64,000 nt of DNA, from NCBI GenBank assembly GCA_030581615.1, contig JAKTTT010000003.1, positions 557,451-621,450 of the forward strand, read 5' to 3'. Positions 1 through 64,000 of the stretch are shown piece by piece; position 1 is the stretch's first letter; every line of letters begins with the position of its first letter. The notes below the pieces were generated by a model. That model searched no databases and had not been told where the DNA came from. It saw only the letters and a program-made list of their open reading frames with translations. This DNA is from Alloascoidea africana (taxonomy: Eukaryota; Ascomycota; Alloascoideomycetes; Alloascoideales; Alloascoideaceae). The translations under genes were made by a program, and so were the position numbers.

Positions 1-2
1 TT

Positions 3-3000
3 TCCTTTTATTCCAGCTCAACAGACCTTTATTTCCCAATAGAACGAATAGACCTGAATAAAGTTGAAAAAGTGGAATTGGCGGCTCCAACGACAAAAAA
101 TAACAAACACGCACTGCATTTACCTCTCCGTTCTTCCTCAACTCTTAACGATCAACATTTGAATGAAAACGACGCGGATAGAGAGATTATGGGCGATGAT
201 GCCCAAGATTACCATCAAGAAGTAGAAGAGGAGGAAGAGCAGACAAAACGCTTCAGCGTGACAATTTTAAAAGAAAACTCTAAGGAAAAGGAAGTCAAGT
301 GGTTTGAAGCTGACAATCCATATAGCGCAAAGCTATGGGTTTCTACATTATCACGACAGATATTTCAAGTTAGAAATAACGACACGACGGGACACGTTAC
401 AATAAGCATACCCTTGACAAACATTTTGGAGCTTGAAAGACCACCTGTTTTTGAACTTGGTCAAACTCTGAAAATCAAGGTGTTTGAAAGCTTTGATAAC
501 TATGTTGTTTACGACTACTATTTCACTTTTTTCAAAGAAGGAGGAGAAGCAATTCACACTGTCAAGTACGCATTCGATTCAAAATGGAGCTTTGGTTTGA
601 ACAAAGATGAGAAGGGAGATAAGAGCACCAGTAAACTTGTGGATTCAATAACTCCACAAGCTGGCCTTCCTGAACACCACCATCACTTTCATCTTCACCA
701 TCATCGTAAACACCACGATCACCATTTTCATAAGAACAAATCGGACAAGCCACACTCAAAACACCATCACCACCATCATGTGGACTGGGATTGGAAGAGG
801 CTTGGACTCGCGCATGTTAAAGAGTATGCAAGGCTTCATCCAGAAGATTCAACACCTTCAAATTTGGATCTGAAAGAACATGAATCAAACGAACCAGAAA
901 TCCCACCATCTCTGCAATCCTCTCACATCACTACAAAATCAGAAGTTCAAAATAACCAAGAAGCAGCAGCACATGAATCGGTGCCAAAAGTTAGAGAACA
1001 TAGAAGGTTCCTTTCTCATATACATATTGGAAGAAAACACCAAAGATCTGGCGAAAGCACCCCATCTTTTTCTGGAGGAAGGAGCCCAGATACCAGCAGA
1101 TCACAAAAACATTTTTCGCTACCGACGGATGGCGAATGGTCCAATTCTTCTTATCGACAATCTACTTTGGCATCCCCTCGGTCGCCTGCTTCTGACGGAA
1201 TTGGATATGAAAGTGCCCCTACTATTGACTCTGTAATTAAAAAACTAGAAAGTTTAACCCCCGAAGGCAGACATTCTTCCTCATGCGATTCAAAAAACTC
1301 TTGTTCTTGCTCTAATTCAACAAAAGACTCTGCCCCGATTCTAGGTAGGGCAAAATTTGTTAAAAGGCGGCTATCAGAGAGGCTTGGCCAATCAATTAAC
1401 AAAGTGAATGAGATATGGACAGGGAGCCCAAAGCATTTCGAATTGGAACCTACTTCGAGCGAAGATTTTGCGTCTCCCGGGACACCTTCAAAACACATTG
1501 TATCTTCGCCTTCTGACATAGAGCAAAGCAACAATAGATTTAGGTCCCATTTCACTCTTCGCAGTTCTGAATCATTAAGAGCAAGCTACTACACCCGGCT
1601 TCAGAGGACTGTACTAATTCACGGTAAACTCTATCTCGGAACATCTGTAGTTTGTTATAGAAGTTTACTGCCAAAGACCAGGATCAAAATGATATTGCCT
1701 TATCAGGACATTGAGTCTGTTCATAAAGAACGAGGGTTCAAGTTTGGTTACTCGGGAATAGTAATTGTCATCAGGGGACACAAGGAGGAAGTTTTCTTTG
1801 AGTTTGTGAGCTCTAGTGCTAGAGACGACTGTGTGGCCGTTCTCCAACATCAACTGGATGTGATTCGAGAAAAGAATAAAAAGAGGAAACAAGAAGAAGA
1901 AAGTGAGAATGGGAAAGAGGACGAGCATCAAAAGACTAGACCTGGAATTGGATCCTTATCCATTGCCTCTACCAAGTCAATGTTGGACCATGCTAGGTTG
2001 AACGTTTATGGAGAGCTGCTACAACTTGATAAAGGGTTCCCCATAATCATTGATGATAGTTGTCTTGAAAAAAACACAAGGTTTATCGAGTATATTAAAC
2101 CACGCTACAAGTTTACACTTTTGACAATTGGATCTCGAGGTGATGTTCAGCCCTATATAGCACTTGGATTGCGCCTCATAGCTGAAGGTCATCAGGTCAA
2201 GATTGCGACACACAGTGAGTTCAAAGACTGGATTGAGAGTTACAAAATGGAGTTTAGTGAAGTTGCCGGGAACCCCACTGAACTAATGCAGCTGATGATC
2301 CAGCACGGTTCAATGTCATTAGCATTTATCAAGGATGCCTCTGCTAGATTTCGAACCTGGATTGATGAACTACTCTCTACAAGTTGGCTTGCGTGCAAGG
2401 ATAACACCGACATTTTGATTGAGAGTCCAAGTGCGATGGGCGGAATCCATATAGCAGAAGCTTTGGAGATTCCATATTTCAGAGCGTTTGCAATGCCATG
2501 GACAAGAACACGGGCTTACCCACATGCATTTATAGTTCCCGATCAGAAGAGAGGTGGTTCTTACAACTATCTTACGCATGTAATGTTTGAAAATATATTT
2601 TGGAAAGGAACATGCTCACAGATCAACAAGTGGAGAGTTGAGACTTTAAAAATACCCAAAACGAATCTAGAAACACTTCAACAAAATAAAGTCCCCTTTC
2701 TCTACATGATCAGTCCTGTTGTTTTCCCACCCGCTGTTGATTTTAGTGATTGGATTAAAGTCACAGGATACTGGTTTTTGCCAAAGGATGAATCTTACAA
2801 GCCACCACAGAAAGTGGCGGATTTTATCGCAAAGGCACGTAAAGATGAGAAAAAAATTGTCTATATTGGATTTGGTTCGATTGTGATTTCTGATCCTGTT
2901 AAAATGACCAAAACGGTATTGAGCGCCGTACAAGAATCTGGCGTGAGATGCATCTTGTCAAAAGGATGGTCAACGAGAGGAACAGAAAACAACGAAGAGG

Positions 3001-3518
3001 AGAGAAAGGAAATAGAAGAGGAAAGTAACCGGCTCATCACGGCTTGTTCAGATGTTTTATCCATTGACTCTATCCCACATGATTGGCTGTTTGACCATAT
3101 CGACGCTGCTGTTCACCACGGCGGTTCAGGGACAACAGGAGCTTCTCTTCGGTATGGGTTACCAACTGTCATCAAGCCGTTTTTTGGGGATCAGTTTTTC
3201 TATGCGACTCGGGTTGAAACTTTGGGTTGTGGAATCCATTTGAGAAAGCTTACACATAATTCACTGACAAAGGCTCTCAAACAAGCAACCCGGGACAACC
3301 AGCTTGTGAAGAGGGCCAAGGCCATTGGTGAAGAAATAACAAACGAGGATGGTGTTGGTGTTGCAATTCTTACAATTTACAGAGATTTGGAGTATGCGAG
3401 ATCTTTAATAACCAGCAAGGCGAGAAGTCATAGAGATCTCTTGGCGACTGATTATGTTGCCTCCACAGATTCTGACAAAGATTTGGGTACAGATATTGAG
3501 TTGGAGGAGCACGGATAG
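3..3518 (+). CDS. ATG26: Sterol 3-beta-glucosyltransferase, 5'-partial
   Basis: Transfers glucose from UDP-glucose to ergosterol at membranes; the family also acts in pexophagy in some yeasts. The frame is open to the left edge without a convincing start. The first in-frame ATG is at 189, inside what looks like domain sequence, and a pyrimidine run ending in CAG (about 1-16) could be an acceptor, so the 5' exon probably lies outside. In order: the tail of a PH domain and its conserved linker (about 260-570), a His-rich low-complexity insertion (about 676-780), a Ser-rich region, a GRAM domain (about 1,590-1,860), then the catalytic half. That half starts with the glycosyltransferase block TIGSRGDVQPYIALG near 2,120 and contains the UDP-sugar/sterol block HHGGSGTTGASLRYGLP near 3,115. 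Family identity is secure; the N-terminus is incomplete. Confidence 0.93.
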   Translation, partial: SFYSSSTDLYFPIERIDLNKVEKVELAAPTTKNNKHALHLPLRSSSTLNDQHLNENDADREIMGDDAQDYHQEVEEEEEQTKRFSVTILKENSKEKEVKWFEADNPYSAKLWVSTLSRQIFQVRNNDTTGHVTISIPLTNILELERPPVFELGQTLKIKVFESFDNYVVYDYYFTFFKEGGEAIHTVKYAFDSKWSFGLNKDEKGDKSTSKLVDSITPQAGLPEHHHHFHLHHHRKHHDHHFHKNKSDKPHSKHHHHHHVDWDWKRLGLAHVKEYARLHPEDSTPSNLDLKEHESNEPEIPPSLQSSHITTKSEVQNNQEAAAHESVPKVREHRRFLSHIHIGRKHQRSGESTPSFSGGRSPDTSRSQKHFSLPTDGEWSNSSYRQSTLASPRSPASDGIGYESAPTIDSVIKKLESLTPEGRHSSSCDSKNSCSCSNSTKDSAPILGRAKFVKRRLSERLGQSINKVNEIWTGSPKHFELEPTSSEDFASPGTPSKHIVSSPSDIEQSNNRFRSHFTLRSSESLRASYYTRLQRTVLIHGKLYLGTSVVCYRSLLPKTRIKMILPYQDIESVHKERGFKFGYSGIVIVIRGHKEEVFFEFVSSSARDDCVAVLQHQLDVIREKNKKRKQEEESENGKEDEHQKTRPGIGSLSIASTKSMLDHARLNVYGELLQLDKGFPIIIDDSCLEKNTRFIEYIKPRYKFTLLTIGSRGDVQPYIALGLRLIAEGHQVKIATHSEFKDWIESYKMEFSEVAGNPTELMQLMIQHGSMSLAFIKDASARFRTWIDELLSTSWLACKDNTDILIESPSAMGGIHIAEALEIPYFRAFAMPWTRTRAYPHAFIVPDQKRGGSYNYLTHVMFENIFWKGTCSQINKWRVETLKIPKTNLETLQQNKVPFLYMISPVVFPPAVDFSDWIKVTGYWFLPKDESYKPPQKVADFIAKARKDEKKIVYIGFGSIVISDPVKMTKTVLSAVQESGVRCILSKGWSTRGTENNEEERKEIEEESNRLITACSDVLSIDSIPHDWLFDHIDAAVHHGGSGTTGASLRYGLPTVIKPFFGDQFFYATRVETLGCGIHLRKLTHNSLTKALKQATRDNQLVKRAKAIGEEITNEDGVGVAILTIYRDLEYARSLITSKARSHRDLLATDYVASTDSDKDLGTDIELEEHG

Positions 3519-3697
3519 TATATGTTGTTTTGTATCAGTATATGACGTTTTGGTTTTTAGTAGGATGCGGTTCTGAAAATAGAGAAGTAACGAATATTTG
3601 TATTGTATTTCAAGCAAAAAGTTTTCATTTGTGTGGTTTCGTAGCAGACTATACAAGATTCCGGCTGGATCTATAGCAATTTTTTCATTCAAACGTT

Positions 3698-5260
3698 TTA
3701 TAACGTCCTCAACAAGGCTTCAATTTGCTCAACCTGCAAACCGATGGTTTAGAATTGTGCTTGAAAAAATTCGAAAAACATATACTTACGTATTTCAAAA
3801 ACTCTGCATCTCTCAACAATTCCAGTATCTTGTTTTTATCCTTTTCAATATCAACTACAAACTTTTTTGGACTGGGGCCAACATCTCGAATACAACTTGT
3901 CGGTTTATGCTCTAAATTGAGACCTGAGTTATTCTGAATTGTATCGCGAGGAAAGCCCATATTCTTTTGTTCCTGTTCTACTACATTGTTATTTGCTTTT
4001 GTAGTTATTTTTCTCCGCTTGCTACAAGCAGGTGTAGCTTTTGGTCGAAGCACTCTTGGCTCCGTTGGGGTTGTGGAGGTTGCCAAAGAAGATGAAGTTG
4101 TGGAAGAGGATGAGGAGGACAATGCCGGTTGAATCAGCATCATCTGCTCCGCTACCTGACTTTTGGGAGAAGGAATTGAGCTTATTACCGTTCCCGGTCG
4201 TTTCAACATCTGGTGGTCATTTTTTCCAGTTAAGAAAGCAGAAATCGCTCCGGTCCCCAATGTTGTGGCCTGACTAGAAATCAGGGCCATCTGACTTGGC
4301 TGTGGGGTGGGAATTGTAGGAAGATTTGATCCAGTATATTGACTATCGGCGTAACGAAATGGCTCGTAAGAGTTAAGTATCTGACTATTGTTACTGCTTT
4401 GGCCATATGTAAGTGACCTGGGTAGGCAAACATTTGAAGCAATAGGCTGAGAAAAGGCAGTAAACTGACTATCATTGTTGCATACAAACTGGTCTTGCCT
4501 TTGCTGTTTAGATTGGGCATCTGCGTTATCAAGAATGGTCAGAGATCTTGTAGGCTGTCTTTCATTTGAAGAGTTTGGCAACGCTTGCGAAGATGGCTGA
4601 TAGACCGAAGGCTTTGAAGCTTCACGAATCTCGACATTGTAATCCGATAAAAGGGAAATAGCCAGTTGAAAATCTTCGTTAGTCTGGAATCTCAATTGAA
4701 ATCTAAATGTCTATTTTGACCTCTGAGCTGTTAGATGAGACCAAACAGTATAGACAATTGATTTCCGCACCATTACTGTTCCGTTTCCTCCTTTGACTAG
4801 ATATTTCACTCCAATGCAAGGTGCCCGCGACATCAGAATAACAGGAGGATGAGAGGGACTCTGCACATTTTCAAACGATTTGTATAGTTCTACCAAATTG
4901 AGATTTTCCTGATAATACAGCGGCGTGTTAGCGATATGGATGGGCATTACATCGCACAAGTTGTGATGAACGGTGACACACCAGAACGGTAGCTTTCCAG
5001 GCAATTCTTAAGCAGACACGGGGCGGATCAGATCGAGGGTTTAATCTCTCCTGTGGTTCAGGAAAGCTGGGCACTGGGATAATGACCAAGGCGAGATCTG
5101 TCCGGTACGGATAGTGAATCCACGACTCTGCGTTTGACGACTTTTTGCTAGGTCTGTCTCCGTTTTGATAGCTATTATCATTATTGAGCAAAAGACCCCA
5201 TGGCGTCGGTTCTGTGCTTCGAAGGTAGGAGTATTTTCTAAGTTTAATTGTTCGGCTCAT
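3698..5260 (-). CDS. REC114: Rec114-like meiotic double-strand-break protein, 4 exons
   Basis: Accessory subunit of the Rec114-Mei4-Mer2 machinery that activates Spo11. Exons (reverse strand): 5260-4982, 4908-4777, 4710-3790, 3733-3698, giving 455 codons; baker's-yeast Rec114 is of similar size. Introns of 73, 66 and 56 nt remove an apparent frame change and an in-frame TAG. They begin GTGTGT, GTAATG and GTAAGT; the first two hold CTAAC branch points. The N-terminal third looks like a PH fold ending in the helix segment RFQTNEDFQLAISLL. The middle is Ser/Thr/Gln-rich and disordered. The C-terminus joins across the last intron as LRDAEFLKY + VEQIEALLRTL, the short helical Mei4-binding type of end seen in this family. 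ATG 5260 is the first in frame after an upstream open stretch lacking ATG. Identity rests on N- and C-terminal motifs; the middle carries no signal. Confidence 0.72.
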
Positions 5261-5791
5261 CTGGGAGATCAATGTTGGTAGATTTGTGATCTGATTTGGG
5301 ATGGAGATGAGAACAGGAAACCAACAAACCAAATCAAAATGCTGATAGAAGAAACCTCCACGAAACGATCTAGTTCCAAAACAAAGTCAACTCAACTTTG
5401 AATTCAATCGCTAGGTGGTTCTTTTTTAGTCTGTAATTCTCCCATTGCCGCTCTACGAAACTGTATCCTCAAGCCGAGGGCTAGTATCCTTTTTGAGCAC
5501 ACGCTCTCTAAAATATTTATTTCCCCATAAAATAATCAGTTACAAGAAAAATAAGGACATTTCTATTCCATATCATCCCAACCCAAAACAATTGTCTCCA
5601 TCTGAAATGCTTTAGGTCGGCTAACATGTGAACAGAAAAACGAATGCTGACAGAAGATGAACAAACAAGAATTAACCAAATCAATTTCATATTCAAAGTC
5701 AAACCAATCTTTATGAACACATAGAGGATTCAACGTACAAACTGTTATGTTAAAACAGAAGAAGGAAAAAAAAATTGTTTTAAAAGAGAGA
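5261..5791. other. Intergenic, REC114 promoter and ORM1 3' region
   Basis: About 530 bp between the REC114 start and the ORM1 stop, both genes on the reverse strand. I see no coding sequence with a proper ATG, no tRNA-like element, and no perfect match to the baker's-yeast meiotic URS1 motif. Confidence 0.5.
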
Positions 5792-6494
5792 TCAGTAATC
5801 TTTATCTAAATCGTCAATATCAACACCTGGTGGAGGACCAAGGAAAGGAAATATCACTCTTAAACGATGACTGCTGGGGAGCTTAGGGATGACAACAGCG
5901 AGACATCCGACGAGATTCAACACAAACAGATTTGCATCGTAATGGCTGTAATGAGTCGAAATTAAAAATCTAAATGATTGGATCTAGGGTTAGATGTGGC
6001 TCAGAGTGTAAATGTGTGAGTGATCCAACTTACAAAGCGATAGGAACCCCTAGCAAGAACTTTTTGGCGGGGGTATATTGATCTCCATCATCGATCTGCT
6101 CCCACATAGTCAAATAGTCATAGGCACCAGAATTGAAATCGAAAGGAATACCTTTCACTTGGTGAAACATTATGTATGAGCCCTTGAACCAACCGTTAGC
6201 AACAAAGATCTCCAACGTGCCTGACAACAGCCCCAATCCAACACTTACAATGACATAGGTTATATTTGTCAGAGTCCAAGAAATCTCTGGAGATATGTGC
6301 GGTATAAGATCATAGAACAGCTTTAGCAAGACCAGAATAACAATGTGAATTACCCATGCACCTTTTGTGTAGACCCAGTTAGCATTGAGATTCGGAGTAG
6401 CGGTCTGGTCGATGGTGTCCTCCAGGGTCTCGGGGGGAACATGAGCAAGAATGCTAGAAGAGCGTCTGCGATGGCCTGCCGAGGTCTGTGTCAT
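5792..6494 (-). CDS. ORM1: ORMDL sphingolipid regulator, 3 exons
   Basis: ER membrane regulator of serine palmitoyltransferase (SPOTS complex). Exons (reverse strand): 6494-6249, 6182-6034, 5969-5792; 190 codons, close to the family size. Introns are 66 nt (GTAAGT, GCTAAC, ends CAAG) and 64 nt (GTAAGT, CTAAC, ends TTTAG). Conserved blocks: NANWVYTKGAWVIHIV with the first membrane helix, GSYIMFHQVKG, IPFDFNSGAYDYLTMWEQID, KKFLLGVPIA and the C-terminal VIPKLPSSHRLRV. The N-terminal tail holds RRRSSS, the kind of basic Ser cluster phosphorylated by Ypk kinases in baker's-yeast Orm proteins. The first intron is a multiple of three and has no stop, so an unspliced reading stays open (see findings). 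ATG 6494 precedes this tail directly. Confidence 0.95.
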
Positions 6495-6629
6495 TGTTGG
6501 AAAGCAGGTTTGGTGGTGGCAAATTGGGGGTTTCTGAGAAGATGGACGGGGAAGCAAAAGCGAGCGTTGCAGAGAAGCCGCTGCGAGATGCGCCGGGGCT
6601 CGTAACCTGTTGCGCTACAGGACGGGTCA

Positions 6630-6646
6630 ACACCCGTACACCCATT
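6630..6646 (-). promoter_or_regulatory. Rap1-like box upstream of ORM1
   Basis: Reverse complement contains TGGGTGTACGGGTGT, one base from the 15-mer found upstream of NDUFA6 and in the GRC3/COX12 promoter. It lies about 140 bp upstream of the ORM1 ATG. Resembles the baker's-yeast Rap1 consensus; factor identity is inferred. Confidence 0.5.
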
Positions 6647-6663
6647 CGCTGCTCAAGATTGGG

Positions 6664-6718
6664 CAAATTCAAAGGCAAATTCAAAGGCAAATTCAAAGGC
6701 AAAGGTGAAGGTGAAGGT
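6664..6718. repeat. 12-nt tandem repeat (CAAATTCAAAGG) with GGTGAA tail
   Basis: Three exact copies of CAAATTCAAAGG in a row, followed by CAAAGGTGAAGGTGAAGG, between the Rap1-like box and the NIC96 stop codon. Direct reading of the sequence. Confidence 0.8.
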
Positions 6719-6727
6719 TCCTACTCA

Positions 6728-9694
6728 TTACAGCGACGACTCTAGACTAATCAGCGTGCTATACGTCTCTCTCGACATTCTATACTGAACCATGCCCGCG
6801 TAGATCATACAGTTCTTGGCCATGACTCGCAAAGCCGTGAGCTTATCCACCCTGCTGCCGGCCATGTATTCGCTTTGCGAGAGACGATGGGACAATTGGG
6901 CAATACACGTCATGGCCATGACCAGTAGCCCCGGAATGTTCTTTGCGATGCTTTCGTGCAAGGCGCCAAACTGCTGGGCTTTCCTCCGGACGGTGCCCAA
7001 ATCAAGACGGGGGTCTATAGGCAGAATGTTAATCGCAACCAGCTGGTTCAAACTCTCCTCCCATTTCGAAGCCACAAAGAGCTCTCGAGCCTCAACAATG
7101 TCCAGCAGCGTCTGGCAGGTCTCGCGATTCCTCTGACTCACTTGTTTCAGCATGCCAACATTGCTGGTGTAGACGCTCATCATGTTTCGGGCTAGTTGAG
7201 CCGGGTCCTCAGATGCGCTGATAGCCAAAGAAGATCCAGACGGTAGAGAGTTTAGAGGCTTATCCAATTCAGTTATGCTCAGCATTTCTCCCAGGGATCG
7301 GTTAATGATCGAAATGACAACATCATATTCTTCCGACAGCTGATAGAGTAGAATCGCATCGGCTCTGCGCCCTTCTTCATTAGCCCGTCGCGCAGCCTCT
7401 TGAGTAATCACATGAAGATAGTCCTGTTCGTTATCCAGCTTTATTAGACTCATCTTCTCTTCAATGGCTCCAGGAACACGAGCACCATCGGCTCTGACAT
7501 TTCCCAAAAGCCTTGAGAATTCCCGTGTTTCCAGAACAAGTTCGCGAATCGCTTCATGGCACATTTCCAACTGCTCCTCGCCTTCTCCATTTGGCAAATC
7601 CCCATTTATTCCAATTAAAACAATATAGTTGACCGCAATTCGTGGGTCAGCTTTGCGGAAATCCCGTGTGTAATAGCCGATCAACCTGGCGAAATTCAGC
7701 TCGGGTTGCTCTTTGCTATTCAGCGTTATCAGATCCGACTCGACCACTCTTTCATGGTGTGAAACACGTAACAGTCCATAGTAAGCAAACGCAATCGCAA
7801 AATGTACACCGTCAACTTCACTAAAAGAGTAAGCGTAATGAACTGCCCATTCAAACAAGCCGCTCAAAAGCAAAACCTGGAAGTACATCACTGGATTACT
7901 ACCCGTCGGATTAAAATGCTTGGCACCAAACTGGATAACCATTCTCTGAACATCCAACAAACTGTACCGGTCCTGTATAGGCTCCCCTTCCAGATTTCCT
8001 TCTCTGGTGAGAACTAAATGCGCCCAAAGCCAATCTTCAACAGTTGTGAGAATCCCGGGAATCGTTTTCCGTGAAAGTTCGCATCTCCCAATAATCTTAT
8101 AAAGAGCATATTTGTAAGGATCTGACTTTTCATCAATAAACCGAATATGCTGGTTGAATTCGGTGTGGAGCCTTTCGAGTAAATCCCTTGGTAGGCGACG
8201 TTCAGGAGAAGCTACATAAGCTTTCAGATAGGTAGGGAACGACCTTTCAACCTTTCGAAACGCCCCTTCAATGGCCTGCGTATATTCCAGCGCTTCTTCA
8301 AGGTATCCTGCTCTTATCATGTAGTATATCAACGCCCATACTGGATCGTTGTTCACAATTTCTAGATTAAATGACTTGAATCGTTCATCCTTCGCAAACT
8401 TGAGATTAAGGTATGCTCGGATTTTGTTAGGGACAGAGGGTATACCGCCCAATTGAGCCTCCTGAGGAAACATCGCAATTTCCGCTTCCACAACTGCAAA
8501 AAACTGCTCTTCGAGAAACTGCCTGCTTCCTTGAACAATACGCTTTCGAAGTGAAATGGCTTTGAAACTGTTGATATCCGAAGTGCAGTAATCCTTTGCG
8601 AATTTTCTCTCTAAGCAGCCGGCATCTGAGTATTCCTCGACAATGTTGATTAGAATCTTCCAAGAATCGTATATTTGCTGAGACCTATTATCAGTGCCAA
8701 AGGCATCCGCAACCATTGCGAAAGACGAGCAAACCGGGAAGAATTTACCGTCTATTCGCGCGTTGTTTAACGACGTGACAACATTTGCAAAGTTTTCAAA
8801 CCGCTGTTGAGAAAAATGAACAGATTGCACGGAAGCATTGGCTCCAGCAACAGATCCAGGAGCAATTGTATCAATATCTGTAAATTCTCCACCACCTGAC
8901 AGTGGACCCAACACGCTTTTTCCGATGGATGATTTGCCCCATGACTTCACAGTTAGATCTCCACTCTTCACAACAGCTCCAGTTCGATGCAAAACTTGGT
9001 CGCGTCTTGGATCCCCCCGGTTGTGCTCATCGGTACGAGGCTGGCGTCCAGAAATCAAGCCAAAATTCCTGCGAATTTCTTCCCTTTTCGTTTTCCAGTC
9101 TATAATCACGCCCTTGTTTACAAACGTGTCGAAATCTCTGGCTGCTGCTCTAAGTGAACCCTCAATCGAGGCCAGAATGTTTTCTTCTTTTTTAGATCGC
9201 AAATAGCTCTTAAAATGTCGAAATCTCGGTTAGTATAAACAGTACCTTCCTTTTAAATACTATAGCCACAACTCACATCAATGTCGGTATAGTCGGTAGT
9301 AACGGACGGCTCTAGAATTGACTTCACTTCGATTGACTGAATATCATGCTCAATTTCTTCCGCATTTATACCACTCCCAGCCAACAAGTAATGTCTATAA
9401 GAAATTAATTAGCAACAATGCTATAAAACACAACGGTCATTCCCCAAGGACATACGCTTTTGTATCACTTTTCTTTGAAGGTGATTTTTTTCTCAAATCT
9501 TGAGCTCGCTTTTTAATCTCAGCCAGCCCTAACTGTAAAGTGCCCAGTTCCGAAGACCCACTAGGCAAACTTCTGGATGACTCCAGCAATTCGCCAAGCA
9601 ACACTGAAGCGGGCTTCTGAAATGCCACCTGCTCGGATGCTTTCGTAGCTGAAGCTGACACAAGGGTTGTCATGGCTAATGTGTAGCTACACAT
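6728..9694 (-). CDS. NIC96: Nucleoporin Nic96, 3 exons
   Basis: Scaffold nucleoporin of the inner pore ring that anchors the Nsp1-Nup57-Nup49 complex. Exons (reverse strand): 9694-9456, 9394-9277, 9208-6728, about 945 codons. Introns are 61 nt (GTATGT, GCTAAT) and 68 nt (GTGAGT, TACTAAC). The N-terminal coiled coil, with blocks such as LLESSRSLP and LGLAEIKKRAQDLRK, joins HYLLAGSGI across intron 1. The rest is the long alpha-helical Nic96 domain, including SWGKSSIGKSVLGPLSGGG after the coiled coil. The first in-frame ATG is 9694; ATG 9673, seven codons later, is an equally plausible start. Divergent from MHF1 with about 140 bp between the two starts. Confidence 0.95.
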
Positions 9695-9837
9695 GCAACA
9701 CAAAGTGTTTGGAAAAAGTAATCAAAGGCACTTTACCCGGACTTTGAGGATGGAGTACTTGCCAAAACACGAAAAATGATAGAGACCGGATACGCTTTTA
9801 TTTATCGGCTCTCTTGGCCAAAAGAATAGTATATTCA

Positions 9838-10623
9838 ATGACGCGAAGCAGTCTATCTGAAGAAGACAGAGCAGCTGCACTGGTATGTCAAGCTTTGGGC
9901 TCGTGCTTTTGTGGGGTTTCTAACATTTTTGCTACCATCCCCAAGAGACTGAAATCTGCGATATGGTTTACGGTAGCCAAAGTTGTACAGGAAGAAACAA
10001 CTGTTTTACAATCAAATGCTACACCTCAATTTATTTCAAATCTAACAGAATTGGTTTACAACCAAGCTCGTATGCCAATCAATAAGCGGAAACATTTATC
10101 AAACCATGCTCTAACTAGATCTAATAGTTACTCTTGGCGAGGATCTGGAACTTTTCGCCCAGTGAGTTAATCAGTCTATCACTCCTTTCAGTTACGCGCG
10201 TGAATACTAATAGATATAAACAGCCATGCTAAACGGAAAACGGTTCAGAAGGAGGACGTTCTGATGGTCTGCCGGCGGAACGAAAGCTTAAAAGAAGCAA
10301 TTGCAGAGTTCGGGAACCAAATCCAGGGACAGAAGCAGGAAAAATCAACTACAAGTACATCAAAGGCAAAATCTAAGCACAAGAACAAAAGCAAAACGAT
10401 AGAGTCAAGGGGAAAGAAAATGAAACAGAAACAACTTGTTCCAGTTCCTAAGAATAAAGAAAACGACGATGAAGGCGGAGTAATAGATGATGATGACATT
10501 GAAGAAATAGAAAACTCAAACAGTTATGACAGTGAAGATGAGTTTGACAAGCTGGATCTTGACCTCGATGAGGAGGAGGCTGACCTGATCAAACCTAGAA
10601 ACCGGCCTAATTTACGGAGTTGA
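9838..10623 (+). CDS. MHF1: CENP-S/Mhf1 histone-fold protein, 4 exons
   Basis: Histone-fold partner of Mhf2/CENP-X, in the FANCM/Mph1 DNA-remodelling complex and at inner kinetochores. Exons: 9838-9882, 9946-10069, 10128-10161, 10224-10623; 200 codons. Introns of 63, 58 and 62 nt start GTATGT, GTATGC and GTGAGT, each with a CTAAC/CTAAT branch point. The spliced protein runs through the family blocks RLKSAIWFTVAKVV, TPQFISNLTELVYNQ, the short exon 3 giving DLELFA, HAKRKTV and DVLMVCRRNESLKEAI. A long Lys-rich then acidic tail (KSKHKNKSK, DDDDIEEIEN) follows the fold. No single exon shows the fold on its own. Confidence 0.9.
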
Positions 10624-10754
10624 GATTCTCACACCGTGTTGATATTTACACACATAGTTCTGTAATGTACTGAGAGCACACTTTTTGGGTTTTTTCACCT
10701 CTCAGAAACCACCAGATCCAGACCGTCTTTTGTAAGAGTCCATCCTGAGCAGCC

Positions 10755-11813
10755 ATGTTTGGTCGACCAGCAAGTAATCTGCTAAAGTCGGGATCGTCTG
10801 TACCTATTTCAGAATATGGGCCAACTTTTATAAGACGGATTGGCCAGAGAGCTCTGTCATCGACAGCCGTTCTTGCGGACGAAAACCCAACACAAGAAGG
10901 GTCTTCGGGCCTCAACTCTTCAGCCAATGCCCAGGACTCCTCTTCTGCCGCTTACAATACCAGACCAAAGAAGGTTCAACTATCTTACATTATTCCTCCG
11001 GTTCCTAGTTACGAAGCGCCAGTGGTGCCTTCCAAGAAACTAAGAGCTGGTCCTCCTCCCCCACCAGCACGACCAGAAATGGAGCGACTTCGAGTGATGC
11101 CGTTGGAGAGAGCATTTTATGACAAGAACCCACCGCATCAGGAAAACATGGAAAAACTGAGAGCGTTAGTACGAAAGTACATCAACCTACCAGCAGATAC
11201 CCATGGGAAAGAAAATCCAAGGTGGTTAAATCAGGAAGAATGCGCTCAATTATTCGGTGGTATCAGACTGGATATGTGGCAATACAGTGAACTGGTCAGC
11301 ACGTTGAACAGATTGGCTGCGATTGATACTCAGCTCATGCCTGGAGAAGTATCTGCTACTTTGGAGCCCTATAGAAGACATGTAGAAAATTCTCGCGACA
11401 AACAAAAGGTCCAGGAGCTAGACAATTTTGGAAGATCTATAGCTGTCGGAAGACGTAAAACGTCTTCTGCACAGGTTCAAATTGTTCGTGGAACAGGCGA
11501 AATTTTGATCAACGACCGCAAATTTGACGACTATTTCCGCCGTCTCCAGGATAGACTCGAGATTCTGTATCCTTTGAAAGTTGTGGAAGCAGAGGGAAAA
11601 TTCAACATTTATGCTACTGTTTTTGGAGGTGGACCAACAGGACAAAAGGGAGCAGTTGCCCTTGGCATCGCTCGCGCTATAACAGGATTCAACCCTTTGT
11701 ACAAACCTCTCTTGTACAAAGCTGGTCTTATGACCAGAGACTCTAGGACAGTGGAGCGAAAGAAGCCAGGCAAGAAGAAGGCTAGAAAGATGCCTGCCTG
11801 GGTTAAACGTTAA
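10755..11813 (+). CDS. MRPS9: Mitochondrial ribosomal protein uS9m
   Basis: Small-subunit mitoribosomal protein. The last third is a full S9 domain: AVGRRKTSSAQVQIVRGTG, the FDDYF block, VFGGGPTGQKGAVALGIARA, and the basic end KKPGKKKARKMPAWVKR that reaches the P-site in bacterial S9. The first 40 or so residues are rich in Arg/Ser and lack acidic residues, fitting a mitochondrial presequence. At 352 codons it is longer than the baker's-yeast protein (278). No intron seen. Start is the ATG at 10755, the first in the frame. Confidence 0.96.
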   Translation: MFGRPASNLLKSGSSVPISEYGPTFIRRIGQRALSSTAVLADENPTQEGSSGLNSSANAQDSSSAAYNTRPKKVQLSYIIPPVPSYEAPVVPSKKLRAGPPPPPARPEMERLRVMPLERAFYDKNPPHQENMEKLRALVRKYINLPADTHGKENPRWLNQEECAQLFGGIRLDMWQYSELVSTLNRLAAIDTQLMPGEVSATLEPYRRHVENSRDKQKVQELDNFGRSIAVGRRKTSSAQVQIVRGTGEILINDRKFDDYFRRLQDRLEILYPLKVVEAEGKFNIYATVFGGGPTGQKGAVALGIARAITGFNPLYKPLLYKAGLMTRDSRTVERKKPGKKKARKMPAWVKR

Positions 11814-11962
11814 CAAGCTTTTGCCAAAAATACTGCACATTTGTATATATGTCGAATAATTTTTAAATTATCATTGTTGTGAATGGCATTCTCATTGCTA
11901 ATGTTACTACTTCAAGCCTTTTACAAAAATACATCCAGAGGCTATTTCAAAGTAAAAAACTA

Positions 11963-14758
11963 TCAAGTGATACGGACCAAGTACAAACCCAAGTCCTGGG
12001 AGTTATTGATGTCTTCGATAAGGCCTTCTGTGTAAGACGCTGAGATCTAGATCAAACATTTGGTTAGTGCAAAGATAATATCGTAGTTGACTTTTCCATT
12101 ACATACTTGATGTTCCTCGCCCCATTTTACAACTTCCTTTGCCTCTTTGTCATATCTAGTTTTCTGCTCTGATCTCAAAGTCTTTGCTTCCTTATGAAGC
12201 AACTCTGCAATTTGTCCTGCTTGCTCGTTAAGTTTGGTGATACTTGATAGGTGAGGTTTATACTGATTCTTTCTGCCTAGCAAAGAGAAGCAGTATGATT
12301 GGACAGCTCTTACAACCTGGAAAGAATTCAATTAGTAACAATTAGAGCAAAAGAAATGATGAACTGACTTACTTCAAGAACAGAAAAAAACCGGTGGTAA
12401 GTTTTGTAGGTGATGCCGTCATTGTTGGGCTTTGGAATTGCATCAGTTGAAACAGTCTGGAGAACATTCTTGTAGCCTTTAGCCGAGCTTCTGCTCAATG
12501 CACTTCGGCCTAATTCTGATATTGCTTTAGTAGACCAAATCTCTTCTGGTGTCAATTGACTTTTATCCCCAGAAAGAAGATGTTCAAGTTCTTTCACATG
12601 CACCTCAAGTTTTTCAACTGGTTGAGTCAAGTTGTTTAGAACCTGGTGCTGTGCGGAGAAGATATCAATCCACAACTCCTATAACACTGGTTAGTGTAGC
12701 CCTTTCGAATACATATGATAATCTTTGCCTACCTGTTGCTTAGGTCCTAGGGACAGATTTTCAATCTCATGTATCTCCCCACATCCACAATCCCACATGG
12801 TTTTAAAGTCTCTATTATCTCTCCATTCAGATTGACTATCTGACAATTGGAGGCCTGTTTCATCCATGTTAATCGCTATGCAGGCCGGTTCTACTAAAGA
12901 AAATTGTACTCACCCGAAACCTTTTCTTTTCTCAATCTTGCAATTCTTTGGCTTTCAATGGTAAGAAGCTTCTTTTGAGTGCTAAACGTAATTCGCTCTC
13001 CAAACTCAAAGAAACCGGGAATTTGAGAATAACATCCAACTTGAAAAGCTTGCTGGAGGTGGCCTAACAGATCTGGCTTGTACTGGGCATACGAGTTTAA
13101 TGCTTGTAACAGAATTCCCTCATTCTTGGGATAAATAGTAGAGATTCGTGCTAGTAAATGATATGCCAAGGTATCGTATTGAACATGCTTGATTGAGAGA
13201 GATTCAAAATGTTTTGCGGCTATTGAGTACGACCCCAACAGCAGATGCAGTCTAATCAGCCACAGCTTGACATAAAACTGATGCTTGTCTTTCTCAGAAG
13301 CGGTTTCCAACAAAGTCACACACTTTAATATTGAAACTTTAGAGGTGTCCAATAATAAAATGGCATTGATAGCGAGCAATACAAACTCGTCGCCTGTGTG
13401 ATAGTCCGTGTCTTCTTTATTGTCAAGGAAATATGAAGTGCTATTGTACAGCTTGATACAGTCTTCAATAAACTCTTGACTTGGGGCCTGCTTCTCTTTC
13501 ACTAAGAATTTGAACTTTTGCAAGTTAACTAAAGAAACCAGTTCTCCTGCTGTAAGTTTGTCTAAAGACGCATACGAAAACTTTTGGTTCATGTAACTTA
13601 AAATTGCAGTTTTTTCATCGTTTGTAAGAGCAACCAAATAGCTTTTCAAATCTTCGAATGCTACTAACTTAGTCCCCAGTAGGTCAAGGTAGTTCTCAAT
13701 GGCCTGAACTAAAGATGTATCCTTCAATTCTGGCTTTTCAAGTGATCTTAAAAAGAATGAATATTCGACCAAGGCAAGAGCCGAGTTTCGCGTTTTCTTG
13801 TAGTTTATAATAATGGTATGCACCATAGATAAATGATCATTGTCAATCTTAGAAGCGGCAAACATTAGTTGCTTCCAACGATTCCAATCATCGACAGCAT
13901 TCTCCACCAAGATTCTGCGATTAAACTCAAACAGTTTCTCCCAGTGAGCACCCGCTTGTAATGATTCAGCCGCAATCAGTTGCAACTCCAAGTCTTCTTT
14001 ACTATCCTTGCTTTGACTGTGGAATCTCTGCACGGCATCGGCAACCTCTTCGTGTTTTCCGAGTGTTTGCAACAGTTGAGCTTCAATTAATGCCTCTTGA
14101 GAAGTTTTAAAAGGTTTGCATGCCTGTATCACTTTGAGACCTAATTGAGGAAACAACTTGAGTTCTAGCGGAGAAGCATTTGGAGATTTTACCACTAACA
14201 CACAGCAAAGTCCAACCCAAAAGCTATAGTTCCGCCTAGAAAAGTTGTTGCTTAAAATTTTCGCTGCCTTTTGAAGCCCACTATAATTGAAGCTCTCTGC
14301 ATTAGCCCAAAACCACTTCAAAGAATATTCTTCAATTCTGGGGTGAGATTTCGAAAACAATTCGTAAACTCCAATAGCATCTTGTTCTATATACATCTTT
14401 GAATTAGTTTGTAACCTAGTCACAGCATAAGGACTGTACCTACCCTTCCCCATGTACTGAAAAACGCTGAAAAGAAAATCGACAGTTCGGATGTCCCTTG
14501 GTCCTGCAGCCACCGCCTTCTTGGCTAATCCATAAGCATCATCATGATTTTGATGGAATGATAAATAAGCATTAAGCGCCTAGAGAGATTCAGCATGTGT
14601 TAATCCAATGCAAGATTGAGCGTCCACTGTCTCTCAAGCCATACAAGATAAAAAGAGTCATTAGGAGTTTTCTTAAGTTGTTTAGAAATCAGCTGTTGGG
14701 CATGCTTATAGGTCCTTGATTCTATAGCATCAAGAACAGCCTTTTCTTTAGAGTTCAT
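11963..14758 (-). CDS. MDM20: NatB auxiliary subunit Mdm20/Naa25, 6 exons
   Basis: Ribosome-anchoring subunit of the NatB N-terminal acetyltransferase with Nat3; loss in baker's yeast affects actin cables and mitochondrial inheritance. Exons (reverse strand): 14758-14645, 14579-12914, 12854-12733, 12678-12373, 12316-12107, 12046-11963; 833 codons (baker's yeast 796). Introns are 54-65 nt with donors GTATGG, GTGAGT, GTAGGC, GTAAGT and GTATGT, and CTAAC-like branch points. The body is an alpha-helical TPR-like superhelix; the conserved N-terminal stretch includes ALNAYLSFHQNHDDAYGLAK and the C-terminal exon ends QDLGLYLVRIT. A small exon (12854-12733) carries WDCGCGEIHEIE. Family call is from overall character and length rather than a catalytic motif. 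Confidence 0.85.
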
Positions 14759-14917
14759 TTATCGAATAGAAAGCCAAATGCCCATATTGAAGAATGAAAG
14801 GTGCTTGTAGGATCAAACTATATCATGGTCCGGGTAATGCCACGAATTTTTCACTTGGAAGCTTTTTTTTTCTCGTTTGCAGAAAGAATTGTGAACAGTA
14901 ACCTATAGAAAATCAAA

Positions 14918-15910
14918 ATGGCGACAATTTTTAAAGCTATTTCCGGGAGCAAAGACTCTTCGAAAGTTGAAAAAAAATCGAAAAATAAACAGAGAGTTTT
15001 GATAATAGCTTCAAGAGGTGTTAACTACCGGTAAGTTATAGATTTTGCAAAACCAGTTCGAACATGTCTAACAGAGTGCATAAGACATCGCCATCTGATT
15101 AATGACCTATCAGCAATGATGCCTCATGGACGACGAGAGTCAAAGTTGGATTCAAAGTCAAAATTGTACCAGCTCAATGAGATAGCCGAGCTTTATAATT
15201 GTAACAATGTCCTATACTTTGAAGCCAGGAAACATACAGATTTATACATGTGGTTTTCAAAGGTTCCTAATGGGCCAACTGCTAAATTCCATGTTCAAAA
15301 TTTGCATACTTTAGAAGAGTTGAACTTTACTGGAAACTGTCTTAAAGGCTCAAGACCCATTCTATCATTTGACAAATCTTTTGATGAAACTCCTCATTAC
15401 ATACTAATGAAGGAGATGTTTACTCATGTGAGTGAGGATGTAATTTTTTTTTTCTGTACGGCGTCTAACTCATCCATTTAGATATTTGGAGTTCCTCCCC
15501 TGGCTCGCAAATCAAAGCCGTTCATTGATCATGTTATGACTTTCAGCATCATCGACAATAAAATTTGGGTTAGGAACTTTCAGATCTCTGAAACTCTCAA
15601 ACAGAAGGAGGCCAGCGAAAATGGTCAAAGTTCCAAGAACACCAATGGAGAGGAATACGAGACATCTCTAGTGGAAATTGGCCCCAGGTTTGTTATGACG
15701 CTGATAACAATACTTGAAGGATCGTTTGGGGGCCCGGTAATCTACGACAATAAAGAATATGTTTCACCTAATTTTGTGAGGGCCCAGGCAAAGAACCAAC
15801 AGGCTCAACAAGCAAAAGAAAGAGCAGAGGCTGCTCTAGCAAGAAAGATAAAGAAAAGGGACTCCGTTTTGTCAGCAGATCCTTTGGCTGACAATATTTT
15901 GTTTAGATAA
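14918..15910 (+). CDS. BRX1: Ribosome biogenesis factor Brx1, 3 exons
   Basis: Brix-domain protein needed for 60S assembly and 27S pre-rRNA processing in the nucleolus. Exons: 14918-15030, 15085-15427, 15482-15910; 294 codons (baker's yeast 291). Both introns are 54 nt, with GTAAGT and GTGAGT donors and CTAAC branch points. The Brix signature is present: RVLIIASRGVNYR joined to HRHLINDLSAMMPHGRRESK across intron 1, CNNVLYFEARKHTDLYMWFS, GPTAKFHVQN, and IGPRFVMTLITILEGSFGGP near the end. The tail is basic and Ala/Gln-rich. Confidence 0.96.
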
Positions 15911-16046
15911 ATGGCTCCTCATAATTACATAGTTTATTCATAGGCAATAATCTCTAATTTGTCCGGTCACATTTATACAGGGTGTGTAAATTTGAGACTG
16001 ATATATCCAAGATGGAGACGGCATACGCAACTGCCCATCGCAATCA

Positions 16047-19000
16047 ATGGCTCAACCTCAGGATAAACGGTATGCAACGTTAACCAGCCTCTTACGTGCC
16101 AGGAGTGGTATAATCTAACAAATTTAGGTATCTGGTAAATTATTTGAGAACGTCGTTCCTCCGATCATATGATGATGGCATAAGCGATCGACTAATAAAG
16201 CCTTATTTTGGTCCTGTCCCACAAGAGTTAGCCCAGGATGATGACGACGAGGATGAGGATGAGGATGATGCTAGTGTGAGAGATGCGCCCGCTCCATTAT
16301 ACAATACCTTAGCAGAACTTCCTGAGGATTTAGCTCGCCTGTATATGAGGACAAACTCGCCCCCTATCCAAATAGATATTCTTGGTGCAGTAAACGAAGG
16401 AACGATAGCAGCTAGACGAGCACAGATGAAAGAACTATATGAAAAATCTGACCATGTTTCTGAAAATGAAAAGGAATCTCAACTGGGCACTTTCAAACAC
16501 TCTAAAAGAAGTGGTGGAATCAATGGCCTTTCTGAACATTCAAAGAACGCAACAATAACATCAACAAACACGTTGATGCTTCAAGGAAGCATAGCCACTG
16601 TACCTGACCCAATGCTAAACGAACAGGAGGATAGACGAGGCCATGCTAGTATGAATAGCGACAACTCAAGCACGGATGAGTCCCCTTCGCTGATAGATCT
16701 TAAAAAGACTAGAAATCCTATCAAGTTTCCACGAATATTACGTCGCTCGTCTGAGTCAAGTAAAAGAGCCAGCTCAACTAGCGTCAATGAGTCTGATTCT
16801 GATGATAGCCGGTTATCCTCCATAGCCGAAAGCCGCAACCGGAGATCAATTGATAGCACTAGTCGAGATGAAAGTGGAGATGATGCTAGCCAAATGTTTG
16901 TTCCTGCCAGCACAAACGGTTTAAACACGGACGGAACTCAACAACCTCATAACAGTACCAGCAATACAATTACAAACATCGACCATAGCGAAATGAGGGC
17001 CGATTACATCTCTAACTCTGATTTCGAAGATGACCTTGAAGATGACGATATGGATGATGATGACAGCTTTATTGACTCTGATTTCATGGAAGACGATAGT
17101 TTCGAATCAGGCTTCACAAGGCCAAGATTTCCAAAAACTGGAACCAGAGATGATTTTTCTTATGACAGTTATAGGCCTCCCTCTGACAAGCTTCTCAACA
17201 AAGATGGGAGAGGTGCAAGATCAAACTCGGTTGCAATTTCATATCAGCAACATAAAGACGGGTCAATTGATTCCACTAAAAGATCTGTTCAGCCTGGACG
17301 TAGGAGAAATACAAATAGCTCTCTTCAACTCCGCAAATTAAAATCCTCGGAGAAATCGAGTATGGACAACAATGGTCTAAGCTTTAAGAAGTTAGATGTT
17401 TCCGCTTATAATGATCAGCACGCCATGAGCATTTCAGAAAGCGTTAGCACTGCTTCTTCTCTATCAAGTTTAAGAAATCGATCATCGTCCAACCCACGCC
17501 CGAAAAGTATATCGAGCTCCGACTCTCTTGTCCTTAGAGAATCTAACTTTGATGAAATTCCAGTATCTGACAATGACAAAAATAGAAGTTCGCAAAATTC
17601 GCTTGCATCTTTAACTGGGGAGATCTCGCCATTCATACCAACTTCGACGAGAAAAAAGCCAAAGGGATCGAACTTGACAGACATGATAAAATCAAAGGAT
17701 ATCGGAGAGTCGAATCCTTTGGAAAGATATCTTGTAGCTTCTGGTGAAGGTCAGCCTAGTCAGTTGAAATTCAAGATTTTTATGCCTTCCTGTGACAAGC
17801 CCAAAGTGCCTTGGAAGGTCGTGGTGAGACCAGATGTCCTAGTGGCTGATACAATAGGCTATGCACTTTATCAATATTCAAAAGAAAACCGAACGCCAGA
17901 ATTGGCTCCTGAATTATGCAATGCGAATCGGTGGATGCTTCATATCATTGAAGAAGACGGCGAGCCAGACGAAGATTTGCCTGCGCTCGACAGAAAACGA
18001 AACATTTCTACTTATTCGTTTGATGAGTTTGCTCTTGTAGAGGCAAGTGAGGCACAGTATCAGCTAAATGAGAAGCTGACACCGAGTGTTGTATTGACAA
18101 AACAAGATGGAAATAGCCGGAGGGGCAGCATAGCATCTATTAGAAGCACAACAACAATGCACGATAAACGAATCTCAACAAATCGGCAGACAGTTCAATT
18201 GAAAATTTATAAATATCCATATGATCCAATTTCTTCCTTTTCTTATCTCCTACTGTGGTTTAAGCTCGACTCGACAATAGGCGAAGTCTTGGAAAAAGCT
18301 TGTAGCCGATACCGATACGACATTAATGAGTACTCTCTTAAGATTGCAGGTGAACCTTCAGTGATTGAGAATGATCAAAAGGTCGAGATTCTCGCTGGCC
18401 AATATGCCCTAGAGGTCACACCTAATAGTGTTATAGACAAGCTCAATCTTCGATCTACTAGTGTTCCATACTCACTGGCCACGCCGTCTGTCGGTGGTTT
18501 ACGAAACCATTTACGAACGAGCACTTTATCTGCTACCATACCCGAGGATGATATCCCGAATACTTCTCCAGCTAGAGCAAAACCGGACTCAACAGCCCAA
18601 ACAACCAAGACTCAAACTCTTCTTGCACCGCCACAGGCCCCAGCAACTTCGCAAATGACCCCCCACCGCCCTTCTTTTCACTTGCCATCCTCTTTCAAAG
18701 GCGGAAAGAGTAAGCTTGACAAATTCCACATGTCTGATCTCCCACCTGATACTCTAAATGGCCCGTTTCAAAAATGGTTTGTATGGAGAAAACAGCCAAT
18801 GTCTTTTATTAATCGACACGAAAGGATTCTGGCAATCGATGGGGAGTACGTTTATATCATGCCTTCGGATGACAAGACTTGGTTCGATTCTCCAAAAACC
18901 TCATCCTTCCATATTAGCCAAATCGTCAAGGTCAAGGTCTCTAGGAAAATTGGGACCCATTTTAAGATTGTGGTTTCCAAGACCAATGGCCTGAAGCGAT

Positions 19001-19101
19001 ATGACTTGGAGGCAACAAGCACTGCTGATGCCAATCAAATTATATCCAAACTCAGGGGCTTAGTTTCTGCTTACAAATTGAATAACAATCAGTACGCCTA
19101 G
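16047..19101 (+). CDS. AVO1: TORC2 subunit Avo1/Sin1, 2 exons
   Basis: Substrate-recruiting TORC2 subunit at the plasma membrane. Exon 1 is only 23 nt (16047-16069, MAQPQDK plus two bases); a 58-nt intron (GTATGC, TCTAAC, TTTAG) leads to 16128-19101. 998 codons. The join restores RYLVNYLRTSFLRSYDDG at the N-terminus. Then come an acidic stretch, a long Ser/Thr/Asn-rich disordered region (to about 17,680), the CRIM domain (about 17,730-18,060, with LKFKIFMPSCDKPK), a Ras-binding-like domain (about 18,190-18,430) and a C-terminal PH domain (about 18,760-19,070, with ERILAIDGEYVYIMP). The start was chosen because only this ATG gives the right phase across the intron; the upstream ATG at about 16,012 does not. 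Confidence 0.95.
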
Positions 19102-19204
19102 AAAGAGTACACAGCATAAAACAATATAGGATTTACTATAGAATGAAATGGCTAGTGATGAACAATTCCAAATCATTACAAAGTTTTCTCGTAACATTAA
19201 ATTT

Positions 19205-22200
19205 TTACATGTCTGACATGTGGATGGCTTGGACTAAAACTAGTTTAAAGAACTTGATTTGCTCGCCTCCGTCGACCATGAAGGGATTCGCCATTGTGTC
19301 AACCCGGAGGTTACTGAAGCTGGCCGTCTTCAGTACCTGTAGCAATTGCTCTTGATAAACATTCACATTGTTAACCTCGTATTCGGGGCTCACCAAGACT
19401 TCACTGATTAGATCTTGAACAGCATTGACCAGCGACATAGAAGTTGAATTGCTGCAGATTTCATTAAGCTTAGATTTTAGAATTGTAAAACTAGAAGAAA
19501 AATGTTAGTGATAGAATGCGTTTGGACTTTAAGAGTTACTTACCTCAAAAATTTAAACTTTAGACCTGATGGCTTTGCGCCAGAGATAAATTGAAATAGC
19601 CGGGCGCATCTCATTAGAGTCAACTCATCCGTAAATTCCTTGATAATAGGAGAAGCCAGCGCAATAGTTATTACACTATTATCTGATCCTGACTCCAAAT
19701 AGTCTAAAAGTGCTTTAGGGGCATCAATATTGTTACCCATATTCAGAACCTGCTGATCATGGCAGTAAGCCAGTACCTTTTTGAGATCTCGAGGAAAATA
19801 TCGCGAAAACAAGAGCAAAAATAGGGCATATGAGAACGGGCGAAGAAGGTGTTGAGTGCGATCATAAACTTCGACTTGGTGCTTTTCCAGATAAATTTGT
19901 GCATTGATTGTTCTTATCCTGAAGAAAATATTAAACACTTCCAGAGTTGCATGCTTTGTAACAGTATGAGAGATCCCTTGGCGAAGATAAGCAATCACAT
20001 AATTGTCAAATGTCTCGGGGGAATAGATCAATCCAACAAGAGCATCCAAGTCTATTAAATATGGGCCAAGATATGCTCTTTCTTTGGTTAATATTCCCAC
20101 CATATCGCCATCAACAAACTTTCCAGTTTCATGCATATACTCCAGAGTCGCGGCAGCGAGCCTAATAGAGGAAATATAAAACCCAGGATGAGCAAATTGA
20201 GAAGATATCAATGCTAGCCAAAACAATTTTGGCAGCCATGGAGAAGTTGGGGACAAGTTTGGGACAAGTCTTATAAGACATTCATAAATGCAAATGTCCA
20301 TATCAATAACTTTTTCATCTACAGCTGCCGAAGGATCGGTTGTCTTCGTCATGAACTTCATGATCTTTGACAACAGCTTATCAGAAGATTCACCCTTTGA
20401 TAAAAATCCTATTATCAGCAAAGCCCTAGAACGAATGACTGAGGATTTCTTGAATGCTGCGTCAATAACATATGTGATCCATGCCCTCCTCCACTCACGA
20501 GCTTCTTGTTCATCACCAACAATTTCAAGAAATTCTAGCATAGAGCCAGTGAAATTTTCCAATCCTGATACAATCGATGCACTATGCACTAATGACTCCT
20601 CTTCGTCATATGAACCACGATTTAATCCGAATAGCAAATGTGCCCTCTGTCCAGAAAACCTTTCGATTATTATGTTTAGATTGCTTTTGTCAGTTGCCGA
20701 CAGTTTTTCGTCTTGTGAGAATGTGTGAAGGCAGTTAACGACCAGTTTACTCAAGGCAAATCGCATTTCAAAAGGGCCCATGTCTATAAAAGCGCTACAG
20801 ACAAAGCATAGGGCGGGAAGATATTGATGTGAGAATTTGAATGAGTCAAAAAAGAGCACCACACAGGCTTTTATCAAAACAGTCATTTCTGCCCAGCTTC
20901 CCTGGACATGTGCAATTGCTTTAGCTTCTACCGTGCTTGAATCCTCAACAGGAACATTACCCAGATTTCTGATCCTTGAAAGAACTTTCCAGCAGCTCTT
21001 TGATGAAGCAGAAATGGACAAAAGCGATAATACATCCTCACAGTTTTGCCCCTCATTTTGTTTATCGATTGCTACACTTATAATTTCCTCGACGATAAGC
21101 TCAACAAGCTCTCTTTGTTGCATTAAGAGTCCCCAAACACTATTATTAAAAGTGCCTAGTATTGATTTGCTCCCAGGCATAAAGGTTATCTGCAAAAATT
21201 TTCTGACAAGAGTCTTAGTCCGGTGAGGGCCGTTTGACGCGTTTGAAAGGTATACATGAGAGTAAACATTCTTCAGCCATGGGGACATGATTAGAAGACT
21301 GATATCTTTTCTCTCTCTAGGAGTAGCTTCGAAGGCGGGGAAGAAGGTTTTGATAAACTCATAAGTCCATTCTGGACTATTCGACGCTAGAGTTTGGTTC
21401 AGTTCCATAATGTATGATATATGATCCTTTGGGAAGAAAAGACCATCTCTGGGGATTGCTGATCTACCGATTTGAAGGCCAAACATGTTTTGCATCGCGC
21501 ATCCCAAATTGTAACTCGCGTTTCTTACGCGTGGGTCTTCAGAGCATAAGCCAGCTAATGATATATTGCAAAATGCGCAAGTCACATCCCTGATTGAATG
21601 TACCGGAGAATCTGTGATTGAATTGGAAGATGAATGTTCGCTATAATGCTGAATAAGTGAGTTTATAGCTCTCACAACTTCCAACCTTCGACTACTGCTG
21701 AAAACAGAGCTCGAGCCATCATCTAGAATAATAGTAAATCTATTTTCATCAGACATTGAACAAACGGCTTTTGTGATTGAGGTGACATGAATTGCATCTA
21801 ATGGTCGAATGTAAGTGTCGCGTCCTCCACAATCAATTTTGGCAGACTCCGCTTGGCATATTTGAACAAACTCGTCTCCAACCTTGATTCCCACCTCAAC
21901 TGTTTCTGTTCCCACGCCAGTAAACTTATCAATCCCCACAAACTCCACTCTTGCGTCTTTCATAATGGTTCTAGACTTTCTTGCCAACCCGTAGGGAGTA
22001 ATTGGGATTTCTTGAAAGTATGAGCAATAAAAGGAGAATTGAGTGTAAAAAGGGTTGAAGGCCGAACCTGTTCTGCATGTCTCAAGTATATTTTGCAAAT
22101 AAGGCATGAAAGGAAGAGAAACGTTAAGATAATAAACGCCAATGCAGTTATCCGATAGTCGAGGGGGGCATAGGTCTTCCAGCTTCTGCATTATGGAAGG

Positions 22201-25200
22201 GTGAATCATATTCTTAGCAGTAAATCCAGTACAATCCATAAAAAATGCGTATTTTTTGTTCCTCATTTTGCCCAATATTTGAAAAAGTCTGTAGACAACC
22301 AAGTCAGGGTCTGTTACAGTGTTGCTGTCAAACATGTTTAGAGAAATCACAACAAATGGAATTCCATCGTTGGAAACTCCTTCCCTTGCCATTTGTTTCT
22401 CAATCAACGCTCCAATGTTTTTTGCTGAATTTTTCAACATGAACTCATAGAGCTGCTTACCCTGTTCAGTCTCATCCTGAGTAAAGGCTTCTGGGATGCT
22501 ATTTGTTGATATAACTCTTGGCTGTCCCAGAGCCTCCAAATAGTCATCAAGAGTAGTTACAACTGTAGAATCAGGAATAGAAATATCTAGGGAAGCATTC
22601 TCACGATGAGTATTGTAGGAGATTTTATTGATACTCCCATTAGCACTTGCCTTTGTATGAATGCTGTCCCAATGCGTGTAAAGAAACTCATGTAAAAATG
22701 TTAAACCTTTTCTATCCAGTGTAGGCTGATTTGGAGCAAGGTTCGTTTGTGAGGTTATTGAATTAGAAAGTATGCTTTCAATATTTTGAGAGAGCATTTC
22801 TGAGGATCTTTGTAGAAACTTCTCAATGAGTTCATTAATCATATTCAAATCTTCCATCCTATCATAAAGCAATGGAAGTTTTAGCGAATAGAGTGACCCA
22901 TTCGCCATGTTTTGGATAACTTTGGCGAGTAATAGTAGAGATCTACGGACATCTCTTCTTATATTTTGAGGATTTGAGACCAGATTATCCTTCTCTGGAG
23001 CCACAATGGCAGGGCAAAAGAATCTCAAAATTAGAAAGGCACCTACTGCGGTTGTTGAAGCCTCGGGGAACAACTGCACAGCCGCTGTTTTGATGGTGTA
23101 GCAAATCTCTCGAAAGACCAAAGGCATGGAGTTTAGTGATCCTAAGAATGCATTTGCCAGAATTGTCAAAGAATTCATGAATCTCTCAATGTGATCATGG
23201 GCGTTATTATTTCCTTCTTGTAGTCCTATTTTCTCGGCGCTTAACTCAAACACATGCTCCTCAGGGTGTTCAAAGAAGAGTTTCAAAACCGGCTTCAAGG
23301 TGGAGGCCAAGTACTGAGCCCCATGCTTCCTAGCGTAGATGGACAACATTCTTGTCGCAACACTATTTCTTCGCAACAAATCCACTACGCGTGTGGTATT
23401 GGCGATTTCCCGAATAACAGAGGCCTTTAGAAGTTCTAAGGCATCTCCTTTAGATTCGTGTATCTTTAACATAGTGGAGGCCAACTGATCCACGTCATTT
23501 GCAGGACAGCATTCACAAATCGCTGCACACAACGGAACATTTTTGCCGAGGAACTCGATTAATAAATTGTACTTTTCTTCCTCGGCCTCATCAATAAGGC
23601 TGTTGGTGCCTTTCAAAATAACACTCTTGAACACGTTGATAAAAGCTTCTCTAATTCTGGGATTTTTGTGGTACCCAACTGGCAGTCCAAACTTGAGGGC
23701 AACATCAGTGCTACCCTTAATTAAATGCGTTAGAAAGTCTATAAGATATCGGCTAATAGAAGACGATCTTTGATATTGGAATGCCCTTCTATCGCCATTA
23801 GCCGTGAATGATCCTGATATCGATGAACCCATCTTGCTTCCAACAAAGCTAGCAGACCCATTTGTACTTGTTCCATAAACTGAATTTGTTCCATCATATT
23901 TTTCAAGACCCCGAAGTCCAATAGAAAAAAATGCAGCACAAATAGTGGATTTAGATTGAAGATAATCTTCTTCAGATTCTGTTTGAGGAACTTCAATTTG
24001 TATACCGTTCGAAATCAAGCTTGCCGCCTTTATAGATTCCACAGCCAGATCGCTAGCCAAATGTTCAAATTCATTTTGCCGGCGTTCTGAATTGTATGAC
24101 CTAAAAGCCGTTGACAAACTATCCTTTTCAGCGGCATCCGATGCAATTGATGCCGCGCTTTCAAACCAGTTGAGAAATATTTCAGTAAGCTCAAAGCGAA
24201 GCTTTCTTGGGAAACGAAGATCGGTTTTCTCTGAATGCTGTTCAAGGTCCTGGCAAAGTCTTGTTGATCTGATTTTCAACTTCAAAGTATTTGGGCTGTT
24301 TTCCTGACTGTCCAGATACACCACAACCATTCGCAAAACCGTTAACACAACTGGCATCAATGAAAGGCCTTCATTTATCGATCTTGAAATGGCTGTTTTA
24401 ATTAGCGCAACCGTTTGTTCTATGATTTTATATGTCTGATCCTTGTTTCCTGAATCAATTGTGGCTTTCAATAGCTTTTCCAGTTCATTGTAAATAGAAA
24501 CCATTGCGTGCTTACTGAATTCGTTAGACAAAATCTCTTTTCCGGCATCGCAAACAAGCAAATTTGAAGATTTCAGCAAGTCTACTATCACTTCTAGAAA
24601 ATCTTGGATATCTGGTAAAACCTCTGCGACTTTTGCGTTAGTTTCAGGGTCTGTTTCCAGTATACAATTGCAAAGCGAAGCTAGCATTCCGGCATAGTTT
24701 CGTCGCTCAACAACAAATGTTTGAGATATTTCTTCGTTCGAATCTCCATGGAATCGGCGAAAGATTTCTTCCCATGTATTCAAAATGCCGTCTGTAGCTA
24801 CAGTCAGTTGTGACATGAAATTCCTGATTCGCTTTTGTAGGGCAACTTGACCAGTGATAACGTAAGAATCTGAACACAGCTCGAGGTATGAATCAGCATT
24901 GTACAGAAGCGAACAGGAACGAATCTGTGTTGTTCCTACCTTTTCGACTGCACGTCCGTCGTCAATCACTAGAGGGAAAATTCCAGAAGCAATTTTGAAT
25001 ACTTCTGGATCCGGACAGCAAAGGCATAATATTAAAGCGCTTTCTAAACTCAAGTAGAGACTTTCTCTATAATTGAAAGGCTCTAGTTTAGTGATATCGT
25101 TCTGCAGTTTGGATCTGATGTCGTATTTTTCAGAGATCGTTTTTCTTGCATAAAGCAACTCTTTCATCAGTTTGAGATAGGAGGTAATTCTGGGACTATT

Positions 25201-27251
25201 CAGATCTGTTTCCAAAATCTTTTCAGAAAGGGCTTTCACGCCGTATCCAATGCCATTGTAAATGCCAAAAACAGGATGCCCCTTCTCTAACGACATGCCT
25301 TCTTCAGTAAAGCTTTCAATCACGTCAGGCGCTATGAACGCATGAAGAAACTCGGTTGCTGCCGCAACAAGATCATTGTCAGAGTCCACCAAAGCTGAAA
25401 CTATAGGCTCCATGTCTTTGTGAGATAGATAAGAAGATGCTGTATAATCGTCAAAGTAGCCAAAAGGAAATGGTATAAATGCATAGTAAACGTTTATTAG
25501 TATTGGAAGACTAACGACTTCTGAGTTGCTGGTAGAGAGTGACTTTTTGGAAGAACTTCCTGCTGCTCTAGACTTTAATAGCAGTCTTGTTTGATTCCTG
25601 ATAAGCTCTCTTAGCATTGCACCATTTTGGCTCATGTAATCTAGATAGATGTTTCTGGCAGAAGGGATTGTTCCTATTGCACGCAATGCTGTAGCCATGC
25701 AACACACAACTGAAGGAATCATATCAGTATTATAGAATTGCGTCTTGAAGTCTTCTTTGATAAAACTTGAATTGAGGAACGAATACCCAATGAACATTTT
25801 ACAGTAAATGTGAATGAGACTGTACGAAATTTCATTCGCTGCTGAATAAAAGTATGGCCGAAAATCGTCCCTTAGAGAAATGGCAAACCGTACTAGAGGA
25901 TGACTATTGTCAAACTCGTTTAGTACAGAGCCAATTGTTACCAAACTGGCGGCACAGTTCAGCTCAGCATCAGTGGCTCTTTTTGTTGTTAATTGCTGTC
26001 TTAAATAGAGAATGAACTTTGACTTTTTCGAGTTGGATAGGGAAGTAAAGCGTTTGATCCCAGTGTTTTGCAGAACTGCAGTAAAAGCATTCTGAGAAAA
26101 GCACAAAAGGAAAGTAAGAAACCTTGCCATGACTTGAAAATATTTTGAGTTTTCGGAAGAAGTGTACAGATAGTCAAAGAATCCGCTAGCTTCCATCATT
26201 ATTGGATTCTCTTGCGAGGTGAGTTTGTAGAACTCATTCGGCCGAGCCACACACCAGTACTCTAGACTCTCTGACAAGTTGTTAAACAAAAGAGCTTGGA
26301 AAATTGGCTGACGAATTGAACCCATAAACTGCCATACTTCCTTGAATAATTCGCTGAGCGACTCTTCATAGAGGTAAACATAGCTTAAGATGTCAACTTT
26401 GGGAAGAAAGTCCAAGTCAATGACCTCATTAAGACTAGATGCTTTTATTTTCTTTAGTTCAGTGCTGATCACTTCAAAAGATGCTGACCAATTCGATGCT
26501 GATAAAAATCTCATAATAACCGCGCAGCATTCATCAATTTCTTCTATCAATGGGAGGTAGATATGACCGCGGACTCCCCCACCTGAAGGCTCAATGCTTC
26601 CGCCAGAGACAACTGATACAGACTCGACTACTGCGGCCTGAGACCGGAGCGATAGTAGCTGTCCAAAAAGTTTGACTGTTGTTCTTCGATCCACGGATTG
26701 GGGAAGAACTGAGTGATACTTGAGAAACGGCTTCACATAACCAGTCTGGCCAAAGCTGATTGGTACACGGCCTATTCTAACAGGGCCCGGTTCGCATGAA
26801 TCCCAATTTGTCTCTGAACATTCTGTCGTTAACTTCAGAATGACAAGCAAGGATCTTAAGGAGTAAACGTTCCTGTTGGGTAGAGATTCGACACGATCTC
26901 GCTATATCAGTCCTCATCGTTAGTACCGCCACAATTTCCATAAAACAATTCCTCATTTTCCTTACCTTTGATACTTGATCCAGGAGGTTACTGAAAGCCT
27001 CTAAAACTTGGGAAATGTGACGTGTTCTAGATATACTGAGAAGCGTTTGTTTGGACGAAACAAAGAGCTTATCTGCTTCGGTATCTTCTACCGAGTTTCC
27101 GGTCTCAAACGGAAGCTATTGGAGAAATAAGGGTCAGGACGATCCACGAAGAGAACGCTTTGTGAAAAGAGAATTCTCTTACAATTTTTATTAACCGAGA
27201 GACTATGACAGGAAGCATTGTTGCTGTCAAAGCATCTGCCCCTGAGCTCAT
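19205..27251 (-). CDS. IRA1: IRA/neurofibromin-type Ras GTPase-activating protein, 4 exons
   Basis: Negative regulator of Ras and therefore of cAMP-PKA signalling. Exons (reverse strand): 27251-27183, 27115-26966, 26901-19544, 19490-19205; about 2,620 codons. Introns are 67, 64 and 53 nt (GTAAGA, GTAAGG, GTAAGT donors; the second has TACTAAC). The RasGAP domain lies around 22,800-23,500, with LLRRNSVATRM giving the arginine finger near 23,375 and FLILRFFCPAIVAPE near 23,020. The Sec14/CRAL-TRIO lobe (YAFFMDCTGFTAKN, about 22,220) and a PH-like lobe (to about 21,630) follow, as in neurofibromin and Ira1/2. One IRA gene is visible here; whether a second copy exists cannot be known. It converges on AVO1 with only about 100 bp between stop codons. 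Confidence 0.96.
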
Positions 27252-28660
27252 TTCTGGTGCCTTTGATATTTGATAGTATTGCTGTTCTGGTAGTCTTCAA
27301 ATGCGCACGCTTTAAAGTGAGATGGAGCAGCCCAGGCTTTGTTTATATAAAAAGAGACAGGCGGCTAGGCGTGTTTATTAAAAGCAATGTGTCCAGAAGG
27401 TTGGCAAAGTGACAGGAGAATTCTCCCCAGAACGAGAGAGAGTACGAAAGATAGATTAAGTGAAAGACTCATCTGGGCAGAAAAGACCCGGAGCTTTCAG
27501 GTCGACACAAGTATCATGCTATTAAAATACATTGCCAACCGTTGAAAATAATTCTGTAGATCGCTGCACAGAGCATGCCTGGACGATGCACAATGGTTAT
27601 TATTCTGCACTAGCGCAGGAGTAATCTTCCGCCTGGACGTGGACAGAATCGCATCTTGGCTTCACAAGGGCATGTTTTAGAGAGAGTTTAAACACCCAGT
27701 TTTATGTTTGGGCCGAAACTTAGATTTGGTTGGTGTTTCCAAAGCCAGCGTGACTGACGACACGTCCATCGGATGGCCACTGAGCGTCTGTTCTTTGGTC
27801 AGATATAGAATGCTCAAAAAGAGCAGATATTTAGGGCTAAGTTATACCAATTTATACTATGTTCGAAGTGTTTATCTACTTTCTTTTGATGGTCAAAAGC
27901 AAATGTCTTGGAAATAGAGATGTCTCAATGGTATAGTGTTAGCTTGGTACCCACTAGTTTTAGAGCTTTGCTGTTTTTTCGAGTTACTGCAATGAAATGA
28001 ACTTGCCAGGCTGTGATATCACAAAGACCAAAAAAGTCAAGATCCAAAAAACAGTGATCTAAAACTTTAAGTCTCATTATGAACAATGCTGGTGAAAGGG
28101 ACAGATTCAAATCAAATCATTTTCAAGCAATGATCTATAATGCTGACTATTTGGTTAATGGGCGCTAAATAAAGGCCGGCTAGCTAATATTAAACGCCAT
28201 AGGCTTATTCTTTGTGGATAGACCAGGGTGAAAAATTTAATAGGTCATCGACATGTTGGCTTTGGCTTGCCTGGTGCGAGACATACTCAAGGTGTTTTCT
28301 AATACACAGAACAAGAAACTCAGGTGTCGGTTAGATATAAATCGGTAATAAGCAGAGAGCATGTGCAAAGCTCTCACACTGAAAACCATTCATGTTCTCT
28401 AGCTACATCAGCATTTAATTCTACTGTGACCGAGATCTAGTATAGTCAGACGCAATTTTATCAAAACCAATTTGTTGCCTGTATGGAATTGCCCAGCGGG
28501 GACAGCGTGAAGAAATCGTGTCGATTAGAAGTTAGCGTGAACAGCAAAAACCGTTACTCGTTGTCTATGCTTACTTGACATGCTTCAGCTGGTCCCAAAC
28601 TATAGCGGAATATTTGGAAGTGCTCTTTGAGGTATGGTAACTTCATATTGAAACCCGTCT

Positions 28661-28684
28661 CTTTGGTCTTTTTGGTCTTTTTGG
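28661..28684. repeat. CTTTGGTCTTT short tandem repeat
   Basis: Ten-nucleotide units of the form TTTGGTCTTT repeat about two and a half times. Read directly; no function inferred. Confidence 0.6.
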
Positions 28685-31177
28685 AAAAGAAAACACAACT
28701 TACTTAATAATGAAGGGGTTTCACGCTCATAAAGTAAGCCATTGGATTAATTGGTTACCAAATTAGGCACCAGTGGAGCGTCTATTAGAGAACACGTACC
28801 CAAAATGGTAAATTCAATTGTCGACCTTGAGAATGCAAGGCCAGATATAGGCACCTTCTACTCATTGCCCTTAATTATTGTATAGTCAACTTTAGTTGCA
28901 AAACGGTAATAATTAGATACCTCGATAAAAATGAATGAGCTATTATCTGGGGATGAATAGGACAATAAGGCGGGTTCTCGAGAATTTGCCGAAATATGGT
29001 ATCCCACAAAATGGCTTATAGAAAGCCACGGCCATGAAGCTTGAAGGATGAGAAATGACCTTACAGCCACTCTTGTCCAGACTTGCCCCAGCACTTTTAT
29101 AGGTCTGTCTGGTTTCCCACTCATTGTCATCAAGTTTTAACTCAACAAAAATATTCTAGAGATAATAGATACTGAAAACAGCTCACAAGGTTATCATAAA
29201 AGATGCTTCCGTGCCATTGTTCTCAGCTTGTGACAGAACAAAACCTAGAATAGGTATATAGACGATTTTGTTGCAAAGAAGCAGCCTAAAAGAAAACGTT
29301 CTCAGTTTGATCCCTGTTCCAAAGGCAATTGATTGCCGGAACATATGTAAAATTTCCCAATTCTGTGACTTCGCTTTCGTATCACCTGGTACCACACAGA
29401 AAGTGCGACCCATCAGTTATGAGGATTATATAACAGTTCCTTGCTACGAAGTTTGTCGTATCTCCACTCCACAATTTGCACCATTAGTCTGACGGATAAG
29501 TGAGTTGTAAATTTAAATCAAAATGATGACCTGATGCTTTGTTCTAAAGCATAGAACTTGTGCAAACTACAAGCACTGCAATATTCTCAAAGAACAAGTA
29601 AACGCCTTCTAAGTGGGTGACGACTCAAAAAGCAGATTACATACTTCAATTTCGGGTTATGGGTTAAAAATTTCACTCAAAGGGTTTAAAAAAGGGTCAG
29701 ATTCGACACTTGGCGGATAAACTGGTATTGAAGCCCGTTTGGAGCCCTCAAACGAGTGTTTACGTCAATTATGAAACATGATATGCAACAGTTGTCTCAT
29801 TAGAAATAGATAGAAGGACAGCTGAACGAATTGGTTGTATCCAAACAATGTCATCGTGAAAGTTGACAAAACAGGGAACGCCAAGACATCCACGAAGCAT
29901 CAGAAGCCTTTTTTAATAATTGTTGTTTAGGCACTAATCATGTGGCTAAGGTGTATCTTTCAATGGAAAACAACTGGTAATATTTTTGACAACTAACCAC
30001 AACAATCGTGGAGAGTAAATGATTGTTGACGAGATTAGTTTTCACTGCGCTATGCATTATAAAATGATAAATGCCAAGCTGACATGTGTAATTCGTTGCT
30101 ATTACCTTCTTTCAATTATCACCTCCAGACCTGGTTATCGTAATCAAGCGTTCGGTCGAGATCTCTGAGCTTTGGGGTATGCAAAGTCGTAAAACAAGGC
30201 GAGCAACATTTTAAACGTCCAAATGATTGACTTTTGAAGGTAGGGAACGATTTTTTGAGGTGATCCTATGGAACGTACAAATTGATTATGTTTGGAGCTT
30301 GAAACACTCGAGGTGAGTAAGAGAGACCAACTCCCAATTAGCAGCAAGATTTGCTTTTGACCAATTGACGTCGTAATTATTTCCAGAAGCAGGGCGTGAG
30401 AATACTTTTCGCTGCTTTTTAAGTGGATTAAATTTCAGCTTGTCAGTAAGGTGTCTCATGAATTAAAACGCAATTCATTTAATTGAAAAGATTCAATAGA
30501 ACAATTAATTCGAGAGCATTTTTGAGATCGTGACACCTGCTTTCGCTCCGTGTGATACTTGACGAGCAAAAGTAAAGTTGATTTTTCATGAGTCGTATAC
30601 TGCTTCAAAAGGATCTCAAAGCAAAAACTTCAATCTACTTTCCCATGATGGTTCCCAAAAAAAACTCAGATCTCAGGGTCCTTCCATAAAAATGTCGTTG
30701 CAAGTTCCATTAGAATATTCTTTTTAATAGAATCCTAGCAAAGAGCCACTCAATGGCAAAGTCTTTCCACATCTATAATAAGGAACCCAACGTTTCTGGT
30801 AAGGTAAGCTGGAGATAATAAAATTTCTTCAGTTAAGGATGGTCTCGGGGGTTTCAACGGCCAAAACACCTTTGCAGGCGGCATGCAATTTATATCTTAT
30901 TGGTTCCTATAAAGTAAGGCTTGTGCTTTTTGTATTTTATTTATTGACCCGACAAAAAGAACACTGTTGTGAGAATACAATTGTTCAAAAACCGGAATTG
31001 TTGAAATAATTTGCCGGTATTATCAGTCTTTCCCCATATGTTTTCTCCTTTCTTCTTTGAAAGTGGGAAGCCGTCAAAACTTGAGAAACAAACCGTTCAT
31101 GATCAAAAGGTACATGCTACAAGGTTTATATATTTATGAAGGAGAATGCATGCAGTTGACGTTCTGCTCTAGTAGAC

Positions 31178-31206
31178 CAAATTCTCTCCAAATTCTCTCC
31201 AAATTC
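31178..31206. repeat. AAATTCTCTCC short tandem repeat
   Basis: Eleven-nucleotide unit AAATTCTCTCC occurs twice in tandem and is followed by a partial third copy. Read directly. Confidence 0.65.
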
Positions 31207-31947
31207 ACATCTCAGCCACAACTAGGTTGAGTTTTACCAGAGAAGTGATAAACTACTATAGATTTGGTAGATTTCTGGCGTTTACATCTATGTGCAGAAC
31301 CTTTGAAACCCATCATATGCATTTTGGTTTTCTCATGTTCTGTAACATTGATTTCGATAACTGTTAATCCCTTTAAATTTAGCAAAACTGTTAAAATACG
31401 AACATGACATCTTTTACCCCTATGTAACCTCTTTCAATGCCAAAAAAATTTTATGACGGAAACGAGACCTCGGTTAAACACGAACTCTGGCCCCTACCTC
31501 GCTTTTAGGAAGAAATATCATCAATTCGGACAAGGCGGGGAACAGTCTACCCGAAACCATTCAAGAAAGACTGCTTCTGTCACAGTAAACCATCATATAA
31601 AACAACTGCAAGCAGACAACAATATGAGCGGCAAATACGCCAGCTCTTTCAACACGCGCTATTATTGAGAGCCAAAGATCCAAGTTGAAGCTATAACAAC
31701 AAAGACTTGAACAGGAGACAAAACTCAACAAACATCACCATGTCAAGCTAGAAATATAGAACAGGGAGTTGTGATCCTGTACCCTTTTGAATAACATCAA
31801 GAGTTTGAAAGCACTAGTTTTTTTGTAGGGGCAGGATGATCTGTTACCCAGCCTTACGCTTTCATTATTAGTGTTAGTGTTTAGCTTCTTCATTCTGCTA
31901 CTCCTTCCTTCTGATCTGTTTCTCTTCGCATTTCGCTTATCATAGCC

Positions 31948-33051
31948 ATGTCCTTCTTCAATACCATAAGGTGTGTGTGTTTGTTTTATTATGTAGCTTC
32001 ATGTCCTCTTTTTGTGACAACTATAATCACTTTCAAGCCTGGTTGATCACACTTTTCTCCATGCCCGTGTCTCCGCCTCACCAATCTAATTGTATGCTTG
32101 ACAACTAACAAGTATGTGTTGATAGGGGTTTAACCTCGCGAACATCAAAGAAGAAGAATCAGCAAACAACAAGAGAAAACAGCAGCAGTGGATCATCTCA
32201 GTTAAATCCTTCTTTTGGAAACTCACCCCAGTTGTATTCCAACCCATCAGGCTCTTCTCCAGGAATTCGAAAAGCTCATTCTGCGACAAAACAGCCAAGC
32301 GGTGCCGAAGGAAAACCTCTCTTTCTGTGTCAGCCTTTCGTCCAAACAGCTCTTGTAAAGGGAAATTTCAAAACGATTGTACAGCTCCCCAAGTATGTGG
32401 ATTATAGCGAATGGATATCGTTGAATGTGTTTGAGTTTTTCACCCAGTTGAATCAATTCTATGGTGTGATTGCCGATTATGTTACCCCAGAGGCATATCC
32501 CACAATGAACGCAGGACCTGATGTCGATTATCTATGGGTTGACGCGAATAAGAAGACTGTTGTTTTGCCTGCTGGCGCGTATATTGATTACGCGTTGACT
32601 TGGATCAGCAATAAGTTTAATGATGACACACTGTTTCCGACTAAAGGAAGTAAGTATTTGGATCATCCAATCTTTACAAAAAGGATTACGTTGATTTGAT
32701 GTCACAGTAGAGAATACTCGACTAACGGTGCAATAGATATTCCTTTCCCTCCACATTTTCTCAAGGATCTGAAGAACATTTGTAGACAAATGTTCCGCAT
32801 ATTTGCTCATATATTTCATAATCATTACGATAAGATTCTGCATTTGTCTCTTGAGGCATACTGGAACTCCTTGTTTGCCCATTTCATATCATTTGTTAAG
32901 GTATGCATCGTTAATTGTTTTTTGGTGTTTGAGGAGATACTAACATGATTTCTGCGCTCAGCAATTCGAAATGCTCGAAAGACGAGAACTTGAACCTCTA
33001 TTACCTTTAATAGAAATTCTAGAGGAAAGTGGCAAGATTATTAATGGTTAA
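31948..33051 (+). CDS. MOB2: Mob2, activator of the Cbk1 NDR kinase, 4 exons
   Basis: Mob-family co-activator of NDR/LATS kinase Cbk1 in the RAM network (polarity, cell separation). Exons: 31948-31970, 32126-32649, 32737-32900, 32962-33051; 266 codons (baker's yeast 287). Introns are 155, 87 and 61 nt; all have CTAAC branch points. Exon 1 codes MSFFNTIR, the Mob2-type start. Diagnostic blocks: TALVKGNFKTIVQLPKYVDY, EWISLNVFEFF, TPEAYPTMNAGP, WISNKFNDDTLFPTKGN across intron 2, PFPPHFLKD, and ISFVK + QFEMLERRELEPLLPLIE across intron 3. It fits Mob2 better than Mob1 on these blocks. The first intron is clearly longer than usual for this window. Confidence 0.95.
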
Positions 33052-34202
33052 TTTGGTCCAGGTTTGCAGTATCATCCCACATCCATAATGAGACAAGCAG
33101 ATTTACTTTGAAATCAAAAGACAAATAGATTTTTTGTAGCAGACCTATGTCAATGATAGCTATTATTACATTTATATTTGATCATGGGTGCATATGAAGT
33201 TTTGACTTTACTTTGTTGAATATGTTTTTGTTAGCGAACTAAAAAAATGTGTCTGTTTTCTAATATATTTCGTTGGATTTTGAACTCTAAGGGAATGCCC
33301 TTCAAACGAAGGGAATGGCAAGCCGATACTACATTTATCACTGAGATTCAACTTCCTGATAACCTAAGGAAACAACCAAAACCCTGTTCATTATCTGTAG
33401 AATAGGAATTATCAGAGACCCAAATACGATTGCTAGATAACCTATCGTCATACTTTAATAGCTTTCTTTGTGTTAAACAAAACATCATCGGCATTTTCGT
33501 CAATTCTCTGGATTGCTTCCCGCTGCCCAGAAACCATTTATCCCTATCATTGAGGTGATTAACTGTTCTACATAATATAGAGCTTAGCACATATATGGTC
33601 TGTCTTTGAGTGTAAGAATGACAATTTTCAACTGTCACCTTTGTGATCGAAAAGAACACAGAATTATCACCGATAAACGTAAATATTCAGGACATTGACG
33701 GACCGATGAGATGCCTAGAAGTTGTACAATTCAAATCTCTACTATATTCAAACATGAGAATAAATCTGGCTTAAGAAGGTTTCTTCAAGTTTGAAGTATT
33801 GACTTACTCACAAAAGAAGGTAACACAAACTGAGAGATAGAAACGAGACAAGCTTGTTCAAATGTATACCAATTCTTTACACAAAAGGCTATTTTCTAGC
33901 GTATGCCATCGTACAATTAAACTTACATCACCTTTCGAGACAATAGAGTCAAGACCCATTAGTCCAAGCAAAACTTCGAAAACCAAATGTCTTGGATTAG
34001 AAAGTTGAGACTTTTGGCAAATTAGATGTTACAAAGATCAGATTCTGACAATTATAATGTACTACTTGCACTCACCGGTATCAACAAATGCCTTTGGATT
34101 GAGACCTTTCCTTGCAAGCCAGGGGTTATTCGTTTGATTATTACGGCGTGGGTTGTCTTGCATAGGCTTCACAGTACCTCCCTGTAAGTATCAATTCAAC
34201 AT
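33052..34202. other. Intergenic between convergent MOB2 and PRP6, possible small reverse-strand exons
   Basis: About 1.15 kb. On the reverse strand a short ATG-started stretch (about 34,163-34,075) ends at GTGAGT. A second open stretch (about 34,003-33,928) ends at GTAAGT, and a third (about 33,827-33,780) ends in TGA. Splice phases between the first two do not join cleanly and I recognise no family, so no gene is called. Confidence 0.35.
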
Positions 34203-36932
34203 TTACTCAAGGTACTTTTCAAGCTTCTCTGCCACCAATTTTAAAATATCCTCATCAGATTTACCAACGTTCTTCATGTCCTTGTTCACAGCTTGGAAAA
34301 TCTCCCCGTGGTGAGGCTCGGCTTTCGCATACCGATCTAACAACTCATCAATCTCTTCTCTTGTGCCATGCTTTGTTAGAAAGAAATACATCCAACCCCA
34401 ACTATCGCCAAAATCCGGGTCTGTTAAAATGGCTTTCTCAAACCATTTTCGTGCGTTTGGAATCTTCCCCATTTTTAAGAAAACACTACTCATCAAGGCT
34501 AATAAATGAGGGTGGATATCTGTGTCCAACTTCTTGGCAATACTTCCAATTTTGCCTCTTCTTTCCCTTCTCTCTGCGAGTAGTAGGTCTTCGCCGTAGA
34601 GGTACCCTGATCGAGGGCATTCTTTTAGTCCCGCGGCAAGTATTCCTCTTGCCTGCTCTTTGTTTCCTGCCCGCTTCTCTAATCTTACTTTTTCCAGCCA
34701 AATAAGCTCATTTTTAGGATTTGCCAAAGCTGCCCTATCTAGAACCGACCTGGCACGAACAAGAACGCCATGCTTCTCTTCCAGCCTAGAGCACAATAAC
34801 CAGAGAGGAATGCTGTGCTTACAAGCCTTAATCCCAAGATTGTAAGCCTGTCTTGCCTCTGGGATTTTTCCTAAATCTTCGTAGATGGCACCTTTCTGCA
34901 TCCATAGCTTTGGAGATTCGGGGAATCGTTCAAGCCCTTCCAGTACCAGATCTAATGCTTTTTCTAGATTTTGAAGTTGCCGCTCGAGAACAATGCTCTT
35001 AGACCACACTCTTTCAGTGCCAGCTTCAGTCCGCGCTCTAGTCAAAAGCTTTCTGGCTCGCTCATGTTGGTTATTCGAAGCCTCAAGCTTGACGGCAGCC
35101 AGCCATACATCTTCGCTATTGGGATTCTCTTTGAAGGCATCAATAAGGATGCTTCGTGCGCCATCTGGATCACCAGCAGTGATCCATTTTTCTTTTGCGT
35201 ACATGAGCCACAATTCTTCTGATTTTGGACATAGGCGAACAGCCTTGTTGAATACCTCCCAGAGCGCACTCTTTGACCCATGATTTTTTTCCAACATAGC
35301 AGCGGATTTCCAAAGCTCCGAGTCATCTGGAAATAGTCTTAGAGCGTAAGAGTATATGGCACGGGCAGTCTCATGCTTACCTCTTGCCAGTGACTCAGCA
35401 GCATCTCTCTCCCATATGCTAATTTTCTGCTTGTCATCTTCTTCATCAAGACCCATTCCAAGAGTTGACTTGATGATGGCATGGCACGTCAATGGTAACC
35501 CATTGTCTTCGGATTGTTCAGCTTGTTTAATCCACCCTTCTCTATCCTGAACATTTCCTTCCTTCTGTAATTCTTTTACACCTCTCTCCATTAGCTTGTC
35601 AACTTTGGCTGGGCCAGAATTAGCTTGTTCTTCTAATTGGGCAGCAGAAATCCATATCTCATGGGACACTTTGATAGCTTTGCGGGCCCTGTTCAGCACT
35701 TTTCTCGCTTTATCTACCGTCTCTATATGAGCGAGAGCTAGCCATAGTTCAACAGAGTGAGGAATCTGGTCAACTGCAGTAGACAGTAATTCTCTCGCAT
35801 TCTTGGGGTCCTCTTCCAGATTTACAAGTTCTCTCCATAACTGAACACTTTTGGGAATCCTTTCAATAGCACGCTGTAAAACAATTTGCTTTGAGGCTTT
35901 ATCTGCTTCCAATTCAGCAGCTGCTAACCACAGCTTAATACTCTTCGGGTTATGTTTCACAGAGTCTGCAGCTGCAATCTTTGCCAACCGTAGGTCATAG
36001 TTCTTGTTCAGCCGTATGCTTTCTAGCCAAACATCTTCCTTTTTCGGACAGTTCAAACATCCTTCGCGAATCAGTTTCCGTGCTTGCGAAAATCTATTTG
36101 CGTACTCCTCAACTCTCGCAGCCGATATCCATGCATTTGGATTCTTTGGTGTTGCTTTAATCATCCCATTCACCAACTCTCGCGTTTGTTTAATATCGCT
36201 AATGGATTCCGTAGAACTAGGTCCCAGGCTTTCCATCGATGTAAGATAACCCTTGGGATCAACACTAGTGGATGTTCCTCCTGCTTTATCCAGTTTTAAC
36301 CCCAACATCTTGTCCCTCGCAGAGGAAATGGTACGAAAATCCGTGACAGAATCCGCACCATCCACAGCATTGATAGAGCCATCAACAGAAGTTTGGGACC
36401 TGATTCCGCTGATTATACTATCCGGAGTTTGATAAAATCTCCTTTCCCCGAGCTCTGTTATTCGAGCTCTTTTGTTTTTTCTAGTGAGATCTCCAGCTTC
36501 TGGTAGATTTAGCCATTCCTGATCGCTGACCACAGCCAATCCTCTTTTCAAATCTGCAAACATGGTGGAAACCTTGGGATGCTTTTTGTCATATTCTAAT
36601 TGCTCAAATTTCTCCCTCGCCAGACGTTTTGCCTTCCGTCTTGACTCCATCTTTTCATCAATCATTGTATAGATTTTGTCGGCTTCTTCATCATCCTTAT
36701 CGAAATTACCATCTGTGAACAGTCCTGTATCGTTTTCTGCATCTTTGAAACGTTCATCGCCCATGTCGGCGACATTGTCTCCTTCATTTTCAATGTCATT
36801 TGCATTATTCTGTTCAGCCTGGATTCTGGCGGGACCAATATCTGAACGCGTTGTAAAACCAGTGGCGCCTCTCCCTAAACCAGCTACATAGCCTGCCGGA
36901 GCAGGCATATCAAGAAACGACTTGCGTTCCAT
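34203..36932 (-). CDS. PRP6: Pre-mRNA splicing factor Prp6 (U4/U6.U5 tri-snRNP)
   Basis: Bridges U5 and U4/U6 in the tri-snRNP. 909 codons in one exon. The N-terminal PRP1 domain begins MPAPAGYVAGLGRGATGFTT, the classic Prp6 start, preceded here by a short MERKSFLD leader. It is followed by an acidic/charged helical stretch, then a long run of HAT/TPR repeats (about residues 270-880) with recurring W..A..LE spacing such as LWLAAAELEADKA and IWISAAQLEEQA. The ORF closes normally. Its presence fits the intron-rich genome. Confidence 0.96.
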   Translation of the reverse strand: MERKSFLDMPAPAGYVAGLGRGATGFTTRSDIGPARIQAEQNNANDIENEGDNVADMGDERFKDAENDTGLFTDGNFDKDDEEADKIYTMIDEKMESRRKAKRLAREKFEQLEYDKKHPKVSTMFADLKRGLAVVSDQEWLNLPEAGDLTRKNKRARITELGERRFYQTPDSIISGIRSQTSVDGSINAVDGADSVTDFRTISSARDKMLGLKLDKAGGTSTSVDPKGYLTSMESLGPSSTESISDIKQTRELVNGMIKATPKNPNAWISAARVEEYANRFSQARKLIREGCLNCPKKEDVWLESIRLNKNYDLRLAKIAAADSVKHNPKSIKLWLAAAELEADKASKQIVLQRAIERIPKSVQLWRELVNLEEDPKNARELLSTAVDQIPHSVELWLALAHIETVDKARKVLNRARKAIKVSHEIWISAAQLEEQANSGPAKVDKLMERGVKELQKEGNVQDREGWIKQAEQSEDNGLPLTCHAIIKSTLGMGLDEEDDKQKISIWERDAAESLARGKHETARAIYSYALRLFPDDSELWKSAAMLEKNHGSKSALWEVFNKAVRLCPKSEELWLMYAKEKWITAGDPDGARSILIDAFKENPNSEDVWLAAVKLEASNNQHERARKLLTRARTEAGTERVWSKSIVLERQLQNLEKALDLVLEGLERFPESPKLWMQKGAIYEDLGKIPEARQAYNLGIKACKHSIPLWLLCSRLEEKHGVLVRARSVLDRAALANPKNELIWLEKVRLEKRAGNKEQARGILAAGLKECPRSGYLYGEDLLLAERRERRGKIGSIAKKLDTDIHPHLLALMSSVFLKMGKIPNARKWFEKAILTDPDFGDSWGWMYFFLTKHGTREEIDELLDRYAKAEPHHGEIFQAVNKDMKNVGKSDEDILKLVAEKLEKYLE

Positions 36933-37134
36933 AACTATAGTCGTAAGCTATCCAATTCAAAAGAGAACACTATCAGCAGATATTAATGCTTGGATAGAGG
37001 GAAGAGAAACTGAATACCAAAAGAGGTGAAAGGTTATGAGCCTTCGGCATCACCCAAAATTTTCGCGCTGTGCACTAAAAAAAAATTTCTAACTGAACTT
37101 GATACATCACAACTTTTCACGCCCACGCTATAAA

Positions 37135-38694
37135 ATGTCAAAGAGGCCTCTTGGCGAAGAAGCCAATGTCGATCAATCTCTAAAGACGCCAAATGCTGGC
37201 TCTCCATCAAAGAATAGACCTGAGGTGGATGATGCAATGGCAGTAGATAATGAAGGAGAGTACGAAGATTTGTATGGCGATGACTACGAATCAGAAGAAG
37301 AAATATATGAAGTTGACGGGAATGACGAAGATGAAGATGAGGACTTGGAATTAACTGAGGAAGATTTGGCCAAGAAAGCCGCTCAAAAAGCCCAGGAGGC
37401 AGTGGAAAGGGAAGAAAAGCAGGAAACAACAGAGGAACCAACATTATATTTACCACACAGATCGCGTCCTTTAGGTCCTGATGAGGTTTTGGAGGCCGAC
37501 CCATCTGTTTACGAGATGCTACATAATCTAAATGTTCAGTGGCCATCACTGTCCTTTGATATTTTTGCAGATTCTCTGGGAAATGAGAGGCAAAGCTATC
37601 CCCAAACAGTTTACCTGGCTGCTGGTACCCAAGCAGCCAGGCCAAAAGACAACGAGATAACAGTCATGAAGTTAAGTTCCCTAGCAAAAACTCTTGTCAA
37701 GAATGATGCAGAGGATGAAAGCGATGACGAAGACGACGATAATGATATTGACACAGATCCAATTTTGGAATCGAAAAGGTTGCCTATGAATTCGACCACA
37801 AACAGACTACGACTGTCTCCTTTTGCAGCCGAAACTGGCGAGCAATTGGCAGCAAGTATGGCTGAAAGTGGAGACGCCTATATATGGAACTTGACCCCCC
37901 ATTTTAAATCGTTTGATGTGCCAGGAACCGTTATACCGAAACAATCCAATAAACCTATTTATACTGTTCGAAACCATGGAAATGTGGAGGGTTACGCAAT
38001 AGACTGGTCACCTTTGATTCAGAGTGGTGCCCTTTTGACTGGCGATTGCTCTGGTAGAATACACCTGACTACTAGAGGAACAAGCAACTGGAAAACAGAC
38101 AGGACCCCATTTTTGGGCCATGAGGGAAGCGTTGAGGAAATACAATGGAGTCAAACGGAGAAGACAGTTTTCGCGAGCGGTGGAACTGATGGACTAATAA
38201 AGATCTGGGATACGAGGTCCAAGAAACACAAGGCAGCTTTATCTGTGAAAGCTACTAATACTGACGTCAATGTCATGTCATGGTCTTCAAAAGTGGGCTA
38301 CTTGCTGGGAAGTGGCCATGATGATGGTTCCTGGGGAGTATGGGATCTGAGATCTTTCCAGAGTGGAACAACACCCAAACCCGTTGCTGCTTTTGATTTT
38401 CACAAGTCGGCGATTACCTCGATCGAGTTTCATCCTTCCGAAGACTCTATTCTTGCTGTAGCTTCAGAGGATAACACGGTTACCTTGTGGGATCTGAGCG
38501 TGGAGGCGGACGATGAGGAAATCACTACTCAGAAAACAGAAGCCAAGGGCGAGCTGGAGGATATCCCACCACAATTACTCTTTGTTCACTGGCAGAAAGA
38601 CGTGAAGGAGGTTCATTGGCATAAACAGATTCCTGGTGCTCTGATATCTACCGGTGGAAACGGCATTTCTGTTTGGAAGACTATTAGCGTTTAG
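37135..38694 (+). CDS. RRB1: Rrb1/GRWD1, chaperone of ribosomal protein uL3
   Basis: Nuclear WD40 protein that binds newly made Rpl3 in baker's yeast and is required for 60S biogenesis. 519 codons from ATG 37135. Features: very acidic N-terminus (DEDEDEDLELTEEDL), the CAF1C/H4-binding-type block LPHRSRPLGPDEVLEADPSV, HNLNVQWPSLSFD, then WD repeats with ASGGTDGLIKIWDTRSKK, GSGHDDGSWGVWDLR and AVASEDNTVTLWDLS. A second acidic loop (DDEDDDNDID) sits before the propeller. Starts divergently from PRP6 about 200 bp away. Confidence 0.95.
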   Translation: MSKRPLGEEANVDQSLKTPNAGSPSKNRPEVDDAMAVDNEGEYEDLYGDDYESEEEIYEVDGNDEDEDEDLELTEEDLAKKAAQKAQEAVEREEKQETTEEPTLYLPHRSRPLGPDEVLEADPSVYEMLHNLNVQWPSLSFDIFADSLGNERQSYPQTVYLAAGTQAARPKDNEITVMKLSSLAKTLVKNDAEDESDDEDDDNDIDTDPILESKRLPMNSTTNRLRLSPFAAETGEQLAASMAESGDAYIWNLTPHFKSFDVPGTVIPKQSNKPIYTVRNHGNVEGYAIDWSPLIQSGALLTGDCSGRIHLTTRGTSNWKTDRTPFLGHEGSVEEIQWSQTEKTVFASGGTDGLIKIWDTRSKKHKAALSVKATNTDVNVMSWSSKVGYLLGSGHDDGSWGVWDLRSFQSGTTPKPVAAFDFHKSAITSIEFHPSEDSILAVASEDNTVTLWDLSVEADDEEITTQKTEAKGELEDIPPQLLFVHWQKDVKEVHWHKQIPGALISTGGNGISVWKTISV

Positions 38695-38730
38695 ATAGAT
38701 GTTTAACCAAGTTAATCCTTTTCCAATATG

Positions 38731-38745
38731 TGGGTGTATGGGTGT
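38731..38745 (+). promoter_or_regulatory. Rap1-like box upstream of NDUFA6
   Basis: TGGGTGTATGGGTGT, identical over 15 nt to the box in the GRC3/COX12 promoter, about 105 bp before the NDUFA6 ATG and 37 bp after the RRB1 stop. Similar to the baker's-yeast Rap1 site; binding is inferred. Confidence 0.55.
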
Positions 38746-38848
38746 AAACCGGTCAGGATTACAACCAATCACCAGTTGGCAAATCTAACCTTCTAATATT
38801 TCTCTTCAGCCTTTAGAGACTCACTGAGATCCAGAACAGCAGTGTAAA

Positions 38849-39279
38849 ATGGTTATTATCGCTACAGAATTCGCCGAGACAACTCGATACACGCTATCTA
38901 ATGCAGAAATGCGATCGAGGGTGCTTGGTTTATACCGTCGATTCTTGAGAAACGCTCCAACAATCACAGAATTGTACGAGTTGGATATTCCCGCATCGGC
39001 TGTCCGTACCAAAATAAGACAAGAGTTCGAAAGGCAAAGATTTGTGACGGATATAAGGGTCAGAAATATCCTGTATGCTAAAGGCCAAATGGAGTTCCAG
39101 GTAAGTGTTTACATTTGTGCCCATTGCCCAAAGCACGAACTAACCTGCTTATTTGTTTGTAGGAAACGGTCAACTTTTGGAAACAGATATCTCATGTTAT
39201 GAAATACTTCAAAGAGGAAGAGTCGTACAACAAAGCTTCAGATTCATTTGTTGATAAATTTTTGAAAGGAACAGTTTGA
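38849..39279 (+). CDS. NDUFA6: Complex I LYR subunit NDUFA6/NB4M, 2 exons
   Basis: LYR-motif accessory subunit on the matrix arm of respiratory complex I, docking the acyl carrier protein. Exons 38849-39100 and 39163-39279; 122 codons. The 62-nt intron starts GTAAGT and has a CTAAC branch point. Visible: the LYR motif in SRVLGLYRRFLRNAP, the block QEFERQRFVTDIRVRN, and the C-terminal ETVNFWKQISHVMKYF followed by a short tail ending FVDKFLKGTV. No cleavable presequence is evident, as is usual for this subunit. Its presence implies that the organism keeps complex I. Confidence 0.93.
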
Positions 39280-40832
39280 AATGGCATAGACAATATATAC
39301 TAAACATCCACTCTGGTTCATTCCTACTCGAATTCCTGTTACTGTTATGCATTTTATATAAGGATCAATTAACCCATATTACTTGTTTTACAAACTGATT
39401 GATGAATAGATCTGCCAACACTCCAAGCTTTCATACAGTGGTGATCAGCTCACTCACTGGTGTATCCCAAATCAGTAGTAGGAGGCTCTGGTACCATATA
39501 ATAGAACCACAACTGATCTCACTATACGAAAGCAGCTAACGATGGAGAAGGAGTGAAAAATAGGCGTCTTGTATAAGGATTTGGCCTTTTTCCATGTGCT
39601 TAAACAAAGTCGCTGTTTTTGCGGACTACTTTGGGCGACTAGCGTCACCCGACAGTGCTCGTTTGTTCATACACCCTAAACTGGGTTTTGCTCCTAGCAT
39701 TGTAAAGATCTAAACTGTCCGGGTAAACTGGAAATTTAACAGAAAAACTTATGCCAGACACACAAGAAGGAAGTTGTATGCAGAACAGTCCGAATAGAGT
39801 AGTGATTATTAAGTGAGCAGGGGTGGATAATCGCCATACTTGACAGTTGATTGGTGGGTTCCATGCAAGTTGCCTTGTAGGGAACAGGTCTTCGATCAAG
39901 CCACCTCAAATTTAACCAAACAGAGCTACAGGAACATAGAAATTGCATATCCGCAACCGAGAAACAATAAAGACATTGATCATTCACATATACTCACAAG
40001 AACCATTGTTTGAAGACGGTAAACTCGGCAAATCGGAATTTAGGAAGAGAGGAAGAGAGGAAGAAAACGGGGGAGGCAGGAGACAGGAAACAATGGAGAA
40101 TGGAGAAATTCTGGAAACAAAACAATCAAAATCATCAAACATGCGAAATTCCATAAACAGATAAAAGCATGCCAAAGATGAATAACTGCATTGCATATTC
40201 TGGGGTGGGGGTTTTGTGTCCCAATCGGGAAGCCGGGAAAACACTCTTTGAGGTGACAAAAGCAACGACTGTCGGCAAACAGCGGATAGTACACTGATTT
40301 TAACTGACGCACAACTGCATACGCGATGCTATATAAGCAATTCGGTGAGTGTCCCACGAGTTTTGCACAAGTTCTAGTGGCAAAAATCGAGATACAAGAC
40401 GCCTAATAAAAAGATTTTAATAGCTGCGTTGTAAATGGCGGCTGTAGCGGGACTCTCTAAGCAAACTAACGCGAGTTGTCCGGATGCTGGCAGATCAGTC
40501 TCTTGACCAGCGATTTATGCCCATTAGCCAGACATTAGAAACCTCTCTGAACCCAATTCAAAACTTCTAGATGCAATTGTGTGATAGTTGTTTTTACTCT
40601 TGAGCATGTGAAGTGAACTTTTCCAGATAACGAAGAGGTTACTGATTCTACTCAGCAATTGACCTTTTGCTCCGATGCATGCCGAACCTTTGTATATTTA
40701 ATGAGTGGCAATTTGTTACCCGGTACCTCTTTCTTCCATATATTTCAACATTTAAATTTCATCTTCTTTCCATTTTTCATTTCCAGCTTCTCTAGCTATT
40801 GATTCAAATCCTATCATCTCAAATATCACAGC
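39280..40832. other. 1.55-kb intergenic upstream of COF1
   Basis: No recognisable gene on either strand. A purine-rich stretch of GGAAGAGA-type units lies at about 40,042-40,085. The short open frames here overlap each other and look like nothing known. Presumably the COF1 promoter plus the NDUFA6 3' region. Confidence 0.55.
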
Positions 40833-41688
40833 ATGGTAAGCTTTCCCTGAGATTACTCAATGATCTAGATCAATGGGTTTTCAGTATCTTTTGTTGAAAC
40901 TTTTGGGTCATGATTTGTCAATCATGGTTCTCGTTTTCAGCGCCACATTGTCAATTAGTTGTGTGCTCATGAAAAGGTGGCGGAACGCCACATTGGTACC
41001 CAAGACCAGTCCACACTACTTTTAGCGCTGTTGTAACATGTTTCAATTTTTAACTGATGTTTCTAGTCTCGATCCGGGTATGTTGGTTTTCTATGAGATC
41101 CCGGATCCACAAAAAAATCATTTGGCCATGGGACACTTTCTAACTCTTCATCTAATTCCAGAGTAACCATTAACGACGAGGTCTTTGAAGCTTTCAATGA
41201 CTTGAAGCATGGCAAAAAGTACAAGTATGTCATCGCCAAGCTAAATGACATCAAGACTCAGATTGTTGTTGATAAAACATCAACCGAAGGTGACTACGAC
41301 ACCTTTTTAGAAGCTTTGCCTGAGAATGAAAATAGATATGCTGTTTACGACTTTGATTATGAATTAGAGGGTGGCGAAGGCAAGAGGTATGACATTTATT
41401 TCCATTTAATTACTATTGTGTTAACGGTTTTTTCCATGTAGATCAAAGATCATTTTTATCAACTGGTCCCCTGATACAGCTCCTACAAGAGTAAGTGTCT
41501 AATTTTTAAAACTCTTTGATAATTTCACTAATAGTCTTTCCTGAAACTAGACCAGGATTGTATACGCTTCTTCAGTGGAAGGATTACGCCGCTCTTTGAA
41601 TGGTGTGTGGACTGATATTCAAGGCACAGATTTTAGCGAAGTTGCATATGATTCAGTTCTTGATAAAATTCATCGTGGACCTCACTGA
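40833..41688 (+). CDS. COF1: Cofilin, 5 exons
   Basis: ADF-H protein that severs and depolymerises actin filaments. Exon 1 is the ATG alone (40833-40835); exon 2 is 11 nt (41067-41077); then 41162-41386, 41442-41490 and 41551-41688. 141 codons (baker's yeast 143). Introns are 231, 84, 55 and 60 nt with GTAAGC, GTATGT, GTATGA and GTAAGT donors. The joined start is [20 protein letters not shown], almost the canonical cofilin N-terminus with the regulatory Ser after Met. Core blocks: [69 protein letters not shown]. Exons 1 and 2 are too short to find by ORF search alone. Confidence 0.96.
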
Positions 41689-41905
41689 TATCCTGATCCG
41701 CCATCTAAGTGGTTGTTACAACGGTTATTAGGTAAACTTTTGAAGCCCCTAATATAAAAACTTTACTTATCTTTTATCATTAACTCAATTCAGAGCGTAA
41801 AAAGGAATTGTGGTCCTATATATTACAGTGTATTAATGAATATATTGTGAATGCACAGTATCTGTTAAAGTTCTTCGATGCTCTCCAAACCTTATAATTG
41901 TGTCT

Positions 41906-44124
41906 TCAAACAAACTGACCTTTTCGATAAATGTTTCTCCTGACTCTCCATACTTTGCCTCCTGCACCTTCCTCAACATCCTCGAATGATAAATATGGTA
42001 GTGGAACGTGGTTATTGCCATCGATTTTTCTCCTTTTTCGTTCTGTCGTAGTAGCGCCATTCCCATAACAGAAATCGTTATGCATTTCCCACACTGGAAT
42101 TTCTGCCCGCCCTCGAACCAGAACAGCACGCTTTTGGTCTCGTTCTCCTGTTTCAGTGGGTTTTCCAAATGCAGCCTGCAAGACTTTTGTTGGAATAGGT
42201 GTATACAAATAGACTACTTTTGCTTTTGGGTCAACTGTATGAATCATAGCAAGTCCTAAAAACTTGGAGGCATCTGGAGATACCAATGAATTGCTTGAAC
42301 CAGCACCAGAAAATCCCGTATCATTATCAAAACCATCAGACACTAGGGGATAAAACTCTGATGCTCCGTTACCCTCTAGTCTTTCCTGCTGAGTCTTGTA
42401 AAGCTTTTGCAGCTTGGGCACAAAAAGATTGAAATGGTCATTGTCAACAGCGTACAACCCGACTATTGATGCGTTTAGTATTAATATTGAATCCCTTGGA
42501 TCCAAGTTTGTACCTTCAAGCATAAGGGAAGTAGAAATAGAAGATGATAATGGAGCGTTATAATTCAGCTCAGTTTCATATGCAACCATACTTGGCGAGC
42601 TTTGTAGTAGAGGAGAAAAGTCAAACATTGGGATAGAATAAATGCAGTTCTCCAACCTCTTGTACCCTAAACAATGGAAATATGAAAGTAGTGATAGTGT
42701 CCTTACTAGTGGAGCAGAGAACCTGCTGTTTTGATTAAATAGACCCTCAAGATTGAAGATTTTTGTTTGGGGACCAGGGCGAAGATATGACAAAAACTCT
42801 TGGAACTGGTTCACTTGAGATCCAGCGCTAATTGGTATTAATGTCGAAGATGAGCTTTGAGAAGCTAGGTAGACAATATGAGACACTTCAAAAGGATAAG
42901 AGGTAGTGGCACCACAACCCTCAATAACTTGCTTCAACAGCTCTAGCCCAAAACCTTTAACCCACCCCGGTGTATTTATGATCAAAGGTATCTTCAGGTT
43001 ATCTGTATCTGAGCTATAGCGTTCTATCAGATCAGACACCAGGGATATATATCGGTTTGGCTGTTCCTTTGGAGAAGAAAACCCCACGTAATGTGAATAT
43101 GATTGTGAGTTCTGGTTCTTATCAAATGAAGGATGCCAAGGATGTGAAAACGAGGGATTCAGTACAGGTTCTGTGATACGTATCAGGGATATAGACTCAG
43201 GAGGTGAGAATTCTGGTTGACCAGGGTCCAAATCAAGATAAAAAGCAGATGAATTCTTCTGTGATGAACGTGACAGAATTGTATTCAAGAGGTATTTTGA
43301 GAAGGTAGATTTTCCACTTGATTTGGAACCTGCTACTAGAATTACAGTAGGCTTCTCCAGGTCAATATCACTGTCAGCTGCGTGTTCAATATCCTTTTGA
43401 ATTTCAGACGCTGCTTGCTCCCATGGTTCTGTAAAACTCATCAGGTTCACCTGCGTTTTTGAGCTGAACATGATATCAAACGAGTAGTCATCAAACTTGT
43501 CATACTCTTCTACTTCGCCAATAGTGTACTGATTTTCGTGTCTCCAAATATTTCTGAACGAAGGACATAACGAGCCAATCTCTTCATGCCCGACTCTTAG
43601 GTTACTCAACCTGATCTCCGTGTCGTCTGAGGTAGGTTCGATGGTTGGTGTTGAGTGAGTGGAAGGTGCAAAGATAGGTATCTTTCCATCTTTAGAACAG
43701 ATTGTTGAACCGTAGACCAGCACAGAGCCTTTCAAAACGCTTAGAAAGTATGCTCCTCTGACAGCAATATATCCTCCTTTTTGAAAGCTCAAAAATACAC
43801 CGTCATCTTCAAATTTTAGATTCTTGGGATCAAACCGTGAGATCTGTTGATATTCACTGCTCCAATTAGCATCATTGCCATAACCAGTCTCAAAAAATCG
43901 CTACTCACTCAACTTCCTTGATTGTCTGCGACATGCTTTTATCACTGTCAAATTCATCGTCTTCATCGTTTACATAGGCTGGGATTAAGTCATCTTCCTG
44001 TGATACAGCGGCAAAAGCGCTAACTATTAAAAAACGGTGTTAGAAAACATCCAAGTTTTCTGCAATCACTGAGGGTATTCTTACTTTGCCGCTTCCCCTT
44101 GGACATTATTTCTTTCTCCAGCAT
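41906..44124 (-). CDS. GRC3: Polynucleotide 5'-kinase Grc3, 3 exons
   Basis: Partner of Las1 in ITS2 pre-rRNA cleavage and 5' phosphorylation; also linked to Pol I termination. Exons (reverse strand): 44124-44085, 44023-43909, 43856-41906; 701 codons (baker's yeast 632). Introns are 61 and 52 nt (GTAAGA with CTAAC; GTGAGT with GCTAAT). Walker A is VAGSKSSGKSTFSKYLLN near 43,335; the lid/B-type block INTPGWVKGFGLELLKQVI lies near 42,955; LDLDPGQPEFSPPE lies near 43,220. An alternative start is ATG 44106, six codons downstream. Divergent from COX12, sharing a 276-bp promoter that holds a Rap1-like box. Confidence 0.93.
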
Positions 44125-44163
44125 TTCACTACCTTTTTTTCCAATTTCGATCAAGATGATATT

Positions 44164-44178
44164 TGGGTGTATGGGTGT
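44164..44178 (+). promoter_or_regulatory. Rap1-like box in the GRC3/COX12 divergent promoter
   Basis: TGGGTGTATGGGTGT, identical to the 15-mer at 38,731. It lies 40 bp from the GRC3 ATG and about 220 bp from the COX12 ATG. Assignment to a Rap1-like factor is inferred. Confidence 0.55.
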
Positions 44179-44400
44179 ATCTTAGAACGTGCTCAAATCT
44201 ACTATGTCTATCACCATAGAGTAAACTGTGTACTCGAAACCAGCCAATAGCAGGCCTGCTCTTAAAAAATGAGCCCACTAGACATCAAAGCGAGATCATT
44301 TGATATCCTTCCTCCGAGACTTGTAGAAATAGACCTTTTCCCCTTCTCATTACTCTGTCTCCATTCCGTCCCCCAATCACACAGACGTGAAACAATCAAC

Positions 44401-44703
44401 ATGACAGAACTAAACACAGTCCAATTTGACTCTCGTTTCCCAAATCAGAACCAGACCAGACACTGCTGGCAGTCTTATGTCGACTACCACAAGTGTATCA
44501 CAGCCAAAGGTGAAGACTTTGCTCCTTGCCAAGTCTTCTGGAGAACTTTCTCCACTCTCTGCCCTACTGAATGGGTTAACAAGTGGGACGAGCAAAGAGG
44601 TATGATGGAATTATTTTGTTACTTTGTGGTGAATTGTACTCTAACCGTGTCATGTGTTTTTGTCTTAGAAAACGGCAATTTCGCTGGAGACTTGACACCA
44701 TAG
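44401..44703 (+). CDS. COX12: Cytochrome c oxidase subunit VIb (Cox12), 2 exons
   Basis: Intermembrane-space complex IV subunit imported by the Mia40 pathway. Exons 44401-44599 and 44669-44703; 77 codons (baker's yeast 83). The 69-nt intron starts GTATGA, carries CTAAC and ends TTAG. The protein shows FPNQNQTRHCWQSYVDYHKC, i.e. one CX9C, and CQVFWRTFSTLC, i.e. one CX10C, followed by PTEWVNKWDEQRE. The intron splits the conserved DEQRE block, as expected for a real exon joint. Confidence 0.96.
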   Translation: MTELNTVQFDSRFPNQNQTRHCWQSYVDYHKCITAKGEDFAPCQVFWRTFSTLCPTEWVNKWDEQRGMMELFCYFVVNCTLTVSCVFVLENGNFAGDLTP

Positions 44704-44885
44704 AAATGGGTTCTGGCCAGCAAGTATTTCACGACATTGGTTATATCTTTCTACTAAACTCAGGGATGGTTCAAGTATGATGTTAAAATCTATTCGGTAA
44801 ATAACATTTTTAATAGAAGATTATTGAACTATCCATAAAATTATCTACTTCACCGTTTATGAGAACACCAAGTTTTAACAACCAA

Positions 44886-45798
44886 CTACCAAAAATCATC
44901 CTCGTAATCTTCATCTCGATACTGATTGTTCGAAGCTCGTATATTCTCCTCGGTGAATAGATCGTCATAAGCATGCTCCAACTTTAACTTTTCCTGTCTC
45001 TTGTCTTCTTCCAGCTTGGCAGATTTGTTTTGTAATGCCCTCTGTTTTGATTTTTGAATATCCGTTTGGTGCCTCGTATGGTCAAGCTTGAGCTTGCTTA
45101 GATCTGGATATTCTTCTTTTTTTGTCTTTTTCAAACGGTTCACAATTGCATTGATTCGTGTCTCGATAAAAATCTTCTTCACTAGCTTTTCCTTTTTAAA
45201 CCCAACTTGCCCCGTTTGCATTCCTTTCGTCTTTCGCAAATTCGACCATGGGGTGTAAATTACTGTGATATTGTCTCTTTTGTTTCCTTCTATGGAATTA
45301 GCCTTGGTAAGTTGAGCGCAATCTAAAGCCTGTTAGCGATTTTTCTTGATATTCCATAAGCATTTGAGTTCGGCCTACCGATCAAAACTTCTTCTGGTAT
45401 ATTTTCCCAGTCTTCTCCTTCTCTCAAACGTAGATACACATGAGCTGAACTCAGATTATCAACGTGGAACTAGGTTTTCGGATTAGTTGATGAGAATTGA
45501 AACACAAAGAACAGATAGATCATACCCTACAATATATTCTGGTCAGACACAGTTATAAATGAGGTATATAACACAGGCATACTCACCAAACATCTTCATT
45601 CCATCCATACTTGATCAAAGTTTCATCTTTCGGTTAAATTCAGCAAAGCATTAGAGATTGATTCATCCTCTCACAGCATGCCCCTTACTGATCTTCAGTT
45701 TAAAAAAACATACTTTCTTCTTTATGCTTTCCCATATATATTAACCTGGGAGGATCAATAGTTCCAGAGGTCCCTCTCGACTCGAAATAGTAAACCAT
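44886..45798 (-). CDS. JLP2: Jlp2/CCDC25 family protein (NFACT-R domain), apparently with a 1-nt exon
   Basis: Small protein of the CCDC25/DUF814 family, related to the NFACT-R part of Rqc2; role in yeast unknown. Exons (reverse strand): 45798-45714, 45626-45587, 45526 (one base), 45469-45379, 45322-44886; 217 codons (human CCDC25 is about 208). The start MVYYFESRG, then [24 protein letters not shown], then [18 protein letters not shown] and [14 protein letters not shown] are the family blocks in order, followed by a charged coiled coil. Between GATGTTTG and TTCCAC the frame needs exactly one extra G. A G flanked by TTGTAG and GTATGA supplies it, giving introns of 60 and 56 nt with CTGAC and CTAAT branch points. 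Other introns are 87 and 56 nt. Family call is firm; the micro-exon is inference. Confidence 0.9.
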
Positions 45799-46879
45799 TT
45801 TGAGATCTACTACCCAAAACTACTGGCAGACTTTGTCAAGCAAATGGTGGATTGAACAGAAAATGGCAAGAATATTACCCGGATTTTGGCCGTTGGAGTG
45901 ATGGTGTCTTGCGCAATCTAAAGATTTGCCCAAGATCAACTTTTAATGAAGAACTATTAGAGGTAGGGAAGAATTTAATGCTTATCAAACCAATCGCTTA
46001 GGTGAGATTAGAAACGATTATTGGAATTGCAGCTTGCTCGAAAAAACAAGGTTACGAATCAAAAATGTTGTAATAGGCGAATTCTTAGTCTCATTTTGTC
46101 CTTTTGATTCTATCTTACCCCTCTAACTTTTTAAATGATGTTCATGAACAATTGATCTGTAGACCACCTAGAGCTTACTCATTCGCTAATGGGAATTATT
46201 TAGTACTTTGAACATCCGCTGTAACTTGATCACATCCCTTTCCCTCCTCTAACCAACTCATGTTATCAACTCTAAGCTACAAAAGGCTCAAAATTATTTT
46301 CCTTTTGTTGCATGAACAAATTGTACTCGGAAACCGTTTGACTCAACACATGTTATAACTTTAACTCACAGATTGGGAAACTAAAAAGGACGGTAAGCAT
46401 TTATGAAGTTGCACGACCAGCCATCACAAAATTCAGGTTCAATTGGTTTGATGCTGTCCAGGATACACAAATGGCCTCCAAAATGACAACACTTCGGCCT
46501 AGAGGAAAATTTCGAAATAGAAATGTTGTTGGATGGCTGTCCAAAACGGGTTACTTGTATATAAGTGTATGGGTGCACAAAGCATTGCACGGTGTGATGC
46601 TGACAATAGTGGCTATCACTATTGGTAGGTTGTCGAAGAGGAATAGGAGCCAAAAGCCATGTAGGAATGCAAAAAAATATTGTGGCTGACGTGTATAATC
46701 ACGTATGGCTTAACTAAGAGAATATTGAGACAGATCTCTTCAAAGGCTCAGTCTCTACCAACTGGTTAATGACAGTATGACCGCCAATTTTACCCGGACA
46801 GATCGCGGACACGACGCGAAACTATTGGAATTGTTTTATTGACAAGTCTGTAAACCAAGCCTTTGCTATTGAACTTATC
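45799..46879. other. 1.1-kb divergent intergenic (JLP2 / DNAJC9-like)
   Basis: No recognisable gene. A 72-codon ATG frame at 46,471-46,689 on the forward strand has a hydrophobic stretch, but nothing else supports it and it overlaps a Rap1-like box. Probably promoter sequence of both neighbours. Confidence 0.5.
46564..46577 (+). promoter_or_regulatory. Rap1-like half-match upstream of the DNAJC9-like gene
   Basis: AGTGTATGGGTGCA shares the core TGTATGGGTG with the boxes at 38,731 and 44,164. It lies about 300 bp upstream of the 46,880 ATG. Weaker than the others. Confidence 0.35.
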
Positions 46880-47803
46880 ATGACGGTACCTTATCCCGAT
46901 TTAAATCCATATGAAGTTCTTGGAATAGACGAAAGCTCCCACACTTCCGTCACTCAGCAGCAAATCAAACTGGCTTATAGGAAGCTAGCTCTAAAACGCC
47001 ATCCAGACAAGGTTATTTCAACAAACAGTTCAGAAGAGGAGAAGAAGAAAATAAACGAGGAGTTTCAACAGATTTCGTTTGCATACTGGTGTTTAAGCGA
47101 TGAGAAAAGGAAAAAGAAGTATGATTCAACGGGGACTGTAGAGCATCTTGATGAGATTGGCCTTCATCCTGAAGAGGATGATGAGGTTTCGTGGAAGCAG
47201 TTTTTCGATGAAGTCATGTCAGTGGAAGTGACTCCAGAATTAATAGAACAAGATAGAAAAGCCTATCAGGGCAGCTCGGAGGAGTACGATGACATTGTCA
47301 AGGTCTACGAGTCTAGTAAGGGAGACGTTGACGAAATATTCGAATGCATTGCCCATATGGAATACAGCAAAGAACAAGAAAAGCGTGTGTATGAATTATT
47401 AATTGGGGCCATCGACAAAGGCGACATAGAGGCAACGAAAAAGTTTAAACGATATCAGAAGAATAGAGATAAAGAGATTAAAAAACAGCTGAAAAAGAGC
47501 GAAAAGGAAGCGTTGGAGGCAGAAGAGTTAGCCAAAGAGCTGGGTCTAGGCCAAGGAAAGAAAAATCGAAAACGATCAGGAAAATCGCAGGCAGAAGATG
47601 ATGAAGATGAATTAAGGCAATTGATACTTTCAAAGAGTAACAACAGATTCGATTCTTTAATTGGGAATCTGGAAGCAAAATATGGCGCAAAACCCAAAGG
47701 CAAAAAGAGTAGGAAAAGCTCACCGGCCGAAATTAATGAAGAAGAATTTGCCCGGATCCAAAATAGGCTCACAAAGGAGAAGAAAAAGAGACGGCAAGTT
47801 TGA
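46880..47803 (+). CDS. DNAJC9-like J-domain protein
   Basis: 307 codons, one exon. The N-terminal J domain is complete: NPYEVLGID, IKLAYRKLALKRHPDKV with the HPD motif, FQQISFAYWCLSDEKRKKKYD. After it come the family's conserved middle segment (SWKQFFDEVMSVEVTPELIE) and helical ECIAHMEYSKEQEKRVYELL, then a long Lys/Glu-rich coiled region and a basic end KKKRRQV. This layout matches DNAJC9, a histone H3-H4 co-chaperone in animals; fungal members are little studied. Type III J protein without Gly/Phe or zinc-finger regions. Confidence 0.88.
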   Translation: MTVPYPDLNPYEVLGIDESSHTSVTQQQIKLAYRKLALKRHPDKVISTNSSEEEKKKINEEFQQISFAYWCLSDEKRKKKYDSTGTVEHLDEIGLHPEEDDEVSWKQFFDEVMSVEVTPELIEQDRKAYQGSSEEYDDIVKVYESSKGDVDEIFECIAHMEYSKEQEKRVYELLIGAIDKGDIEATKKFKRYQKNRDKEIKKQLKKSEKEALEAEELAKELGLGQGKKNRKRSGKSQAEDDEDELRQLILSKSNNRFDSLIGNLEAKYGAKPKGKKSRKSSPAEINEEEFARIQNRLTKEKKKRRQV

Positions 47804-48185
47804 GCTTGTTTATAGATGTGCATCTTTATGTTCATATTTATATGAGAATATTATATGTAGCATGTTGTCGGATAAGAGAAGGTGTTAGATCCGAGGCTCT
47901 AGCCGACCAGCAAAAGAAGGACTCCGAGTCATCATCATAATAGATCACTTCCTTCACTTAAGTTCTGAGTTCATCGTAGGACAAGAATTTCGGCCCGACC
48001 CGAAATGTAGAATCTTTCACTCGGTGTTCACGCTTTGAAGGCTATTTGGGACGGTGTCGGTGTGACTCAATTGGTATTTAAACAGTGTTAATCTCTCTCG
48101 TTTTTTCTGCTGTTCTTCTCCCTCCACCTCCTCCACTAACTCTACTTCCACCTCCAGTTTTCAGCACTTGTTCCGATCCAGCACA
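47804..48185. other. Intergenic, AGX1 promoter
   Basis: About 380 bp between the DNAJC9-like gene and AGX1. It ends in a CT-rich leader (about 48,085-48,170) typical of promoters of well-expressed yeast genes. Nothing else seen. Confidence 0.5.
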
Positions 48186-49346
48186 ATGTCCTTCGAATAT
48201 CACCAAGCAGCACATCCATTGACCATGATTCCTGGTCCTATCGAGTTCTCCGATAAGGTGCTCGCAGCAATGGCAACTCCATCCCAAGCACACACCTCCC
48301 CACAATTTATCAAGACCTTTTCCGAGGTACTCAAGAAGCTTCGCCAAGTTTTCATTTCCTCAGATCCGGCTGCTCAACCATTTGTTATCTCTGGATCTGG
48401 AACTCTTGGCTGGGACATTACTGCCTCGAACCTCCTCACAAAAGGTGAAAAGGCTCTTGTCCTTTCGTCCGGTTATTTTGGTGATTCTTTTGCCGATTGT
48501 TTGAGGACGTATGGTGCGGACGTAACGGTTTTGGAAGCTCCTGTTGGAGATGCAGTCGATTTAGCCAAGGTCGAAAGCGCTTTGAAAGCAGAAAAATACT
48601 CTGTTGTGACAGTAACTCATGTTGACACTTCAACGGCTGTTGTCAGCGATATTAAATCGCTTGCTAAGATCGTCCACTCCGTGTCACCAGAAACGTTGAT
48701 CGTTGTCGATGGTGTTTGCTCAGTTGGCGTCGAGGAGATTCGGTTCGATGAATGGAAGCTCGATTTTGTGCTCACAGCATCTCAAAAGGCGCTCAGTGCC
48801 CCAGCTGGCTTGTCTGTTCTATTTGCAAGCAAAAGAGCATTGGATAAAGCCTTGAACCGCAAGGAAGATTCTACCTACTTTGCCAACCTCAAGAGATGGA
48901 CGCCCATCATGAATGCCTACGAGTCTGGAAAAGGAGCCTACTTTGCTACGCCTGCTGTTCAGTCTGTGACTGCACTAAACTATGCTCTCGATGAGGTTTT
49001 GGAAGGTGGCATCGATGCCCGATTCGCCAAGCACGCCGAGGTCTCTGACAATTTCAAGAATCAATTGAAAGATTTGGGTCTCAAGCTTGTTTCCAACACT
49101 CCAGAGGTCTCGGCTCATGGGCTAACTGCTGTTTACCTGCCAGAAGGTGTCAGCAATGCGGATCTGCTTCCTTTGATCGCGAAGAAAGGAATTGTTCTCG
49201 CTGGAGGATTGTACAAGGGAATTGCTACAACATACTTCAGAATCGGCCACATGGGTGTCTCGGTGGTCGGAAAGGGCAGAGATGACGTCCAACAAGTCTA
49301 CAATGCCATCAAGGACAGCTTGGCCGAACTGGGCTACAAGAAATAG
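48186..49346 (+). CDS. AGX1: Alanine:glyoxylate aminotransferase
   Basis: PLP enzyme making glycine from glyoxylate and alanine. 386 codons, close to the family size, no intron. Fold-type I class V aminotransferase blocks: MIPGPIEFSDKV at the N-terminus, ISGSGTLGWD, VVDGVCSVGVEEIRFDEW carrying the cofactor Asp region, and VLTASQKALSAPAGLSVLF with the PLP lysine near 48,788. The C-terminus is YKK, without an obvious PTS1, suggesting a cytosolic or mitochondrial form. It lies 185 bp upstream of SHM2 on the same strand, so glycine production and glycine/serine conversion are adjacent. ATG 48186 is the last of the plausible starts and fits the conserved length. Confidence 0.95.
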   Translation: MSFEYHQAAHPLTMIPGPIEFSDKVLAAMATPSQAHTSPQFIKTFSEVLKKLRQVFISSDPAAQPFVISGSGTLGWDITASNLLTKGEKALVLSSGYFGDSFADCLRTYGADVTVLEAPVGDAVDLAKVESALKAEKYSVVTVTHVDTSTAVVSDIKSLAKIVHSVSPETLIVVDGVCSVGVEEIRFDEWKLDFVLTASQKALSAPAGLSVLFASKRALDKALNRKEDSTYFANLKRWTPIMNAYESGKGAYFATPAVQSVTALNYALDEVLEGGIDARFAKHAEVSDNFKNQLKDLGLKLVSNTPEVSAHGLTAVYLPEGVSNADLLPLIAKKGIVLAGGLYKGIATTYFRIGHMGVSVVGKGRDDVQQVYNAIKDSLAELGYKK

Positions 49347-49531
49347 AATAGTTTGGGTAGAAATTAGAAACTTCAAATATATACCTTACCGTTTACACGT
49401 GATCTTCTGCACAGAGTGTCGGGTAACCCGGTCGGAGCTACTTCGTGCATGTTAGAGTCATTTGAAAAAAAAATTGCTTGGATCTCTTTTTCTTCTTCGT
49501 TTCCATCTTCACCTGTATTTGTCCAGTTGCA

Positions 49532-50944
49532 ATGCCAGATATTCTTACTCAGTCCCAGAAAAACCTTATTGAAGGCCATCTCAAAGACATTGATCCCGAC
49601 GTGGCATCCATTGTCGCGGACGAGATCGATCGTCAGAAGCATTCGATCGTTCTCATTGCTTCGGAGAACTTTACCTCAACGGCAGTTTTCGAGGCATTGG
49701 GCACACCAATGTCTAACAAGTACTCCGAGGGATATCCTGGGGCTAGATATTATGGCGGCAACGAGCACATTGACAGAATCGAAAGACTCTGCCAGCAGCG
49801 TGCTTTGGAGGCATTTCATGTAACTCCAGACAGATGGGGAGTGAACGTCCAAACTTTGAGTGGATCTCCCGCCAACCTCCAGGTTTACCAGGCCATTATG
49901 AAGCCTCATGAGAGACTTATGGGTCTCGATCTGCCCCATGGTGGACATTTGTCCCATGGATATCAGACAGATACCAGAAAGATCTCTGCTGTTTCTACCT
50001 ACTTTGAGACTATGCCTTACAGAGTTGATTTGGAAACTGGGATCATCGACTATGACATGCTGGAAAAGACTGCTGTTTTGTACAGACCAAAGGTTTTGGT
50101 TGCAGGAACTTCCGCTTACTGTCGTCTGATTGATTACAAGAGGATGAGAGAAATTGCAGACAAAGTTGGTGCTTACCTTGTCGTCGATATGGCCCACATC
50201 TCTGGTCTGATTGCAGCTCAGGTTATTCCCTCTCCTTTTGAATATGCCGACATTGTGACCACAACCACACACAAGTCTCTTCGTGGACCCCGTGGTGCCA
50301 TGATCTTCTTCAGACGTGGTGTCCGATCTGTTAACCAAAAGACCGGAAAAGAAGTTTTGTATGATCTGGAAAACCCGATCAACTTCTCCGTCTTCCCTGG
50401 TCATCAAGGTGGACCTCACAACCACACCATTACTGCTCTGAGTGTTGCCTTAAAGCAAGCTGCTACCCCAGAGTTCAAGGCTTACCAAGAACAGGTTTTG
50501 AAGAACGCCAAAGCTCTTGAAGAGGAGTTCAAGAAGCGTGGATACAAGCTTGTTTCTGATGGTACTGACTCACACATGGTCCTGGTCTCTCTGAGGGACA
50601 AGCACATTGATGGTGCACGAATTGAAACTGTGTGTGAAAAGATCAACATTGCCTTGAACAAAAACTCAATCCCCGGCGATAAGTCTGCTCTCGTCCCTGG
50701 TGGTATCCGTATTGGTGCTCCTGCCATGACCACTCGTGGATTGAATGAAGAAGATTTCAAGCAGGTTGTCCACTACATTGACAAGGCTGTCCAGTATGCT
50801 ATCAACACACAGGCTTCTCTTCCCAAGGAGGCTAACAAGCTGAAGGACTTTAAGGCTGCTATTGCTCAAGGAAGTGATGAGTTGACCGCCCTCAAAGATG
50901 AGATCTACAACTGGGTTGGTTCCTACACTTTGCCCACCAACTGA
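49532..50944 (+). CDS. SHM2: Serine hydroxymethyltransferase, cytosolic type
   Basis: Converts serine and tetrahydrofolate to glycine and methylene-THF. 470 codons (baker's yeast Shm2 469), no intron. Blocks: [83 protein letters not shown] with the PLP lysine near 50,272, and [12 protein letters not shown]. The N-terminus MPDILTQSQ lacks a mitochondrial presequence, so this is the cytosolic enzyme. The codons look strongly biased, as for a highly expressed gene. A CTG codon at 50,206 encodes the invariant Leu of HISGL, evidence for standard decoding. Confidence 0.98.
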
Positions 50945-51660
50945 GCTTTTCACCGAAATGGTAATCTAAATCTTTATTGATTGGCTATCAACCCTGAAGT
51001 TCAACATTTGGGCTATATAGTATACAAATCTAATCCGGAGGATCTGTTTGTTTTGTTTAGATAAAAGACCAAGAAATGGGTTTTTTCACTATCATTTTTT
51101 TCTTGGCAGTGTTACGATTAATGCAAAAAATAACGAGATAACTATAGTCAACCTATAGCTCTTTGTCTTTGAATGAAATTTATTATACATTATTTTTGGA
51201 GATCGTAGTCCCAAGTAGGGCGTAGAGAAATGACTGAGATATGATTGACCTATTGATAGTAAAGGAAGATTAATTGATCATATTTTGTGCTTTGTAGAAG
51301 AAATCAGTATCTTGGAATCTTTCAGTTCCATCATTTGATCCAGTCACTAAACACACTACGAGTTTACCAACCTCCCCCATTTGAGAGCATATTAATCAAG
51401 CTTTGGTTGCGGGAAAAGTTCATCAAAAGCTTAACCGCTTGTCGAAATAGGAGTCTGCCGAGGGAATGGATGTCAAACCGTCGAACTCCCACGTTATATT
51501 CTCTGATCGTCTCTTTAAACCAAACCCCGGATTATTGCTCCATTGAGATCGATGGTTTACCCGGCCATGTAAAAGAGTGGGTGATCATGATCTCGATAAG
51601 ATGTGATTGCTGCTCGCACCGGTCTTTACTCCTGGTCTTTCCATTAGAAAGTGATATTTA
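50945..51660. other. Intergenic, SHM2 3' region
   Basis: About 715 bp. A 124-codon open stretch ends at 51,661 but has no ATG near its beginning and no recognisable content. AT-rich terminator-like runs occur around 51,060-51,200. Nothing else seen. Confidence 0.5.
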
Positions 51661-53343
51661 ATGATGAAAGATGCCTGGATTTTAGTGGCAAGGCAGCCAA
51701 AGTATTGCCTTTTAAGGAAAAGACTTTATATGACAGGATCCGGCATTCGACAACTTTGTAGATCGAGCTGTAATTCTGTTGTTACAAAAGGTATCCCGCA
51801 CCCCCACAAAGCGGATCTGTCAGATCATGGAGGTCTTAAGAAAGCAGTGAGATTCCCTGGTTTAACCTCAATTCAATCCAGAAGATACAAGGTGCACAGT
51901 AAAGGCGGCAAGGGAGAGGGGCAGTTTATTGAGAAGAACCAGACGCTTGAAGGAGCCGACGAAGATTATGAGATTGATTTGATCACATTACAAAAGAAGC
52001 CAAAGAAAAAGCCAAAGATTCAAGATTCAGTACATAATTCGGAAGAAGTGCTCTATATGAGTGGAACAACTGATAAAGAAAAGAAGAGCGTTAACGATAG
52101 GCTGAACACTAAAAAAGAGAGAGGTACACATGAGTCAACCACTAGGGAATATGAAAACGGTAAAGAGGAAGATGTTCAATCCAATGAAAAAACTGACCAC
52201 TCAAGGCAAAAAGCTGGGGGCGATTCAGATTCATCTGTAAATAATGCAAAACAAGAAGACATACCCGACGTTCAATCTCACCAGCTAAAACCCCACAAAT
52301 TTGATCCACGACGACTAGAAACCCTCAAATCGTCGCATGGAAAAAATACAAATAATGATTCAAGTCTTGACAAGCTCATATCTTTGTTGAACGATGAAAA
52401 GCAGGGGTTGGAGAAAAATATGGATGTGACAACGGAGGAGGAGCCCCCTTACTACAGGAGAAGACCCTTTAAGCCTTCTACCAGAGATAGAATTGACGAA
52501 AGTGGAGATAGGATAGTGAAAGAAGATATAGACATTGAGGATCTATTTCCGGAGATGCGTAAGAAGCGAAGCAAGACACCTCAGAAAGCTGTAAGCCAAG
52601 AAGAATCAAGCAGAGCTGAGACACAAAAAGATACAAAGACTGCAACAGAAGACAATGAAGATGAAAGATTGCGGAATGAAAAGTTCAAAATGTTGAACGC
52701 ATACGAATGGAGCAAACAGTACTTGACACCAAACCCAAGAACAATAGAGGAACACAACTTTTTCACACCTGTCTTTGAATCAGCAAGGGACGTAAAACTG
52801 AGAAGAAGAAAGAGGAGGTTTGCAGCAGATCTGTTTCCTTCCGTTAAACCGGAGTTCCTCAACGTTGCTTCTCAATCTTCTCCTTCCAAATCCCAAAGCA
52901 CTAGACCGCATGACGGGGTAGAAAGTAACAGCCAAAAAGAATATCTGATCGCCACTCCGGAAAAGGTAATTTCAAAAACCAATTACTTCCCCATGTCAGA
53001 TATTTACCAAAAAGAAGACACATTTACAGTTCTCTCCCGGCGCATTACAAACCCTCAACAATTCATCCCTATTGTGCGCAAGTTGGAATCCCGTAGTTGG
53101 CGTGTCATAGGTGGTGGTGGCCCGAACAACTTGCTGGTGTTTGAACGCGAAGCCTCTACCAAACGGACTAGATTGTGGAATATTGTTATAAACCTGTTTG
53201 CTATTTTTGGATTTTCCTCGTTTTGTTTTGCTGGGATGATCGCTTATGTCGAGCTTAGTGGATTGGGGAAGCAGAGTTTGTCGTTTGGTTCAGCCTCGGG
53301 ATCGGGATTGGTAACTGATAGCACCGAAAAAGTTCAAAATTAG
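51661..53343 (+). CDS. Uncharacterised protein, probable mitochondrial membrane protein
   Basis: I do not recognise the family. 560 codons from ATG 51661, no intron seen. The first 90 residues are rich in Arg/Lys/Ser with few acids (LLRKRLYM, SIQSRRYKVH), compatible with a mitochondrial presequence. Residues about 100-330 are highly charged and look disordered. A compact segment follows (FKMLNAYEWSKQYLTPNPRT, FFTPVFESARDVKLRRRKRR). Near the C-terminus are TVLSRRITNPQQFIPIVRKL and RSWRVIGGGGPNNLLVFER, then one membrane helix (LFAIFGFSSFCFAGMIAYV) and a short Ser/Gly tail. The ordered C-terminal block looks like a domain and is the best search query. Function unknown. Confidence 0.8.
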   Translation: MMKDAWILVARQPKYCLLRKRLYMTGSGIRQLCRSSCNSVVTKGIPHPHKADLSDHGGLKKAVRFPGLTSIQSRRYKVHSKGGKGEGQFIEKNQTLEGADEDYEIDLITLQKKPKKKPKIQDSVHNSEEVLYMSGTTDKEKKSVNDRLNTKKERGTHESTTREYENGKEEDVQSNEKTDHSRQKAGGDSDSSVNNAKQEDIPDVQSHQLKPHKFDPRRLETLKSSHGKNTNNDSSLDKLISLLNDEKQGLEKNMDVTTEEEPPYYRRRPFKPSTRDRIDESGDRIVKEDIDIEDLFPEMRKKRSKTPQKAVSQEESSRAETQKDTKTATEDNEDERLRNEKFKMLNAYEWSKQYLTPNPRTIEEHNFFTPVFESARDVKLRRRKRRFAADLFPSVKPEFLNVASQSSPSKSQSTRPHDGVESNSQKEYLIATPEKVISKTNYFPMSDIYQKEDTFTVLSRRITNPQQFIPIVRKLESRSWRVIGGGGPNNLLVFEREASTKRTRLWNIVINLFAIFGFSSFCFAGMIAYVELSGLGKQSLSFGSASGSGLVTDSTEKVQN

Positions 53344-53637
53344 AAGTGTTTGGGAGAGTTTAAAATTTCACTATTCATCTATTAGCCTTCGCTAGTATTT
53401 TCATTTTTTGGCGGTTACAGTATATGTAGCTATTGAATGCATCAAACCTCCTGAAACCCGATATTCTTCGCAAAGCTGGAGTTTCATTACTTTTGATTGT
53501 AAATAACCGGCCACGATCTAATGTTGGCCGAAGTTTGCCACACTTACATTAATTATTCACAACTTCTATTAATAATAACGAGAAATGGAGAAGTACAGTA
53601 TATCTAGCAATGAGCATCGTACAATCTACTATAGTCT

Positions 53638-56600
53638 TCATAGCTTCTCTTGTAGCAGCTTTGAAATCTCTTCAACAGCATCATCAATCTTTTCTGGGTT
53701 TGTACCAACGCCCTGGCAGGTGACACCTTTTCCTCCTGCTTTGCCGCCAATGTGCTGAGTAACAAGGGAGCCAAGATCAGAAACCTTCAAGGTATCTGAA
53801 CCAGGTGAATATCCCCCATGGGCCACCTTCCCATCTTCATTTGAACCTGCAAAAAGATAGACAGTCTTGTCCTTGGCCTTTGATTTGACGTAGTTAAGAG
53901 CCTCGATTATAGCCTTGGGGTTTGCAGATATTTCAGGGATACGAGAAACAAAGTACTTTTTATCTTCATTTCCCTCTTGGTCAAAATACTCGGTAACCAG
54001 CTTAACGGCTTTCTGGGACTCCTGTTTCTGTCTCTGCTTCGACTCTTCTGTTACTTTCTTCTGAATCTTTGCGAAAGCCTCCTTCAACTGGTTCTTTTGA
54101 ATGACAGAAATAGCAAGCTTGTTTAATTCGAATCCGATTTCCTTGGCCTTTGCCTCCTTGCTGGGACCAAATGCCATTTTCGACAGTTGGTCAAGCCTGA
54201 CACTATAATCATCCGCAACTTTCTGCACTTTATAAGCCTCTTTTCCTGTAACAGCGACAATTCTGCGAATTCCTTTGGCGATAGAAGTTTCCTCCACAAT
54301 GACTAACTCTTTGATCTCCCCTGTCTTAGAAACATGCGTACCTCCACAGAATTCGATACTGTATTTCTCCCACTCAGAGTTTTCTGTATTTGCAATCAGG
54401 TCTTCAACTGGCACACCAATCGACACCACACGAACCGGATCAGGATAAGTTTCGCCAAAAACAGCACGAACACTAAAGATTGATCTTGCAATGTCAAGCT
54501 GTACATCCTTGGCGTAGACGGTTGAGTTTTGCTTTATATAACGGTTGGAAATATCTTCGACCTCTTTAAGCTCCTTTGGACTTAAACCAGACTTGTGATT
54601 AAAATCGAATCGCAACTTCTCTTCAGCAACGAGGGATCCCTTTTGTTGCACACCGTCACCAAGAACTTCACGAAGTGCAAAATTGAGAACGTGAGTACCT
54701 GTATGGTTGTTCTTGATAGGCAAGCGTCGAAGTTCATCGTAGTATGAAATGGTTTTGTCTCCAACAGATAGAGAGCCATATGCAAGGTGTCCGGTGTGTA
54801 AGACATACCCACCGTAGATTTGGACGTTTTGCACATTGAAATCTGTCTTGCCGTCAATGACGATTTTACCCGTATCATATTCCTGGCCTCCTTGTTCGGC
54901 ATAGAAGGGCGTTTTATCCAAAATGATTCCAACCTGTCCGGAACTATCTCCAGAAAGTTCGTCTGTGGACTGTATGAATTTCTTGCCATCATAAATAGCC
55001 AAGATCTTGGAGTTCACCGTTTCATTACTGAATTTGAAAGAATCGTCGGTCTTGGGGATTTGATCGTTTTTGTCCAGATCAGCAATTGCATAAACATCAA
55101 GCTTCACAAGTTCCTTCCCTGTAGCGCCTTTGACACCCTTTGATGCTTCTTTCGATTCTTCTCTTGCAGCTTCGAACGCAGCCTCATCGATCTTCAACCC
55201 GTTTTCTTCAGCCATGAGCCTTGTCAGATCCACTGGGAATCCATAGGTATCGTAAAGTCTCCAAACATCCTTGCCTTTCAGGGTCTTGGATTCGGTTTTG
55301 GCAGCTTTTGCAGCATATTCTTCAAAAAGTTTTTCACCTCTGTCCAAAGTCTTGGCGAAAGATATCTCTTCTTCATCCAAAATCTCATAAATCTCGCTAG
55401 GGTTCTTGGCAAGCTCAGGGAAAATCGCCGAGTTTTGCTCAATCACAACCATCGATAGCTGTTTTAGAAATCCGCTTCTTGAAACGTTTGGAAGCAATTT
55501 GTTAGCAAATTTGACAGCTCTTCTAAGGATACGTCTTAGAACATAGCCTCTGCCATCGCTATCTGGGACTCCTCCATCAGCCATAGCAAATGTCAATGTC
55601 CGTATGTGGTCGGCAAGAACTCTATAACTGGTATCATAGCCAAGATTATCCTCTTGACCGAATTTTCCCTCGTATGGCCTTACTCCTGTAAGCTCTTGAA
55701 TGCGCTTGAACAAGGGTTGGAAGACGTCGGTATCGTAGTTCGAAGGCTTGTCCTGAAGCACAGAAACCAAACGTTCAAAGCCCATACCTGTGTCAATATG
55801 CTTGGCAGGTAGCGGTCTCAGAGATCCACCTGTTTCTCGATTGAACTCCATAAAGACAATGTTCCAAACCTCCAAGACGTTGGGATCATCCTGATTCACA
55901 AGGTGGGCAGCGTTTCTTCCACCGCCAATTCTGTCATAGTGAATTTCACTGCAGGGACCACATGGACCAACATCACCCATCTCCCAAAAGTTATCCTTTG
56001 CATTGCCAGGCAAGATATGGCTTGGATCAACGCCAAAATCTTCCCACAACTTCTTGGCCTCTAAATCGGGCTCAAGACCAGTTTTCGGATCACCTTCAAA
56101 GTAAGTGACGTAAAGCCTTGAGGGTTCCAACCCATAAACATTGGTTAACAGATCCCAGGACCATTCAATCGCTTCCTTCTTGAAATAATCTCCAAACGAC
56201 CAGTTGCCAAGCATCTCGAAAAAAGTGTGATGATAGGAGTCCTTTCCAACGTCTTCCAAGTCATTGTGCTTTCCTCCCGCTCTAATACACTTTTGAGAGT
56301 TTACCGCACGCTTGAGTTTTGAAAAATCCGAGGCAGGATCAACCGTTCCCAAGAAAATCGGTTTGTACTGGTTCATGCCTGCATTGGCAAAAAGCAAGGT
56401 GGGATCTTCATAGGGGATCACAGAAGATGAAGGAACAAAACTATGGCCTCGTTCTTTAAAGTAGTCAAAGAATGTGTTTCGAACCTGTATAGTTGGAGAT
56501 AAGTGATTAGCGGTTAGTACTTTACATTATGACTCAGATAAGATCGCTATGTAGAGTTAAAATGGAAAATGCACACACCTTACTGGCGGTCCACTCTCCA

Positions 56601-56740
56601 GACATTCTTTTGTGATATCTACTAGCTAGACAAGTGCTAAAAGGTAATTGAGATGGGTAGTGTTTCAAAGCAAGAGATCGAGAGAGGGTTCTTGATCGTA
56701 GAGCGGAGAAAGTGATGTTGGGAGAGAAAGATAGGGCCAT
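53638..56740 (-). CDS. ALA1: Alanyl-tRNA synthetase, cytosolic and probably mitochondrial, 2 exons
   Basis: Charges tRNA-Ala. From the inner start (ATG 56605) exons are 56605-56579 and 56484-53638, 957 codons, against 958 in baker's yeast. The 94-nt intron starts GTGTGT and has TACTAAC. An in-frame ATG at 56740 adds 45 residues rich in Arg, Ser and Leu and free of acids ([17 protein letters not shown]), a convincing mitochondrial presequence, so one gene can serve both compartments. Domains: class II core ([54 protein letters not shown]), editing domain ([17 protein letters not shown] and CGGTHV zinc ligands), C-Ala end ([15 protein letters not shown]). Confidence 0.97.
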
Positions 56741-56770
56741 GGAGGACAGCAATGGCAGAAATTTTGCACC

Positions 56771-56785
56771 TGGGTGTATGTGTGT
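56771..56785 (+). promoter_or_regulatory. Rap1-like box upstream of ALA1
   Basis: TGGGTGTATGTGTGT, one base from the 15-mer at 38,731. It lies about 30 bp upstream of the outer ALA1 ATG and 165 bp from the inner one, between ALA1 and the TMA16 stop. Binding factor inferred. Confidence 0.4.
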
Positions 56786-56822
56786 GGTGAACACCCCCGT
56801 GCACCCCTTCGCATCTTACAAT

Positions 56823-57446
56823 TCATCCCGTCTGATGTCGAACAGCCGGCGGAACCGTCGCGGTCTCGGGGGTTATTCGGATGAAAGAAAGGGTCCCGAG
56901 CCCACCGCTGGTCCCATTCCATCGCCGGAGGGCCTCGACAACCTGTGCATCGCTTAGATCCGGGAGAAAGTATCCGGATTCGAACTCTTTCCTCTCCTGT
57001 TCCGTCCTGGTCTCCAGCGAAGACTGTCGAGCCGTTGGAGGTCGACCGGGCCGTCGCTCTTGTCTTAGCTTCAAAAGTTCTTCTTCGTCTCTCGATAAAA
57101 ATCTAAAAAAAAACAATAATAATATCGTTATTAGCATGCTGAAATAGCCCTTGATGTACCAGCCATAAAGCTTCAAGCATGCTTACGCTGAAATCAGCTC
57201 CTTCATCTCATCCAGCGTATAGCTTGCGATATCAGGTTTTGTATCTTTAACAACAGTCTGAAAAAACTTTATCCGTAGAAGTTCAGAGTCCCGAATGGCC
57301 TTTCTCGCGTTCTTTTTGCTGATGAGCTTCTGATCTCTCAACGTCGCTCTGGTGAGCTGTTTGTACTTCCGCCCCTTGGGATGTAGCTGTGAGTTTGAGC
57401 TCTTTAGCTTCTGTTTTACTTTGGACAGGCTCTTGACAGACGGCAT
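56823..57446 (-). CDS. TMA16: Tma16, pre-60S associated factor, 2 exons
   Basis: Binds late nucleolar/nuclear pre-60S particles. Exons (reverse strand): 57446-57187 and 57102-56823; 179 codons (baker's yeast 178). The 83-nt intron starts GTAAGC, contains GCTAATAAC and ends in a long T run plus TAG. Conserved start MPSVKSLSKVKQKLK, then LHPKGRKYKQLTRATLRDQK, and the helical KNARKAIRDSELLRIKFFQ. The second exon gives ELISA + FLSRDEEELLKLRQERR, RPGRPPTARQ, and SGYFLPDLSDAQVVEALRRW. It stops 83 bp before the outer ALA1 start. Confidence 0.95.
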
Positions 57447-57616
57447 GCTTGCACAGTGTCTCGCTCTTTTCTTTCTGCTTAGTTCTTGCTTGGATCTGTG
57501 TTTTCAAAAAAAATGTCAATGCCAGTACACGTGATTTCCACGTGATCCAACTGTCCAAAAAATTCTCCTACAAGAGCATTTGCCAAATAATCCCAGAGAC
57601 GGTATATCGCAGAAAG

Positions 57617-57630
57617 GCACCCACACACTG
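57617..57630 (-). promoter_or_regulatory. Rap1-like core upstream of the CAF20-like gene
   Basis: Reverse complement CAGTGTGTGGGTGC resembles the core of the other boxes. It lies about 40 bp upstream of the 57,667 ATG. A weak match, listed because of the recurring motif. Confidence 0.3.
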
Positions 57631-57666
57631 GACAGTTTTCACAGCAGAGACTCGCGTACTAGAAAA

Positions 57667-58703
57667 ATGGCTATTAGTTATTCCGTTGAAGAGCTGGTTT
57701 CGGTTGCTGAGACAGGCTTTGTTGTCCCCAAGTTCATTGCTGTTCCCTACCTACAATATGTGTTTGGCACAAAAGCACCGGACACTGTGATCACTTCCAT
57801 GTATGTGTCCGATGAATCAAACCACGCGACCACTCTGAGCGGATAAGAGAACTGACCTGTCTTTATTACTAGCGCTATTGAGCCCACTATAAATGCTAAA
57901 AACGAAGAGGAGGAAAGTACGGAGAAGCCAAACGACACAGAGGAGGTTGGCGATCCGACTGAGTCAAAGGAGGAGCCAGTGGATGAAAACGCAATTGGCT
58001 CCTCTCCAGATGAGGACGAAAACGACTCGGACGCTGATGTTGATCTAGCAGAGTTGACGAGCCGTTATGGAACCTTTGTTAAGACTACAAGAAGGGCTTC
58101 TCGGTCGAAAGATATTGGAGGTGAGTGTGAATTTTCATTTTTGTCCGGGATCTTTTTCCCTAACAATGAAACTTTGTAGACTTCAATGCTCGCGTCCTTG
58201 CTTCAATGTCACATGGAAAATCTTCAATTGGCCAAGACAAAAGTCAGCGAAGCGATTGGAATGATAGTGATGATGAAGACGATGAGAACTCGTCACAACT
58301 GCAGCGTATACAGCTGATCCGGTCCCTAATGCAAAACGTTCTGAACCCACCCGAGCCCTACTTCAGAAGACACGACGAAGACTCTGGACATTTCCATCAT
58401 CAATCTCATCATAACCATCACGCACAGCATGGTGGTCACTACAACCACTCTCATCACGATAATCAGCAGCATCAACAGCCACAGCAACAGCCGGCTCATC
58501 CTCAACCAGAGACAGATGGAGACGGTTGGACCAGCGTTCCTAGTAGGCACGGAAGAAAGAGTTTTGGGGGCGAAGATGGATATCATGCAAGAAGAGGTTT
58601 CCGTGATGGCCTAAGAGGTGGTTATAGATCGAGAGGTAGAGGCGGGAATGGAAGCGGCCCTCGGAGGCCAAATCAGAATGTTTTTGCTGGCAGCGCCAAA
58701 TAA
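57667..58703 (+). CDS. CAF20: CAF20-like eIF4E-binding protein, 3 exons
   Basis: Likely competes with eIF4G for eIF4E and represses cap-dependent translation. Exons 57667-57800, 57873-58120, 58180-58703; 301 codons. Introns are 72 and 59 nt (GTATGT with CTGAC; GTGAGT with CTAAC). The N-terminus has YSVEELV at residues 5-11, fitting the YxxxxL-hydrophobic eIF4E-binding motif at the same place as in baker's-yeast Caf20. Further along come an acidic region, TRRASRSKDIGDFNARVLASM across intron 2, a His/Gln-rich tract (about 58,390-58,500), and DGWTSVPSRHGRKSFGGED, which resembles the Caf20 DGW motif. An Arg/Gly-rich tail (RGGYRSRGRGGNG) suggests RNA contact. Larger than baker's-yeast Caf20 (161); Eap1-like is the alternative. 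Confidence 0.72.
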
Positions 58704-59466
58704 AATTACAGCTTACGATATTTGATAGAAAGCGAGGAAGTGATGGGAATGATTGTGGGCAAAAGTATATATAAGAACAGTATAACTGGAGGATTAAACA
58801 TATTTGCTAATACCTCTTTCCTTATTCACTTGTCAACTCTGATACGATTATGTTACTTAAGAGCATATATATTTGTAAAGTGGTTCGAAATGATTTTACT
58901 CTTTTTAGATCTTTTTTTCTCCTCCCTGTTTGGTAGGCTTTCAATTAACAGTCATATCAATTCAGAGGTTAATTTGATCGAAAATTGCCTCTAGCCAAAG
59001 TTGACATGTGTGTTCCAACGTTACTCACAAGCTCTGCGATATCTACCCCAAACAGTACAATAAAATAAGAGTATGGCAAGATAAATTGTCAAATTAAAAC
59101 CCAGTTAAGGAGCTTTGGCTGACTCTCGAAATAATGTTTCTTGGTAACTGCAGTCAGGCTGCTGATTGCCTCAGACGGTAGAATTTGATCCAAACGTGCC
59201 TAGAGGGTCAAATGTGAAAGGCACACCAAAAATATATGATTGGACAATTGATTAGGAAACAGTGGCTATCTCAAATGGTGATGATGAAAATATAACCAGA
59301 AAACGGATATTACACAGTTAAATGGTGCTAGATCAAATTGTTTTTTATACACTTTTATTTTGATAGATTGCAAGTTTAGTGTTTAGCTTAGAAAACTGGG
59401 ACTATAGCTTTATTTTAAGAACATTGTCAGTTTTTTCCCAAACCTTTCTAATAGATTCTCCGCGAT
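58704..59466. other. AT-rich intergenic before the repeat region
   Basis: About 760 bp with no recognisable gene. An open 90-codon stretch directly after the CAF20-like stop has no ATG at its start and looks like 3' sequence. Confidence 0.5.
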
Positions 59467-59644
59467 TGTAAGCAGAAAGGACTAGCTGATTAGTGGATGG
59501 ATAGCATGAGACGAGCATCTGAAGGGTCTAGAGGTGTAATAGAACGAGAAGGATGGAAGGAAGCACGAAACACAGAGAACAAATAAACTGAATAGAATCC
59601 AGAGAATAAAGATCCACCGAATCTTGAATCTTTATAGGCTTACA
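59467..59644 (+). mobile_element. LTR (178 bp) of a Ty3/gypsy-type element
   Basis: Starts TGTAAGC and ends GCTTACA, a perfect 7-bp terminal inverted repeat with TG...CA ends. It is followed immediately by TGGAGGTCGTGCCCGGG, which begins TGG as a tRNA-primer site does. The same first ten bases follow the LTR at 62,521. Boundary call is from inverted termini and PBS only; no second copy is visible in the window. Confidence 0.6.
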
Positions 59645-59661
59645 TGGAGGTCGTGCCCGGG
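59645..59661 (+). other. Primer-binding site next to LTR
   Basis: TGGAGGTCGTGCCCGGG directly after the LTR end. The first ten bases match those after the LTR ending at 62,666. The priming tRNA would end in ACGACCU-CCA; I cannot name it. Confidence 0.5.
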
Positions 59662-59969
59662 ATTGTCAATACAAGGCATTTTGTCGGTCTAAGTAGATGA
59701 GAAATTTTCCATCGGACAGTGCCTTGTTGTCTGCCTTGTTCTTTATAGTCTCTCCAACCTCAAAGTGCTTCTCTAAGGCTCCTTCTTGTTGAAGGTACTC
59801 TCCAGTTGTTTGTTGCTTTTTGAAGAGATCTTCAACCAAACGTCTGACTTTCTTTTTCTTCAACTGTACCACTCTTTCTGGAAAACAACTCTCGCTTGTC
59901 TGGGGACATAGCTTGAGTTTTCTACCGCGGATTATATCTAGTGAAATGAAATACAGCGTTAATCACATG

Positions 59970-60242
59970 TTAGGGAAAACATATGACCAATTCCATATCT
60001 TTGTTAAAAAGTTGATTCAATTCTTCCAAAAGTAGGCCAGGGTTGGCGTCAACAGCTTTTAAACGGTTGCACAAATTACTAAAGTTATTGCCAGTTACTT
60101 GAAGAAATCTTCTCAAAGCACCAACTGCTGAGTTTCTCGATCTGTTAAAGTAGCAGATGATAAAACCGAATTCGCTTAAATATTCGAGCCACCTCTCCAA
60201 TTTTCCCAAAGGACTATCATTTGGTGTTTTCAAATATACCAT
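59970..60242 (-). pseudogene. Ty3/gypsy pol relic (end of RNase H)
   Basis: Reverse-strand open fragment whose first third carries LKTPNDSPLGKLERWLEYLSEF followed by the degenerate equivalent of the ADALSRF block (SAVGALRRF). This is the end of the RNase H domain of gypsy-type pol. It ends in a stop, and only unrecognisable or broken frames follow on either side (including 59,872-59,666). It points opposite to the LTR and PBS at 59,467-59,661, so the element is rearranged. Fragment of pol, not functional. Confidence 0.65.
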
Positions 60243-60299
60243 TCAGACCTTTTAGCCAACTTTCCAACTTTGTAGCTTTCTTTTCTTCTCTCTAAGAAG

Positions 60300-62220
60300 T
60301 TAAAATGCGTGACAATTAGTGGAAAAACTAGTAGGCATAGTAAATGTAAATTTAAGATATTCTTCTTTCCAAAGTTTTTGATCTAAAACCTGATGGCCAT
60401 CAGAATTAAATTTGGTGGCAGGAAGGACAAAGATAAGCCATGACGAAACATTGCAAGAGATCATTTCATGCGTCGATACAATTTGTAACAAATCGACCAG
60501 GAGAGAGCATACAAAGCTTAATGTTATACATACAAAAAGACACTTGAGATAGAAAGCAGAGAAGAAAATATTGTATTCACATTATCTATTTTCCAAGAAG
60601 AGGAAATCAGTCCTCATGATGTGCTCTAGATTTATAAAGGGCCATGAAATGAACAAGCTAGGAATCAGCAAACATATCTAAATAGCGGCCAACAAAAAAA
60701 AAGATGAACAATAATATAACAAAATAATTCTGAAATTTGGATAGCAAATATTTCCAAAATAAGAACTGGCGAAAGATGTAAACCTGAATTGAAGTGGTAA
60801 CGCTGATTTTACTATCTTTAACCTAAGCTCAAGGCGCCCTCGAATATGGGATCAAAGGTGTAGTCAGGAACGAATGAGATCTGAGCAAAAGTCTTACACT
60901 TTTGGTGGTGGTTAAAATTGTTTTGCTTTTTATAAAGTTTTCTGCCTTCTGTAATATGTGACAGACATGGTCACATCCTATTTACTTTTATTCACCTACA
61001 AGTACCCTTTTTCCTATTATTATGCTCTTAATCCTTATAGATCACCATTCAAGAAGCCCCTATCTTCTTGAATGACCATCATGAATAATCTATCGTTAGT
61101 ACAAGTAGAATTACTTAAATAGTGCATTCATTCCTTAGATAGAAAGAACAAGAAATCATATCCACATTTTCCTTCAATTAAACCTTTCATTGACTGATGT
61201 TCACGTTATTCCATATCACCATACAACCAACACGCTACACCTTCAGCAGCCATTCCTAATCACCTAAGTCGAAACTAAATATTACAAATCACATCTATCA
61301 TCATCGGTGTCACAACTCCAAGTCATACGACTCGATTGTATAACCGAATAGTGATAATAAGTTGGCAAAGCCAGCGCGAGCTAGCTGGCAAAAGCCCTAA
61401 TAGTTGAACCAGGATTCCAATCGTGAACTCTTGATGTTTAGTGTAGGAACCTTCACAACATCTGCAAGAGAACCAGCGAGGTCAGGCCCATGGAATCACA
61501 TAGAATATTCTATGAGTGACATCGGTAACTTATTCTAACTTACTTTATACTTCTTTCTATTTCTTTTGTTTAATTTTACTTTCAGAAGAGCCTTTTTACT
61601 TTATTTCTGGGATATTCTTTATCTTTGTTATTTTTATTTACAGAGAACCATATAAAGGAGGGTTTCTTGCCTAGTTAGAACAGACAAGAAAGAAACTAGA
61701 ACAAAATCCTTTTTACTGAATTTTCTCAAGAATCTCCATCTAAAGTATCTAGAACCAGAACCAGAACAAGAAACGTAATACCAATCCGACTGAGGTCCAT
61801 TGTTATTACAAACATTGTGAGAGAACAGAACCTCTGTTCTGAACTCTCAAGTTTATGGCTCAGAGAATTACCATCAAGTAGCTTAAAGAAGAAAACTAAA
61901 AATACAAACAAAGTTCTATTTATACTCTTTGGCTTCAGTCTTATCATTATGCCATTCTTGAATGCGCTGAGCCTTTTGTTAATAAGAATCACAATCATAC
62001 AAACATCTATAAAGAATTCAAAATCTGACGCCCATTGTCATATGCTTGCACCGCTTATCATGGCAAAACCTTGGAAGATGAAGATGAAGATGGAAATGAA
62101 AATGGGAAATAAAGATGGGAAATGAGGAAGGACGATGAGAAAGTTGAATTTCGAAATCAGGTAATTTTAGGGACCGTCGTTGCACTAAGGTTGTCTAATG
62201 ACTGCCTCGTTCAAATTCGC
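60300..62220. other. AT-rich region without recognisable genes
   Basis: About 1.9 kb between retroelement pieces. Short open frames on both strands (for example 61,817-62,125 forward and 60,300-60,491 reverse) match no family I know. A TATAAAG box and purine-rich sequence near 61,650-61,720 could belong to another decayed LTR, but I cannot define ends. Confidence 0.4.
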
Positions 62221-62223
62221 CTG

Positions 62224-62371
62224 AACCACAGAATAAACCACAGAATAAATCATTGAATGAACCACTGAACAAATCATTGAATGAACCACTGAATGAACCA
62301 CTGAACAAATCATTGAATGAACCACTGAATGAATCACTAAACAAACCATTGAACAAACCATTAATGCTTTT
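62224..62371 (+). repeat. 12-nt minisatellite, about 12 units
   Basis: Units alternate between GAATGAACCACT and GAACAAATCATT, with single-base variants, for about 150 bp. The repeat ends where the protease relic begins, so it may be the decayed linker of a retroelement polyprotein. In that frame some units read Glu-Gln-Thr-Ile and others contain TGA. Confidence 0.8.
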
Positions 62372-62488
62372 TTAGGGAACCTCAAATCACCGAAAGGAGC
62401 TTATGAGGTAAAGCTAGCCCTAGACTCAGGATGTTCAACAAGTATGGTGTCAATTAAGTCATTGGAACGAGAAGAGCTGCATCGATAA
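62366..62488 (+). pseudogene. Retroelement protease relic
   Basis: Forward frame reads FLGNLKSPKGAYEVKLALDS and then GCSTSMVSIKSLEREEL, the retropepsin signature with catalytic Asp in DSG at 62,423. It ends in TAA at 62,486-62,488, 32 bp before the next LTR. Only about 40 codons remain, so this is an abutting remnant of an older element. Confidence 0.65.
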
Positions 62489-62520
62489 TGGAAGTTCTTT
62501 CGCTGTAGGAAAGAAGGGCA

Positions 62521-62666
62521 TGTTAGCCTCGGATGGGTGATCTCCTCACTCTCTAGTAGTGAGGCTTAGATAGGTCTATATAAGTAGCCTATCTGTTCCC
62601 CCTTATGGGGGACAGCAATCAAATCTTAGTGTTGTTTGTAGCCTCTCACCTTCTCGAACCCTTACA
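62521..62666 (+). mobile_element. 5' LTR (146 bp) of a Ty3/gypsy-type element
   Basis: Starts TGTTAGCC and ends CTTACA, with TATATAAG near 62,577 as promoter and a short hairpin-like CCCCCTTATGGGGG near 62,605. A TGG primer-binding site and a gag-like ORF follow. Differs in sequence from the 59,467 LTR, so a different family or an older copy. Confidence 0.65.
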
Positions 62667-62684
62667 TGGAGGTCGTACCTGGTT
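62667..62684 (+). other. Primer-binding site next to LTR
   Basis: TGGAGGTCGTACCTGGTT begins directly after the LTR. Its first ten bases equal those of the site at 59,645; later bases differ. Confidence 0.55.
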
Positions 62685-62702
62685 CCTTCTGGCTCACACA
62701 CT

Positions 62703-63542
62703 ATGTCTTCTTCTATACAACCCTCAGCTCTGTCTGCAGCGGACTTGGCCTCATTGATTTCTGCTATTACGGCGGCGTCTCAGACGGCTAACGTTCAAGC
62801 GCTCTCCGCAGCAGCTAAAGAATCTGCGCAGGACGTCGAGCTATCCAGGTCGTACAAATTTTTACCGACCTGGGGAATTCACGAGAACCGGTTGCAGGTG
62901 CACAACAAGTTCCAGACGTTTTTGGAGTCTCGGGACTGGTCTGCCCCGCAATTTTTTAAGGCGTTGAAACGATCCGCCTCGGATGACGAATCTGTACGGT
63001 TTTGCACAACTCATGAATTGGAAATCATCGAGTTCGAGCGTGCACATCTCTTCTTATCGTGGTTCTTGGTCACCGAGCGAAGGGAGCACGCTACAGTCTT
63101 GCGAAAGGAAAGGCTCTCCGAATTTGAGAAATTCAGGAGACTGCCCACATGCTACTCCGATCAAGACTTCCGGGACATCTTCAAGTCTCTTCGCTCGATT
63201 CATGTCCCCGACCTTCCGTTCTCGGCGCTTTTGTTCTTGCTCGCCGCTTCTCAGTTTTCGGTTTACGACACTGTGGCGCGGATGGTGGAGGGCCACGCCA
63301 AGACCTTGACCGCAGCGGCCGACCCACACGCCAAGGTGCCCAAAACCACCAAAGACGCAGCCAAGACGATTCCCAACAACTTCGAATCATACGGCTCGTT
63401 TTTCTTTCAAGGTTATGAGGACCTGGTGATACAATTCATTCCTCGACCGCCTCACACACCGCGCTTCGATCAACCGAAACGCGGTAAACGAGGGGGACAA
63501 AGGCACAGAAATCAGGCCTACAAGAAAATATCGAGCCGCTAA
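62703..63542 (+). CDS. Gag-like protein of an LTR retroelement
   Basis: 279 codons starting 36 bp after the PBS, in the expected gag position. Ala/Ser-rich N-terminus, then an alpha-helical capsid-like body (WGIHENRLQVHNKFQTFLES, FFKALKRSASDDESVRF, FDTV-type helices) and a basic end (QPKRGKRGGQRHRNQ) that could bind RNA. No CCHC zinc knuckle. GC-richer than the surrounding host DNA, consistent with a recent arrival. Instead of reading into pol, the frame stops at 63,540-63,542 and the next recognisable pol sequence lies on the other strand. Assignment rests on position and composition, not on a motif. Confidence 0.6.
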   Translation: MSSSIQPSALSAADLASLISAITAASQTANVQALSAAAKESAQDVELSRSYKFLPTWGIHENRLQVHNKFQTFLESRDWSAPQFFKALKRSASDDESVRFCTTHELEIIEFERAHLFLSWFLVTERREHATVLRKERLSEFEKFRRLPTCYSDQDFRDIFKSLRSIHVPDLPFSALLFLLAASQFSVYDTVARMVEGHAKTLTAAADPHAKVPKTTKDAAKTIPNNFESYGSFFFQGYEDLVIQFIPRPPHTPRFDQPKRGKRGGQRHRNQAYKKISSR

Positions 63543-63553
63543 GTCCTACTGTC

Positions 63554-63905
63554 AACTGTCGTAGGTTTGGCATTGACGGAGCAATTGGCACCGTATTCGA
63601 GTTGAGAGCTCTGTAATCGAAAACCATTCTGAGGCTCCCCGAAGCCTTCCGCACTGTATTAGGTACTGCGTAATGTACTGCATTGGACCTGCAGATCAGC
63701 CCGCGTTCGAGCAGAGAGAGAACCTCTTCCTCAATAAAGGCGCGCTCTTCCATGGTAAACTCAGGAAGTGGGCGATTGCCTTTCCAGACGGGTGACTTGA
63801 TCAGTTGGATCCGATGATCATGAATTCGCTGCGGAGGGAGCGAGAACGAGGCATTGAAGAGTGCGTGGGGTTGTTTTTGAACCAGGGCTTTAATTCCAGG
63901 TCACA
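63554..63905 (-). pseudogene. Inverted pol fragment (start of reverse transcriptase)
   Basis: Reverse-strand reading begins in the linker IKALVQKQPHALFN, continues with RIHDHRIQLIKSP, PLPEFTMEERAFIEEEVLSL, LICRSNAVHYAVPNTVRK and SGSLRMVFDYRALN, then PSMPNLRQL. This is the N-terminal RT region of gypsy-type pol up to the first conserved block. Recognisable sequence stops at about 63,555, next to the gag stop codon on the opposite strand, and the RT core is absent. It is therefore a truncated, inverted piece. Confidence 0.75.
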
Positions 63906-63972
63906 CTTCCGCCGGATGTGACACCCGAAATTAAAGCCCTGGTTCAAAAACAACCCCACGCACTCTTCAATG
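63852..63972. repeat. Perfect 44-nt inverted repeat with 33-nt spacer
   Basis: 63,852-63,895 is the exact reverse complement of 63,929-63,972; the spacer itself contains GGTCACA/TGTGAC as a weaker continuation. Both arms encode the same pol linker (KALVQKQPHALFN) in opposite directions. Confidence 0.92.
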
Positions 63973-64000
63973 GCGAAGCTGGCCGCTTGCAACCGCTTCG
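63903..64000 (+). pseudogene. Forward pol fragment, runs off the window
   Basis: Forward frame reads TLPPDVTPEIKALVQKQPHA and continues open to the edge. It is the same linker as in the inverted copy, but with a different continuation after ALFN. Incomplete, so whether it leads into an intact RT cannot be seen. Confidence 0.55.

Follow-up and report, generated by a model that had tools for sequence, protein, structure and literature searches.

A candidate single-nucleotide exon in the protein-coding JLP2/CCDC25 gene of the budding yeast Alloascoidea africana

Two complete U2-type introns of 60 and 56 nt very probably flank an exon of one nucleotide, a G at position 45526, in the JLP2/CCDC25 gene of A. 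africana. All coordinates refer to the window, the whole 64,000-nucleotide stretch of DNA analysed, and the gene lies on its minus strand. This one-nucleotide exon was proposed in a first-pass annotation of the DNA, an interpretation that our analysis supports. The DNA establishes the sequence at this site, the reading frame and the lack of any other solution that preserves the conserved residues; it also shows how rare the pattern is and how well both introns fit the local intron size.

The gene had been assigned to JLP2/CCDC25 from the sequence, and database comparison bore this out. The spliced product aligned over residues 1-187 of 217 with a CCDC25 chain in the PDB, which we take to be the human protein (E 9.2e-57), and this alignment was free of gaps from residue 16 to well beyond the region of W42 and F43. 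The product also matched the NFACT-R_1 domain (Pfam PF05670; E 1.6e-33). The domain and the similarity over most of the length place the product in the JLP2/CCDC25 family, and JLP2 is presumably the appropriate gene label. The spliced model has the following features:

45798-44886, minus strand: JLP2/CCDC25 orthologue (spliced model, translation, NFACT-R_1 domain, CCDC25 alignment)
45714-45798, minus strand: exon 1, 85 nt (spliced model, translation, CCDC25 alignment)
45627-45713, minus strand: intron 1, 87 nt, GTATGT...GAAAG (model; gapless CCDC25 alignment over the junction)
45587-45626, minus strand: exon 2, 40 nt, 3' end GTTTG (sequence, model, CCDC25 alignment)
45527-45586, minus strand: intron 2, 60 nt, GTGAGT...TTGTAG, with CTGAC 15 nt before the AG (spliced model)
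45526, minus strand: proposed single-nucleotide exon G (sole workable one of five frame-restoring inserts; pattern rarity)
45470-45525, minus strand: intron 3, 56 nt, GTATGA...CCTAG, with CTAAT 12 nt before the AG (spliced model)
45379-45469, minus strand: exon 4, 91 nt, 5' end TTC (Phe43) (model, CCDC25 alignment)
45323-45378, minus strand: last intron, 56 nt, GTAGGC...TTTAG, with CTAAC 9 nt from the end (model; gapless alignment over the junction)
44886-45322, minus strand: exon 5 including the stop codon, 437 nt (spliced model)

The case for the extra base begins with the reading frame. Exon 2 ends in GTTTG immediately before GTGAGT (donor at 45586), and the next coding block opens with TTC (45469) immediately after CCTAG, both as first annotated. 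The end of exon 2 supplies the TG of the Trp42 codon, for which the proposed exon G would be the third base. The requirement for W next to F at this point was upheld by the CCDC25 alignment, in which EDVWFHVDN and EDIWFHVDK face each other without a gap. Removal of the 117-nt interval as one intron loses the frame, as had been argued: GTTTG joined straight to TTC is read as DVCSTLII-stop, giving a 47-residue product. The predicted G is present at 45526, and the minus-strand sequence TTGTAG-G-GTATGA (45532-45520) places an AG directly 5' and a GT directly 3' of this one base. Inclusion of the G restores the conserved motif, and the resulting coding sequence is in frame, with 654 nt including the stop codon (the multiple of three originally counted) and 217 amino acids. 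We then kept the outer splice sites fixed and collected all stretches within the 117 nt that follow an AG, precede a GT and have a length of 3n+1. Five such inserts were found: three entailed a first intron only 5 nt long, another (13 nt) carried an in-frame stop, and the fifth was the single G, the only one with workable introns (60 + 56 nt) and no stop. The only GT-AG solution found that preserves the conserved VWFHVDNLS would thus be a one-nucleotide exon, and the sequence supports this reading.

To judge the size and splice sites of the two flanking introns we assembled a local reference set. The window held 486 candidate introns, 44 of which passed a filter of 40-130 nt that excluded longer introns. 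Seventeen introns were modelled in 13 genes and 12 of these were retained; four (43908-43857, 57186-57103, 57801-57872 and 4981-4909; 52-84 nt) were dropped as uncertain, and the intron modelled at 10162-10248 was swapped for two placed by eye. One further MOB2 intron was likewise placed by eye, and inclusion of the first and last introns of JLP2 brought the final set to 17. Alignments with a solved homologue, free of gaps over the junction, were available for 6 of the 17 (ORM1, BRX1, NDUFA6, the first MOB2 intron, and the first and last JLP2 introns), and the other 11 are ORF-bridging models. Splice-site matrices were built from 15 introns, with JLP2 excluded. The genome has the look of an intron-rich budding-yeast relative. 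The BRX1 protein from the window scored 374.7 bits against the best BRX1 in the PDB (21 entries); its scores with 8i9p and 8esq were 302.1 and 287.8. The MOB2 protein matches the CBK1 activator MOB2, and the presence of a gene for the NDUFA6/NB4M subunit suggests that complex I is retained.

Several features of the window were noted in passing. A predicted gene at 10070-10223, which we take to resemble the histone-fold protein MHF1/CENP-S, seems to have, at 10128-10161, an exon of 34 nt flanked by introns of 58 and 62 nt. Minus-strand ORF fragments at 59666-60242 gave the impression, in translation, of a decayed retrotransposon reverse transcriptase/RNase H. A tRNA scan found no tRNA. Intron 1 of JLP2 ends in GAAAG, an unusual AAG acceptor whose score of -1.8 lies below all 15 reference acceptors; the CCDC25 alignment runs over it without a gap. 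At 87 nt, this intron ties for the largest of the 17 collected.

The collected introns measured 53-87 nt (n=17, median 61), so that the expectation of two introns of usual local size, 60 nt (45586-45527) and 56 nt (45525-45470), held. Since the 17 span only 53-87 nt in a list filtered at 130 nt, a 117-nt intron would be an outlier. Each of the two introns also has its own branch point at the short distance from the AG given above, as had been noticed. Reference scores ranged from 6.2 to 9.3 for donors and from 2.3 to 6.8 for acceptors (15 introns), and both sites of intron 2 fell within these ranges (donor GTGAGT 7.9, acceptor TGTAG 5.7). The inner sites had both been called good; the intron 3 donor GTATGA, at 5.5, scored below all 15 reference donors. 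The intron 3 acceptor CCTAG (3.25) scored below 14 of the 15 reference acceptors. The size, donor, branch point and acceptor of both flanking introns are workable, though the sites of the second score low.

A single ordinary GT-AG intron that stays in frame by dropping conserved residues would need no tiny exon. Across exon 2, the interval and exon 4 we tested 163 pairings of a GT with an AG that give introns of at least 30 nt, and four were in frame and open. However, all four partly delete the conserved CCDC25 stretch. Pairing GTTTGG with CCTAG (122 nt) loses V41 and W42, pairing GTGAGT with CTGAG (137 nt) loses WFHVDNLS and gains a Cys, and the two that start at the donor GTATGG make longer introns and lose more residues. 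Their sites are also poor: the donors GTTTGG (1.4) and GTATGG (5.8) lie under the whole range of the 15 reference donors, as do the acceptors CTGAG (-0.75) and TTGAG (1.7) with respect to the 15 reference acceptors. These alternatives would in addition leave the central AG-G-GT core without explanation, and we regard a single intron of this kind as extremely unlikely.

A non-canonical cut could keep the conserved residues. Only two ways of producing TGG-TTC in one step could be written, a TG-AG intron cut past GTTTGG and a GT-TA intron cut before the final G of CCTAG; to our knowledge, neither is a usual spliceosomal class. In each case a good GT donor or AG acceptor lies one base away from the cut, and the core and its branch point would again go unexplained, which makes this explanation very unlikely.

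The frequency with which the core and its splice elements arise by chance was estimated from the interval, dinucleotide-shuffled 20,000 times, and from sliding 117-nt stretches on both strands of the 64-kb window. AG-G-GT with both introns of 50-90 nt appeared in 42 of the 20,000 shuffles; when the acceptor also had to be YAG and the donor GT[AG][AGT]G, one remained, and none did once a CTRAY branch point was required in addition. The full pattern was found in 34 of 127,766 sliding stretches, that is, at two sites with 17 stretches each, one being the 45526 site itself, without which the frequency is about 1.3e-4 of 117-nt stretches. Counted as sites on both strands of the 64 kb, YAG-G-GT[AG][AGT]G occurs three times, twice with CTRAY upstream. 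This rarity is a property of the complete set of splice elements, because the core alone is commoner: bare AG-G-GT was present in 1,066 of the 127,766 stretches, and AG and GT around any one base, with both introns 40 nt or longer, in 13,956. The central site is poorly explained by chance.

The main rival is an error of sequencing or assembly, in which the record lacks one G directly ahead of either GTGAGT or TTC and the interval is a single ordinary intron of 117 nt. At each junction a G stands beside the missing base, and loss of one base from a short run would yield exactly such a record. The error rate is also loosely bounded by the window: 16 ORFs of at least 300 amino acids (35,745 nt) are open, and the rule-of-three limit of 8.4e-5 per nt that they provide is not a fair bound since these ORFs were selected for being open. 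Against this, the error would have to strike one of two exact spots and coincide with an independent, chance-made acceptor-G-donor arrangement with a branch point (seen in 0 of the 20,000 shuffles), and the resulting intron would be longer than all 17 collected. With the prior for a one-base exon guessed at ~1e-5 per intron, ~8e-5 for an error at either of two places and ~1e-4 to 4e-4 for the coincidence, the exon would be favoured over an error by very roughly two orders of magnitude; these priors are guesses, and the confidence we state is lower. We consider such an error unlikely.

A real deletion is a related idea. If one base had truly been lost, the gene could be a pseudogene or null allele with an AG-G-GT core that arose by chance or is partly used, and the low scores at the splice sites of the second intron would agree with this. 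However, the remaining coding blocks keep an open frame and are conserved relative to CCDC25, at the alignment strength given above, and the deletion would have had to land exactly on a splice junction and coincide with a rare core. The probability that the gene is broken in this way is accordingly minimal.

We return to two introns around a one-nucleotide exon as the best reading, and infer from the sequence that the transcript would be spliced by this scheme. The acceptor TAG/G and the donor G/GTATGA overlap, and simultaneous recognition of both introns is unlikely. Because the first acceptor and the second donor share the same few bases, introns 2 and 3 are probably removed sequentially through intron definition, the general mode of recognition behind this expectation. 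Either order would be workable: if the second intron left first, the legal acceptor junction TTGTAG/GTTCC would be formed, and if the first left first, the legal donor junction GTTTGG/GTATGA. The partly spliced intermediates predicted, one for each order, are TTGTAGGTTCC or GTTTGGGTATGA. Pairing of the outer sites, GTGAGT to CCTAG, would bypass the G, which counts against the two-intron reading. If the exon is real, such skipping of 117 nt, with its 47-residue product, may represent a regulatory off state.

Packing of two introns at one spot, with probable sequential removal, recalls a stwintron, an external intron with its donor, branch point or acceptor split by an internal one, and complex introns at one position have been published from the yeast Lipomyces (PMC7138796). 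In JLP2/CCDC25, however, no splice element is split: GTATGA and TTGTAG are whole and lie one base apart. A stwintron in the strict sense is ruled out by this anatomy, and its probability is negligible.

Both halves of the interval are complete and of normal size, and for this reason we weakly favour an origin in which one intron was gained next to an older one, with a single base between them. Nelson and Syed propose a different route, the loss of a base followed by adoption of a cryptic AGGGT (PMC12940212). Tandem duplication is not supported as the source of introns 2 and 3: the two lack mutual similarity, their alignment score being matched or beaten by 379 of 500 shuffled comparisons. Elsewhere in the window, the best match to the 117-nt interval covered 19 bases (E 0.067).

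Homologues were also sought outside the window. Searches with the spliced protein gave 14 pattern matches in viral_contigs and 74 in genome_contigs, with no confirmed orthologue in either. A degenerate DNA pattern for D-x-WFHVD had no match in viral_contigs and one in genome_contigs, at positions 7541-7600 of contig L001. This match, QDLIKYGLPHDVWFHVDNLS, resembles part of a CCDC25 gene from a eukaryote and lies at the terminus of a metagenome contig from a bacterium (Schlesneria), where it follows an ORF that is presumably HslU-like. The contig end is probably an assembly chimera. Since the contig is bacterial and its last bases look chimeric, it is uninformative on intron structure.

The first-pass annotation had regarded one-nucleotide exons as known from a plant gene and from no budding yeast. 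The plant case is correct (APC11), but VPS55, Fusarium CYP621A and non-coding exons of Candida-clade budding yeasts are also described. For budding yeasts the statement therefore fails for non-coding exons, which have been published (PMC5033589), and stands for protein-coding ones, none of which is reported in the open-access papers examined. A search of PMC5639578 for mention of a one-nucleotide exon gave no hit. One-base spliceosomal exons are thus already documented, and the JLP2/CCDC25 exon would at most be the first protein-coding one in a budding yeast. That it is indeed the first, and that it arose by gain of a complete intron one base from another, is possible but doubtful.

If the exon is real, it would be a natural setting in which to study the removal, by a yeast spliceosome, of two introns that share splice-site bases. 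Few one-base exons were found in print and they are often missed by annotation, as a consequence of which genes that contain them are predicted to be truncated or falsely spliced. A protein-coding case in a yeast whose introns measure about 60 nt would provide a genetically simple system, with a protein as the read-out, in which both the minimum exon size and the removal order of introns that share inner sites could be tested. A second AG-G-GT case besides Fusarium would also fit the idea, expressed in PMC12940212, that G is favoured at such sites because it suits both splice consensuses.

One-base exons between two introns occur in mitochondria, in rnl of the Ophiostomatales strain WIN(M) 502 with its group II introns (PMC12308204) and reportedly in placozoan cox1 (PMC5436844), but these depend on a different splicing apparatus from that of JLP2/CCDC25. 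Some species' annotations also contain 1-bp exons that lack experimental support (PMC3064661). The Lipomyces complex introns resemble JLP2/CCDC25 in the packing of two U2 introns at one spot, and one form has two donor elements 1 nt apart and needs two splicing reactions (PMC7138796). Stwintrons have no exon between their units, whereas JLP2/CCDC25 would have one coding base between two complete introns; the arrangement is stwintron-like in the removal it would require and lies outside the stwintron definition.

Nuclear one-base exons in plants are known from APC11 and VPS55 (PMC8831610); in Arabidopsis APC11, an exon of one A within a 422-nt interval was supported by cDNA and reporter tests (PMC4674806). 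Like the JLP2/CCDC25 exon, they lie in conserved protein-coding genes and were overlooked by annotation, but they have been proved by cDNA, RNA-seq or reporter constructs whereas ours is predicted. Among budding yeasts, Candida parapsilosis, C. orthopsilosis and Lodderomyces elongisporus have single-base exons between introns that bear snoRNAs (PMC5033589). For the snR57-55-61 cluster, where this base is a G, the introns have been described as leaving one after the other, with support from RNA-seq (PMC5033589). These hosts share with JLP2/CCDC25 two spliceosomal introns one base apart, but their exons are non-protein-coding and so carry no reading frame, whereas the JLP2/CCDC25 exon would be coding.

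In Fusarium CYP621A, Nelson and Syed (2026) described an exon of one G within an AG-G-GT core, with 18 RNA reads, one of them noted as containing translated intron sequence (PMC12940212). Both CYP621A and JLP2/CCDC25 are nuclear protein-coding genes in which a G exon within AG-G-GT keeps, or would keep, a conserved motif in frame, and in both the apparent single intron is about twice the normal length (139 nt for CYP621A in F. graminearum). In CYP621A the exon stands in the middle of a Gly codon, whereas in JLP2/CCDC25 it would complete a Trp codon as its third base. The CYP621A exon is present in 20 named orthologues (the paper also says 24 genes), whereas that of JLP2/CCDC25 is a DNA-based prediction from one genome.
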